DNA of 47,260 nt from an uncultured Veillonellaceae bacterium (GCA_900315615.1 OMZT01000007.1:1-47260); one strand, 5' to 3'. Numbered from the stretch's first letter, positions 1-47,260 are shown. Program-made: numbers and translations. Notes: generated from the letters alone by a model not told the origin.

Positions 1-90
1 TAGACGGATTGAGGAAGTCGATTAGACGCTACTACCTCTGCAATACCGAACTACAAGCCCCCGGCTTTAGCCGTGGGGTGACTGACGGGT
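1..90 (+). mobile_element. Right end of an IS200/IS605-type element (omega-RNA-like hairpin)
   Basis: A compact hairpin at 58-78 has arms CCCC-CGGC and GCCG-GGGG around a TTTA loop with one bulged T. This form, followed by a short GTGACTGAC tail, is familiar from right ends of IS200/IS605 elements, where the region also forms the 3' part of the TnpB guide RNA. One frame is open from position 3 to a stop at 90-92 and could be the last codons of tnpB, but the fragment is too short to identify. The rest of the element lies outside the window. Confidence 0.5.
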
Positions 91-133
91 GAGATTGCAG
101 GTGTCTGATATGGCGATGTAAATGTCGTATCAA

Positions 134-163
134 TTGCCATGACGGCAGCTGGTGTGATATACT
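134..163 (+). promoter_or_regulatory. Candidate promoter for the secreted protein gene
   Basis: TTGCCA at 134-139 and TATACT at 158-163 are separated by 18 bases. Transcription would begin near 170, which leaves an ATG at 176 without room for a ribosome site and supports the start at 197. Confidence 0.45.
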
Positions 164-196
164 TCTCTTGACGATATGGGGGTGGGACGATTGAAG

Positions 197-826
197 ATGA
201 TGAAATGTTGTTTTGCAGCCTTTTTTGCATTCCTGCTGCTGATGGTATCTGCTTCAGCGGAGGCCGCAGGAAACGTTCAGGACATAGATTTTACATGCAA
301 GGGCATCAGCCTCGGTATGCGTGAGGCCGATATAAAGGATGCGTTTGGAAAAGAGCTTTTTTCAGAAGAACGCATGGTGATGGGCATCTATATGCGGTAT
401 ATGACCTATGATAAGGGGTATACCATAGGCGTCGCGGTGCGTACGGGCAAGGTGCTCGATATCGTGATCAAAGATAAGGACTATGTTGCGCGCGATGGCG
501 TGAAGTATGGTGCTACCGCATGGAAAATCGAGCAGACATATGGCAAGGCAAACCGTACATTCATAGATGGCGGCAAGGCTTATATATATAAACATCCAGA
601 ACATAAGCGCTGGAAATTGCTGCTGCTGATCGATACAATGGACAATTACCTGTTGTCGTGGAGGATTACTGAGCTGCCATTGGATGGTAAGGAAGCCGAC
701 GAGATGGAGACGACCGATGATTGGGACAATCCAGGCCTTGAGAACAGGATGCTGGGGGAACTGGAGATCGATATAAGTGCTCTCCCGAAGGATGATGGCG
801 AAGTGAAGCTCCGTATAGGTGGTTGA
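197..826 (+). CDS. Secreted protein of unknown function with two related G-x-G-K-like motifs
   Basis: I do not recognise a named family. The start at 197 is chosen because a purine-rich site (GGGGGTGGGA, 178-186) lies about 10 bases upstream; an in-frame ATG at 176 would sit on the probable transcription start. The product, about 209 residues, opens with a clear signal peptide (Lys, a long Ala/Phe/Leu core, and Ala-Glu-Ala as the likely cleavage site near residue 22), so it is exported. The mature part has two similar stretches, one around SLGMREADIKDAFGK and one around KYGATAWKIEQTYGK, each a helix ending in an aromatic-Gly-Lys turn. This is reminiscent of BamE/SmpA-like modules, but that is only a resemblance. 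The stop TGA at 824-826 abuts the start of the next gene, so the two are probably co-transcribed. Confidence 0.75.
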   Translation: MMKCCFAAFFAFLLLMVSASAEAAGNVQDIDFTCKGISLGMREADIKDAFGKELFSEERMVMGIYMRYMTYDKGYTIGVAVRTGKVLDIVIKDKDYVARDGVKYGATAWKIEQTYGKANRTFIDGGKAYIYKHPEHKRWKLLLLIDTMDNYLLSWRITELPLDGKEADEMETTDDWDNPGLENRMLGELEIDISALPKDDGEVKLRIGG

Positions 827-827
827 T

Positions 828-1757
828 ATGACGGATAGTATAAGGCGTAGCAATAGGGATAGGCTCTTTCGGGGCAGATTGCTTAGATATGCTGGTATCA
901 TGCTGGGGTGTTTTATCAGCAGCAGCTCGATAAATCTCTTTCTCGTACCGGCGCACCTGCTTTCTGGCGGTGTGGCAGGCGTCTCTATGATCGTATATTA
1001 TCTTTCAGGATGGCCAATCGGCTTACAGATGCTGCTTTTGAACTTGCCGTTACTTATCGCCGCATGGCGGACATTGGGAAGAGGAGCAACGCTTGATATA
1101 GCGTTCGGCACGATATTCTTTTCTATATGCGTCGATATGATGAAATTCCTGCAGGCGGCAGCACCAGTAGATGATGTTATGCTCGCAGCTATATTCGGCG
1201 GCGTATTCAACGGTATAGGATATGGGCTTATATTCCGTATGAATGGCAGTTCGGGCGGATTTGACATCGTAGCAGCCATCGTTAAGAAGTTTTACTCCTT
1301 CAATATGGGAGGCGTTATATTCGCCTTCAACTGCATAATCATGCTTTTGTCGGCATTCCTATTCGGCCTTGCCCCGGCTATGTTCACGCTCATATCGATG
1401 TTCATGAATTCTGCTGTCACGGACAGGATCATAGCGGGCTTCAATACGCGTAAGGTCGTGCTTATCATATCTGAGCACGTGCCGTTTATCTCAGAGGCGA
1501 TCATGACGGAGGTACATCGTGGCGTGACGTTCCTTCACGGGCAAGGCGCTTTCACGAGAAAGGAAAGGAACGTGCTGTTCGTCGTCGTGAATCTCACGCA
1601 GATAGCGAAGATAAAGCAGATAGCAGAGGCAATAGATCCACAGGCATTTATGATCGTGCTGCCGGCAAGTGAAGTGCTAGGACATGGTTTCTCACTTCCG
1701 GGAACGAGGTTTAAGATCATGATAGACCATCCACATACGATAGATTATAAGAAATAA
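828..1757 (+). CDS. YitT family membrane protein (DUF161 plus DUF2179)
   Basis: An integral membrane protein of about 309 residues. The N-terminal two thirds hold five or six hydrophobic segments typical of the YitT/DUF161 family, with glycine-rich turns such as LLSGGVAGVSMI and NGSSGGFDIVAAI. The last 80 or so residues form the soluble DUF2179 domain (GVTFLHGQGAFTRKERNVLF). Length matches Bacillus YitT homologues (about 280-300). The ATG at 828 follows the previous stop by one base and has AGGTGG about 6 bases upstream; an upstream in-frame GTG at 819 is less likely. The family's substrate is unknown, so no transport function is assigned. A terminator follows directly. Confidence 0.9.
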   Translation: MTDSIRRSNRDRLFRGRLLRYAGIMLGCFISSSSINLFLVPAHLLSGGVAGVSMIVYYLSGWPIGLQMLLLNLPLLIAAWRTLGRGATLDIAFGTIFFSICVDMMKFLQAAAPVDDVMLAAIFGGVFNGIGYGLIFRMNGSSGGFDIVAAIVKKFYSFNMGGVIFAFNCIIMLLSAFLFGLAPAMFTLISMFMNSAVTDRIIAGFNTRKVVLIISEHVPFISEAIMTEVHRGVTFLHGQGAFTRKERNVLFVVVNLTQIAKIKQIAEAIDPQAFMIVLPASEVLGHGFSLPGTRFKIMIDHPHTIDYKK

Positions 1758-1770
1758 TGACTTGATGTAG

Positions 1771-1808
1771 GGGAGAGGCCATCAAAACGATGGTATCTCC
1801 CTTTTCTT
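1771..1808 (+). terminator. Rho-independent terminator after the YitT-family gene
   Basis: A GGAGA-x2-CCATC arm pairs with GATGG-x2-TCTCC across an AAAAC loop and is followed by CTTTTCTT. It ends the first transcription unit. Confidence 0.75.
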
Positions 1809-1821
1809 AATCTTAATATCA

Positions 1822-1850
1822 TTGAAACGTACATACAAACACGATAAAAT
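1822..1850 (+). promoter_or_regulatory. Sigma-A-type promoter of the CsgG-like operon
   Basis: TTGAAA (1822-1827) and TAAAAT (1845-1850) are 17 bases apart. No other convincing promoter or terminator lies between here and 6243, so the five following genes probably form one transcript. Confidence 0.7.
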
Positions 1851-1901
1851 GATAGTAAAGAATCGTCATGCATGTTATTGCTGCAATGAGGGGTATTTAT
1901 C

Positions 1902-2774
1902 GTGAAAAAGAAGATTTTATGTCTGGCTGTAATGCTGATGCTCCTATGTCAGCCGGCTTTTGCGCAGAAAGTGATCGTAGATGGCGCAGGCGATGATTTG
2001 ACTGGAGCCATGAAAGATGCGTCGCGCAATGCTGTGGAGCGTGTCGTAGGGACTCTGGTCGATTCGACGACGCTCGTGGGCAATGGAAGAGTGCAGATTG
2101 ATCGCATATACATGAAATCACAGGGCTTCATAAAGGATATCGACATATTATCTAAGGAAAAGCGCGATGGTTTGATGTATATCCATGCATGTGTGGATGT
2201 GGACACAGACCCCGACGCAGAGCTCATGGATAATCTGAAGATGGTCATGATGCTGAATGATCCACGTATAGCCGTTGTTGCACTAAGACAAGAAACAAGC
2301 GATAATACGGTCGGTCATGATATGGTGACCGAAACGGCTATGAACGATAAATTGCTCAAGCTGGGATTCACTCATATAGCGGATACGGCAAGCATGTATG
2401 AGACATCGGACATCAACATGCTTGGACAAATATTTGACGGTCAGGCAGATGCGAGACTGGCGGCGAGACTGATAGGCACAGATTACCTCGTCTTGGGGCG
2501 TGCGAGGACGGAATCACATGTCATTTCATTGCCTGATGGTCATGGCGGATATCAGCCGACGCTTCTTAGCACAGGGAATGCGATCTTGACGGTCAGGATC
2601 ATACGCCTCGATACTGGTGAGGTTGCGGCTGTGTTTACGACGAATTCGAGGGGCGTCGGCAATAGTGGCGTTATGGCAGAGCGCAAGGCGCTCATAAATG
2701 CATCGGTAGACGTGGCAGAAAAGATAGAGCAGAAGTTTCGCCATCTGAGTGCGAGCGTAGATGTGGTTCGCTAA
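1902..2774 (+). CDS. Exported FlgT-like/CsgG-like protein, first gene of five
   Basis: The GTG start at 1902 has GAGGGG (1888-1893) about 8 bases upstream. A signal peptide of about 21 residues ends in Ala-Phe-Ala before Gln-Lys-Val. Residues 23-105 resemble the N-terminal domain of flagellar FlgT: an Ala-rich helix with an AVERVVGTLVDS segment and a following GFIKDIDIL strand. From about residue 115 the DPRIAVVALRQE start, the GTDYLVLGRARTE strand and the final VRIIRLDTGEVAAVF hairpin recall the CsgG/TolB-N-type fold found in outer-membrane-linked periplasmic proteins. Length is 290 residues. No lipobox is seen. These fold resemblances are by eye, and no flagellar gene is nearby, so the role is unknown. 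It leads an operon of five exported proteins. Confidence 0.75.
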   Translation: MKKKILCLAVMLMLLCQPAFAQKVIVDGAGDDLTGAMKDASRNAVERVVGTLVDSTTLVGNGRVQIDRIYMKSQGFIKDIDILSKEKRDGLMYIHACVDVDTDPDAELMDNLKMVMMLNDPRIAVVALRQETSDNTVGHDMVTETAMNDKLLKLGFTHIADTASMYETSDINMLGQIFDGQADARLAARLIGTDYLVLGRARTESHVISLPDGHGGYQPTLLSTGNAILTVRIIRLDTGEVAAVFTTNSRGVGNSGVMAERKALINASVDVAEKIEQKFRHLSASVDVVR

Positions 2775-2810
2775 TGTTTGCCACGAAGATATGAATGGGA
2801 GATGAGGGCG

Positions 2811-3458
2811 ATGCTCAGAAAAATCGTATTTCTGTTCTTCATGTTGCTGTTCTGTACTGGGATGTCCTACACCTCAGCAGAGTGCAAGACACTGCCGACT
2901 TTGGGAATGTACCCTTTTAAGAACGATGGTATCATTACCGATGGCTGGGATAGGTCAGACATGGATGCCGTCGATGACTATGCGTACGCGGCACTGGATG
3001 ATACGGGTCTGTTCACGCTACTATCAAGGACCGATCTCAGACAGGTGGTTGACGAGATCGCATTATCCAATACGGGGTTAGTCGATCCCTCAACAGCCGT
3101 ACAGACATTCAGGCTGAAGGGAGCACACTATATACTCGCCGGAAATATCATGGGTGTGACGGCTCGCAAATCTAAGACATCCCTTATAGGGGCGGGCACT
3201 GACAGGTACAAGGTGACGGCGAATGTATCAATGCGGATAATAAATACTGAAACGGGTGAAGTGATCGCAGCCGCCATCGGCAGCGGGACAGCGAAAAAGA
3301 CGGTATCGAAGGCACCGCTTGGAATCATCCGCATAGGTGAGGCAGAGGTCGATAAGCAACAGGTGCTAGATGCATTGAAACTGGCAGTAGATAATGCTGC
3401 AAAGGGGCAGAATGGGATCGCTCAAAAGCTGAAGCGTGTTAATGGCATTGAAAGGTGA
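2811..3458 (+). CDS. Exported CsgG-family-like protein, second gene of five
   Basis: The start at 2811 is preferred because GGGAGA lies about 8 bases upstream and the product then begins with a good signal peptide (MLRKIVFLFFMLLF, likely cleavage near Thr-Ser-Ala). ATG 2802 and TTG 2778 are in-frame alternatives. The mature protein is the clearest CsgG-like member of the set: LGMYPFKNDG at the first strand, TGLFTLLSRTDLRQVVDE as the conserved helix, and GAHYILAGNIMGVTA as the following strand, then VSMRIINTETGEVIAAA. CsgG forms the outer-membrane pore for curli secretion, but this protein lacks a lipid-attachment cysteine in a proper lipobox and no curli subunit genes are nearby, so a curli role is not supported. 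Confidence 0.8.
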   Translation: MLRKIVFLFFMLLFCTGMSYTSAECKTLPTLGMYPFKNDGIITDGWDRSDMDAVDDYAYAALDDTGLFTLLSRTDLRQVVDEIALSNTGLVDPSTAVQTFRLKGAHYILAGNIMGVTARKSKTSLIGAGTDRYKVTANVSMRIINTETGEVIAAAIGSGTAKKTVSKAPLGIIRIGEAEVDKQQVLDALKLAVDNAAKGQNGIAQKLKRVNGIER

Positions 3459-3468
3459 TGATGGATAT

Positions 3469-4293
3469 ATGAAAAGAACATTCTATATCCTCTGCCTGGT
3501 TGCTTGTATCATAATGCCGCCGTCTGTCACATATGCAGATGGATTTATGAATGGTGCATCAAAGCATACGATACTGCTTGCTGAAGTGCAGAGCTACGGT
3601 GACTATGAGCTAAAGAGTGAGTATTTTCAGACATTTGCAGATGAGCTTATTGCAGCGATAAGCGAGAAAGGCGAGTTCAAGGCTATCGGACGCAATTTAT
3701 CCAATATGACGAATGAGGCTGGCAGGCATGATGAAACTGCCACTCCCGAGGATGCTATGATATCAAAGATACATATGGATGCAATCGTGCATGGGCACCA
3801 GTTCGATTATGGCTTTGCAGCGGCAAAGCTGATACGCTATGCAGACAAGACCGTTGGGCGCAATCATTTCTATGATGATGACGCCGTAAAAGCCTGGCGC
3901 AGCCAGCCAAAGGTACTTTACCATCTGACACCACAGGTGATGGAGGAAGCGCGAAAGATTTCTATGAAATATGGCGTTGAGTATCTTATGTTCGTCAACA
4001 TGAAAGATGTCGACGTGAGGCTCAAGCATACGATGTTCGCATCGCGTACTGAGCGTGAGACGCGTGGCAAGAAAATGAAGGCATCACTTGACTATTATAT
4101 CGTAAACATGCAAAGCGGAAGAGTCTATGAGGGACATACCGATAATAAGAAGACCGCACAATTACTGAATCTTGCTATCGTTCAGCTTGGAAAGGGCATG
4201 GATGTAGATATGATGCTCAACCAGGTCATGGATACACAGGTCAATGATGTGGTAAATGATCTATATGAGCATGCCCTGCTAGTCTCTAGGTGA
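3469..4293 (+). CDS. Exported protein of unknown function, third gene of five
   Basis: The ATG at 3469 is preceded by AAAGGTG (3451-3457) and gives a normal signal peptide ending near Thr-Tyr-Ala-Asp; upstream in-frame starts would overlap the previous gene. The product has 274 residues. An N-terminal strand (HTILLAEV), a helix (FADELIAAISEKGEF) and a later YGVEYLMFVNMKDVDV strand followed by LDYYIVNMQSGRVYEG keep the strand-helix-strand layout of its CsgG-like neighbours, but with a long central insertion (residues about 70-150) not seen in them. It is probably a diverged relative, with function unknown. Only 10 bases separate it from the genes on either side. Confidence 0.7.
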   Translation: MKRTFYILCLVACIIMPPSVTYADGFMNGASKHTILLAEVQSYGDYELKSEYFQTFADELIAAISEKGEFKAIGRNLSNMTNEAGRHDETATPEDAMISKIHMDAIVHGHQFDYGFAAAKLIRYADKTVGRNHFYDDDAVKAWRSQPKVLYHLTPQVMEEARKISMKYGVEYLMFVNMKDVDVRLKHTMFASRTERETRGKKMKASLDYYIVNMQSGRVYEGHTDNKKTAQLLNLAIVQLGKGMDVDMMLNQVMDTQVNDVVNDLYEHALLVSR

Positions 4294-4303
4294 GGTGATA
4301 TAG

Positions 4304-4924
4304 GTGAAACGTGGTATTCATTTCGGTTGGATGCTATCCATCTGCCTGCTGATTTCGCTAAGCTTTATGGATCCTGAGTGCCAGGCGGATGAGAGGAAGC
4401 CTGTGATCATACTGGCAGGCTTTGAAAGCCGCGTTACCTGTATCGATGCCCATATCACAGAGGGGAACATGCTGCCGGTCGTTCGCGAGACGTTATACGA
4501 GAAGCTCATTGATACGGGTAAATATACCATCAGGGATATATCGGATGAGACTCAGCATATACAGATGGACGAGAAGAAATTGATGGATGAACTCGGAGAG
4601 GGTAGGATATCACCACAGCTAAAAAAGGATGCTGACTTTATCATATATGGCTACTTGACACATATCAGTAACGTGAAGGCGCAGAGCGGTGTGCTCGGCA
4701 TACGTGGCAAGGATGTCACAGTCAGCCTTGAGCTGACGTTACGAGTGGTTGACGCCAGAACCGGTGTCGTAGTATTTGCAGCAAAGGGAGATGCGAGACG
4801 CAAGAGTGAACTGAAGTATAACGTGATATTATCGCGCAATGACAAGGGCTATGAGGATGCCGTGGAGAATGCTTTGCGCATTGCAGCTGTCAATCTTGCA
4901 GATGAGATGATAAGGATGTCTTGA
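4304..4924 (+). CDS. Small exported CsgG-like protein, fourth gene of five
   Basis: The GTG start at 4304 has AGGTGATATAG just upstream. The 206-residue product has a signal peptide of about 28 residues ending near Cys-Gln-Ala. The mature part follows the CsgG-like pattern: VIILAGFES first strand, LYEKLIDTGKYTIRD helix and turn, ADFIIYGYLTHI strand, and VSLELTLRVVDARTGVVVFAAKG hairpin (quoted in part). No lipobox is evident; the cysteine near the end of the signal peptide is not in a standard context. The stop overlaps the upstream sequence of the fifth gene, in keeping with a single transcript. Confidence 0.75.
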   Translation: MKRGIHFGWMLSICLLISLSFMDPECQADERKPVIILAGFESRVTCIDAHITEGNMLPVVRETLYEKLIDTGKYTIRDISDETQHIQMDEKKLMDELGEGRISPQLKKDADFIIYGYLTHISNVKAQSGVLGIRGKDVTVSLELTLRVVDARTGVVVFAAKGDARRKSELKYNVILSRNDKGYEDAVENALRIAAVNLADEMIRMS

Positions 4925-4950
4925 GTGGCTTTCAGAAGGGAATGTTTTGT

Positions 4951-6213
4951 ATGACGAGCATGAAGAAGAAACTCTGTGTGCTGCTTACATGTGTCAACAT
5001 GTTTTCAGTCCTTGCGATGGGAATAGCAAGCGCAGAGGGCAATATTTGGATGAATGAGAATACGGACATCCCTGCCAGCAGGTACAAGAAAGTCGCGGTT
5101 TACCCAATCTGCTATCCAGGAGAGACGGATGGTGACTATATGCATGATCCGGAGTATAACGACCTGTTGCTGAAGAGACTCAATAAGCGTGAAAAGGGTA
5201 TAAACTGGATGGGTTTTTCACCGATGATAGAGGAAAAGGAGCACATACTGCGCGACAATCCGGAGTATGACCGCCTCCTTACGCATTTTCCTACAGAAAA
5301 AGACCGTGCTAAGGCAGTATATGATGCAACAGCGGCAGATGGCTATCTGCTGCCGCGTGTACAGCTTGATAAGGTTCGGATAGATCACTCGCCAGAGGTC
5401 TGGACGACGGTGAAGATGGAATCATATTATGATATCAGGAACGGCAGGAATGGTGATGAAGATATGGTGCATTATCATTCCTGGTATGAGCCTTATGTGA
5501 TTTCGGCACACGATAGTGAGCTGCGCATGCTCGATGTCGATTTCACGATGATAGATTGCCGTACGGGAGAGCCGTCACTGACACTTGTAGATTATTATCG
5601 CGTATATGACTGCGATAAGAGCCATGCGTTCAAGCAGATATTCAAGAATTTTGCAGGCGATTTCAGCCGGCAGAAAAACGACAAAGTGCAGGAGGTGCCA
5701 GCAGGCGCACCAGAACTTGGATTCAAGAATCTTGAATTGCCAGTTGACGCTTCAAATAACGAACTATCTGTGAAGACCATATACTATGCGTACAAGGATA
5801 CAGCAGGTGACAGGCTGAAAAAGGTCAAGGCGGTATATGAGCCAAGGGATACGCGGTATTATGTCACAGGCAGTATAAAAGCATATGATATGGGAGAGAC
5901 ATGGAACCCGCCGCACGTGACAACGGATACGGTTCTTGATCATACCGATAAGTACGATTGGTATGACAGTGATGGAAAAAAACATACGGCCGAGAAGAAA
6001 TACTACAGAACCCAGGTCACCGAACATTATGGCTGCTATTCATTTTGGTATCATGTTGCCGCTGACCTGAAAGTAGTCGACTCGCTTACGGGACGGACGG
6101 TATTGGAGAATTACTATGAATATACCGACCCGGACCGCTTTGGCAATGCGCTGCGTGGCGTATTCAATGCATTTTATGATGATGTGGATGGCACGCTGGG
6201 CAAGAGCGTATGA
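4951..6213 (+). CDS. Large exported protein of unknown function, fifth gene of five
   Basis: The ATG at 4951 follows AGAAGGGA (4934-4941) by about 9 bases; ATG 4942 lies too close to it and 4960 is also possible. The 420-residue product has a signal peptide ending near Ala-Ser-Ala-Glu. It starts with RYKKVAVYPICYPGE, a strand like those opening the other four proteins, then a charged region rich in Tyr, Asp and Lys. Two segments of similar layout, around YDIRNGRNGDEDM and around YYRTQVTEHYGCYSF, each lead into a strand plus a DxxTGxxxLxxYY-type hairpin (IDCRTGEPSLTLVDYYR and VVDSLTGRTVLENYYEY). This suggests an internal duplication of the same fold. No family is recognised. Confidence 0.7.
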   Translation: MTSMKKKLCVLLTCVNMFSVLAMGIASAEGNIWMNENTDIPASRYKKVAVYPICYPGETDGDYMHDPEYNDLLLKRLNKREKGINWMGFSPMIEEKEHILRDNPEYDRLLTHFPTEKDRAKAVYDATAADGYLLPRVQLDKVRIDHSPEVWTTVKMESYYDIRNGRNGDEDMVHYHSWYEPYVISAHDSELRMLDVDFTMIDCRTGEPSLTLVDYYRVYDCDKSHAFKQIFKNFAGDFSRQKNDKVQEVPAGAPELGFKNLELPVDASNNELSVKTIYYAYKDTAGDRLKKVKAVYEPRDTRYYVTGSIKAYDMGETWNPPHVTTDTVLDHTDKYDWYDSDGKKHTAEKKYYRTQVTEHYGCYSFWYHVAADLKVVDSLTGRTVLENYYEYTDPDRFGNALRGVFNAFYDDVDGTLGKSV

Positions 6214-6242
6214 CAAGCCATAGCAGATGAGGGTCATAAGAG

Positions 6243-6284
6243 ATATCCTGATATAGTTTTTTGACTGTATCAGGATATTTTTTT
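6243..6284 (+). terminator. Rho-independent terminator ending the CsgG-like operon
   Basis: ATATCCTGATA pairs with TATCAGGATAT across a short loop and is followed by seven or more T residues. It separates the operon from mraZ. Confidence 0.85.
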
Positions 6285-6320
6285 GTAGAATTATAAATTG
6301 AGAAGAAAAATTTATAAAAT

Positions 6321-6346
6321 AAGTGGCGAAAAGTGGGGAAATGTGG
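6321..6346 (+). promoter_or_regulatory. MraZ operator: three GTGG repeats at 10-base spacing
   Basis: AAGTGGCGAA, AAGTGGGGAA and ATGTGGTTTA begin at 6321, 6331 and 6341, an exact 10-base period. MraZ proteins are known to bind arrays of GTGG/TGGG repeats with this spacing upstream of their own gene. A -10-like TAGTATAAG follows at 6352-6360 with no good -35, so the repeats lie where the -35 would be. Confidence 0.8.
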
Positions 6347-6376
6347 TTTAATAGTATAAGAGGGTGGTGACAAAGG

Positions 6377-6808
6377 ATGTTGATGGGTGAATATAAGCAT
6401 GCGCTCGATGCAAAGGGGCGTGTAATACTGCCCGCTGACTTTCGTAGGGAAGTCGGAGAGTCCTTTGTCATTACGAAAGGGCTTGATACCTGTTTGTTCC
6501 TGTACAGCGAGGAAGAATGGGAATCTCTTGCCGCGAAGCTCAAGGCATTGCCGCTTGCGAAACCTGAAGCGCGCGCTGTGGTGAGATTCTTCTTCGCAGG
6601 AGCGCGTACACTGGAATGTGACAGGCAGGGAAGGTTCCTGATTCCCGCAGGTCTACGCAAATATGCAGGCCTTAAAAAGAATATCGTCCTTGCCGGCATA
6701 GATAATCGTGTCGAAGTATGGGATGAGGATGCATGGAAGAAGTACGATGAAGAGATTACGCCATCTTTGGCAGAGATTGCCGGGACTTTGGCAGAGTTTG
6801 GGATTTGA
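6377..6808 (+). CDS. mraZ: Transcriptional regulator MraZ
   Basis: A 143-residue DNA-binding protein with two SpoVT/AbrB-like halves. The first holds GEYKHALDAKGRVILPADFR and the second DRQGRFLIPAGLRKYA; each has the D-x-x-G-R-[FV]-x-[IL]-P core that forms the ring-shaped MraZ oligomer. The start MLMGEY matches the Bacillus MraZ N-terminus and has GAGGGTGGTG at 6360-6369. It is the usual first gene of the division and cell-wall cluster and probably controls it through the repeats at 6321-6346. rsmH follows after 9 bases. Confidence 0.96.
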   Translation: MLMGEYKHALDAKGRVILPADFRREVGESFVITKGLDTCLFLYSEEEWESLAAKLKALPLAKPEARAVVRFFFAGARTLECDRQGRFLIPAGLRKYAGLKKNIVLAGIDNRVEVWDEDAWKKYDEEITPSLAEIAGTLAEFGI

Positions 6809-6817
6809 GGCGGGCTT

Positions 6818-7771
6818 ATGGAGTTTCATCATGTCAGTGTGATGCTTGAGGAAGCTGTCAGCGGTCTTGTGAAAAATCCTGATGGCGTGTATGTCGACTG
6901 CACACTTGGAGGTGCAGGCCACTCAGCGAAGATCGTGAGTATGCTGTCACGTGCAGGGCGTCTGATAGGTATAGATCAGGATGAAGCTGCGATAGCGACT
7001 GCCAGAGAGCGATTGACTGGCGCGGATTGCCGTGTAGACATAGTGAGGTCGAATTTCAGTAGATTTTCCAACATAATGGATGAGCTGGATATCCCTTTTG
7101 TGGACGGCGTGCTATTCGATTTAGGAGTGTCTTCCTATCAAATCGATACGGCCGAACGCGGTTTTTCGTATATGCATGACGCGCCCCTTGATATGAGGAT
7201 GGATCTGGGGGCGGAGCTTTCTGCATATGATGTCGTGAACAGATATAGCGAAGATGATCTCACGCGTATATTCGCGGATTATGGGGAGGAACGATGGGCA
7301 CGCCGCATTGCAAGGTTTATTGTCGATGAACGAAAAGAGAGACCTTTGAAAACGACCAGCGACCTTGTAGACGCAGTGAAGCGGGCTGTTCCATCAGCAG
7401 TGAGGCATAAAGAAAATGGTCACCCGGCAAAGAGAGTGTTCCAGGCTGTACGTATTGAAGTGAACAATGAGCTTGGTATCTTGGAAGATACGTTCAAGGC
7501 TGCGGTCAGCAGGCTGAAACCTGGAGGACGTATCGTCGTTATCACATTCCATTCACTAGAGGATCGCATAGCAAAGAATACGCTTCGGGATATGGCTAAG
7601 GGCTGTATCTGTCCTCCCGAGCTTCCTGTATGCGTATGCCATCATAAGCCAGAGGTCAAGCTGATAGAAAAAGGACGCAGGCCGTCTAAAGAGGAAATAG
7701 AGCAGAATCCACGTGCAAAAAGCGCGAAATTGCGTATTGCAGAGAAGCTGCCTGCTGAAGGGAAGGAGTGA
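6818..7771 (+). CDS. rsmH: 16S rRNA (cytosine-1402-N4)-methyltransferase RsmH
   Basis: This enzyme methylates N4 of C1402 in the 16S rRNA decoding site using S-adenosylmethionine. The 317-residue product has the SAM-binding motif DCTLGGAGHS near residue 28, GIDQDEAA for motif II, LFDLGVSSYQID for the catalytic region, and the family signature HPAKRVFQAVRIEVN. A C-terminal cysteine cluster (GCICPPELPVCVC) is common in Firmicutes RsmH. GAGGCGGG lies upstream of the ATG. The gene holds its standard place after mraZ and ends 5 bases before ftsL. Confidence 0.97.
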   Translation: MEFHHVSVMLEEAVSGLVKNPDGVYVDCTLGGAGHSAKIVSMLSRAGRLIGIDQDEAAIATARERLTGADCRVDIVRSNFSRFSNIMDELDIPFVDGVLFDLGVSSYQIDTAERGFSYMHDAPLDMRMDLGAELSAYDVVNRYSEDDLTRIFADYGEERWARRIARFIVDERKERPLKTTSDLVDAVKRAVPSAVRHKENGHPAKRVFQAVRIEVNNELGILEDTFKAAVSRLKPGGRIVVITFHSLEDRIAKNTLRDMAKGCICPPELPVCVCHHKPEVKLIEKGRRPSKEEIEQNPRAKSAKLRIAEKLPAEGKE

Positions 7772-7776
7772 ATTAG

Positions 7777-8172
7777 ATGCTTGCAAGAGAAGAATCGGAA
7801 GAAGACAGCTTCGAATATGAACGTAAGGTGAGTATACCGGAACGTTTTAATGACAAGCATAAAGAAACAGCTCCTTCACCAATAGAGAGACCTGTCGTAT
7901 TGAACAAGACATTGCGGCGGCGTTGCTTCCTATTAGTGGCGGTCGTGGCTGTGCTTACTGGCGTAGTGGTCGTTCAAAATGGAATCATGTCCAGCAGAGG
8001 ATATGACCTCGTGCGCGTCCAGCAGCAGGCTGCGGCATTGGAACAGGAAAATGAGCATCTGAAGGTCGATGTGGCACAGTTGCGTGCTCCGCAACGCATA
8101 AAGGCGATTGCAGAGCAGAAGCTCGGTATGGTTGTGCCGAAGTATGTCTATTTTGCTGGAGACAAGCATTGA
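7777..8172 (+). CDS. ftsL: Cell division protein FtsL
   Basis: A 131-residue bitopic membrane protein. A cytoplasmic tail of about 48 residues rich in charged residues is followed by one membrane segment (CFLLVAVVAVLTGVVVV, about residues 50-67). An outside coiled coil follows, with leucine/valine repeats (LVRVQQQAAALEQENEHLK), and then the PQRIKAIAEQKLGMV segment typical of FtsL/DivIC-like proteins. FtsL works with FtsB/DivIC and FtsQ to activate septal peptidoglycan synthesis. AAGGAGTG precedes the ATG. The gene normally after it, ftsI, is missing and a terminator follows instead. Confidence 0.85.
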   Translation: MLAREESEEDSFEYERKVSIPERFNDKHKETAPSPIERPVVLNKTLRRRCFLLVAVVAVLTGVVVVQNGIMSSRGYDLVRVQQQAAALEQENEHLKVDVAQLRAPQRIKAIAEQKLGMVVPKYVYFAGDKH

Positions 8173-8184
8173 TTTGATATTTGA

Positions 8185-8218
8185 GTGTGGACAGCCGTGT
8201 GCTGTCCATGCTTTTTTT
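8185..8218 (+). terminator. Terminator after ftsL, at the usual position of ftsI
   Basis: GGACAGC pairs with GCTGTCC across CGTGT, with weaker pairs outside, and is followed by seven T residues. It ends the mraZ-rsmH-ftsL transcript. Confidence 0.85.
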
Positions 8219-8283
8219 CAAGCGATAAATCTTTTTTTAGAGAAAAATGTACCTGCGTACTATAAAAAAATCTTTGGAAAGGG

Positions 8284-8289
8284 TATAAT
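8284..8289 (+). promoter_or_regulatory. -10 element of a murE promoter
   Basis: A perfect TATAAT lies 31 bases before the murE start codon. The expected -35 region (about 8261-8266, TATAAA) is poor, so the promoter may need an activator or rely on the A/T-rich upstream stretch. It restarts transcription after the terminator at 8185-8218. Confidence 0.55.
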
Positions 8290-8320
8290 GTACACAGCTT
8301 TTGTCTGAGGAGGAAAGATA

Positions 8321-9817
8321 ATGCAGAAGACTATCAGTGAATTGGCGTCGCTGGTCAGCGGCGCAGTCGTCGTCGGAGGTGGCAATACTGTTATAACGAA
8401 TATAGAGCGTGACTCACGAGAGGCGCACAGAGGAACATTGTTCGCGTGCATACCTGGTGTGCATGTCGATGGCAATGATTTTATCCCACAGGCGGCAGCT
8501 CAGGGTGCGGCAGCTGTCATTACAGATGAAGATGCCATAGTACCGGATGGATTGGCTGGGATCCGTGTGCCTGATGTACAGGAGGCACTAAAGGCCATCG
8601 TGCCTGCCTTTTATGATCATCCTGCGGATAAGATGCGTGTGATAGGCATAACCGGTACTAATGGCAAAACGACGACGAGCTACATGATACGATCCATGCT
8701 TAGAAAAGCTGGGTATAAGGTGGGACTCATAGGCACTATCCAGATCATGATAGAAGACAAGGCACTGGAAGTGCATAATACGACGCCGGATATCGTTGAG
8801 CTGTATAAGACGCTTTCACGTATGCATGAGGAGGGCATGGACTATGTGGTGATGGAGGTCTCATCTCATGCTCTTGCCATGGATAGGGTGTCAGGCATAG
8901 AATTTGATACGGCTGTGTTCACGAATTTGACACAGGATCATCTGGACTTCCATAAAACGATGGAAAACTACATGCTCGCTAAGGCAAAGCTGTTCGATAA
9001 GCTCGGCGTGCCGGGCCATAAATCTGGCAAGACAGCAGTGGTGAATATCGACGACGAAGCGGGCAGTGTCATGCTGGAGCATGCAAAATGTGACCATATG
9101 ACCTACAGTGTAAGCCACGATGGGGCTTCTTTGAAGGCTGAAGACGTCAATGTCGAGCCTGGTGGAATGAAGTTTACGATTGAGGGTGGCTTCGGTTGTA
9201 TGGAGCTTTCGCTTCATATCACGGGAATCTTTAATGTTTACAACGTACTGGCGGCTGTGGGGGCGGCCCTCGCTGAGCATGTGAGCCCGTCCATTATTAA
9301 GGCGGCATTGACGGAGTTCCATAGTGTCCCGGGACGCTTCGAGATTGTTGACGCTGGGCAGGATTTTACGATTATCGTCGATTATGCTCATACGCCTGAT
9401 GGACTGGAGAATGTGCTAAATACCGCGCGTGAGATAGCGAAGAAGCGCGTTATCACCGTGTTTGGATGCGGTGGGGATCGTGACCGTACAAAGCGTCCTA
9501 AGATGGGACGTATTGCATCTTCGCTGTCAGATGTCGTGATATCCACATCTGATAATCCACGCTCAGAGGATCCAGAGTCCATACTTGATGAAGTGGAAAA
9601 AGGTGTTGCTGAAACATTGGGCGTAAAGCAGCATGAACGCATCTCTGACAGAAAAAAAGCGATTTTTCGCGCCGTTGAGATTGCCGAGCCCGATGATATA
9701 GTAGTCATTGCGGGAAAAGGTCATGAAGACTACCAGATACTGAAAGATCGCACCATACATTTCGATGATAGAGAGACTGCAAGAGCGGCGGTGGCAGCGC
9801 TGAAGGGGAGGAATTGA
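8321..9817 (+). CDS. murE: UDP-MurNAc-tripeptide synthetase MurE (meso-diaminopimelate type)
   Basis: MurE adds the third residue of the peptidoglycan stem peptide to UDP-MurNAc-L-Ala-D-Glu, using ATP. The 498-residue protein has the three Mur ligase domains. The ATP loop GTNGKTTT is at 112-119, TNLTQDHLDFH lies in the central domain, and DNPR at 411-414 in the C-terminal domain marks specificity for meso-diaminopimelate rather than lysine. GAGGAGGAAAG precedes the ATG by about 6 bases. It overlaps none of its neighbours; murF starts two bases after its stop. Confidence 0.97.
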   Translation: MQKTISELASLVSGAVVVGGGNTVITNIERDSREAHRGTLFACIPGVHVDGNDFIPQAAAQGAAAVITDEDAIVPDGLAGIRVPDVQEALKAIVPAFYDHPADKMRVIGITGTNGKTTTSYMIRSMLRKAGYKVGLIGTIQIMIEDKALEVHNTTPDIVELYKTLSRMHEEGMDYVVMEVSSHALAMDRVSGIEFDTAVFTNLTQDHLDFHKTMENYMLAKAKLFDKLGVPGHKSGKTAVVNIDDEAGSVMLEHAKCDHMTYSVSHDGASLKAEDVNVEPGGMKFTIEGGFGCMELSLHITGIFNVYNVLAAVGAALAEHVSPSIIKAALTEFHSVPGRFEIVDAGQDFTIIVDYAHTPDGLENVLNTAREIAKKRVITVFGCGGDRDRTKRPKMGRIASSLSDVVISTSDNPRSEDPESILDEVEKGVAETLGVKQHERISDRKKAIFRAVEIAEPDDIVVIAGKGHEDYQILKDRTIHFDDRETARAAVAALKGRN

Positions 9818-9818
9818 T

Positions 9819-11186
9819 ATGCCGGCATTTACGCTGGACGAGGTTCTGCAGGCACCAGGTGCCAGATTGGTTGCCAGCGGTGCAGAGCATTTTGACGATG
9901 TTGTTACTGACACGCGCAAGATAGAGAGGGGATGCCTTTTTATCGCTCTCCGTGGTGAAAGGTTTAATGGAGAGGACTTTGCTCTAGATGCCGCGGCAGA
10001 TGGGGCAGCAGGAGTAGTCGTAAGTGATGATTGCCCGCAGGAAAAATTGCCAGAGAATGCAACAGTAATCAGGGTGCACGATACGAGAGATTTTTATCAG
10101 GAGCTCTCACATATATGGCGTATGAAATTCGATATACCAGTAATCGCCATAACTGGCTCAAATGGTAAGACGACTACGAAGGATATCACGGCCTCACTGC
10201 TTTCGGTGAGATATCCTGTCCTAAAGACACAGAAAAACTTCAACAATGAAGTCGGATTGCCACTGACATTGCTTGGGCTAAAGCCTGAGCACGGAGCCGC
10301 CGTCGTGGAGATAGGCATGAGGGGACTTGGACAGATAGCCAGACTCGCGCCTATAGCTGCACCGACATGTGGTATCGTGACGAACGTGGGAGAAACGCAT
10401 GTAGAATTGCTTGGCTCAATTCAAAATGTAGCAAAGGCGAAGTCTGAAATGGTCGAGGCAATAGAGCCGGGTGGCACCATCGTATTGAATGCGGATAACT
10501 TATATACGGCAGATATGCGCGCAAAAGCGGCTCCTGGTGTCGAGGTCATCATGTTTGGTACGGGGGATGCCGCTGATGTACGTGGCATGTACTTACGTCC
10601 TAAGGAGACTAGCACAGAATTTGACGTAGATGTCATGGGGACGAGGATGCATCTTTTCCTGCCAATGCCCGGCCGGCATAATGTAGAGAATGCATTGGCT
10701 GCGATTTCTGTAGCAGCTTCGCTCGGCTTTACGGAGTCAGAAATCCAGGAAGGACTGTCACATCTTGATATGACCGGGATGCGGTTTGAGATAGAGGAGA
10801 AATCCGGGTGCCACCTGGTAAATGATGCGTATAATGCGAGCCCTGCTTCTATGCGCGCCGCTTTCGATACGATGACAGAGACGTTTAGCGGACGCAAGGG
10901 AGCAGTGCTCGGCGATATGCTTGAGCTTGGTGCTGACACAGAGCAACTGCACAGAAATACAGGACGTGAGCTTGCAAAGCATAGGTTCAGCTATCTGGTG
11001 GTATGCGGAAAGCTTGGACATTTTATTGCAGAGGGAGCGCGTACCGCAGGCATGACCGAAGTATATGAGGCTCGTGATCATGAGGAAGCAGCACGCATAC
11101 TTTTGGGATTGATGAAACCTGATGATGCAATATTATTCAAGGGCTCGCGCGGTATGCAGATGGAAAAGGTCATGGATTTGATCTGA
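9819..11186 (+). CDS. murF: UDP-MurNAc-tripeptide:D-alanyl-D-alanine ligase MurF
   Basis: MurF joins D-Ala-D-Ala to the tripeptide precursor, the last cytoplasmic step of the stem peptide. The 455-residue protein has the P-loop GSNGKTTT at about 113-120, NEVGLPLTLLGL typical of MurF, the central-domain GIVTNVGETHVE, and NDAYNASPASMRAAF in the C-terminal domain. It starts two bases after murE ends (GGGGAGG site inside the murE end), so translation is probably coupled. Ddl, which makes its D-Ala-D-Ala substrate, is encoded later in the same cluster. Confidence 0.97.
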   Translation: MPAFTLDEVLQAPGARLVASGAEHFDDVVTDTRKIERGCLFIALRGERFNGEDFALDAAADGAAGVVVSDDCPQEKLPENATVIRVHDTRDFYQELSHIWRMKFDIPVIAITGSNGKTTTKDITASLLSVRYPVLKTQKNFNNEVGLPLTLLGLKPEHGAAVVEIGMRGLGQIARLAPIAAPTCGIVTNVGETHVELLGSIQNVAKAKSEMVEAIEPGGTIVLNADNLYTADMRAKAAPGVEVIMFGTGDAADVRGMYLRPKETSTEFDVDVMGTRMHLFLPMPGRHNVENALAAISVAASLGFTESEIQEGLSHLDMTGMRFEIEEKSGCHLVNDAYNASPASMRAAFDTMTETFSGRKGAVLGDMLELGADTEQLHRNTGRELAKHRFSYLVVCGKLGHFIAEGARTAGMTEVYEARDHEEAARILLGLMKPDDAILFKGSRGMQMEKVMDLI

Positions 11187-11205
11187 GACGGGGGAATTTT
11201 GTCAG

Positions 11206-12171
11206 ATGGAGTATGTTCCATTTATAGCGGCGGCCGTTATTGCCGCTGGCTTTGTACTATTGAGTGGTCCGTTCTTTATACCGGAGCTTAATAAGTTGAA
11301 GTTTGGGCAGAGTATACGCGATGAAGGCCCAGAAAGCCATAAGGTGAAGAGTGGCACCCCGACTATGGGCGGTATAATGATCATATGCGGGATTACGGTT
11401 GCAAGTCTTGTATGTGCGCCGCTCACACCTCAGGTCATGCTGGCACTCTTTATCATGCTTGGGCATTTCCTGCTCGGCTTTGCGGATGATTATATAAAGG
11501 TCGTCAAGAAAAGAAATCTTGGACTCAAGGCGCGCCAAAAGCTTCTGGGTCAGATAGTCATCGCAATCGTAACGATATATATCGGCACGCGTGTCCTTGG
11601 CATAGATACGACGCTTTGGATACCTGTTGCAAATACATCTCTTGACATAGGATGGCTTTATTATGCTCTTGTGATGTTTGTCTTGGTCGGAACCTCTAAC
11701 GCAGTCAACCTGACAGATGGTCTCGATGGACTTGCAGCAGGTACGGTGACTGTAGCCGCGTTAGCGTATATGACCGTATGCCTGATGATGGGCGAAAAGG
11801 GGCTTGCAATCTTTGCGATAGCGATAGCAGCGGGCTCTATTTCATTCCTTCGGTTCAATCGCCATCCGGCGAAGGTTTTCATGGGCGATACGGGATCTCT
11901 TGCGCTTGGCGGAGCCATAGCGGCACTCGGAATACTTACACATACAGAGATACTGCTTGCAGTAATTGGCGGCGTCTTCGTCGTTGAAGCAATGTCAGTG
12001 ATCATACAGGTCATATCATTTCAGACGACTGGCAAGCGTGTGTTCCTGATGAGCCCGATACATCATCATTTCGAGCTTAAAGGATGGCCTGAGACAAAGG
12101 TAGTGCACCGTTTCTGGATGGCTGGAGTATTTTGTGCGGCAGCTGCACTGCTGCTTTTGTATATGAGCTGA
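11206..12171 (+). CDS. mraY: Phospho-MurNAc-pentapeptide transferase MraY
   Basis: MraY transfers phospho-MurNAc-pentapeptide to undecaprenyl phosphate, forming lipid I at the inner face of the membrane. The 321-residue protein has about ten membrane segments and the family's conserved loops: SGTPTMGG near residue 50, DDYIKVVKKRNLGL with the catalytic aspartates, NLTDGLDGLA, FMGDTGSLALG, and the histidine loop HHHFELKGW near residue 285. It starts 19 bases after murF in the standard order. Confidence 0.98.
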   Translation: MEYVPFIAAAVIAAGFVLLSGPFFIPELNKLKFGQSIRDEGPESHKVKSGTPTMGGIMIICGITVASLVCAPLTPQVMLALFIMLGHFLLGFADDYIKVVKKRNLGLKARQKLLGQIVIAIVTIYIGTRVLGIDTTLWIPVANTSLDIGWLYYALVMFVLVGTSNAVNLTDGLDGLAAGTVTVAALAYMTVCLMMGEKGLAIFAIAIAAGSISFLRFNRHPAKVFMGDTGSLALGGAIAALGILTHTEILLAVIGGVFVVEAMSVIIQVISFQTTGKRVFLMSPIHHHFELKGWPETKVVHRFWMAGVFCAAAALLLLYMS

Positions 12172-12186
12172 TCGGGAGGCCTAGTG

Positions 12187-13572
12187 ATGGATTTCAAGGG
12201 AAAAAGGATGTTGACCATAGGAGCCGGCATCAGCGGTTTTGCGGCATCGCTTCTCGCTAAGAGGCAGGGTGCAAAGGTCGTACTTAGCGATGCGAAACAA
12301 GAAAAGGATATAAAGCAGGACTTTACTCCATTGAGGGACGCAGGTATCAGACTGGCATTCGGACCGCAGGATAATAGCTTGCTAGACGGCATGGATTATG
12401 TGCTTCTTTCTCCGGCAGTACCAGAGCGTATTCCCCTCGTCAAGGAGGCAAGGCGTCGTGGCATTGAGGTCACGACGGAGATAGAGATGGCGTATCGCCT
12501 GGCTGAGTCACCTATACTTGCGGTGACAGGGACAAATGGCAAGACGACGACAGTGACGCTGCTTGGCCTCTTGATGAAAACGAAGTATGGCGATGATAAG
12601 ACGGGTGTAGGAGGCAACATAGGAATTCCCCTCGTCGATGAAGTCATGCGCGTCGCGGATGGTGGATGTATCGCTGCTGAAATATCGAGCTATCAGCTTG
12701 AGGCTACGAAGGAATTTCGCCCGCACATCGCTGCTATACTCAATGTCACGCCAGATCATGTAGTGCGTCATGGATCTATTGAGGTTTATCAGCAGATGAA
12801 GGAAAAGATCTTCGCACAGCAGACGAAAGACGATTTTCTCGTGCTGAATTACGATAATGATCGTACGCGTAAGATGGAGGAACGTGCAAAAAATACGAAC
12901 GTGATGTTCTTCAGCAGGCAGGAAAAGCTTGAGCAGGGTGCTTTCGTCGATGGTGATATGCTGACAATACGCCTTGATGGTAAGACGGTAAAGCTCTGCA
13001 CTACGGGAGAGCTTGGTATCAAGGGCGGTCATAATGTAGAGAATGCATTGGCAGCGTCACTTATGGCTTACCTGGCGGGTGCAGATCCAGAGAAGATGAG
13101 GGTGGTATTGACTTCATTTACAGGCGTGGAGCATAGGATAGAACCTGTGACATCGATAAACGGGGTCATGTATTATAATGATTCAAAAGCGACGAATACA
13201 GACTCGGCTATAAAGGCGCTTGAAACGTTTGATGGTCATATAGTACTCATTGCCGGCGGCGATGATAAGATGACCGATTTGACGGAATTCATGGGGCTTG
13301 TAAATGAGCGCGTTGACGATCTCATACTTGTGGGCGATGCTGCACAGCGCTTCTATAAGGCTGCGAAGGCTGCTGGCTTTTCAATGAGTCATGTATATGG
13401 AGCGGGGTATTCGATGGAACGCGCCGTTGAAATCGCTAAGGGGCTAGCTCATGAACCGCAGGTTGTATTACTTTCGCCTGCATGTGCAAGCTTTGATATG
13501 TATGACAGTTTCGAGCAGCGTGGAAGAGATTTCAAAGAAATCGTCAGGCGTCTTGCGGGCAAGGAGGCTTGA
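12187..13572 (+). CDS. murD: UDP-MurNAc-L-alanine:D-glutamate ligase MurD
   Basis: MurD adds D-glutamate to UDP-MurNAc-L-Ala. The 461-residue protein begins with a Rossmann-type GAGISGFAASLLAKRQGA motif, has the ATP loop GTNGKTTT at about 115-122, NVTPDHVVRHG in the central domain, and YYNDSKATNTDSAIKAL, a MurD hallmark, before the C-terminal domain. GGAGG at 12175-12179 favours the ATG at 12187; a GTG at 12184 directly before it is possible. In many relatives ftsW follows murD, but here murG begins right after the stop. Confidence 0.97.
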   Translation: MDFKGKRMLTIGAGISGFAASLLAKRQGAKVVLSDAKQEKDIKQDFTPLRDAGIRLAFGPQDNSLLDGMDYVLLSPAVPERIPLVKEARRRGIEVTTEIEMAYRLAESPILAVTGTNGKTTTVTLLGLLMKTKYGDDKTGVGGNIGIPLVDEVMRVADGGCIAAEISSYQLEATKEFRPHIAAILNVTPDHVVRHGSIEVYQQMKEKIFAQQTKDDFLVLNYDNDRTRKMEERAKNTNVMFFSRQEKLEQGAFVDGDMLTIRLDGKTVKLCTTGELGIKGGHNVENALAASLMAYLAGADPEKMRVVLTSFTGVEHRIEPVTSINGVMYYNDSKATNTDSAIKALETFDGHIVLIAGGDDKMTDLTEFMGLVNERVDDLILVGDAAQRFYKAAKAAGFSMSHVYGAGYSMERAVEIAKGLAHEPQVVLLSPACASFDMYDSFEQRGRDFKEIVRRLAGKEA

Positions 13573-14706
13573 ATGAAGGTCATTGTTTCTGGTGGTGGGA
13601 CCGGAGGACATATATATCCGGCTCTTACGATAATAAGAACGTTGCAGAAAAAAGTCCCAGATGCGCAGTTCCTATATGTTGGAACGAGTCGCGGACTGGA
13701 GGCAGATATAATACCCAGAGAGGGGCTGCCGTTCAAGACCGTGGATATAATGGGATTTGAGCGCCATTTGACACCAAGGAATCTCGTTCGTGCAGGTAAG
13801 GCGATGACCGGCGTTGCAAAGTCGATGAATATTGTACGCAGGTTTCATCCTGATGCAGCTATCGGTACAGGCGGATATGTTTGTGGACCGATACTACTCG
13901 CTGCAAGCCTGATGGGGGTTCCTACACTTATACAGGAACAGAACGTTGTGCCTGGTATAACGAACAGGATCCTATCGAAGTTTGTGACGAAGATAGCGGC
14001 AGGCTCACCGGCAGCTGCGGCGAGATTTCCGAAGGGAAAGACTGTTTTTACGGGCAATCCGATACGTGCTGAAGTGATGACAGCAAAGGCTGATAAGGGG
14101 TATGCAGAGTATGGCTTCAGCCCGGAAAAGAAGACCGTGCTCGTATCCGGAGGAAGCCGTGGGGCACGCGTAATCAATCGTACGATGGTGAATGTCCTGG
14201 CACGTGCTAAAGACCATCCCGAAGTTCAGTTCCTTCTGGCGACTGGTAAGAATGAGTACGATGATATCATGAAACGTCTCCATGATGCAGGTGTGGATCC
14301 CAAGGAGCACCAGCATATCGTTGTGAAGCCGTATCTTTATGATATGCCGCAGGCGATGGCAATGGCCGATCTGGCGGTTTTCCGCGCAGGAGCAACCGGG
14401 ATAGCCGAGCTTACGGCTCGCGGTGTACCGTGTATCCTGATACCATATCCCTATGCAGCAGAAAACCATCAGGAGTTTAATGCAAGAGAACTCGAGAAAG
14501 CGGGCGCAGCAAAGGTCATATTGAACAAGGACCTGGATGAGCGTACGCTTGGCAGTGCACTTACTGAGCTTTTGACAGAAGAAGGCCGCTTGTCTGCGAT
14601 GGCAGATGCCAGCAGATCACTCGGAAAGCCGCATGCGGCGGATGATATAGCGCAGCTTGTGCTGGATATAGCATGTAAAGACGGAAAGGAAGAGCATCGT
14701 GCTTAA
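13573..14706 (+). CDS. murG: UDP-GlcNAc:lipid I N-acetylglucosaminyltransferase MurG
   Basis: MurG adds GlcNAc to lipid I to give lipid II, at the cytoplasmic membrane face. The 377-residue GT-B fold enzyme has the N-terminal SGGGTGGHIYPAL loop (6-18), IGTGGYVCGP, SGGSRGARVIN at the start of the second domain, and the donor-binding RAGATGIAEL and IPYPYAAENHQEFNA motifs. Its ATG directly follows the murD stop and its end overlaps the murC start by 8 bases, so the three are tightly coupled. Confidence 0.97.
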   Translation: MKVIVSGGGTGGHIYPALTIIRTLQKKVPDAQFLYVGTSRGLEADIIPREGLPFKTVDIMGFERHLTPRNLVRAGKAMTGVAKSMNIVRRFHPDAAIGTGGYVCGPILLAASLMGVPTLIQEQNVVPGITNRILSKFVTKIAAGSPAAAARFPKGKTVFTGNPIRAEVMTAKADKGYAEYGFSPEKKTVLVSGGSRGARVINRTMVNVLARAKDHPEVQFLLATGKNEYDDIMKRLHDAGVDPKEHQHIVVKPYLYDMPQAMAMADLAVFRAGATGIAELTARGVPCILIPYPYAAENHQEFNARELEKAGAAKVILNKDLDERTLGSALTELLTEEGRLSAMADASRSLGKPHAADDIAQLVLDIACKDGKEEHRA

Positions 14707-16081
14707 AGATATACATAAAATCCATTTTGTCGGAATAGGTGGGGCAGGCATGAGCCCTCTCGCGCGTATACTGCTTGAAGAAGGCTGGGATGTATCTGGC
14801 TCCGACGCTGCAGACTCTAAGATCATTGATGGGCTCAGAGAACTGGGTGCGAAGATCTTTATCGGTCAGAAGGCAGAAAATATAAAGGGCACTGAAGGAA
14901 TAGTGGTTTCCACAGCTATACGCGATGATAATCCTGAAGTCGTTGCAGCAAAGGAAGCTGGCATCCCCAAGTTCCATCGCTCTGATATCAATGCATTCCT
15001 GCTGAATCATGCGAAGGGAATTGCAGTTGCGGGATCGCATGGAAAGACGACGACAACGTCGATGATCGGAGTTGCACTAGATCATGAGGGTGTGTCTCCA
15101 ACGATAATCATCGGAGGAGAAGTCGATTATCTCGGGACTAATGCAAAGCTTGGCGATGGAGACTATCTCGTATCTGAAGCGGATGAGAGTGACGGATCGT
15201 TCTTGAAACTCCGCCCGCATATTGCAGTGGTGACAAATGTGGAGGATGATCACCTCGATCACTATGGCACCATGGAGAACCTTTTGCATGCATTCAAAGA
15301 ATTCATCGAAAACACCGATAAAGATGGCGGGTATGCGGTACTTTGCTTTGAAAATGAGAATGTACGCCGCATAGCAGCTGAGACAGATGCGAAATTCCTT
15401 TCTTATGGCATAGAGCATGAAGCGGATTATCAGGCCATGAATATCCGAAAAAATGGTATCAAAACAGCGTTCGATGTAATGCATGGTGGCAAGAATCTCG
15501 GCACGGTAGAGCTTAATATCCCTGGCAGGCATAATGTGCTCGATGCGATGGCGGCAATAGTGACAGGGCTATCTATCGGACTTACGGTCGAGCAGATGGC
15601 AGATGGACTGAAGTGCTTCCATGGGGCAAAACGTCGTTTTCAGACCAAGGCTCATATCGGCGGTATATGGATCGTGGATGATTATGCACATCATCCATCA
15701 GAGATCAAGGCTACGCTGAAAGCTGCACGTGAGACTGAGCCTAAGAGACTGATATGTGTGTTCCAGCCGCATCGCTATACGCGTACGCAACTGCTTTGCA
15801 AGGAGTTTGGCGGTGCTTTCGGTGATGCTGATCTCCTCGTGCTGACAGGGATATATTCGGCAGGAGAAGATCCTATAGATGGTGTATCCTCTGAACTTAT
15901 CCTGAGTGAAGTTGAGGACCAGACGGGACAGGATGTCACATATATACCTGAGTGGACAAAGCTCGCTTCGTATCTCGCAGGTATCGTGAAGCCTGGAGAC
16001 CTCGTCATTACGATGGGAGCAGGTAACATATATCAGACAGGGGAAGAACTCGCTAAGATGCTTGAAGAGAAGGAGGCGTGA
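14699..16081 (+). CDS. murC: UDP-MurNAc:L-alanine ligase MurC
   Basis: MurC adds the first stem-peptide residue, L-alanine, to UDP-MurNAc. The 460-residue protein has the N-terminal FVGIGGAGMSPLA motif, the ATP loop GSHGKTTT (112-119), SEADESDGSFL, NVEDDHLDHYG in the central domain, and DDYAHHPSEIKATL in the C-terminal domain. The GTG start lies inside murG with GGAAAGGAAG upstream. In many Firmicutes and other bacteria murB follows murC; here ddl does, so UDP-MurNAc must be made by a murB encoded elsewhere. Confidence 0.97.
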   Translation: MLKDIHKIHFVGIGGAGMSPLARILLEEGWDVSGSDAADSKIIDGLRELGAKIFIGQKAENIKGTEGIVVSTAIRDDNPEVVAAKEAGIPKFHRSDINAFLLNHAKGIAVAGSHGKTTTTSMIGVALDHEGVSPTIIIGGEVDYLGTNAKLGDGDYLVSEADESDGSFLKLRPHIAVVTNVEDDHLDHYGTMENLLHAFKEFIENTDKDGGYAVLCFENENVRRIAAETDAKFLSYGIEHEADYQAMNIRKNGIKTAFDVMHGGKNLGTVELNIPGRHNVLDAMAAIVTGLSIGLTVEQMADGLKCFHGAKRRFQTKAHIGGIWIVDDYAHHPSEIKATLKAARETEPKRLICVFQPHRYTRTQLLCKEFGGAFGDADLLVLTGIYSAGEDPIDGVSSELILSEVEDQTGQDVTYIPEWTKLASYLAGIVKPGDLVITMGAGNIYQTGEELAKMLEEKEA

Positions 16082-16083
16082 CG

Positions 16084-17031
16084 ATGGAGAAGGGAAAGAT
16101 AATAGTCGTTATGGGTGGTACATCCACAGAGGCAGAAATTTCGCGGCAGACGGGAAATGCTGTACTGGAGGCACTCAGATCGAAGGGCTATGATGCTGAT
16201 GGAATGGAACTCAAGCCTCAATCATTCGCTAAGGAGATTAGCAAATCAGGCTGTGCTATAGTATTCAATGCACTGCATGGGAAGTTCGGTGAGGATGGGC
16301 TATTGCAGGGAACATTGGATATGCTCGGCATACCATATACGGGATCTGGTGTTCTCGCTGCTGCCGTGACGATGGATAAGGCTGCGACGAAGCGCGTCCT
16401 TCTTGCCGAGAACCTGCCAACGCCGCGCTCTGTTACATATAGGCGGTCAGATTACAATAAATGCGACCTTACAGAGGAGATCGAAGGCAGCTTTAATATG
16501 CCGGTGGTAGTGAAGGCTTCTTCACAAGGGTCTAGCATAGGCGTGAGTATCGTGGAGCATGCCGAAGATTTAAGATGTGCCCTGGACGACGCTTTCACAT
16601 ATGATGATGAGGTGCTAGTGGAAGAGTTCATAAAAGGACGTGAGCTGACAGCTGCAGTATGGGGTCATGCTGGTGATGCAGAGGCTTTTCCATTGATAGA
16701 GATAACAACGAAGTCAGGAAGGTATGACTACGAGAGCAAGTATACGAAAGGTGCGTCGACACATCTTGTACCTGCACCGCTGCCGGAGGCTCTGACAAAG
16801 GAAATTCAGGATATAGCCGTAAAGACATATACGGCATGTGGCTGTGACGGAACAGCACGTGTGGACCTGATGCTTTCAGAAGATGGGAAGCCATATGTCA
16901 TAGAGGTGAATTCTGTACCAGGAATGACGGCTACATCATTGGTGCCAGACGCAGGAAGGGCGATGGGAGTTGAGTTCCCTGAGCTTTGTGAGCATATGCT
17001 TGAGCTTGCTGGCTATCCTGTCAGGAAGTAA
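16084..17031 (+). CDS. ddl: D-alanine:D-alanine ligase Ddl
   Basis: Ddl makes the D-Ala-D-Ala dipeptide used by MurF. The 315-residue ATP-grasp enzyme has GGTSTEAEIS at the N-terminus, NALHGKFGEDG, KASSQGSSIGV for the ATP-binding loop, and EVNSVPGMTATSLVP, which holds the metal-binding Asn and the serine of the active site. Tyrosine of the YDYESKYT loop is present, as in D-Ala-D-Ala rather than D-Ala-D-Lac ligases; that reading is by family rule only. AAGGAGG at 16070-16076 supports ATG 16084 over GTG 16078. Confidence 0.96.
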   Translation: MEKGKIIVVMGGTSTEAEISRQTGNAVLEALRSKGYDADGMELKPQSFAKEISKSGCAIVFNALHGKFGEDGLLQGTLDMLGIPYTGSGVLAAAVTMDKAATKRVLLAENLPTPRSVTYRRSDYNKCDLTEEIEGSFNMPVVVKASSQGSSIGVSIVEHAEDLRCALDDAFTYDDEVLVEEFIKGRELTAAVWGHAGDAEAFPLIEITTKSGRYDYESKYTKGASTHLVPAPLPEALTKEIQDIAVKTYTACGCDGTARVDLMLSEDGKPYVIEVNSVPGMTATSLVPDAGRAMGVEFPELCEHMLELAGYPVRK

Positions 17032-17051
17032 TATTCGGGGGGCGGCAGCTT

Positions 17052-17840
17052 ATGGACGATGAAAATCTGGAATCAAAGGATCCGGATGGCACGGTCCGGA
17101 CGAAGAGAAGCCCGCGCCGCATCCTGAAGGTACTGCTCTTTATCGCCATTGTAGGGCTTCTGGTCGCAATCGCTGTGTATGCACCGATATTCAAGGTGAT
17201 GGATATCCGCGTGAGTGGTAATGGATATGTTCCAGTCGCTGACATAGAGCGCATTGCGGGTGTCGCGAGAGGGATGCCATTTTTCAGGCTGGAAACGGAT
17301 GAGACGTCGAAGCGATTGCTGAAGGACCTTAGGATAGAGAGTGCTTCAGTAAGAAGGGTTTTCCCGGGAACCATACAGATAGATGTGACGGTACGCCATC
17401 CTGTAGCTACAGTGCCTACCGTCTATGGCTATGTGGACGTCGATGGGAATGGTGTCGTACTCGATGCGTACCGCACGCTGAAACATATGCCGATACCGAT
17501 CATTACAGGGTTCGTACTGCCTGATCATTATATAGGGGATAATATTGCAGATGGCAGCCTGCTTGCTGCACTAAAGTATCTGCAGGCTTTAGAGGAACGA
17601 CCTAGATCACAGATATCGGAGGTTTCACTAAAGGATCCTTCGTATATAATCGCATATACTACGCGTTCAGTCCCAATCAGACTGGGGAATACCGAGCGCA
17701 TGGATGAAAAGGCGGCACTTACGGATTCGTTCCTGAATGATTCCAGGACGGCACAAGGGGATGTGGAATTCGTTGATTTCTCTTACACGTCTCCCGTCAT
17801 TAAATTGAAGGGTGAATGGAAAAAACAACAGCAGAAATGA
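17052..17840 (+). CDS. ftsQ: Cell division protein FtsQ/DivIB
   Basis: A 262-residue bitopic division protein. A basic cytoplasmic tail is followed by one membrane segment (VLLFIAIVGLLVAIAVYA, about residues 26-44) and a POTRA domain (FKVMDIRVSGNGYVPVADIE to VRRVFPGTIQIDVTVRHP, quoted in parts). The beta domain then includes YVDVDGNGVVLD. It partners FtsL and FtsB/DivIC at the septum. The start has GGGGGCGGCAG upstream. It lies between ddl and ftsZ as usual, but ftsA is missing. Confidence 0.93.
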   Translation: MDDENLESKDPDGTVRTKRSPRRILKVLLFIAIVGLLVAIAVYAPIFKVMDIRVSGNGYVPVADIERIAGVARGMPFFRLETDETSKRLLKDLRIESASVRRVFPGTIQIDVTVRHPVATVPTVYGYVDVDGNGVVLDAYRTLKHMPIPIITGFVLPDHYIGDNIADGSLLAALKYLQALEERPRSQISEVSLKDPSYIIAYTTRSVPIRLGNTERMDEKAALTDSFLNDSRTAQGDVEFVDFSYTSPVIKLKGEWKKQQQK

Positions 17841-17857
17841 GATATTATGTAAAATTT

Positions 17858-17889
17858 TTGTGGAAATATCTTTCGATTGATGATAAAAT
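17858..17889 (+). promoter_or_regulatory. Candidate ftsZ promoter
   Basis: TTGTGG (17858-17863) lies 18 bases before GATAAA (17882-17887), in an A/T-rich gap of 129 bases between ftsQ and ftsZ. This would give ftsZ its own transcript, as is common, but the -35 match is weak. Confidence 0.4.
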
Positions 17890-17969
17890 AGTAAAGCATA
17901 CATGGTTTTTTGAGGTATGCCGTAACATTTCAGTGCGGTTTATATATGATGTCATGGGGGTTTAGCATA

Positions 17970-19100
17970 GTGTTTGAGATGGATGACGGTGGGCTCGAGT
18001 CTTATGCCAAGATAAAAGTGATAGGCGTAGGCGGCGGTGGCAGTAATGCCGTCGACCGTATGATTACGATGGGCGTTAAGGGCGTTGAATTTATCACTGT
18101 AAATACGGATTCTCAGGCATTGGAGCGATCTAAAGCATCAACGCGACTTCAGATAGGTGAGAAGCTGACACGTGGACTCGGTGCGGGTGCTCAGCCTGAG
18201 ATTGGCGAAAAAGCTGCTGAGGAGAACAAAGAAGACATACTTGAAGCCATACAGGGTGCTGATATGGTCTTCATTACTGCAGGCATGGGTGGCGGTACCG
18301 GTACTGGAGCTGCTCCTGTCGTCGCGGAGTGTGCTAGGGAGGCGGGTGCACTTACCGTTGGCGTAGTGACAAAGCCATTCAAGTTTGAAGGGATGCTTCG
18401 CAACAAGAAAGCGATAGGCGGCATAGATAGGCTGCGCCAGCATGTCGATACGATCATCACGATCCCGAATGACAGCCTGCTGAAGGTCGTTGATAAGACA
18501 GCATCGATAATGGATGCTTTCCGCATCGCGGATGATGTACTTCGCCAAGGAGTACAGGGGATGTCGGATATCATAGCGATTCCGGGGCTTATCAACCTGG
18601 ACTTCGCAGATGTGAAGTCTATCATGAGCAATGCCGGATCGGCACTCATGGGTATCGGCGAAGCATCTGGAGACAATGCGGCGATAGAGGCTGCTAAGGC
18701 GGCTATTGCCTCTCCTCTGGTGGAGACGTCGATAGTTGGTGCGCGTGGGGTCATACTGAGCTTCACAGGTACTGCAGAGAAGCTGCGTATGTATGAAGTC
18801 AATGAAGCTTCAATGGCAATACAAGAGAATGTCAACGAGGATGCTAATATCATATTTGGTGCAGCGCTCGATAATTCTCTCGGTGATACGGTGCGCGTTA
18901 CCGTAGTAGCGACGGGATTTGACGAAGCGGCACAGGAAAAAGCAGCGAATGAGACACAGGCACAGCCTGTACGCAGAGGCCTGGGAGATAGCACAAACTT
19001 CGCTGCGAGACATCAGCAGGCGGCTCCAGAGGAGCAGCTTCCGAAGATGCCAAGTATCAGCAATTTTGATATTCCAACATGGATGCGCCGTAGCGATTAA
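17970..19100 (+). CDS. ftsZ: Cell division GTPase FtsZ
   Basis: FtsZ is the tubulin-like GTPase that forms the division ring. The 376-residue protein has [13 protein letters not shown] near the N-terminus, the tubulin signature [17 protein letters not shown], and a C-terminal linker ending in the peptide [10 protein letters not shown], which normally binds FtsA, SepF or ZipA-type partners. The GTG at 17970 is chosen because GGGGG (17956-17960) lies 9 bases before it; ATG 17979 is too far from that site. No ftsA lies before it. A strong terminator follows. Confidence 0.97.
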
Positions 19101-19117
19101 GTTCATATAAGGCAATG

Positions 19118-19155
19118 AAGCCGTATATCCCGATTTGGGATATGCGGCTTTTTTT
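19118..19155 (+). terminator. Terminator after ftsZ
   Basis: A 14-base-pair stem (AAGCCGTATATCCC with GGGATATGCGGCTT, one G-T pair) around GATTT is followed by five T residues. Confidence 0.92.
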
Positions 19156-19210
19156 AGGTGGTGTTCCTGTATGTTATAGCTTGTATACATGATTTATTAT
19201 AATTAATGTG

Positions 19211-19239
19211 TTGAAAAAGTATAGATGATATGCTATAAT
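19211..19239 (+). promoter_or_regulatory. Promoter of the TRAP transporter operon
   Basis: TTGAAA (19211-19216) and a perfect TATAAT (19234-19239) are 17 bases apart, with a TG at 19231-19232 giving an extended -10. An in-frame ATG at 19238 falls inside the -10 and so cannot be the start of the next gene. Confidence 0.88.
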
Positions 19240-19297
19240 GGCATACGTGAAGCAAAGAAAGCGACTTCCAAAGCATATGAATGAGGAGGAGATACAA

Positions 19298-20254
19298 ATG
19301 AGACATGGTATGAGAAAGGCGATTGCAGCCCTCTTGATGATTGCTATTGCTGCCCTTGCCATTGCAGGCTGCGGAGGACAGGCGAAGAAGCAGTTCCTGA
19401 ATATAGCAACCGGCGGTACGGCGGGTACATACTATCCGATCGGCGGCGCTATGGCAGAGATACTTAACAGTAATATCAAGGGTATGAATGCAAGTGCTCA
19501 GAGCACTGGTGCTACAGTAGCAAATATCAATATGCTGAAGGATGGCTCAGTGGATTTGGCTATCGTTCAGAATGATATTACATACTATGCTGTGAATGGT
19601 ACCGAGATGTTCAAGGATAAGAAAGTCGAGAATATCCGCGGTATCGCATCACTTTATCCTGAGACGTGCCAGGTCGTGACCTTGCAGTCGAGCAATATAA
19701 AGTCCATTAAGGATCTCAAGGGCAAGCGTGTTGCTGTTGGTGCTGCTGGAAGCGGTGCTGAGGCGAATGCCCGTCAGATACTTGAAGCGTATGGAATCAC
19801 ATATGATGATATCGATGAGCAGTACCTTTCTTTTGGTGAAGCTTCGAGTGCGCTGAAGGATGGAAACGTAGATGCAGCATTTTTGACAGCAGGTTATCCT
19901 ACGGCAGCTGTACAGGACATAGCTTCGCAGAATGCTGTACGTATACTCCCGATAGATGCTGATAAGGCAGACGCATTGATCGCGAAGTATCCATTCTATA
20001 CGAAGGTAGTCATCCCGTCCGGTACATATGCAGGATTCAACGAGGATGTACCATCGATTGCAGTTATGGCTATGCTTGTCGCAACGGACAAAGTTGATGA
20101 TAACCTGGGTTATGAGATTACTAAGGCACTGTTCGACCATCTTGACAGACTGCAGGCAGCACATGCCGTTGGAAAACTTATCACAAAGGATACCGCTAAG
20201 AAGGGCATGTCTATAAAGATGAATGCAGGTGCTGAGAAGTATTTCAGTGAGTAA
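19298..20254 (+). CDS. TAXI-family TRAP transporter substrate-binding lipoprotein
   Basis: The extracytoplasmic binding protein of a TRAP transporter of the TAXI class. GAGGAGGA at 19282-19289 sets the start at 19298. The signal peptide ends in a lipobox (Ile-Ala-Gly-Cys), so the 318-residue precursor is probably a membrane-anchored lipoprotein. Mature sequence begins LNIATGGTAGTYYPIGG, the TAXI signature, and continues with SVDLAIVQND and KGKRVAVGAAGSGAEANA. Some TAXI proteins bind glutamate or related acids, but the substrate cannot be read from sequence. It is the first gene of an operon with a DUF1850 protein and a fused permease. Confidence 0.95.
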   Translation: MRHGMRKAIAALLMIAIAALAIAGCGGQAKKQFLNIATGGTAGTYYPIGGAMAEILNSNIKGMNASAQSTGATVANINMLKDGSVDLAIVQNDITYYAVNGTEMFKDKKVENIRGIASLYPETCQVVTLQSSNIKSIKDLKGKRVAVGAAGSGAEANARQILEAYGITYDDIDEQYLSFGEASSALKDGNVDAAFLTAGYPTAAVQDIASQNAVRILPIDADKADALIAKYPFYTKVVIPSGTYAGFNEDVPSIAVMAMLVATDKVDDNLGYEITKALFDHLDRLQAAHAVGKLITKDTAKKGMSIKMNAGAEKYFSE

Positions 20255-20289
20255 TGCTTAGACTTTGTACCTGATAAATTGATGGAGGA

Positions 20290-20317
20290 AGCGGGTATGA
20301 TCTACCCGCTTTATCTT
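20290..20317 (+). promoter_or_regulatory. Intra-operon hairpin between binding protein and DUF1850 genes
   Basis: AGCGGGTA (20290-20297) pairs perfectly with TACCCGCT (20303-20310) and is followed by TTATCTT. It may act as a weak terminator or RNA-stabilising hairpin that keeps the binding protein more abundant than the permease. It also overlaps a ten-codon ORF. Confidence 0.5.
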
Positions 20318-20329
20318 TGTGATGAATGA
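20297..20329 (+). CDS. Possible ten-codon leader ORF before the DUF1850 gene
   Basis: ATG at 20297 with GGAGG (20284-20288) 8 bases upstream opens a frame MIYPLYLCDE that stops at 20327-20329. Its end overlaps the start region (20319-20322) of the next gene, which has no good ribosome site of its own. Translation of the small ORF could therefore open the hairpin and feed ribosomes to the DUF1850 start. There is no evidence that the peptide itself is used. Confidence 0.35.
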   Translation: MIYPLYLCDE

Positions 20330-20816
20330 TAACATAAGGGCTAGAAAACTGTTAAAGGCAGTATGTGCTGCTATTATCGCAGCTGTCCTGACTATCTCTA
20401 TGTGGCCCGTCGTGCGTATATCCGTTGGAAAAGACGTGTGGATTACGCAAAATTTCAAGAAGGCAGAGCAGCCGGTCAGGATAAATTTTATCCATTCAGT
20501 GCAAAAAACTCCCGTGGAGGAGAACCTTATCGCAAGACCTGGATATGACTTCATACTGAAGTCAACGAAATATCAATCCTTCGGTGTAGGTCTTCCATTC
20601 CTTGAGTCAGATGGAGCAGTTTTTGTCAAGGATGGAGATTACTTTGTGATGGATGGCATGGGACGCAGGTTCAAGAAGATCGATTTGCGTACTGGAGTAG
20701 GTACTAAACTGGTCGTGACTGTCGGAGATACGGAGCATAGGATGTACGAGAAATTTCCGCCAGGTACCAAGATACATCTTTCATGTATGCCACTCATTGA
20801 GGCATATCTGCTTTAA
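20322..20816 (+). CDS. DUF1850 protein linked to the TAXI TRAP transporter
   Basis: A 164-residue protein with an N-terminal membrane or signal segment (VCAAIIAAVLTISMWPVV, about residues 14-31). Its body matches DUF1850: INFIHSVQKTPVEEN, a QSFGVGLPF segment and a late VGDTEHRMYEKFPPGT stretch. DUF1850 genes are commonly found between the TAXI binding protein and the fused permease, so a small accessory part of the transporter is a reasonable inference; its biochemical role is not established. The start is ATG 20322 or GTG 20319, both overlapping the small ORF at 20297-20329. Confidence 0.85.
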   Translation: MNDNIRARKLLKAVCAAIIAAVLTISMWPVVRISVGKDVWITQNFKKAEQPVRINFIHSVQKTPVEENLIARPGYDFILKSTKYQSFGVGLPFLESDGAVFVKDGDYFVMDGMGRRFKKIDLRTGVGTKLVVTVGDTEHRMYEKFPPGTKIHLSCMPLIEAYLL

Positions 20817-20839
20817 ATTATTATTAAGGAGAGAAGCTT

Positions 20840-22774
20840 ATGCAAGATCCAAATAAGAAGAAGGATACTGCAGCAGCCGAGGAAGTCTTGAAGGAGTACG
20901 ATAGGGAATCCGACAAGATGGAATACACGGGAGTTATGGCAAAAATCGTTGCTGCTATAGCGATAGCGTTTTCCATATTCCAGTTGTATACGGCAATATT
21001 CGGCGTACTCGATGCGCAGCTGCAGCGTGCTATCCATCTCGGCTTCGGCATGGCACTGGTGTTCCTTCTGTATCCGAGCCGTAAGAGCTGGTCACGCCAT
21101 AAGGTGCATCCTATCGATGTGCTGCTTGCGATCGTTGGTGCTGCGACGCCGGCGTATATACTGATTGAGTATAAAGAGTTGGTATTGCGTGCTGGATTGG
21201 TGACGGATGTTGACTTCATTGTGGGCCTTATCGGTATACTGCTCGTCATAGAAGCTACGCGTCGTGTCGTAGGTCTTCCAATGGTCTGTGTCGTCCTTTT
21301 CTTCCTTGCGTATGCTTTCCTGGGACCTTATATGCCTGGTGCACTCGCCCATCGTGGATTGACATTGGAACAGCTCGTATCTCATCTTTATTACACGACA
21401 GAGGGCATATTTGGCATACCTCTCGGTGTATCGGCAACGTTCATATTCTTGTTTATATTGTTTGGAGCATATCTCGAGTCTACAGGACTTGGCAAATTCT
21501 TTATCGATCTCGCCAATGCTGTCGCAGGATGGGCCTCCGGCGGTCCTGCAAAGGTCGCGGTGCTTTCCTCTGGCCTCATGGGTACGATATCGGGAAGCTC
21601 TGTTGCTAATGTCGCCGGTACTGGCAGCTTTACGATACCAATGATGAAGAAACTTGGCTATCACAAGAATTTCGCTGGCGCGGTAGAGGCTGCAGCATCT
21701 ACTGGTGGGCAGCTTATGCCTCCTATCATGGGAGCGGCGGCATTCCTCATGGCTGAATTTGTGGGTGTGCCGTATCTTGAAATCGTTAAGGCTGCCGCCA
21801 TACCTGCAGTCCTGTATTTCCTCGGAGTCTGGATCGGCGTTCATTTCGAGGCAAAACGTAATGACCTTAAAGGTATCCCACGTAGTGAATTGCCGAAGTT
21901 CTCTGTGATACTGAAGGATCGCGGTCATCTTGCGATACCTCTCATCGCTATCATTTACCTTCTTGTAGCGGGCTATACGCCTATGCGCGCTGCACTATTC
22001 GGCATATTGCTTTCGATCGTGGCGGCTTGCTTGAGGAAATCTACGCGCTTGACGCCGATGCAGATCGTACAGGGACTGATTGATGGCGCTAAGAATGTGC
22101 TTGGCGTATTGGTCGCATGTGCAGCCGCAGGTATCGTCATAGGCGTAGTTACCAAGACCGGCGTCGGCTTGAAGCTGGCATCTGTTTTGATTGACGTCGC
22201 GGGAGGCATGCTTCTGCCGACCATGTTCTTTACGATGATTACCTCTATCGTACTGGGAATGGGCGTTCCGACTACTGCAAACTATGTCATTACGTCTACG
22301 ATTGCCGCTCCTGCCCTCGTTCAGATGGGGGTGCCAGTCCTTGCAGCTCATATGTTCGTGTTCTATTTCGGTATTGTAGCCGATGTGACACCGCCGGTGG
22401 CTCTAGCAGCATTCGCAGGTTCTGCAATATCCGGAGGCGATCCATTGCGTACAGGTATAAATGCATCAAAGCTTGCAATAGCTGCGTTCATAGTACCGTA
22501 TGTATTCGTACTCGCCCCAGTGCTGCTCATGATTGACGCTACGGCAGGCACTCTTATTATGGCACTCGTTACGGCTATAGTAGGTATGACGGGCATAAGC
22601 GCATCACTTATCGGATTCTTCGTAACGAAGCCGACGAAGCTTGAACGGATCATGCTCCTCATAGGTGGTCTTTTGATGCTCAAGCCTGGCATGCTTACAG
22701 ATATTATAGGGTTTTTGATGCTCGCTATCGTGTTTTTCGTACAGAGACGTAGGAAGCGTACATTAACGGCTTGA
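20840..22774 (+). CDS. TRAP transporter fused permease (4TM/12TM, DctQM type)
   Basis: A 644-residue membrane protein joining the small DctQ-like and large DctM-like TRAP subunits, typical of TAXI systems. The N-terminal cytoplasmic stretch is charged. Four membrane segments follow (residues about 35-150), then the DctM part with GIFGIPLGVSATFIFLFILFG (quoted in part), GTISGSSVANVAGTG, EAAASTGGQLMPPIMGAAAF, and GMGVPTTANYV near residue 474. The last segment (LLIGGLLMLKPGMLTDIIG) is usual in the family. It imports solute by sodium or proton symport with the binding lipoprotein encoded upstream. AAGGAGAGAAG precedes the ATG. Confidence 0.95.
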   Translation: MQDPNKKKDTAAAEEVLKEYDRESDKMEYTGVMAKIVAAIAIAFSIFQLYTAIFGVLDAQLQRAIHLGFGMALVFLLYPSRKSWSRHKVHPIDVLLAIVGAATPAYILIEYKELVLRAGLVTDVDFIVGLIGILLVIEATRRVVGLPMVCVVLFFLAYAFLGPYMPGALAHRGLTLEQLVSHLYYTTEGIFGIPLGVSATFIFLFILFGAYLESTGLGKFFIDLANAVAGWASGGPAKVAVLSSGLMGTISGSSVANVAGTGSFTIPMMKKLGYHKNFAGAVEAAASTGGQLMPPIMGAAAFLMAEFVGVPYLEIVKAAAIPAVLYFLGVWIGVHFEAKRNDLKGIPRSELPKFSVILKDRGHLAIPLIAIIYLLVAGYTPMRAALFGILLSIVAACLRKSTRLTPMQIVQGLIDGAKNVLGVLVACAAAGIVIGVVTKTGVGLKLASVLIDVAGGMLLPTMFFTMITSIVLGMGVPTTANYVITSTIAAPALVQMGVPVLAAHMFVFYFGIVADVTPPVALAAFAGSAISGGDPLRTGINASKLAIAAFIVPYVFVLAPVLLMIDATAGTLIMALVTAIVGMTGISASLIGFFVTKPTKLERIMLLIGGLLMLKPGMLTDIIGFLMLAIVFFVQRRRKRTLTA

Positions 22775-22783
22775 CATTCTTGA

Positions 22784-22813
22784 GGATACATGGAAAACCA
22801 TGTATCCTTTTTT
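22784..22813 (+). terminator. Terminator after the TRAP operon
   Basis: A perfect 10-base stem (GGATACATGG with CCATGTATCC) around AAAA is followed by six T residues. Confidence 0.93.
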
Positions 22814-22904
22814 ATTTTGTATGGACGCGTGACCCTATACTTTTTAGTGAATTTAGAGTATTATAGAATAAAGTTCCATGTAATTTACAAGGAGAGATGA
22901 TTTG

Positions 22905-24899
22905 ATGGCAGATATTGATACTAAATGCATCAATGCAATCCGCGTACTTGCGGCCGATGCAATCCAAAAGGCTAAGTCAGGACATCCAGGGCTGCCGCTA
23001 GGAAGTGCTCCAATGGCGTATGAGCTTTGGGCGAATCATATGAATCATAATCCAAAAGATTCAAAATGGGCAAATCGCGACCGGTTTATACTGTCAGCCG
23101 GACATGGCTCTACGATGCTTTATGCATTGTTGCATCTCTATGGATATGGCCTGACCATAGACGATATGAAGGAGTTCCGTCAGCTCGATTCAAAGACTCC
23201 TGGGCATCCTGAGTATGGCTGGACGGCTGGTGTAGAGGCTACGACGGGCCCTCTGGGTGCAGGCATGGGTATGGCTGTAGGTATGGCGATGGCAGAGGCA
23301 CATCTGGCATCGGTGTTCAATAAGCCTGGATACCCAATCGTCGATCATTATACGTTTGCTCTTGGCGGGGATGGGTGCATGATGGAAGGCATTTCTTCCG
23401 AGGCATTCTCTCTCGCTGGTACGCTCGGCCTTTCAAAGCTTATCGTACTCTACGATAGCAACAATATTTCCATAGAAGGCTCGACTGACCTGGCTTTCAC
23501 TGAGAATGTTCAAAAGCGCATGGAGGCTTTCGGATTCCAGCTTATCACTGTTGAGGATGGCAATGATATAGAGGCTATCGGACGCGCAATAGAGGAAGCA
23601 AAGGCAGATAAGGAGCACCCATCATTCATTACAGTGAAGACGGTAATCGGCTATGGTGCTCCGCAGCAGGGAACAGCTTCTGTGCATGGTGCACCGCTTG
23701 GTGAAGATGGTGTGAAGGAATTAAAGAAGAATCTTGGGTGGCCTGAGCCGGACAAGACATTCAATATTCCAGATGATGTATATGAGCATTATAGAACCCT
23801 TGCAAGAAAAGGCAATGAGGCTGAGGTACAGTGGAATGAGATGTTCGCAGAATACTGTGCTAAGTTCCCTGATATGAAGGCTCTGTGGGCTAAGTTCTAT
23901 GCACCAGTTGATGGTAATGCACTTCTCGAAGACGATGAGTATTGGGCATATGAGGATAAGTCAGTTGCGACCAGAGCACTTTCTGGAACGATGCTCAACA
24001 GGCTGAAGAGCCGTGTTCCTCAGCTTATCGGTGGAAGCGCAGACCTTGCACCGTCCAATAAGACATATATGGATGGTGAGGGTGATTTCAAGCGTGGAAG
24101 CTATGCTGGAAGGAACTTGCACTTCGGTGTGAGAGAGATGGCAATGGGTGCTATCCTCAACGGCATATCGCTCCATGGTGGAACGCGCGTATATGGCGGT
24201 ACATTCTTCGTATTTAGTGACTACATGAAGCCGATGGTCAGACTGGCGGCGCTGATGGGACTTCCTGTTACATATGTGTGGACGCATGACTCCATCGGTG
24301 TCGGCGAAGATGGTCCTACGCATGAGCCTGTAGAGCAGCTTGCCATGGTCCGTGCAATGCCGAACGTTAACGCTTTCCGCCCCGCTGATGCTACGGAGAC
24401 AGCTGCGGGCTGGTATCTTGCAGTGACAAGCCAGCATACGCCTACGGCACTGATATTGACGCGCCAGGGTCTGCCACAGCTGAAGGGATCCAGCAAGGAG
24501 GCTTTGAAGGGAGCCTATGTTATCTCTGAAGCCAATGATCCGGCACATATGGATGGCATCTTCATTGCATCTGGCTCAGAGGTATCACTTGCAATCGATG
24601 CACAGGCCGCACTGCGTGAGGAAGGGATAGATGTTCGCGTCGTGTCGATGCCATGCATGGATTTGTTTGAAGAGCAGGATGATAAATATAAAGAATCTGT
24701 CCTTCCTGATGCTGTCCGTGCTCGCGTTGCGGTTGAGGCACTGGTGTCGTTTGGATGGGATCGCTATGTCGGTCTTGATGGTGAGATCGTATCCATGCAT
24801 ACATTCGGTGCATCTGGCAAGGGACCAGAGCTGTTCAAGCATTTCGGCATTACTGCTGAAAACGCAGCTGCAGCTATGAAGCGCGTTATAAAGAAATAA
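22905..24899 (+). CDS. tkt: Transketolase
   Basis: Transketolase moves two-carbon ketol units between sugar phosphates in the non-oxidative pentose phosphate pathway, using thiamine diphosphate. The 664-residue full-length enzyme has KSGHPGLPLGSAPMAYELW near the N-terminus, the thiamine diphosphate motif GDGCMMEGISSEA ending near DSNNISIEG, and SIGVGEDGPTHEPVEQL in the pyrimidine-binding domain. AAGGAGA at 22889-22895 points to ATG 22905 rather than the TTG just before it. The promoter is not clear: -10-like TATTAT and TAGAAT sit at 22859-22869 without a good -35. A terminator follows. Confidence 0.97.
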   Translation: MADIDTKCINAIRVLAADAIQKAKSGHPGLPLGSAPMAYELWANHMNHNPKDSKWANRDRFILSAGHGSTMLYALLHLYGYGLTIDDMKEFRQLDSKTPGHPEYGWTAGVEATTGPLGAGMGMAVGMAMAEAHLASVFNKPGYPIVDHYTFALGGDGCMMEGISSEAFSLAGTLGLSKLIVLYDSNNISIEGSTDLAFTENVQKRMEAFGFQLITVEDGNDIEAIGRAIEEAKADKEHPSFITVKTVIGYGAPQQGTASVHGAPLGEDGVKELKKNLGWPEPDKTFNIPDDVYEHYRTLARKGNEAEVQWNEMFAEYCAKFPDMKALWAKFYAPVDGNALLEDDEYWAYEDKSVATRALSGTMLNRLKSRVPQLIGGSADLAPSNKTYMDGEGDFKRGSYAGRNLHFGVREMAMGAILNGISLHGGTRVYGGTFFVFSDYMKPMVRLAALMGLPVTYVWTHDSIGVGEDGPTHEPVEQLAMVRAMPNVNAFRPADATETAAGWYLAVTSQHTPTALILTRQGLPQLKGSSKEALKGAYVISEANDPAHMDGIFIASGSEVSLAIDAQAALREEGIDVRVVSMPCMDLFEEQDDKYKESVLPDAVRARVAVEALVSFGWDRYVGLDGEIVSMHTFGASGKGPELFKHFGITAENAAAAMKRVIKK

Positions 24900-24918
24900 G
24901 AATCTGATATAGAGACGA

Positions 24919-24960
24919 AAGGTGCTGCCGCAGATAGCAATTCTGTGGCAGCACCTTTTT
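24919..24960 (+). terminator. Terminator after transketolase
   Basis: A 16-base-pair stem (AAGGTGCTGCCGCAGA with TCTGTGGCAGCACCTT) closes a TAGCAAT loop and ends in a T run. The gene on the opposite strand ends at 24974, so the hairpin may serve both strands, though the T run in that direction is poor. Confidence 0.92.
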
Positions 24961-24973
24961 CGTGTATCATGGA

Positions 24974-25732
24974 TTATCTGAGTACACGGCTCGATATGAT
25001 ATTTGAGCTAACTGCGTCGACCAGTACGGCATAATGCACGTTGCCCTTACTGCAGAGCACTCTATATACCGGGTGCAGGTTGTGCGCGTGATGTGCATCA
25101 TTTTCAGGGAAAGTGGTATCCTTTCCAGAACTGCCTTTTGGATCTTGCACAGGCTGCATATGATGTTCGTCATGACCATTGAACCCCTTATCATTTATAC
25201 CAGGCATATCATCATGGTGAGGTCCTTGTCCTGGCCTGAAGTCATCTGGTGCCATGCCATCATGGTGAGGTCCTTGTCCTGACCTGAAGCCATCTGGTGC
25301 CATGCCATTATGGTGAGGATGATTCCTTTGGTCATATCCATTGAAATCGCCATGGGGTTCATGTTCGTTGAACTCGTTATGCCTGTGTTCACGATGATGA
25401 GGCGTGGCGCTAAAAAGATCCTTCTTTAATGATACGTTATCAAAGGTCAAGTCCGACTCCGTAAGGCCGATTGCCTGTGCAGCAGCAGCTTTGGCTTCAT
25501 CTTCAGATATGATGGTGATGCCGCTTTGCTCTGCCTGCGATGCGACCATCTGCGTTTCGGCCAGGTCACACTCACGATGCATAGCTATTGCACGCTGGTG
25601 GTGCCAGTAGGATCCTATACCTCCGACAGCGGCAAGAATGGCAATGGAGGCAATAGCACGTTTTGCATTCTTTTTCGTGAAGATCCTTTCAGAGATGTTT
25701 TTCGATGTTGTATTCTGTTCATTTTTTTCCAT
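24974..25732 (-). CDS. Membrane-anchored PepSY-domain protein with histidine-rich insertion
   Basis: A 252-residue protein. AAGGAGG just upstream of the ATG at 25732 sets the start. A cytoplasmic tail is followed by one membrane segment (AIASIAILAAVGGIGSYW, about residues 26-43), which probably leaves the rest outside the membrane. A PepSY domain begins near residue 71 (ITIISEDEAKAAAAQAIGL) and finishes at the C-terminus (VYRVLCSKGNVHYAVLVDA). Between its halves sits an insertion of about 110 residues with roughly 20 histidines, many Asp and Met, including two copies of a 16-residue unit beginning His-His-x-Gly-Met. PepSY domains are often inhibitory or sensory; the insertion suggests metal binding, which is inference. 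It is transcribed away from the kinase/regulator pair. Confidence 0.88.
   Translation of the reverse strand: MEKNEQNTTSKNISERIFTKKNAKRAIASIAILAAVGGIGSYWHHQRAIAMHRECDLAETQMVASQAEQSGITIISEDEAKAAAAQAIGLTESDLTFDNVSLKKDLFSATPHHREHRHNEFNEHEPHGDFNGYDQRNHPHHNGMAPDGFRSGQGPHHDGMAPDDFRPGQGPHHDDMPGINDKGFNGHDEHHMQPVQDPKGSSGKDTTFPENDAHHAHNLHPVYRVLCSKGNVHYAVLVDAVSSNIISSRVLR
25210..25318 (-). repeat. 48-base tandem repeat inside the PepSY gene
   Basis: Two nearly identical 48-base units (25210-25257 and 25258-25305) and a partial third copy encode HHDGMAPDDFRPGQGP, HHNGMAPDGFRSGQGP and a His-His-Asp-Asp-Met start. The unit length keeps the frame, so copy number could vary without breaking the gene. Confidence 0.9.
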
Positions 25733-25778
25733 GATGTTCTCCTCCTTGACGTATGTACTGTTGATTTCTATGCTTCGC

Positions 25779-25811
25779 ATTATACTGATGTAACTTAAAC
25801 GTAAGCTAAAC
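25779..25811 (-). promoter_or_regulatory. PepSY gene promoter with PhoP-box-like direct repeat
   Basis: Read on the minus strand, GTTTA occurs at 25811-25807 and 25800-25796, an exact 11-base period (AGTTTA-N5-CGTTTA), followed after 11 bases by a perfect TATAAT (25784-25779). The extended repeat matches at 9 of 11 positions. This is the layout of the enterobacterial PhoP box, where the repeat replaces the -35 element. There is no good -35 here either. The OmpR-family regulator encoded at 27518-28225 is the natural candidate to bind it. Confidence 0.65.
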
Positions 25812-25907
25812 TCTGGCATAACACTTGCATAAAATTGATATGGCAGAGCGGTTTTTTTCTATGTGATGTGATATCATATGATTAGAAGGCGTCGCGGAGG
25901 GAAAATG

Positions 25908-27521
25908 ATGAACATACGTGATATATCATTATATAAGAGACTTTTGATAACTAACATGCTGATGGTGCTCATCCCTGTACTGATACTGGCCGTTATCGGC
26001 ATTGTACTCATGACAGGCCTCAGATCTGCCGGAACCGCCAGGCAGAATGATCTTGCAGCCATCTGGCCCCAAAGGGGACCGGCATTATCTATTCAGTATG
26101 CCTTGAATGGATTGCGTGCGGAATCGATAGGACGTCATGGGCAAGCCCCGGATATAAATGAGATGAAGGATGAGATTTCGATACTGGAAAATCAGGGCAT
26201 ACACGTCGCTATCATATATAAGGATGAACCTGTCTATGTTACAGAGGGTGTATCTGCCGAGAACATCAAAAATAAGGTGATTAGAAAGACAGGTGATAAA
26301 CTTTCCGGACTGCTTTGGGATGATGAAGGGATGGCGTTTGTTGCTGCTGCACCGCCACCTCATCCCATGCAAAGTATGGAAAAACCAGCTCATAAGCATA
26401 ATATGGGTAAATTGAATGGATCACATGGACATGTAGAGGACGATGTCTTGCCGCCGAGACATGCTATGAAGGCAGATGCATCAAAGGGAACTGTCATTTA
26501 TGCTGAAGGGCGTATGCCCTTCCTGGCACAGACTCATATGAGGCCGGGGCCAGCAAAGGAAGTGTTTCAGCGACTGCTTACCGTGTCCATACTTGCAGCT
26601 GTTTTCCTTATTGTCATGCTTGGATGGTATCTTTCGCGTGTCCTTTTGCGCCAGATATTGGAGCCGCTGCAGCTGCTGAGGGCATCAGCTGCGGCAATAC
26701 GTGAAGGGGATCTCGATACGACGGTGCATGTGAATTCCAATGATGAGATAGGAGAGGTATGCAAGGACTTTGACGATATGCGTGAGGCACTTAGGAAAGC
26801 GGCTGAGCAGAGAGCAAGGGACGAAGCAGGAAGACGAGAGCTTATCGCCGGCATTTCTCATGATATTGCTACGCCGCTCACACTGTTGAAGGGATATTCT
26901 GATGGGCTTATAGCCGGTGTCGCAAAAACACCAGAAAAACGCCATAAGTATCTTGAACGTATAAGCCATGCGGCAGATACGATGGCTGTGCTGGTAGATC
27001 AGCTCTTTACGTTCTCGAAGCTCGAACTCGGGCGCATAGAGTTCAAGATGGAAAACGTAGATATGGGAGAATTTATCAAAGGAATAGTCGATGATCATGC
27101 CGATAGCTTATGTGAACAGGGAGTACGACTCAATGTAAAAGCAACGGCATCAGATGCGCGTGCATTGATAGACCGTATGCAGATGACCAGAGTCTTTACT
27201 AATATTATTTCAAACAGCTGTAAGTATAACGAGCAGAGGCCGCTGGATATAGATATCTCACTAGAATGCAGGGATCAGATGTATTTAAAGGTAGCAGATC
27301 ATGGAAGAGGTGTGCCGGAAGCGTTGTTGCCAAAGCTTTTTGAGAGCTTCTACCGTGTGGACAGTGCGAGAACAGACAATACAAAGGGCAGTGGATTAGG
27401 CCTGGCTATTTGCCGTGAGATCATCATACAGATGGGAGGCAGTATCATAGCGGAAAATACGCCAGGGGGCGGACTGACGATAAATATCATTTTGCCATGC
27501 CATAAGGAGGACGTATCATGA
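25908..27521 (+). CDS. Sensor histidine kinase with histidine-rich extracytoplasmic domain
   Basis: A membrane-bound two-component kinase of about 537 residues. GGAGGG at 25896-25901 fits ATG 25908 best (25905 and 25878 are possible). The first membrane segment (LLITNMLMVLIPVLILAVIGIVLM, quoted in parts) is followed by about 180 residues outside. These include a Pro/His/Met-rich stretch near residues 150-190 (PPPHPMQSM, AHKHNMG, SHGHVEDD). Then come a second membrane segment, a HAMP domain (LEPLQLLRASAAAIREGDLD), and the kinase core: H-box GISHDIATPLTLLKGY, N-box NIISNSCKYN, DHGRGVPE and GSGLGLAICREI. The last codons overlap the regulator gene by 4 bases. Its ligand may be a metal ion, judging from the histidines and the similar PepSY neighbour; that is inference. 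Confidence 0.95.
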   Translation: MNIRDISLYKRLLITNMLMVLIPVLILAVIGIVLMTGLRSAGTARQNDLAAIWPQRGPALSIQYALNGLRAESIGRHGQAPDINEMKDEISILENQGIHVAIIYKDEPVYVTEGVSAENIKNKVIRKTGDKLSGLLWDDEGMAFVAAAPPPHPMQSMEKPAHKHNMGKLNGSHGHVEDDVLPPRHAMKADASKGTVIYAEGRMPFLAQTHMRPGPAKEVFQRLLTVSILAAVFLIVMLGWYLSRVLLRQILEPLQLLRASAAAIREGDLDTTVHVNSNDEIGEVCKDFDDMREALRKAAEQRARDEAGRRELIAGISHDIATPLTLLKGYSDGLIAGVAKTPEKRHKYLERISHAADTMAVLVDQLFTFSKLELGRIEFKMENVDMGEFIKGIVDDHADSLCEQGVRLNVKATASDARALIDRMQMTRVFTNIISNSCKYNEQRPLDIDISLECRDQMYLKVADHGRGVPEALLPKLFESFYRVDSARTDNTKGSGLGLAICREIIIQMGGSIIAENTPGGGLTINIILPCHKEDVS

Positions 27522-28225
27522 AGAAGATACTTATTATAGAAGATAATCGTGAAATCGCAGAGATGGAACAAGATTTCCTGGAAGCCGAGGACTTTGAGAC
27601 TGAAATCGCATGTGATGGCGCAAACGGCGCCAGGATGGCTATCGACGGAGATTATGCACTCGTATTGCTCGATATCATGCTTCCTGGTATGGACGGTTTC
27701 CAGGTGTTGAAAAAGATACGTGAGCGTAAGGAAGTGCCGGTGCTTATCGTCTCGGCAAAGAGAGAGGAAACGGATAAGATCAGGGGACTCGGTATAGGTG
27801 CCGATGATTACATCACGAAACCGTTCAGTCCAGGAGAACTGGTAGCCCGCGTGAAATCTCATATAAAGCGCTTTGAGAGAGTTTCTGCATTAGCTATGCC
27901 TCAAAAGAAAGATATGCGCTTTGGTAAGCTTCTGATAGAGCCGGAAAAGCACAGAGTTTTCGTAGATGAAAGGGAAGTGGTGCTTACCCATAAGGAATTT
28001 GAGGTACTTGAATTCCTGGCGGAAAATCCGGGAATCGTATTCAGCAGGGAGCAGATCTTTGACAGAGTGTGGAGCGTCGATGCTATAGGCGATACATCTA
28101 CGGTAATGGTTCATATCAATCGCATACGTAGTAAGATTGAGAAGGATCCATCGCATCCAAAATATATTGAGACAATACGTGGAACGGGATATCGTTTTTC
28201 TGAATTAGATCAGTTGATTGAATAA
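27518..28225 (+). CDS. OmpR/PhoB-family response regulator
   Basis: The partner of the kinase before it, joined by an ATGA overlap. The 235-residue protein has a receiver domain with the acidic pair near residues 9-10, the phosphorylated aspartate D52 (LLDIMLPGMDGF), Ser79 and K101 (TKPFSPGEL). A winged-helix domain follows (residues about 130-230) with LTHKEFEVLEFLAENPG and the recognition helix region DTSTVMVHINRIRSKIE, ending in IRGTGYRF. It probably controls the divergent PepSY gene through the 11-base repeat at 25790-25811; the cstA gene just downstream is a possible second target. Confidence 0.96.
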   Translation: MKKILIIEDNREIAEMEQDFLEAEDFETEIACDGANGARMAIDGDYALVLLDIMLPGMDGFQVLKKIRERKEVPVLIVSAKREETDKIRGLGIGADDYITKPFSPGELVARVKSHIKRFERVSALAMPQKKDMRFGKLLIEPEKHRVFVDEREVVLTHKEFEVLEFLAENPGIVFSREQIFDRVWSVDAIGDTSTVMVHINRIRSKIEKDPSHPKYIETIRGTGYRFSELDQLIE

Positions 28226-28261
28226 ATTGTCCTGCATATCTGACTATCTGAAAATTATATA

Positions 28262-28290
28262 TTGACATTAAAAAGGATAAGAGTTAGAAT
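28262..28290 (+). promoter_or_regulatory. Promoter of the cstA-family gene
   Basis: A consensus TTGACA (28262-28267) and TAGAAT (28285-28290) are 17 bases apart. Transcription would start near 28297 and leave a leader of nearly 100 bases. Confidence 0.85.
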
Positions 28291-28312
28291 ATTTACGTCA
28301 GTTATATTAGTG

Positions 28313-28389
28313 TAAGGATTTCGCAAGGAGGGAATAATAAGCGGAGCATCCTTAGTTTTTATAAAATATAAAATCCCGAAACGGAGGGA
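28313..28389 (+). promoter_or_regulatory. Structured leader of the cstA-family gene
   Basis: TAAGGAT (28313-28319) pairs with ATCCTTA (28348-28354) around a 28-base loop and is followed by GTTTTT, like a weak terminator. The loop carries an AAGGAGGG (28325-28332) with no start codon after it. A second small pairing, TCCC (28374-28377) with GGGA (28386-28389), would cover the ribosome site of the gene. No known riboswitch class is recognised. Confidence 0.4.
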
Positions 28390-28394
28390 ACGAA

Positions 28395-29837
28395 ATGGTA
28401 ACATTCCTTATAGCTTTGTTAGCACTTATTCTTGGATATGTGCTCTATAGCAGGGTGGTAGATCACATTTTCCATCCTACTGACAAACCGACGCCGGCGA
28501 CGATACATAATGATGGTGTTGACTATATTCCGTTGCCGACATGGAAAGTATTCCTCATTCAGCTGCTCAACATAGCAGGACTTGGACCTATATTTGGTGC
28601 GCTTGGAGGTGCACTGTGGGGACCAAGCGTATATCTTTGGATCGTACTTGGTACTATCTTCGCCGGAGGCGTACATGACTACATGTCTGGTATGATATCG
28701 CTTCGTGAAGATGGTAAGAGCATATCAGAGGTCGTCGGTAACCATATGGGCTCGACAATGCTGATGATCATGCGTGTATTCTCTGTTATCCTGCTGATCC
28801 TCGTTGGTACGGTGTTTATGACAGGACCTGCAATGCTCCTTTCTAAGTTGACAGGTTGGGCAGTATCCCCATGGCTGCTTATCATCCTCCTATATTTTTT
28901 CATTGCAACGTTGCTGCCTATCGATACGATCATAGCACGTTTCTATCCATTGTTCGGTATCTGCCTTATCGTAATGGCTCTTGGCATCATGGGCGGTATG
29001 CTCCTCGGTGTCGGTGGTCATGAGATGCCTGAGTTGGTTCTCCAGAACCTCCATCCGGCAGGACCGGATAAGATGCCTATTTGGCCGCTTATGTTCATAA
29101 CCGTTGCGTGCGGTGCAGTTTCTGGATTCCATTCTACACAGTCACCGATTATGGCACGCTGCCTGAAGAAAGAGAGCCTGGCTCGCCCTGTCTTCTACGG
29201 TGCAATGGTAGCTGAAGGTATTATTGCACTTATCTGGGCTGCTGCTGGTGTTACGTTCTACGATGGTACAGGTGGACTTCAGGCTGCGATGAAGGCTGGA
29301 GGACCTGGTGGCGCTGTCTATGATATCTGTATCGGATTCATGGGCGCTGGCGCAGGTGCTGTCCTGGCAATGCTCGGCGTTATATTCTGCCCGATCACTT
29401 CCGGTGATACGGCATTCCGCTCTGCAAGGCTTACGCTTTCTGACTGGTTCAATATCCCACAGGTCAAGGCTGGAAAGCGTCTCATGCTCGCTGTTCCTAT
29501 CCTTGGTATCGGTGCTATTCTCTCACAGATCGATTTCACTATCGTATGGAGATATTTCTCCTGGACCAACCAGACACTGGCTATGATAGTTCTTTGGACT
29601 GGTGCGGTATATATCTATCGCACGTTCAAGGGTAAGGGCTGGCTTGTTGCAGCAATCCCGGCAACCTTCATGTCGGCTGTTACGACGACATATATTCTTC
29701 AGGCTCCTGAAGGTTTTCAGCTGCCTACCAGCATTACATATCCAGTCGGTATAGTGTTTGGTATCTTGTTCCTGCTCCTTTATCTGCGTGTTACGGTTAT
29801 GCGCGGACCTGCAGGACAGGGTAAACAAGAAGGCTGA
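28395..29837 (+). CDS. cstA: CstA-family carbon starvation/peptide-pyruvate transporter
   Basis: A 480-residue integral membrane protein with about 13-14 hydrophobic segments. Signature stretches are NIAGLGPIFGALGGALWGP, GGVHDYMSGMISLREDGKSI (quoted in part), ACGAVSGFHSTQSPIMA and SWTNQTLAMIVLW. In E. coli, family members CstA and BtsT take up peptides or pyruvate; the exact substrate here cannot be read. It is the shorter form (about 480 residues) rather than the 700-residue E. coli type. CGGAGGGAACG precedes the ATG, and its own promoter and structured leader lie upstream. It sits where rpoC often lies, just before the L7Ae-like/rpsL cluster. Confidence 0.93.
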   Translation: MVTFLIALLALILGYVLYSRVVDHIFHPTDKPTPATIHNDGVDYIPLPTWKVFLIQLLNIAGLGPIFGALGGALWGPSVYLWIVLGTIFAGGVHDYMSGMISLREDGKSISEVVGNHMGSTMLMIMRVFSVILLILVGTVFMTGPAMLLSKLTGWAVSPWLLIILLYFFIATLLPIDTIIARFYPLFGICLIVMALGIMGGMLLGVGGHEMPELVLQNLHPAGPDKMPIWPLMFITVACGAVSGFHSTQSPIMARCLKKESLARPVFYGAMVAEGIIALIWAAAGVTFYDGTGGLQAAMKAGGPGGAVYDICIGFMGAGAGAVLAMLGVIFCPITSGDTAFRSARLTLSDWFNIPQVKAGKRLMLAVPILGIGAILSQIDFTIVWRYFSWTNQTLAMIVLWTGAVYIYRTFKGKGWLVAAIPATFMSAVTTTYILQAPEGFQLPTSITYPVGIVFGILFLLLYLRVTVMRGPAGQGKQEG

Positions 29838-29862
29838 TTTGATATCTCAATCTAGCTGATTT

Positions 29863-29904
29863 AAAAAACCCGTTGTATCATAAAAGATGCAGCGGATTTT
29901 TTAT
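29863..29904 (+). terminator. Terminator after the cstA-family gene
   Basis: CCGTTGTATC pairs with GATGCAGCGG (two G-T pairs) across ATAAAA. An A run before and a run of six T residues after extend the stem. Confidence 0.88.
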
Positions 29905-29965
29905 TATTTGCGTTCGATTGCACGGGGATTTTAGTCCTTATTTATCGAGCTAAACAAAGAAAGAT

Positions 29966-29979
29966 ACGCTGGGCAGCGT
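29966..29979. promoter_or_regulatory. Short inverted repeat upstream of the ribosomal promoter
   Basis: ACGCTG and CAGCGT flank GG, a perfect 6-base inverted repeat about 30 bases before the -35 at 30009. It could be a protein-binding site or a chance palindrome. Apart from this and the flanking terminator and promoter, I see nothing else in the gap between cstA and the L7Ae-like gene. Confidence 0.25.
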
Positions 29980-30008
29980 GTACATAAAGAAACTTGTAAA
30001 ATAAAGTG

Positions 30009-30037
30009 TTGACAAGGTTTTTGACCGATGTTATTAT
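30009..30037 (+). promoter_or_regulatory. Strong promoter of the L7Ae/str ribosomal cluster
   Basis: A consensus TTGACA (30009-30014) and TATTAT (30032-30037) are 17 bases apart. No similarly strong promoter is seen from here to the window end, so it may drive a long ribosomal transcript. Confidence 0.88.
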
Positions 30038-30082
30038 ATACAAGTGCCGCGAGCAAGGGAGTCTGAGACGGGAGTGATTTTG

Positions 30083-30334
30083 ATGACACTTGATGAACTT
30101 GAAGACTCCAAGACTGTTACTGGTGCAAGACAAGTATCAAAGGCAGTGAAGCGCGGAGATGCTGAATGTGTATTCATTGCCGAAGACGCAGATCAGTATG
30201 TGACAGGACCGCTTGCAGATCTTTGCTCCGAATATGGTGTTCCAGCTGAGAATGTACCGGATATGGTGGAGCTTGGAAAAAGGTGCGGTATCCAGGTCGG
30301 GGCTGCAGCAGCGGCTGCGGTCAGGGATAAATGA
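30083..30334 (+). CDS. rplGB: L7Ae-family ribosomal/K-turn-binding protein
   Basis: An 83-residue protein of the L7Ae/L30e/S12e family, the counterpart of Bacillus YbxF, which binds kink-turn RNA. It has SKTVTGARQVSKAVKRGDAE with the RNA-contacting helix, VFIAEDADQYVTGPLADLC, and the C-terminal GIQVGAAAAAAV. The ATG at 30083 is chosen because an upstream in-frame start (30044) would lie at the transcription start and CGGGAG (30069-30074) precedes 30083. In most Firmicutes it sits between rpoC and rpsL; here its upstream neighbour is cstA. Confidence 0.9.
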   Translation: MTLDELEDSKTVTGARQVSKAVKRGDAECVFIAEDADQYVTGPLADLCSEYGVPAENVPDMVELGKRCGIQVGAAAAAAVRDK

Positions 30335-30340
30335 TTTGTT

Positions 30341-30373
30341 AAAAACCTGCCGTAATATATGACGGGTTTTAAT
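30341..30373 (+). promoter_or_regulatory. Hairpin between the L7Ae-like gene and rpsL
   Basis: AAAAC and CCGT (separated by a short bulge) pair with ACGG-GTTTT around AATATATG, ending at a short T run broken by A residues. It could be a leaky terminator that trims expression of rpsL and later genes, or a processing site. Confidence 0.4.
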
Positions 30374-30412
30374 AAATAATAAATCTACAATATGAAGGAA
30401 GGAGGTGCATGT

Positions 30413-30787
30413 ATGCCTACAATTAATCAGTTGGTTCGTAAGAGCAGGAAGAGCATTAAAGCTAAGTCTAATGCTCCAGCATTGAAGGAAAGCCCTCAGA
30501 AGCGCGGCGTTTGCACTCGTGTGTATACGACGACGCCGAAGAAGCCGAATTCTGCTCTTCGTAAAGTTGCCCGTGTTCGTCTGACGAACAGCATCGAGGT
30601 GACAGCATACATCCCAGGCATTGGTCACAATCTTCAGGAGCACAGCGTCGTCCTTATTCGTGGCGGTCGTGTGAAGGATCTCCCAGGTGTGCGTTATCAC
30701 ATCATCCGTGGATCTCTTGATACGGCTGGCGTTCAGGATCGCGGGCAGGGCCGTTCTAAGTACGGTGCCAAGAAAGCCAAGAAATAA
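30413..30787 (+). CDS. rpsL: 30S ribosomal protein S12
   Basis: S12 lines the decoding centre of the small subunit. The 124-residue product starts MPTINQLVR after a GAAGGAGGTG site; an upstream in-frame ATG at 30392 precedes that site and is not used. Both lysines where streptomycin-resistance substitutions arise are present as wild type ([11 protein letters not shown] and [13 protein letters not shown]). The tail ends in a basic KYGAKKAKK. It heads the str cluster rpsL-rpsG-fusA-tuf. Confidence 0.98.
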
Positions 30788-30805
30788 CTCTGAGTGAGAA
30801 TGTGA

Positions 30806-31291
<486 letters not shown>

Positions 31292-31326
31292 TCTGATGTA
31301 TCTCGTTTAACAAGGAGAGATAAACA

Positions 31327-33402
31327 GTGGGAAGAGAGTTTTCTCTTGAAAAAACTCGTAATATCGGCATCATGGCTCATATCGATGCCGGCAAGACGAC
31401 GACTACTGAGCGTATCCTCTTCTACACAGGCGTAAACCATAAGATCGGTGAAGTTCACGATGGCGCTGCCACGATGGACTGGATGGCACAGGAGCAGGAA
31501 CGCGGCATAACGATTACGTCCGCTGCAACGACCTGCCACTGGAAAGGCTATCGTATCAATATCATCGACACACCGGGGCACGTTGACTTTACTGTAGAGG
31601 TTGAGCGTTCACTGCGTGTACTTGATGGAGCCGTTGCAGTCCTTACTGCAAGGGGCGGCGTTGAGCCACAGACTGAGACCGTATGGCGTCAGGCTGAGAA
31701 GTATAATGTTCCGCGTATGGCGTATGTCAACAAGATGGATATCACAGGCGCGGATTTCTATAATGTCCTGAAGATGATGAAGGAGCGCCTCAATGCTAAT
31801 CCGGTAGCAATTCAGCTTCCGATTGGTGCAGAGGATGACTTTAAAGGCATCATCGACCTCATTAAGATGGAAGCCATCATATATGAGGATGATCTCGGGA
31901 AGGTTGCTGATGAGGTAGCTATTCCGGATGACCTGAAGGACAAGGCTGAGGAGTATCATGAAAAGATGCTCGAGGCTGTTGCTGAGTTTGATGATGACAT
32001 CATGGAGAAGTACCTCGGCGGCGAGGAAATCTCCGAGGAAGAAATCAAGAAGGTTATTCGTAAGGCAACGATCGCTTGTAAGATGTGCCCGGTAACGTGT
32101 GGTACGTCTTACAGGAACAAGGGTGTTCAGCCTATGATTGATGCTGTTGTTGATTACATGCCAGCACCGACCGATATCCCACCTATCAAGGGTGTCAACC
32201 CTGAGAGTGGCGATGAGGATGAGCGTCCGTCAAGCGATGACGAGCCGTTTGCAGCGTTGGCATTCAAGATCATGACAGATCCATATGTCGGTAAGCTTGC
32301 ATTCTTCCGCGTATATTCTGGAACGCTTGACTCTGGCTCTTATGTCTACAACTCAACGAAGGGCAAGAAAGAGCGTATCGGTCGTATACTGCAGATGCAT
32401 GCTAACCACCGCAAGGAGATCGACAAGGTCTACAGCGGAGATATAGCTGCAGCAGTCGGACTGAAGAACACAACGACTGGTGATACGCTTTGCGATGAAG
32501 AGCATCCAATCATTCTCGAGTCGATGGAGTTCCCGGATCCGGTTATTTCAGTTGCTGTTGAGCCTAAGACGAAGGATGACCAGGAGAAGATGGGCGTAGC
32601 GCTCCAGAAGCTTGCTGAAGAAGATCCTACGTTCCGCGTAAAGACGGATGAGGAGTCCGGACAGACAATCATATCTGGTATGGGCGAGCTTCATCTGCAG
32701 ATTATCGTTGACCGCATGCTTCGTGAATTCCATGTTGACTGTGTAGTCGGTGAGCCTCAGGTTGCATATCGTGAGACGATTCGTAAGACCGTTGAGGCAC
32801 AGGGCAAGTTCGTTCGTCAGTCCGGTGGTCATGGCCAGTATGGTGACTGCTGGCTTCGCCTTGAGCCGCAGGAAGCTGGCGCAGGCTTCACGTTCGAGAA
32901 CAAGATCGTGGGCGGTGCTATTCCTAAGGAATTCATCAAGCCGGTTGAAGATGGTGTACGCCAGGCTATGGAAGACGGCATACTTGCTGGTTATCCGGTT
33001 GTTGACGTCAAGGTCACGGTCTACGATGGATCGTTCCATGAGGTCGACTCCTCAGAGGCTGCATTCAAGGTAGCAGGCTCTATGGCATTCAAGAACGGTG
33101 CAGTTAAGGCTAATCCGGTTATTCTTGAGCCGTATGTTAAGGTTGAGGTCACTGTCCCAGAGCAGTATATGGGCGATGTCATCGGCGATTTGAATTCCCG
33201 CCGTGGACGCATCGAAGGCATGGAGCCGCGCAACGGCGTACAGGTCATCGATGGCTATGTGCCGCTCTCTGAGATGTTCGGATATTCTACGGATCTCCGT
33301 TCCAAGACACAGGGCCGTGGGAACTACTCCATGGAAGTTGCTTACTATGATGAGGTTCCTAAGAATATAGCAGATGCCATTGTTGAGAAAAACAAAGGCT
33401 GA
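31327..33402 (+). CDS. fusA: Elongation factor G
   Basis: EF-G is the GTPase that drives tRNA-mRNA movement after peptide bond formation. The 691-residue product is full length. Its GTP-binding motifs are [18 protein letters not shown] and NKMD, and the switch region reads [11 protein letters not shown]. Domain IV contains the conserved SGGHGQYGD loop, and the C-terminal domain holds SRRGRIEGM. The start is a GTG at 31327 after AAGGAGAG. Spacing to rpsG and tuf is short, as usual for the str cluster. Confidence 0.98.
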
Positions 33403-33420
33403 TAAGGGAGGAAAAAACTA

Positions 33421-34611
33421 ATGGCAGAAAAGGAAAAGTTTGTCAGAAACAAGCCGCATGTCAACATCGGTACGATTGGTCATGTCGATCACGGCAAGAC
33501 GACTCTGACGGCAGCAATCACGAAGGTCCTTTCCGAGAAGGGCATGGCTCAGTTCGAGGACTATGCTAACATCGATAAGGCTCCTGAGGAGCGCGAGCGC
33601 GGAATCACGATCAACACGGCTCATGTTGAGTATGAGACTGAGAAGCGTCATTATGCACATGTTGACTGCCCGGGTCATGCTGACTATGTCAAGAACATGA
33701 TCACTGGTGCAGCACAGATGGATGGTGCTATCCTCGTTGTTAGCGCTGCTGATGGCCCGATGCCTCAGACCCGTGAGCACATTCTGCTCGCACGTCAGGT
33801 CGGTGTTCCGGCAATTGTTGTTTTCCTGAACAAGGTTGACCAGGTTGACGATCCTGAGCTCCTCGAGCTCGTTGAGATGGAAGTCCGCGACCTCCTTACC
33901 GAGTACGGCTTCCCAGGAGATGAGATTCCGGTTGTTTCCGGTTCAGCATTGAAGGCTCTTGAGGATGATGAGGAGCAGAAGGCTAACATCCTTAAGCTCA
34001 TGGATGCTGTTGACGATTATATCCCAACCCCGACCCGTGATGAGGACAAGCCGTTCCTTATGCCTGTCGAGGATGTATTCACGATCACCGGCCGCGGCAC
34101 AGTTGCTACGGGTCGTGTTGAGCGTGGTGTTCTTAACATGAACGACACGGTTGAGATCGTTGGACTCGTTGAGAAGCCAGTTTCCACTGTTGTTACGGGC
34201 ATTGAGATGTTCCGTAAGACGTTGGATCAGGCTGAGGCAGGCGACAACATCGGTGCTCTGCTCCGTGGTATTGACCGTAAGGGTATCGAGCGTGGTCAGG
34301 TTCTTGCAAAGCCGGGTTCCATTCATCCACACACGAAGTTCAAGGCTGAGGTTTACGTCCTGAAGAAGGAAGAGGGCGGCCGTCATACACCGTTCTTCTC
34401 CAACTATCGTCCTCAGTTCTACTTCCGTACGACGGACGTTACGGGCGTCATCACCCTTCCAGAGGGCACAGAGATGGTAATGCCTGGTGACCATACGAAG
34501 ATGTCTGTTGAGCTCATCACGCCAATCGCTATCGAGCAGGGTCTCCGCTTCGCTATCCGTGAGGGTGGTCATACGGTCGGCGCTGGCAGCGTTACTGAGA
34601 TCGACGGTTAA
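33421..34611 (+). CDS. tuf: Elongation factor Tu
   Basis: EF-Tu brings aminoacyl-tRNA to the ribosome as a GTP complex. The 396-residue protein has [11 protein letters not shown], the switch I segment [27 protein letters not shown] and NKVD. The kirromycin/pulvomycin-contact region FRTTDVTG and the C-terminal [11 protein letters not shown] are normal. GGGAGG precedes the ATG. Codon choice is visibly more biased than in the cell-wall genes, as expected for a very highly expressed gene. A structured gap of 174 bases separates it from rpsJ. Confidence 0.98.
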
Positions 34612-34622
34612 TTAGTCAAACA

Positions 34623-34766
34623 AAACATTTCTTTATAAAAGGGCTGCGGCTTCGCAGCCCTATTATAAAGATTGAATATAAATGAACCCCCATGCGATGA
34701 CGCGGCAGATGGCTCGACATTGCCGAGGGAACTGCTGCGGAGAAATGTTTGAGCCGGGGAGCTCGG
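34623..34766 (+). ncRNA. Structured leader RNA before the S10 cluster
   Basis: AAACATTTCT (34623-34632) is an exact complement of AGAAATGTTT (34741-34750) and would close a domain. Within it lie the hairpin at 34640-34661 and an 8-base-pair stem CGCGGCAG (34701-34708) with CTGCTGCG (34732-34739). That stem contains an inner CTCG/CGAG hairpin. A last hairpin (GAGC 34751-34754 with GCTC 34761-34764) ends 8 bases before the rpsJ ribosome site. In E. coli the S10 leader is the target of L4 feedback; a similar role is an inference here. Confidence 0.5.
34640..34661 (+). terminator. GC-rich hairpin after tuf (terminator or leader stem)
   Basis: AGGGCTGCG pairs perfectly with CGCAGCCCT around GCTT. 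The following sequence is TATTATAAAG, not a proper T run, so termination would be weak; it may instead be part of the rpsJ leader. Confidence 0.55.
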
Positions 34767-34785
34767 ACAATAAGGAGGAAATAAC

Positions 34786-35097
34786 ATGTCCAAGAAAAAT
34801 AAGATCAGGATTCGCCTGAAGGCTTATGATCACAAGTCACTTGATCAGAGTGCTGTTAAGATCGTTGACACTGCAAAGAGGACTGGTGCTATGGTATCTG
34901 GTCCGATTCCGCTTCCGACAGAGAAGAGTGTTTACACAATCCTGCGTTCGCCTCATCTCAATAAGGATTCACGTGAGCAGTTCGAGATGCGCACACATAA
35001 GCGCCTTATCGACATACTCGATCCTTCGAATAAGACGGTCGATGCGCTTATGCATCTTGACCTTCCGGCAGGCGTAGATATCGAAATCAAACTGTAA
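34786..35097 (+). CDS. rpsJ: 30S ribosomal protein S10
   Basis: S10 is a small-subunit head protein and also part of antitermination complexes with NusB. The 103-residue product has [36 protein letters not shown] and [10 protein letters not shown], all characteristic. AAGGAGG lies 8 bases before the ATG. It opens the S10 cluster, downstream of the structured gap after tuf, and rplC follows after 15 bases. Confidence 0.98.
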
Positions 35098-35112
35098 GAG
35101 GAGGCGGCAGCA

Positions 35113-35757
35113 ATGTCCAAAGCAATTTTAGGTAGGAAACTTGGCATGACCCAGATCTTCACCGAAGAAGGCCAGGTCGTTCCTGTTACCGTCATCGAGG
35201 CTGGCAACAATGTTGTGCTTCAGAACAAGACGGTAGAGAATGACGGCTACGATGCAGTGCAGCTCGGCTTCGGCGAAATGAAGGAAAAGAATGTAACGAA
35301 GCCAATGAAAGGCCATTTCGATAAGGCTGGCGTGAAGCCGGTGCGCTTCATTCGCGAGCTGCGCCTTGCTAGTGCTTCTGAATACAAAGTCGGCGATACG
35401 ATCGGCGTTGATGTGTTCAATGCCGGAGACGTTGTCGACGTGACCGGAACGTCAAAGGGCAAGGGTTTTGCCGGAACAATCAAGCGTCATAACTTCGCTT
35501 GCGGACCTATGGGGCATGGCTCCAAGTCACATCGTGAGCCTGGTTCCACTGGCGCTATGATAAGCGGCCCTGGCGGACGTGTCTTGAAGGGCAAGAAGCT
35601 CCCAGGACATATGGGACATGAGAAGGTCACAGTTCAGTGCCTTACCGTGGCACGAGTTGATGCAGACAAGAACCTCATCTTGATCAAGGGCGCTGTCCCG
35701 GGTCCTAAGAAGGGATTCGTTGTAATCAAAGACACGGTAAAGCCGAACAAGAAATAA
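35113..35757 (+). CDS. rplC: 50S ribosomal protein L3
   Basis: L3 binds near the peptidyl transferase centre and helps start large-subunit assembly. The 214-residue product starts [12 protein letters not shown] and contains [17 protein letters not shown] and the glycine-rich [20 protein letters not shown] loop (quoted in part), which reaches the catalytic site. GAGGAGGCGG precedes the ATG. Length and spacing to rplD (26 bases) are standard. Confidence 0.98.
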
Positions 35758-35783
35758 TCATTGAAAGGAGGATATGCTAAATT

Positions 35784-36407
35784 ATGCCTACAGTAGCAGT
35801 ATATGATATCGCTGGCACAAAGGTCGGCGATCTTGAACTTAATGACAGCATCTTCGGCGTAGAGATGAACGCACCGCTTCTTCACCAGGCCGTAAAGATG
35901 CAGCTCGCCGCGCAGCGCCTTGGCACTCACGCGACGAAGACAAGAGGCTTTGTACGTGGCGGCGGCCGCAAGCCCTGGAAGCAGAAGGGCACAGGTCGTG
36001 CGAGAAGCGGATCGTCCCGTTCCCCGATCTGGGTCGGTGGCGGCACAATTTTCGGACCGCATCCGCGCAAGTATGCTTTCAGCATGCCGCGCAAGCAGCG
36101 CCGTCTCGCTATCAAGTGTGCACTTTCTGATAAGGTGCAGAGCGGGGAATTCCTCGTACTTGACAGCCTCGACTTTGATGCTCCTAAGACAAAGAATGTC
36201 GTAAAGATGCTCAAAGATTTCAGCGTAGACGATAAAGCACTCATCATCACAGCTGGTGAAGCTGAGAATGTTGAGAAGTCTTCGCGCAATATTCCGGGTG
36301 TGAAGGCAATCAACACGACCGGCTTGAATGTGTATGATATCCTTAATCATGACAAGCTGTTCATTACGAAAGATGCCATCACCCGCATTGAGGAGGTACT
36401 CGCATAA
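35784..36407 (+). CDS. rplD: 50S ribosomal protein L4
   Basis: L4 lines the peptide exit tunnel; in E. coli it also represses the S10 operon. The 207-residue product has the extended arginine/glycine loop RGGGRKPWKQKGTGRARSG, which reaches the tunnel, followed by WVGGGTIFGPHPR. The C-terminal half shows GLNVYDILNHDKLFIT. GAAAGGAGGATATG precedes the start. Its stop codon shares one base with the rplW start (TAATG). Confidence 0.98.
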   Translation: MPTVAVYDIAGTKVGDLELNDSIFGVEMNAPLLHQAVKMQLAAQRLGTHATKTRGFVRGGGRKPWKQKGTGRARSGSSRSPIWVGGGTIFGPHPRKYAFSMPRKQRRLAIKCALSDKVQSGEFLVLDSLDFDAPKTKNVVKMLKDFSVDDKALIITAGEAENVEKSSRNIPGVKAINTTGLNVYDILNHDKLFITKDAITRIEEVLA

Positions 36408-36688
36408 TGGACGCACGTGAAATCTTGATCCGTCCGCTCATCACCGAGAAGACGACACAACTCATGGCTGATGGCAAATATACGTTTGTCGTAGATAAGA
36501 GAGCTGATAAGACACAGATCGGCAAAGCCGTTGCAAAAGTCTTCAATGTGCATGTCAAGGGCGTAAATACTGTTAACGTTACTGGAAAGAAGAAGCGCAT
36601 GGGCCGTACAGAAGGCAAGCGCGCTGATTATAAGAAGGCTATTGTGACGCTCGCACCGGGCGAAAGCATTGAGTTTTTTGAGGCCTGA
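36407..36688 (+). CDS. rplW: 50S ribosomal protein L23
   Basis: L23 sits at the tunnel exit and docks signal recognition particle and trigger factor. The 93-residue product has ILIRPLITEKTTQLM at the start, YTFVVDKRADKTQIGKAV, and the basic loop KKKRMGRTEGKRADYKKA. The ATG overlaps the rplD stop by one base, with GAGGAGG inside the rplD end, so the two are translationally coupled. Confidence 0.97.
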   Translation: MDAREILIRPLITEKTTQLMADGKYTFVVDKRADKTQIGKAVAKVFNVHVKGVNTVNVTGKKKRMGRTEGKRADYKKAIVTLAPGESIEFFEA

Positions 36689-36710
36689 TTGAATAAAGGA
36701 GGCAAACACA

Positions 36711-37538
36711 TTGGCAATCAAGAGTTTCAAACCATATTCCGCAGGCCGCAGATTCATGACCGTCGCTTCGTTCGATGAGATCACAACTGATAAGCCTGAA
36801 AAGTCCCTGACGGTTACGCTGAAGTCTCATGGCGGACGTAACCAGCAGGGCAAGCTGACGGTTCGCCATCAGGGTGGCGGCCATAAGCGTAAGTATCGTA
36901 TTATCGACTTCAAGCGCAACAAGGATGGAATTCCAGCACGCGTTGCTACGATCGAGTACGATCCAAACCGTAGCGCACGTATCGCACTCCTCAATTATCA
37001 GGATGGCGAGAAGCGCTACATCCTCGCACCGAATGGCTTGAAGGTCGGCGACGTAGTCGTATCAGGTCCTGATGCAGATATCAAGCCGGGCAATGCACTT
37101 CCGTTGGCTAACATCCCTGTCGGTACTACGATTCACAATGTTGAATTGAAGATAGGCAAGGGAGCTCAGCTTGTTAGGAGTGCTGGTGCATCTGCACAGC
37201 TCATGGCAAAGGAAGGCAGCTATGCACTGCTTCGTATGCCGAGCGGAGAACTCCGTAAGGTCCATATAAATTGCCGTGCTACAATCGGGCAGGTCGGCAA
37301 TCTTGAGCATGAGAATATCACAATTGGCAAAGCAGGTCGCAGCCGTTGGCTCGGCATACGTCCGGAGAACCGCGGCGTAGCGATGAACCCGAACGACCAT
37401 CCGCATGGCGGCGGCGAGGGCCGTAGCCCTGTTGGCCGCAAGCATCCTGTCACCAAGTGGGGCAAGGACGCTATGGGTAAGAAGACGCGTCGTAAGAAGG
37501 CATCGGATAAGCTCATCGTGAGACGCCGTTCGAAATAA
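36711..37538 (+). CDS. rplB: 50S ribosomal protein L2
   Basis: L2 is needed for subunit joining and supports the peptidyl transferase centre. The 275-residue product begins [15 protein letters not shown] from a TTG start with AAAGGAGG upstream. It contains [25 protein letters not shown] and [20 protein letters not shown] (each quoted in part of the conserved region); the histidine in the latter loop is the residue implicated in peptidyl transfer support. The basic tail ends LIVRRRSK. Confidence 0.98.
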
Positions 37539-37566
37539 TAATCCTTGATCGAAAGGAGGACATACT

Positions 37567-37848
37567 TTGTCAAGATCTGTCAAGAAAGGACCTTACGTCC
37601 ATGAGAGCCTCGTCAAGAAGATTGATGCTTTGAATGAGGCTAATGAGAAGAAGGTTGTAAAGACCTGGTCTAGGAGTTCGACGATTCTTCCGTCATTCCT
37701 CGGACATACGATTGCGGTACATGATGGTCGTAAGCATGTGCCGGTTTATATAACAGAAGATATGGTTGGCCATAAGCTTGGAGAGTTCGCTCCGACGCGT
37801 ACCTTCAAGGGTCATGCACACGAAGAGAGAAAGACAGGACTGCAGTAA
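37567..37848 (+). CDS. rpsS: 30S ribosomal protein S19
   Basis: S19 lies in the small-subunit head near S13 and contacts A-site tRNA. The 93-residue product starts [18 protein letters not shown] from a TTG codon after GAAAGGAGG, and contains [21 protein letters not shown] and [12 protein letters not shown]. The final codons are followed at once by the AAGGAGG site of rplV. Length is normal. Confidence 0.97.
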
Positions 37849-37861
37849 AGGAGGATCTGTT

Positions 37862-38194
37862 GTGGAAGCAAAGGCAACAGCAAAATATGTACGCATCGCT
37901 CCCCGCAAGGTCCGTGTAGTCATGGATCTTATCCGCGGCAAGAACGTGCAGGATGCATTCGCAATCCTGAAGTTTACGCCGAAGGTCGGTGCGGAAGCAA
38001 TAGAGAAGGTTTTAAAGTCGGCAGTAGCCAACGCAGAAAATAATTTCGACATGAACGAAGACAATCTTTATGTGTCTGAAGCTTATGTTGACCAGGGTCC
38101 TACCCTCAAGCGCATTCATCCGCGTTCCCGCGGACAGGCGTTCAAGATTCTGAAGCGCACGTCGCATATCACAGTCGTCGTCGCAGAAAGGTAA
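37862..38194 (+). CDS. rplV: 50S ribosomal protein L22
   Basis: L22 forms a tunnel constriction together with L4. The 110-residue product starts at a GTG (37862) after AAGGAGGA; longer in-frame starts lie inside rpsS and are rejected. It has [25 protein letters not shown] (quoted in part), [18 protein letters not shown], and the tunnel hairpin [18 protein letters not shown]. Macrolide-resistance changes in other bacteria map to that hairpin, which looks intact. Confidence 0.97.
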
Positions 38195-38207
38195 GGAGGG
38201 AAACGGA

Positions 38208-38891
38208 TTGGGTCAGAAAGTAAATCCACATGGAATTCGTCTTGGCATCGTCAAAGACTGGGATGCTAAGTGGTATGCGGACAAGGATTTTGCGGATAAT
38301 CTTCATGAAGATATAAGAATCCGCGAGTATCTTATGGGCAGCGAACGTAAGGAAGGCATCCTTGCTGCAGCTGGTGTGTCGCAGGTTGAGACGGAGCGCT
38401 CCAAGAACCGTCTGAAGCTTACTATCCACACGGCAAAGCCTGGTATGGTAATCGGCCGTGGCGGTTCTGGTATTGAGAACATCCGCAAGGGCCTCGCTGC
38501 TTATACGGATAAGCGCCTCGATATTAACATCGAAGAGATTAAGCAGCCGGACATGGATGCTACACTGGTTGCTCAGAACATTGCAGGTCAGCTTGAGCGC
38601 CGTATCGGCTTCCGTCGTGCAATGAAGCAGGCAGTTGGACGCACGATGCGCCTGGGTGCAAAAGGTATTAAGATAAAGCTCGGCGGACGCCTTGGCGGTG
38701 CCGAGATCGCACGCTCGGAGTCATATCGTGAGGGCAGCATTCCTCTGCATACGCTCCGCGCTGATATTGACTACGGAACGGCAGAAGCCCATACGTCCTA
38801 TGGCCGCATCGGCATTAAGGTATGGATTTTCAAGGGCGAAGTCCTTCCTGAGAGAAAGCAGAAGACTGCAGCCGAAGGGAGCGAAGCTTAA
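38208..38891 (+). CDS. rpsC: 30S ribosomal protein S3
   Basis: S3 forms part of the mRNA entry channel and has helicase-related activity with S4 and S5. The 227-residue product starts [17 protein letters not shown] from a TTG codon after AAGGAGGG. It has the KH domain motif [16 protein letters not shown] and the C-terminal [20 protein letters not shown]. Its stop overlaps the rplP ATG by one base (TAATG). Confidence 0.98.
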
Positions 38892-39340
38892 TGTTAATTC
38901 CAAAGAGAACTAAATACCGCAAGCAGTTCCGCGGCCGCATGAAGGGCAAGGCTCATCGCGGTAATACCGTCAGTCATGGCGAATATGGTCTGGTTGCACT
39001 TGAGCCGGCTTGGATCACGAATCGTCAGATCGAGGCAGCACGTATTGCTATGACTCGTTACATAAAGCGTGGCGGTAAAGTCTGGATCAAGATTTTCCCA
39101 GATAAGCCTGTTACGGCGAAGCCGGCAGAGACACGTATGGGTAGCGGCAAGGGCTCGCCTGAGTATTGGGTAGCTGTCGTTAAGCCAGGTCGTGTGATGT
39201 TTGAGATGGCAGGCGTTAGCAAGGAGATCGCTTACGAGGCAATGCGTCTTGCAGGAACGAAGCTTCCAATAAAGACGAAGATTGTATCTCGTGAGGAGAC
39301 AGATAAACTCGCAGAGGGCGGTGAAGCAAATGAAGGTTAA
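38891..39340 (+). CDS. rplP: 50S ribosomal protein L16
   Basis: L16 helps position A-site tRNA on the large subunit. The 149-residue product starts [19 protein letters not shown] and contains [18 protein letters not shown], the loop with the arginine-hydroxylation region in E. coli. An acidic tail (EGGEANEG) makes it a few residues longer than the typical 137-145. The start overlaps the rpsC stop, and its last 11 bases overlap rpmC. Confidence 0.97.
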
Positions 39341-39524
39341 TGAGATCCGTGATCTGAGTGCTGAAGAACTCAGCAGCAAGCTTGACGAACTGAAGCAGGA
39401 ACTGTTCAACCTCCGCTTCCAGCACGCCACAGGGCAGCTCGATAATCCTATGCGTATCAAAGACGTCAAGAAGTCCATTGCCCGCATCAAGACGGTGCAG
39501 CGTGAAAATGAGATGAAGGCGTAA
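39330..39524 (+). CDS. rpmC: 50S ribosomal protein L29
   Basis: L29 is a small helical protein at the tunnel exit beside L23. The 64-residue product starts [18 protein letters not shown] with GAGGGCGG upstream and ends in [33 protein letters not shown] is the family core. The ATG at 39330 lies inside the end of rplP; a longer in-frame start at 39282 would add 16 atypical residues and is rejected. Confidence 0.96.
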
Positions 39525-39550
39525 GATAAGCAGAGGAAGGAGGTTCCCTA

Positions 39551-39811
39551 ATGAGCGAAACGAGAAATGAGCGCAAGACCAGGATCGGCATTGTTGTCAG
39601 CGACAAGATGGACAAGACTGTTGTCGTCGCCGTGAAGGATCTTGAACAGCATAAGATGTATAAGAAGCTTATAAAGAAGACAGTCAAGTTCAAGGCACAT
39701 GACGAGAACAATGAAGCACATGTCGGCGACAAGGTATCCATCATGGAGACGCGTCCTCTTTCTAAGGACAAGCGCTGGAGAGTCGTCGAGATTCTCGAGC
39801 GGGCGAAATAA
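39551..39811 (+). CDS. rpsQ: 30S ribosomal protein S17
   Basis: S17 is an OB-fold protein that binds the 5' domain of 16S rRNA early in assembly. The 86-residue product has [21 protein letters not shown] at the start (quoted in part of the fold) and [20 protein letters not shown], the conserved C-terminal part. GGAAGGAGG precedes the ATG. It lies in the normal order rpmC-rpsQ-rplN. Confidence 0.97.
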
Positions 39812-39843
39812 TACGCCAAGTTTGAAGTGAAGGAGGTTAAATA

Positions 39844-40209
39844 ATGATCCAGCAGCAGACCATGTTGAATGTCGGTGATAACACCGGCGCGAAGGAAATC
39901 ATGTGCATCCGTGTGATGGGTGGTTCCTACCGCAAATATGCCAACATCGGTGATGTGATTGTCGCTTCTGTAAAATCCGCTGCTCCTGGCGGCACCGTTA
40001 AGAAGGGTGACGTCGTCAAGGCAGTTGTAGTCAGGAGTGTGAAGGGCATTCGCCGTCAGGATGGTTCCTACATCCGTTTTGATGAGAACGCGGCAGTGCT
40101 CATAAAGGATGATAAGACGCCGAGAGGCACGCGTATCTTTGGACCAGTGGCACGTGAGCTCCGTCAGGGGTTCATGAAGATCGTTTCCCTGGCTCCTGAG
40201 GTTCTTTGA
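39844..40209 (+). CDS. rplN: 50S ribosomal protein L14
   Basis: L14 forms bridges with 16S rRNA at the subunit interface and is the docking site for silencing factor RsfS. The 121-residue product starts [19 protein letters not shown] and contains [14 protein letters not shown] and the final [23 protein letters not shown] (quoted in part). GAAGGAGG precedes the ATG. Length equals the family norm of 120-123. Confidence 0.98.
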
Positions 40210-40227
40210 TAGCGAGGAGGTGCTATT

Positions 40228-40563
40228 TTGTCACTGAGCAACAAACTTCATGTAAAGAAGGGCGACACAGTTGTTGTCCTGTCCGGTAAGGATAAGGGCA
40301 AGCAGGGCAAGGTCATTCAGGCACTGCCGAAGAAGAACAAGGTCGTCGTTGAGGGCGCAAATCAGATTAAGCGTCATACGAAGCCGAACCAGCAGAACCC
40401 GCAGGGCGGCATCATCACGAAGGAGGCTCCGCTTCAGGCATCGAATGTTATGCTCGTATGCCCTTCATGCGGCAAGCCGACCCGTATAGCTAAGAAGCAG
40501 GTCAATGGCAAATTCGTCCGCGCTTGCAAGAAGTGCGGGGAAGTCATAGATCAGACTAAGTAA
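40228..40563 (+). CDS. rplX: 50S ribosomal protein L24, zinc-ribbon form
   Basis: L24 is an early assembly protein near the tunnel exit. The 111-residue product starts at a TTG (40228) after CGAGGAGG and has the KOW motif [20 protein letters not shown]. The C-terminal part carries two cysteine pairs, CPSCGKPTR and CKKCGEVID, forming a probable zinc ribbon; some bacteria have this form and others have lost the cysteines. No sign of truncation. Confidence 0.97.
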
Positions 40564-40583
40564 GACAGAAAGGAGGAAAATAA

Positions 40584-41123
40584 TTGGATAGATTGCAGGA
40601 AAAGTACCTGAAGGAAGTTGTTCCAGCAATGACCGAGAAGTTCGGTTATAAGAATACCATGGAGCTTCCAAAGGTTGAGAAGATCATCATCAACACGAGC
40701 GTCGGCGATGCAGTCGGTAATCCTAAGGCTCTCGATGCTGCAGTGAATGATATCACAATCATTGCTGGTCAGAAGCCGCTCCTGACTCGTGCAAAGAAGT
40801 CACTGGCAGCTTGGAAACTTCGTGAAGGTATGCCGATTGGTGCGAAGGTTACGCTGCGTGGCACTCGCATGTATCAGTTCCTCGACAAGTTCATGAACAT
40901 TGCTCTTCCGCGTGTACGTGACTTCCGTGGTGTAAGCGATAAGGCTTTCGATGGTCGCGGCAACTATGCCCTTGGCCTGAAAGAGCAGCTTATCTTCCCG
41001 GAAATCGAGTATGACCAGATTGATAAGATCCGTGGGATGAACATTGTAATCGTTACGACGGCTAAGACTGATGAAGAAGCCCGCGAGCTCCTGAAGCTCC
41101 TGGGAATGCCGTTTGCAAACTGA
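40584..41123 (+). CDS. rplE: 50S ribosomal protein L5
   Basis: L5 binds 5S rRNA and contacts P-site tRNA. The 179-residue product starts at a TTG codon (40584) after AAAGGAGG. It has the signatures [35 protein letters not shown] and [19 protein letters not shown], ending [10 protein letters not shown]. Length matches the family. It lies in the standard order rplX-rplE-rpsN. Confidence 0.98.
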
Positions 41124-41137
41124 CAGGAGGTGCTATT

Positions 41138-41332
41138 GTGGCAAAGACGTCAATGGTCGAAAAGTGGAAGCGGGACCAGAAGGCTCCTAAGTTCTCCACA
41201 CGCGTGCACAACCGTTGCAAGATTTGCGGTCGCCCGCATGGCTATATGAGAAAGTTCGATATGTGCCGTATCTGCTTCAGAGAGCAGAGCTACAAGGGCG
41301 CAATTCCGGGCGTAACTAAGGCAAGCTGGTAA
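41138..41332 (+). CDS. rpsN: 30S ribosomal protein S14, zinc-binding type
   Basis: S14 sits in the small-subunit head. The 64-residue product is the short zinc type, with [20 protein letters not shown] giving the four metal ligands and ending GVTKASW. It starts at a GTG (41138) after CAGGAGG. The zinc form is usual for the chromosomal spc cluster of Firmicutes. A zinc-free S14 paralogue, common as a low-zinc backup, is not in this window. Confidence 0.98.
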
Positions 41333-41360
41333 CAGGTATAAGAAAGGGGGATATCGGTTT

Positions 41361-41759
41361 ATGGTAATGACTGATCCTATCGCTGATATGCTTACACGTG
41401 TTCGCAATGCGAACAACGTTTATCATGATAAAGTGGAAATTCCGGGCTCCAAGGTGAAGACGGCTATCGCAGCTGTTCTGAAGGACGAAGGATTCATCAA
41501 TGACTTCAAGTTCACGGAAGATGGAAAGCAGGGTGTGCTCACAGTAATGCTGAAGTACGGCCCGAACCGTGAGCATGTGATTTCTGGAATCAAGCGTATT
41601 TCGAAGCCAGGTCTTCGTAAGTATGCAAAGCATGACGAGCTTCCGCGCGTTTTGGGCGGTCTGGGCGTTGCTATCATCTCCACATCAAGGGGAATCATGA
41701 GCGACAAGCAGGCACGCAAGGCAGGTCTCGGCGGCGAAGTCGTGGCATATGTCTGGTAA
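41361..41759 (+). CDS. rpsH: 30S ribosomal protein S8
   Basis: S8 binds the central domain of 16S rRNA; in E. coli it also represses the spc operon. The 132-residue product starts [18 protein letters not shown], identical in pattern to Bacillus S8, and ends with [20 protein letters not shown] and the EVVAYVW tail. AAAGGGGG lies 11 bases before ATG 41361; ATG 41367 is possible. Spacing to rpsN is 28 bases. Confidence 0.97.
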
Positions 41760-41783
41760 TCGCAGAAGTCAGGAGGTGTAATA

Positions 41784-42332
41784 ATGTCAAGAATAGGTAG
41801 AGCACCAATCACTGTACCGGCAGGCGTGACCGTCACGATTGATGGTACGAAGGTAACAGTGAAGGGCCCGAAGGGAGAGCTTTCCCGCGAGTTCCACGAG
41901 GATATGACAATAAAGTTGGAAGACGGTGTACTCACAGTTGAGCGTCCGTCTGATGACAGGATTCACAGGTCACTCCATGGCCTCACCCGTGCGCTCCTCA
42001 ACAATATGATCATAGGTGTATCCCAGGGCTTCTCCAAGAAGCTTGAGATCAGCGGTGTCGGCTATCGTGCCCAGAAGCAGGGCAACAAGCTGAACCTTTC
42101 ACTGGGATTCTCACATCCGGTCGTTGTAGAGCCACCTGCTGGAATTACTTTCGACGTGCCAAGCGCAACGGAGATCGTAATCTCTGGCATAGATAAGGAA
42201 CTCGTAGGCGATATCGCAGCTAAGGTACGCAGCTATCGTGAGCCTGAGCCGTATAAGGGCAAGGGTATCAAGTACGAGGGCGAGCATGTCCGCCGCAAGA
42301 TCGGTAAGGCAGGCGCCAAGGGCAAGGCTTAA
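41784..42332 (+). CDS. rplF: 50S ribosomal protein L6
   Basis: L6 lies near the GTPase-associated centre. The 182-residue product starts [16 protein letters not shown] and shows the two repeated domains of L6, with [20 protein letters not shown] between them and the C-terminal [19 protein letters not shown] plus a basic tail. CAGGAGGTG precedes the ATG. Order rpsH-rplF-rplR is standard. Confidence 0.98.
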
Positions 42333-42350
42333 ACGAAAGGAGTGACACTC

Positions 42351-42710
42351 GTGTTAAATAAAGCTGACAAGAATAAGATCCGTCAGAAGCGCCATCTCAG
42401 GGTTCGTAACCATGTTGTAGGTACCCCGGAGCGTCCGCGCCTAAACGTTTATAGGAGCCTCGCAAATATTTATGCGCAGGTGATAGATGATAAGAACGGC
42501 GTTACGCTTGTGTCTGCTAGCACGCAGGACAAGGACTTCAAGGACTATGGCGGAAACATAGAAGCTGCAAAAGCTGTTGGTACTACCGTAGCAAAGCGCG
42601 CTATAGAGAAGGGCATCACAGAGGTCGTTTTCGACCGTGGAGGCTATCTCTATCACGGACGTGTTGCTGCTCTCGCAGAAGCAGCACGTGAAGCTGGTCT
42701 TAAGTTCTGA
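42351..42710 (+). CDS. rplR: 50S ribosomal protein L18
   Basis: L18 binds 5S rRNA with L5. The 119-residue product starts at GTG 42351 after AAAGGAG; an upstream in-frame GTG at 42342 overlaps that site. It has [20 protein letters not shown], the [12 protein letters not shown] strand, and [22 protein letters not shown] at the end (quoted in part). Length is within the 117-122 usual range. Confidence 0.97.
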
Positions 42711-42730
42711 ACTGCAAAGGAGGCAAATGA

Positions 42731-43234
42731 ATGGCTAGAAATATGGACAACGAAACTCCAGAGTTCGAGGAGAAAGTTGTATATATCAATCGCGTAGCAA
42801 AGGTCGTTAAGGGCGGCCGCCGTTTCTCCTTCAGCGCTCTCGTCGTAGTGGGTAACCGCAACGGCAAGGTCGGTGCAGGACTCGGTAAAGCCAGCGAAGT
42901 TCCTGAGGCGATCAGGAAGGGCGTTGAGGATGCTAAGAAGAATCTGATTGAAGTTGCTTTGAAAGACACAACGATACCGCATGAGATGATCGGTATATTC
43001 GGCGCAGGCCGTATGATGCTCAGGCCTGCCGTAAAAGGTACCGGAGTCGTGGCTGGTGGCCCGGCGCGTGCAGTGCTCGAGCTCGCAGGCATCCGTGACA
43101 TCCTCACGAAGTCGCTCGGCTCTTCAAACCCGAACAACATGGTTCGTGCTACAATCGTCGGTCTCTCCCAGCTCAAAAAGGCTGAGGAGGTTGCTGCTCT
43201 CCGTGGCAAGACCGTGGAAGAAATTCTGGGTTAA
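42731..43234 (+). CDS. rpsE: 30S ribosomal protein S5
   Basis: S5 is needed for decoding accuracy and, with S3 and S4, for the mRNA entry channel. The 167-residue product has the RNA-binding [20 protein letters not shown] loop, [17 protein letters not shown], and the C-terminal [27 protein letters not shown] precedes the ATG. Order rplR-rpsE-rpmD is standard. Confidence 0.98.
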
Positions 43235-43248
43235 GGGAGGATTCAACA

Positions 43249-43431
43249 ATGGCAAAACTCAAGATTACACTTAAGAGGAGCCTTATTGGACATCCGCAGA
43301 CCCAGCGTGATACGGTTAAGTCCCTTGGACTCCACAGGATCAATTCTACCGTGGAGCTTCCAGACAATCCGTGCATCCGCGGCCAGGTTCACAAGGTGGA
43401 ACATCTCGTATCGGTTGAGGAAATCGACTGA
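43249..43431 (+). CDS. rpmD: 50S ribosomal protein L30
   Basis: L30 is a small large-subunit protein. The 60-residue product starts [19 protein letters not shown] and contains [20 protein letters not shown] and [11 protein letters not shown], all characteristic. GGGAGG lies upstream of the ATG. It is present between rpsE and rplO, as in most Firmicutes; some other bacteria have lost it. Confidence 0.96.
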
Positions 43432-43460
43432 TAAACTTTTGCAGGGAGGTGCAGCATATA

Positions 43461-43901
43461 ATGAAGTTACATGAATTGTCCCCAGCGCCGGGATCAACTA
43501 AGAACCGCAATCGTGTAGGACGTGGCATTGGCAGCGGTAATGGCAAGACTGCCGGCCGTGGCATGAAAGGCCAGTTGTCCCGTTCAGGCGGCGGCAAGTA
43601 CAAGGGATTCGAAGGTGGCCAGATGCCGATTTACCGTCGTCTCCCGAAGCGCGGCTTCAAGAATATTTTCCGCAAGACATATGCAGAAGTCAATGTCGCT
43701 ACGCTGAACCGTTTCGATGATGGTACGACAGTGGATCCAGTTGTCCTCGTTGAGGAGGGCATTCTCAAGAACGTATGCGACGGTATCCGCATTCTTGGTA
43801 ATGGAGAGCTTACGAAGAAGCTCACGGTTCGTGCAAACGGATTCACCAAGACCGCTGAGGAAAAGATTACCGCAGCGGGCGGAAAAGTCGAGGTGATCTG
43901 A
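43461..43901 (+). CDS. rplO: 50S ribosomal protein L15
   Basis: L15 is a late-assembly protein of the large subunit. The 146-residue product starts [22 protein letters not shown] and has the glycine/arginine-rich [17 protein letters not shown] tail that winds into rRNA, then [26 protein letters not shown] sets the ATG at 43461; an earlier ATG at 43449 sits too close to that site. secY starts one base after its stop. Confidence 0.97.
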
Positions 43902-43902
43902 G

Positions 43903-45159
43903 GTGTTTTCAGCCCTTGCGAACATTTTCAAGGTTCCGGAGCTGCGGCAGAAGATAACATTTACGCTTATCATGTTTGCCGTATTCAGACTGGGAACGCA
44001 TATCCCAGTCCCCGGAGTAGATCCGACGGCTATTGAAGAACTCTTCAATAATGGAAGCCTGTTTGGCCTGCTGGATCTGTTTTCCGGTGGTGCCTTCAGT
44101 AAATTCTCGATATTTGCGATGAGTATCACGCCTTACATCAATGCGGCGATTATCATACAGTTGCTGAATGTTGTAATCCCGACATTGGAACAGTGGTCCA
44201 AGGAAGGCGAAGAAGGGCATAAGAAAACAACCAAGGTCACGCGCTACCTGACGGTGGCACTTGCATTCCTTCAGGCGGTCGGCATGTCCGTAGGCCTGAA
44301 GGCTGCGATAATAAACCCGAATATCGTTTCGATATTGATAGTGTCGATAACGTTGACAGCGGGTACTGTGTTCCTGATGTGGATCGGCGAGCAGATTACG
44401 GCGCAGGGCGTTGGTAATGGTATTTCGCTGATCATCTTTGCAGGTATCGTTGCAGCATTGCCAAAGAGCATCGGAACAATTTATAACTATATCCAGGCCG
44501 GGACGGTAAGCTATTTCAATGTCCTTGTTTTCGGATTAGTAGCACTTGCGATGGTCGTGTTCGTAATTTATATAGATCAGGGCTTTCGCAGAATCCCGAT
44601 TTCCTATGCGAAACGGGTCGTCGGCCAGAGAACATATGGCGGACATTCCAGTTACATCCCCCTGAAGGTTGATCAGGCGGGTGTTATACCAATTATCTTT
44701 GCGTCATCCGTGCTGATGTTTCCAGTAACCATTGCCCAGTTCGTAACTATTCCATGGGTAAAAACCATCGCCGGGTACTTTGCGTGGGGCACACCGCTAC
44801 AGACCAGCGTATACGCGCTGCTCATTATCTTCTTCACGTATTTCTACACCGCGGTTACTGTAAAGATATCGGATATGGCAGATAATCTGAAAAAATACGG
44901 CGGCTTCATTCCGGGCATCCGTCCGGGCGAGCCGACGGCTGAATATCTTGATCATGTCGTGACACGTATAACGTTTGCGGGTGCATTCTTCCTCGCGTTT
45001 ATAGCCGTCCTGCCAAATCTAGTGGCTTCATTGAGCCATATAGAGGGCGTGTATTTCGGCGGAACAGCTCTCCTGATCGTCGTTGGCGTTGCGCTTAATA
45101 CGATGAAGCAGATAGAGTCGATGGTTGTAATGCGTCATTACCAAGGTTTCATGAAATGA
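43903..45159 (+). CDS. secY: Protein translocase channel SecY
   Basis: SecY is the channel of the general secretion pathway, with SecE and SecG. The 418-residue product has about ten membrane segments, including the plug-proximal FRLGTHIPVPGVDP region, LLDLFSGGAFSKFSIFAM, the cytoplasmic loop RRIPISYAKRVVGQRTYGG and FIPGIRPGEPTAEYLD. It starts at a GTG with GAGGTG upstream, one base after rplO ends. The CsgG-like, PepSY and TRAP-binding proteins of this window would all depend on it. Confidence 0.98.
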   Translation: MFSALANIFKVPELRQKITFTLIMFAVFRLGTHIPVPGVDPTAIEELFNNGSLFGLLDLFSGGAFSKFSIFAMSITPYINAAIIIQLLNVVIPTLEQWSKEGEEGHKKTTKVTRYLTVALAFLQAVGMSVGLKAAIINPNIVSILIVSITLTAGTVFLMWIGEQITAQGVGNGISLIIFAGIVAALPKSIGTIYNYIQAGTVSYFNVLVFGLVALAMVVFVIYIDQGFRRIPISYAKRVVGQRTYGGHSSYIPLKVDQAGVIPIIFASSVLMFPVTIAQFVTIPWVKTIAGYFAWGTPLQTSVYALLIIFFTYFYTAVTVKISDMADNLKKYGGFIPGIRPGEPTAEYLDHVVTRITFAGAFFLAFIAVLPNLVASLSHIEGVYFGGTALLIVVGVALNTMKQIESMVVMRHYQGFMK

Positions 45160-45171
45160 GGAGGAAGTAAT

Positions 45172-45816
45172 ATGCATATCCTTTTGATGGGACCTCCGGG
45201 TGCAGGCAAAGGCACGCAGGCGGCCAGCCTTGTTAAGGAGTTCCAGATTCCACACATTTCTACGGGGGACATGTTCCGCGCAGCAGTGAAGGAGGGAACG
45301 GAGCTCGGCAAGCAGGCAAAAGCGTGCATGGATGCAGGAAAGCTCGTTCCTGACGAGGTGACGATCGGAATCGTTCGTGAGCGCCTCGCAAAGGACGATT
45401 GCAAGAAAGGCTTTATCCTTGATGGTTTTCCACGCACAGTGGAGCAGGCTGATGCCCTCGGCAAGATCCTCAGTGATCTCGGACTTTCACTTACGCGTGT
45501 GCTTAGCATTAGTGTCCCGGCAGCAGATCTCGTTGAGCGTGCTGTTGGACGCCGCATATGCAAGACATGCGGAGCTACTTATCACGTGAAGTTCAACCCG
45601 CCAAAGGCGGATGGAATCTGCGATGAGTGTGGAGGAGAGCTTTACCAGCGTGCTGACGACAGCGAAGAAACGATGACGAATCGCATTGCTGTTTATGAGC
45701 GACAGACGAAGCCTTTGATCGAGTATTATCAGAAAGCGGGCATATACAGCGAGGTCGATGGGCGCCAGCCTATAGATAAAGTTACAAAAGACCTTGTCAA
45801 AGTGCTTAAAGGCTGA
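45172..45816 (+). CDS. adk: Adenylate kinase with zinc-binding LID
   Basis: Adenylate kinase balances ATP, ADP and AMP. The 214-residue enzyme has the P-loop [11 protein letters not shown], the AMP-binding [25 protein letters not shown], and a LID domain with two cysteine pairs (CKTCGATYH and CDECGGELY) that bind zinc as in Bacillus. GAGGAAG precedes the ATG. In many bacteria map follows adk; here a 187-base non-coding stretch follows instead, then infA. Confidence 0.98.
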
Positions 45817-45841
45817 TAAAATATTCGTCGGTAGAAGTTAG

Positions 45842-45981
45842 CCGTTTTATAGAACGGGGAGTGCAGCATATAGCTGCCTGCTCCAGTCCTCAGCGCTCAC
45901 GCTATGGACTGGCAGTGATACAATTATGTTGGGCATGGCATTTTCGAATGTGAATATCTCCTCAGATGACATTGGCCCAAC
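45842..45981 (+). ncRNA. Structured leader RNA between adk and infA
   Basis: Four hairpins lie in a row. CCGTT/AACGG is at 45842-45857. GGAG-GCAGC/GCTGC-CTCC is at 45858-45884. A two-part stem CCAGTCC-AGCG/CGCT-GGACTGG is at 45883-45912. A GTTGGGC/GCCCAAC stem (45928-45981) closes over two small hairpins. Stems two and three share two bases and may compete. The last stem ends 10 bases before the infA ribosome site, so it could control infA and the following ribosomal genes. No protein-coding frame is convincing here. Confidence 0.55.
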
Positions 45982-46003
45982 CCAATTCCAGAAGGAGAGT
46001 TAC

Positions 46004-46222
46004 ATGTCTAAGCAAGATGTAATCGAAGTAGAAGGCAAGGTCTTGGAGGCATTGCCGAATGCGATGTTCCAGGTCGAGCTGGAAAATGGCCACGTCGTGC
46101 TGGCACATGTGTCTGGTAAGATACGGATGAATTTCATCCGCATCCTTCCGGGCGATAAAGTCACGATCGAGCTGACGCCTTACGATCTGACACGCGGCCG
46201 TATAACATACCGTTTCAAGTGA
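46004..46222 (+). CDS. infA: Translation initiation factor IF-1
   Basis: IF-1 blocks the ribosomal A site during initiation. The 72-residue OB-fold protein starts [20 protein letters not shown] and contains [21 protein letters not shown] and the end [12 protein letters not shown] (quoted in parts). AAGGAGAG sets the ATG at 46004; an in-frame start at 45926 would add atypical residues lying in the structured leader. rpmJ follows after 24 bases. Confidence 0.98.
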
Positions 46223-46246
46223 TTTGACAAGGAGGGTGCAACCGGG

Positions 46247-46360
46247 ATGAAAGTAAAACCATCCGTTAAGCGCATGTGCGATAAGTGCAAGATCATTAAG
46301 CGCAAAGGCCGCGTCATGGTCATTTGCGAGAATCCGAAGCATAAGCAGAGACAGGGCTGA
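46247..46360 (+). CDS. rpmJ: 50S ribosomal protein L36, zinc-binding type
   Basis: L36 is the smallest large-subunit protein. The 37-residue product reads [20 protein letters not shown] and continues to [11 protein letters not shown]; two cysteines of CDKC, the later cysteine and a histidine form the zinc site, so this is the metal-binding form. AAGGAGGG lies about 10 bases before the ATG. Position between infA and rpsM is standard. Confidence 0.97.
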
Positions 46361-46381
46361 TAAATAAGGAGGTGCAATTAT

Positions 46382-46753
46382 ATGGCACGAATTGCCGGAG
46401 TGGATTTGCCACGTGACAAGAGAATCGAATACGCGTTGACATATATATACGGTATCGGTCTGAAGACCGCACAGAGGCTTGTAGCAGAGACAGGAATCGA
46501 TCCAGATACTCGCGCTCGTGACCTTACAGAGGATGAGGTCGCAAAGCTCAGGAGCATTATTGACAAGGAGGTCGTCACGGAAGGCGATCTTCGCCGTGAG
46601 CGTCAGATGAATATTAAGCGCCTTGTTGATATCGGCTGCTACCGTGGCCGCCGTCATCGTCTTGGACTGCCTGTACGCGGACAGAATACTAAGAACAACG
46701 CACGTACGCGCAAGGGTCCTAAGAAGATCGTTGCTGGCAAGAAGAAGGACTAA
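46382..46753 (+). CDS. rpsM: 30S ribosomal protein S13
   Basis: S13 lies in the small-subunit head and contacts P-site tRNA and L5. The 123-residue product starts [20 protein letters not shown] and contains [19 protein letters not shown], the helix-hairpin-helix region, with a basic tail ([16 protein letters not shown]) that reaches the tRNA. AAGGAGGTG precedes the ATG. rpsK follows after 19 bases. Confidence 0.98.
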
Positions 46754-46772
46754 GGAAAGGGAGGGATAAATA

Positions 46773-47165
46773 GTGGCAGTCAAGAAGACCACACATTCGA
46801 AGAAGAAGGTCCGCAAGAACATAGAGAGCGGCGTGGCGCATATCAGCTCCACCTTCAACAATACGATAGTGACTCTTACGGATAAGAACGGCAATGCCCT
46901 CTCATGGGCAAGTGCTGGCGGACTCGGTTTCCGTGGCTCAAGGAAAAGCACACCGTTTGCTGCACAGATGGCAGCAGAGACGGCAGCAAAGGCAGCTATG
47001 GAACATGGCCTGAAGCAGGTTGAAGTATACGTTAAGGGTCCGGGTGCCGGCCGTGAGGCAGCAATCCGTTCCCTCCAGGCAACCGGCCTCGAGGTTAACA
47101 TGATTAAAGATGTTACCCCGATTCCACATAATGGATGCCGTCCGCCTAAGCGTAGAAGAGTTTGA
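46773..47165 (+). CDS. rpsK: 30S ribosomal protein S11
   Basis: S11 forms part of the platform near the mRNA exit. The 130-residue product starts at a GTG (46773) after GGGAGGG, has [20 protein letters not shown] and [19 protein letters not shown], then [20 protein letters not shown] and the family end [18 protein letters not shown]. Length and order are standard. Confidence 0.98.
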
Positions 47166-47183
47166 TGGAGGTGCAGAGAATAG

Positions 47184-47260
47184 ATGGCAATAGATAGAGT
47201 TCCGTCACTGAAAAGGTGCCGTGCGCTCGGCCTCGAGCCAGCAGTAGTTGGACTCAGCAA
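47184..47260 (+). CDS. rpsD: 30S ribosomal protein S4, 5' part only
   Basis: The window ends 77 bases into this gene, giving 25 residues. It begins MAIDRVPSLKRCRALGLEP, which is the N-terminal pattern of the S4 form without the zinc-binding cysteines, as found in several Clostridia and Negativicutes. GGAGGTG (47167-47173) lies 10 bases before the ATG. S4 organises the 5' domain of 16S rRNA and in many bacteria regulates its own operon. Its place after rpsK fits the alpha cluster. Confidence 0.88.
   Translation, partial: MAIDRVPSLKRCRALGLEPAVVGLS

Follow-up and report, generated by a model that had tools for sequence, protein, structure and literature searches.

Five jointly inherited, exported CsgG-fold proteins of Selenomonadaceae that may form a mixed periplasmic ring

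Five consecutive genes, P1 to P5, in a 47,260-nucleotide stretch of DNA from an uncultured Veillonellaceae bacterium (GCA_900315615.1 OMZT01000007.1:1-47260; this whole stretch is the window below) encode exported proteins that all have one fold, that of CsgG and the N-terminal domain of TolB. The genes are inherited jointly and in one order, neighbours among them have been fused recurrently, and the operon is independent of the flagellum. We propose, at about even confidence, that the products would form a soluble mixed ring or collar in the periplasm beneath the outer membrane, resembling the H ring of Vibrio but serving without a flagellum.

The operon spans 1902-6213 of the window, with all five ORFs on the + strand and intergenic gaps of 36, 10, 10 and 26 nt. 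The features of the locus are as follows.

1822-1850, + strand: promoter-like site of the sigma-70 type, TTGAAA-17-TAAAAT (consensus scan, 10/12)
1902-2774, + strand: P1, exported, 290 aa; N-terminal FlgP/FlgT_N-like domain, then a CsgG-fold domain
2811-3458, + strand: P2, exported CsgG-family protein, 215 aa (Pfam CsgG, CsgG structures)
3469-4293, + strand: P3, exported, CsgG/FlgT-middle-domain fold, 274 aa (AlphaFold, PDB search, profile comparison)
4304-4924, + strand: P4, exported CsgG-fold protein, 206 aa, nearest to P2 (hhalign)
4951-6213, + strand: P5, exported, 420 aa, two tandem CsgG/PelC-like domains (AlphaFold, PDB search)
about 6238-6283, + strand: terminator-like hairpin with a T tract (-27 kcal/mol, z -6.7)

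The promoter-like site is the top + strand match of the region in the consensus scan, in which lesser matches are frequent by chance and a match alone is no proof of function. The hairpin at about 6238-6283 is absent from the list of the consensus terminator scan, most likely because of the loop-size limit of the scan and its requirement for G-C pairs. The ORFs, the promoter-like site and the hairpin thus bear out the layout described in the initial annotation, namely one promoter, five genes 10-36 bases apart and then a terminator. Upstream of the operon lies a gene for a YitT-type membrane protein, and downstream the dcw cell-division cluster, with mraZ first; the identities of flanking genes were read by eye from the translations, save where a family search is cited.

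By eye, all five products begin with a typical Sec signal peptide, as had been claimed earlier together with the lack of a clear lipobox in any of them. Indeed, both inspection and a lipobox pattern search of P1-P5 gave nothing convincing; the sole match in the window, LVAC of P3, lies inside the hydrophobic core, as do most of the matches in orthologues.

The CsgG/TolB-N fold is present in all five proteins, in a total of six copies, two of them in P5. P2 is a member of the Pfam family CsgG (PF03783; 54.4 bits, cut-off 20.8), which was matched by 30 of 30 of its relatives, and its family profile found CsgG structures (6.6e-9) and LpoB (0.0055) in the PDB. P4 reached 18.0 bits with the same family, under the 20.8 cut-off, and 7 of its 11 relatives matched CsgG at E <= 0.01. 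Profile-profile comparison of the mature families, with signal peptides removed and with reversed-alignment controls of at most about 7%, linked P2 to P4 at 99.5% (hhalign), the second domain of P1 to P4 at 94% and to P2 at 91%, and the second half of P3 to P2 at 90%, with P3-P4 at 79%. P5 was unlinked to the other four by this comparison (best 21%), its profile gave no match to the PDB by sequence, and no Pfam family was common to more than one of its relatives. P5 is tied to the superfamily solely through its predicted structure.

The AlphaFold model of P3 (pLDDT 82.8) was made from P3 alone, a joint P3-P4 alignment having been dropped as the P4 rows had aligned to the P3 half. Searched against the PDB, it matched FlgT (Z 12.8), chlamydial CT253 (12.6), DUF330 (10.6), PelC (10.5) and CsgG (10.3), and Foldseek returned FlgT (1.1e-6) and CsgG (3.4e-6); a conserved helical insert follows the second strand of P3. 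The model of P5 (pLDDT 84.7) has two predicted domains, at approximately residues 28-245 and 248-420, with a long beta meander in each. Residues 28-243 matched PelC (Z 12.8), and the matches to PelC, DUF330, CsgG and FlgT at Z 11.6-11.9 (DUF330 11.9) fell mostly on residues 248-420; Foldseek matched the same superfamily. As for the C-terminal beta propeller of TolB, none was found: the P3 and P5 models hold the N-domain-type fold only, and P1, P2 and P4 are too short for the fold plus a propeller. The initial annotation, which had recognised a CsgG/TolB-N-like fold in at least three proteins (P2, P4 and the C-terminal part of P1), was therefore right but understated, and the profile and structure searches relate all five proteins to one another and to CsgG and FlgT.

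The N-terminal domain of P1 had been described as FlgT-like, and its family profile upholds this. P1 alone scored 15.3 bits with FlgT_N (cut-off 28.8, E 0.03); 16 of 27 members of the P1 family matched FlgT_N at E <= 0.01, and the family profile matched the FlgP-type chain of PDB 9hmf at 2.5e-6. This chain, annotated in the entry as a putative lipoprotein, is one that we take to be Campylobacter FlgP. Most relatives of P1 are about 370 aa long with a further C-terminal domain, and the P1 of the window is without that third domain. Furthermore, most of P1 is covered by a match to LipL46 of Leptospira (NCBIfam NF033164) at 6.8e-7, which falls below the cut-off of this equivalog model (28 vs 400 bits); 23 of 27 relatives matched the model as well.

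Searches of 60 genomes detected P3 in 11 of the 37 genomes of the family, the window's own counted, and in none outside it; relatives of the P1-like, P2-like and P4-like genes were more widespread than those of P3. With P2 alone as the query, a genome-contig search found no relatives. Across the class, 150 genomes gave seven strong matches, all in the same family, and one weak match outside. An alignment scan for P3 over 84,980 species yielded 32 loci, many of them from rumen samples, whose records give Selenomonadaceae, Selenomonadales or a genus of these in every case but one, titled Veillonellaceae. The five-gene set is thus essentially confined to Selenomonadaceae, outer-membrane-bearing Firmicutes that are mostly of the rumen, which is a narrower range than the diderm Firmicutes at large suggested before.

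Related genomes retain the genes as a group: the full set P1-P5, its order unchanged, is present in 21 operons, that of the window among them, and about a dozen further operons, all of Selenomonadaceae, are slightly altered, being cut by contig ends, missing P1, having one more gene inserted ahead of P5, after P4, or having P5 elsewhere, where the gene calls in relatives are mechanical and many relatives are metagenome assemblies. The trees of P2 and P3 have their main clades in common, indicating that the set was inherited together. P5 lies at a separate locus in two genomes (G006 and G034) and alone in a third (G021), in which P1-P4 were not found; this placement of P5 counts against a joint complex.

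The flanking genes differ between copies of the operon, and no homologue of mraZ or rsmH was found in the examined flanks of the other copies, on which ground the dcw neighbourhood was rejected as a functional clue. This neighbourhood would have suited regulators of peptidoglycan synthesis, that is, periplasmic proteins of the LpoB type, which activate a penicillin-binding protein by binding to it, a role that we regard as improbable. P2 does pass the Pfam LpoB cut-off (39.3 bits), LpoB is matched by 27 of 30 relatives, and the operon adjoins the dcw cluster in this genome. However, P2 reaches 38.5 bits with the LpoB equivalog model TIGR02722, whose cut-off is 110.55, scores higher with CsgG than with LpoB and has no lipid anchor; moreover, the examined flanks of other copies do not keep the dcw neighbourhood, and an LpoB-type role needs no five subunits.

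Two pairs of neighbours occur as fusions. P3 and P4 form a single protein in L114, which is closely related to the window, and also in a distant clade (L126, L127 and L130). The N-terminal domain of P1 is directly joined to P2 in L114, in L115 and in a member of another clade, L096. Each fusion is thus found in two separate clades, as at least two independent events. Independent fusion of the same neighbours is a classic indirect sign of physical association, and the repeated fusions suggest that P3 pairs with P4, and the N-terminal part of P1 with P2. The recurrent fusion of two gene pairs also fits a hetero-oligomer. The fixed order of the genes across deep divergence and the repeated fusion of the same neighbours argue, in turn, against a set of co-transcribed exported proteins that act separately, with no joint complex, and were amplified by duplication; such a set would accord with the patchy distribution of P3 (11/37 family genomes) and the versatility of the fold, but we consider it rather unlikely.

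With regard to the flagellum, Mitsuokella multacida (G010) carries all five genes and no FlgI, about 41 FlgI-positive genomes of the sample, the majority of those with FlgI, are without P3, and no flagellar genes were recognised in the operon flanks. That the operon encodes an accessory ring of the flagellum, as a counterpart of the Vibrio H ring (FlgT, FlgO, FlgP), is accordingly very improbable, even though P1 has an FlgP/FlgT_N-like N-terminal domain, P3 and P5 match FlgT in structure, and one genome (G014) has a related three-gene set close to basal-body genes. This reading was rejected on the FlgI survey, and of the FlgT kinship proposed in the initial annotation, the part at the domain level stands, whereas the operon fails to track flagella. 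The three-gene set (CsgG-like, P1-like and LPP20) is found in other Negativicutes and its domain kinds resemble those of FlgO, FlgT and FlgP; in G014 about 6 kb at most separates it from FlgI and further basal-body genes, which is not so in the other genomes examined. The five-gene operon may have arisen from such a three-gene set and become independent of the flagellum.

At the positions of the two membrane hairpins of CsgG, with the E. coli protein as reference, the sites of P1 are of near-constant length (about 30 and 24 residues) among orthologues of about 30% identity, as are those of P3 (30-32 and 24-25 residues, with one exception, at similar identity of about 30%), and these constant lengths make some structural role of the loops likely. 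Along with the membership of P2 in the CsgG family and the long beta strands (16-17 residues) in the AlphaFold model of P5, this speaks for a mixed CsgG-type outer-membrane export pore, in which hairpins of several subunits would form one beta barrel and a substrate would be secreted. Such a pore is unlikely, however. The hairpin sites of P2 fall below the CsgG lengths (27 vs 33 residues, and 29 vs about 37, the latter counted by hand from the E. coli sequence), both are nearly lost in 13 of 34 P2 orthologues, and the sequence of the first P3 site is rich in charged residues. In addition, the products have no lipobox, the operon has no obvious substrate gene, and a Curlin_rpt search of the assembly of the window (94% complete) gave no match, with the E. 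coli control positive. The option of an outer-membrane pore, raised earlier with CsgG as the model, is thus unsupported, given the missing lipobox and the shorter or nearly lost sites of P2, while the earlier remark that curli and flagellar genes are lacking agrees with the assembly, which has no curlin, and with the surroundings of the operon, where no flagellar genes were recognised.

The mixed periplasmic ring or collar would have P1-P5 as a self-contained group of soluble proteins exported by Sec, with the CsgG/TolB-N fold in common and one FlgP/FlgT_N-like domain in addition; they are taken as soluble because the lipobox is lacking and the CsgG hairpin sites are shortened or lost. The five proteins would join laterally into a mixed ring, or into several rings stacked on one another, on the periplasmic side of the outer membrane. 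P1 would supply an FlgT-like layer, P2 and P4 would be ring subunits of close kinship, and, following the fusions, P3 would lie next to P4 and P1 next to P2. Least certainly, the ring would support another machine of the outer membrane or the cell wall as its collar or scaffold, in the manner of the H ring, PelC and PqiC, and would not itself be a membrane pore. The same fold occurs in monomeric proteins, LpoB and the N-domain of TolB among them, so that a ring is not implied by the fold. The ring reading comes from the nearest solved relatives, in which ring formation is usual: the PqiC octamer and the PelC dodecamer are rings under the outer membrane (PMC10897342; PMC12141448), and FlgT and FlgO belong to the Vibrio H ring (PMC6504787). 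If the proteins have neither lipid anchors nor membrane hairpins, a ring would have no evident hold on the outer membrane, which counts against a collar.

More broadly, and with somewhat less than even confidence, we suggest a flagellum-free, curli-free hetero-oligomeric envelope machine, specific to Selenomonadaceae, with CsgG-fold paralogues as all of its subunits, which could be a new outer-membrane transport, collar or tethering complex. The nearest characterised CsgG-fold rings (CsgG, PelC and PqiC) are each built from a single type of subunit that works for a known partner; five exported paralogues, repeatedly fused in pairs, would make an unusual mixed ring, and FlgT/FlgP-type domains are here in use without a flagellum. 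The outer-membrane machinery of the host lineage is poorly charted and matters for outer-membrane evolution in the Firmicutes. CsgG, FlgT, LpoB, TolB and LPP20 go unmentioned in a Veillonella outer-membrane proteome paper, and none of the papers searched names both Selenomonas and CsgG. The presence of the operon in cultured species (Selenomonas ruminantium and Mitsuokella) makes these proposals open to testing.

Finally, the operon may be set beside known systems. With the CsgG curli channel it shares the Pfam family of P2 and the fold of P3 and P5, but it has five different subunits in place of one, no lipobox and no curlin, and its hairpin sites are shorter or missing. P2 is like LpoB in passing the Pfam LpoB cut-off and unlike it in failing the equivalog model, lacking a lipobox and being one of five paralogues. 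P1 matches LipL46 of Leptospira along most of its length, below the cut-off, yet is no lipoprotein and stays far under the equivalog threshold. PelC and PqiC (DUF330), which are known to form rings under the outer membrane, on its periplasmic side (PMC12141448, PMC10897342), are the nearest solved folds for P5 and among the nearest for P3, but are lipoproteins of a single kind that work for PelB or PqiB; the operon, with its five genes only, has no gene for a partner of this sort, and the flanks vary. The operon differs from the Vibrio H ring (PMC6504787) in being unlinked to flagella and present in a species without FlgI, and in having five other genes and, as a rule, no LPP20 gene, whereas it resembles the H ring in its FlgP/FlgT_N-like and FlgT-middle-like domains, its several different subunits and its proposed site beneath the outer membrane.

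In one clade (L139, L137, L143 and L103), the five-gene operon encoding the exported proteins P1–P5 carries an additional exported gene of about 271–285 aa between P4 and P5, and a Pfam search with the L139 copy (L139:9386-10201) returned no match. A P1 homologue was also found inside larger clusters of exported proteins in three genomes, at L100 (G002), L102 (G027) and L104 (G011), where it is accompanied by several proteins of CsgG-like or LPP20-like type and by uncharacterised secreted ones.

Elsewhere in the window, four features were listed, the last three of them identified by eye:

176-826, + strand: exported protein of 216 aa, upstream of the YitT-type membrane-protein gene
24974-25819, - strand: histidine-rich exported protein
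25878-28225, + strand: two-component system, divergent from the histidine-rich protein
28395-29837: CstA-like carbon-starvation transporter, after the two-component system

For the 216-aa protein no match passed the threshold, those below it being to DUF7256, DUF4309 and CAP_assoc_N, and the arrangement of the other three is possibly metal-responsive.

On another contig of the same genome (C146), an exported LPP20 (FlgP-like) protein (L150:5359-6285) is encoded directly upstream of genes assigned by eye as mreB, mreC, mreD and a penicillin-binding protein. In genome G014, CsgG-like, P1-like and LPP20-like genes form a triple (L147:6366-9275), flanked by MCE/ABC transporter genes on one side and flagellar basal-body genes on the other; the same triple also occurs elsewhere in the Negativicutes, there away from flagella.
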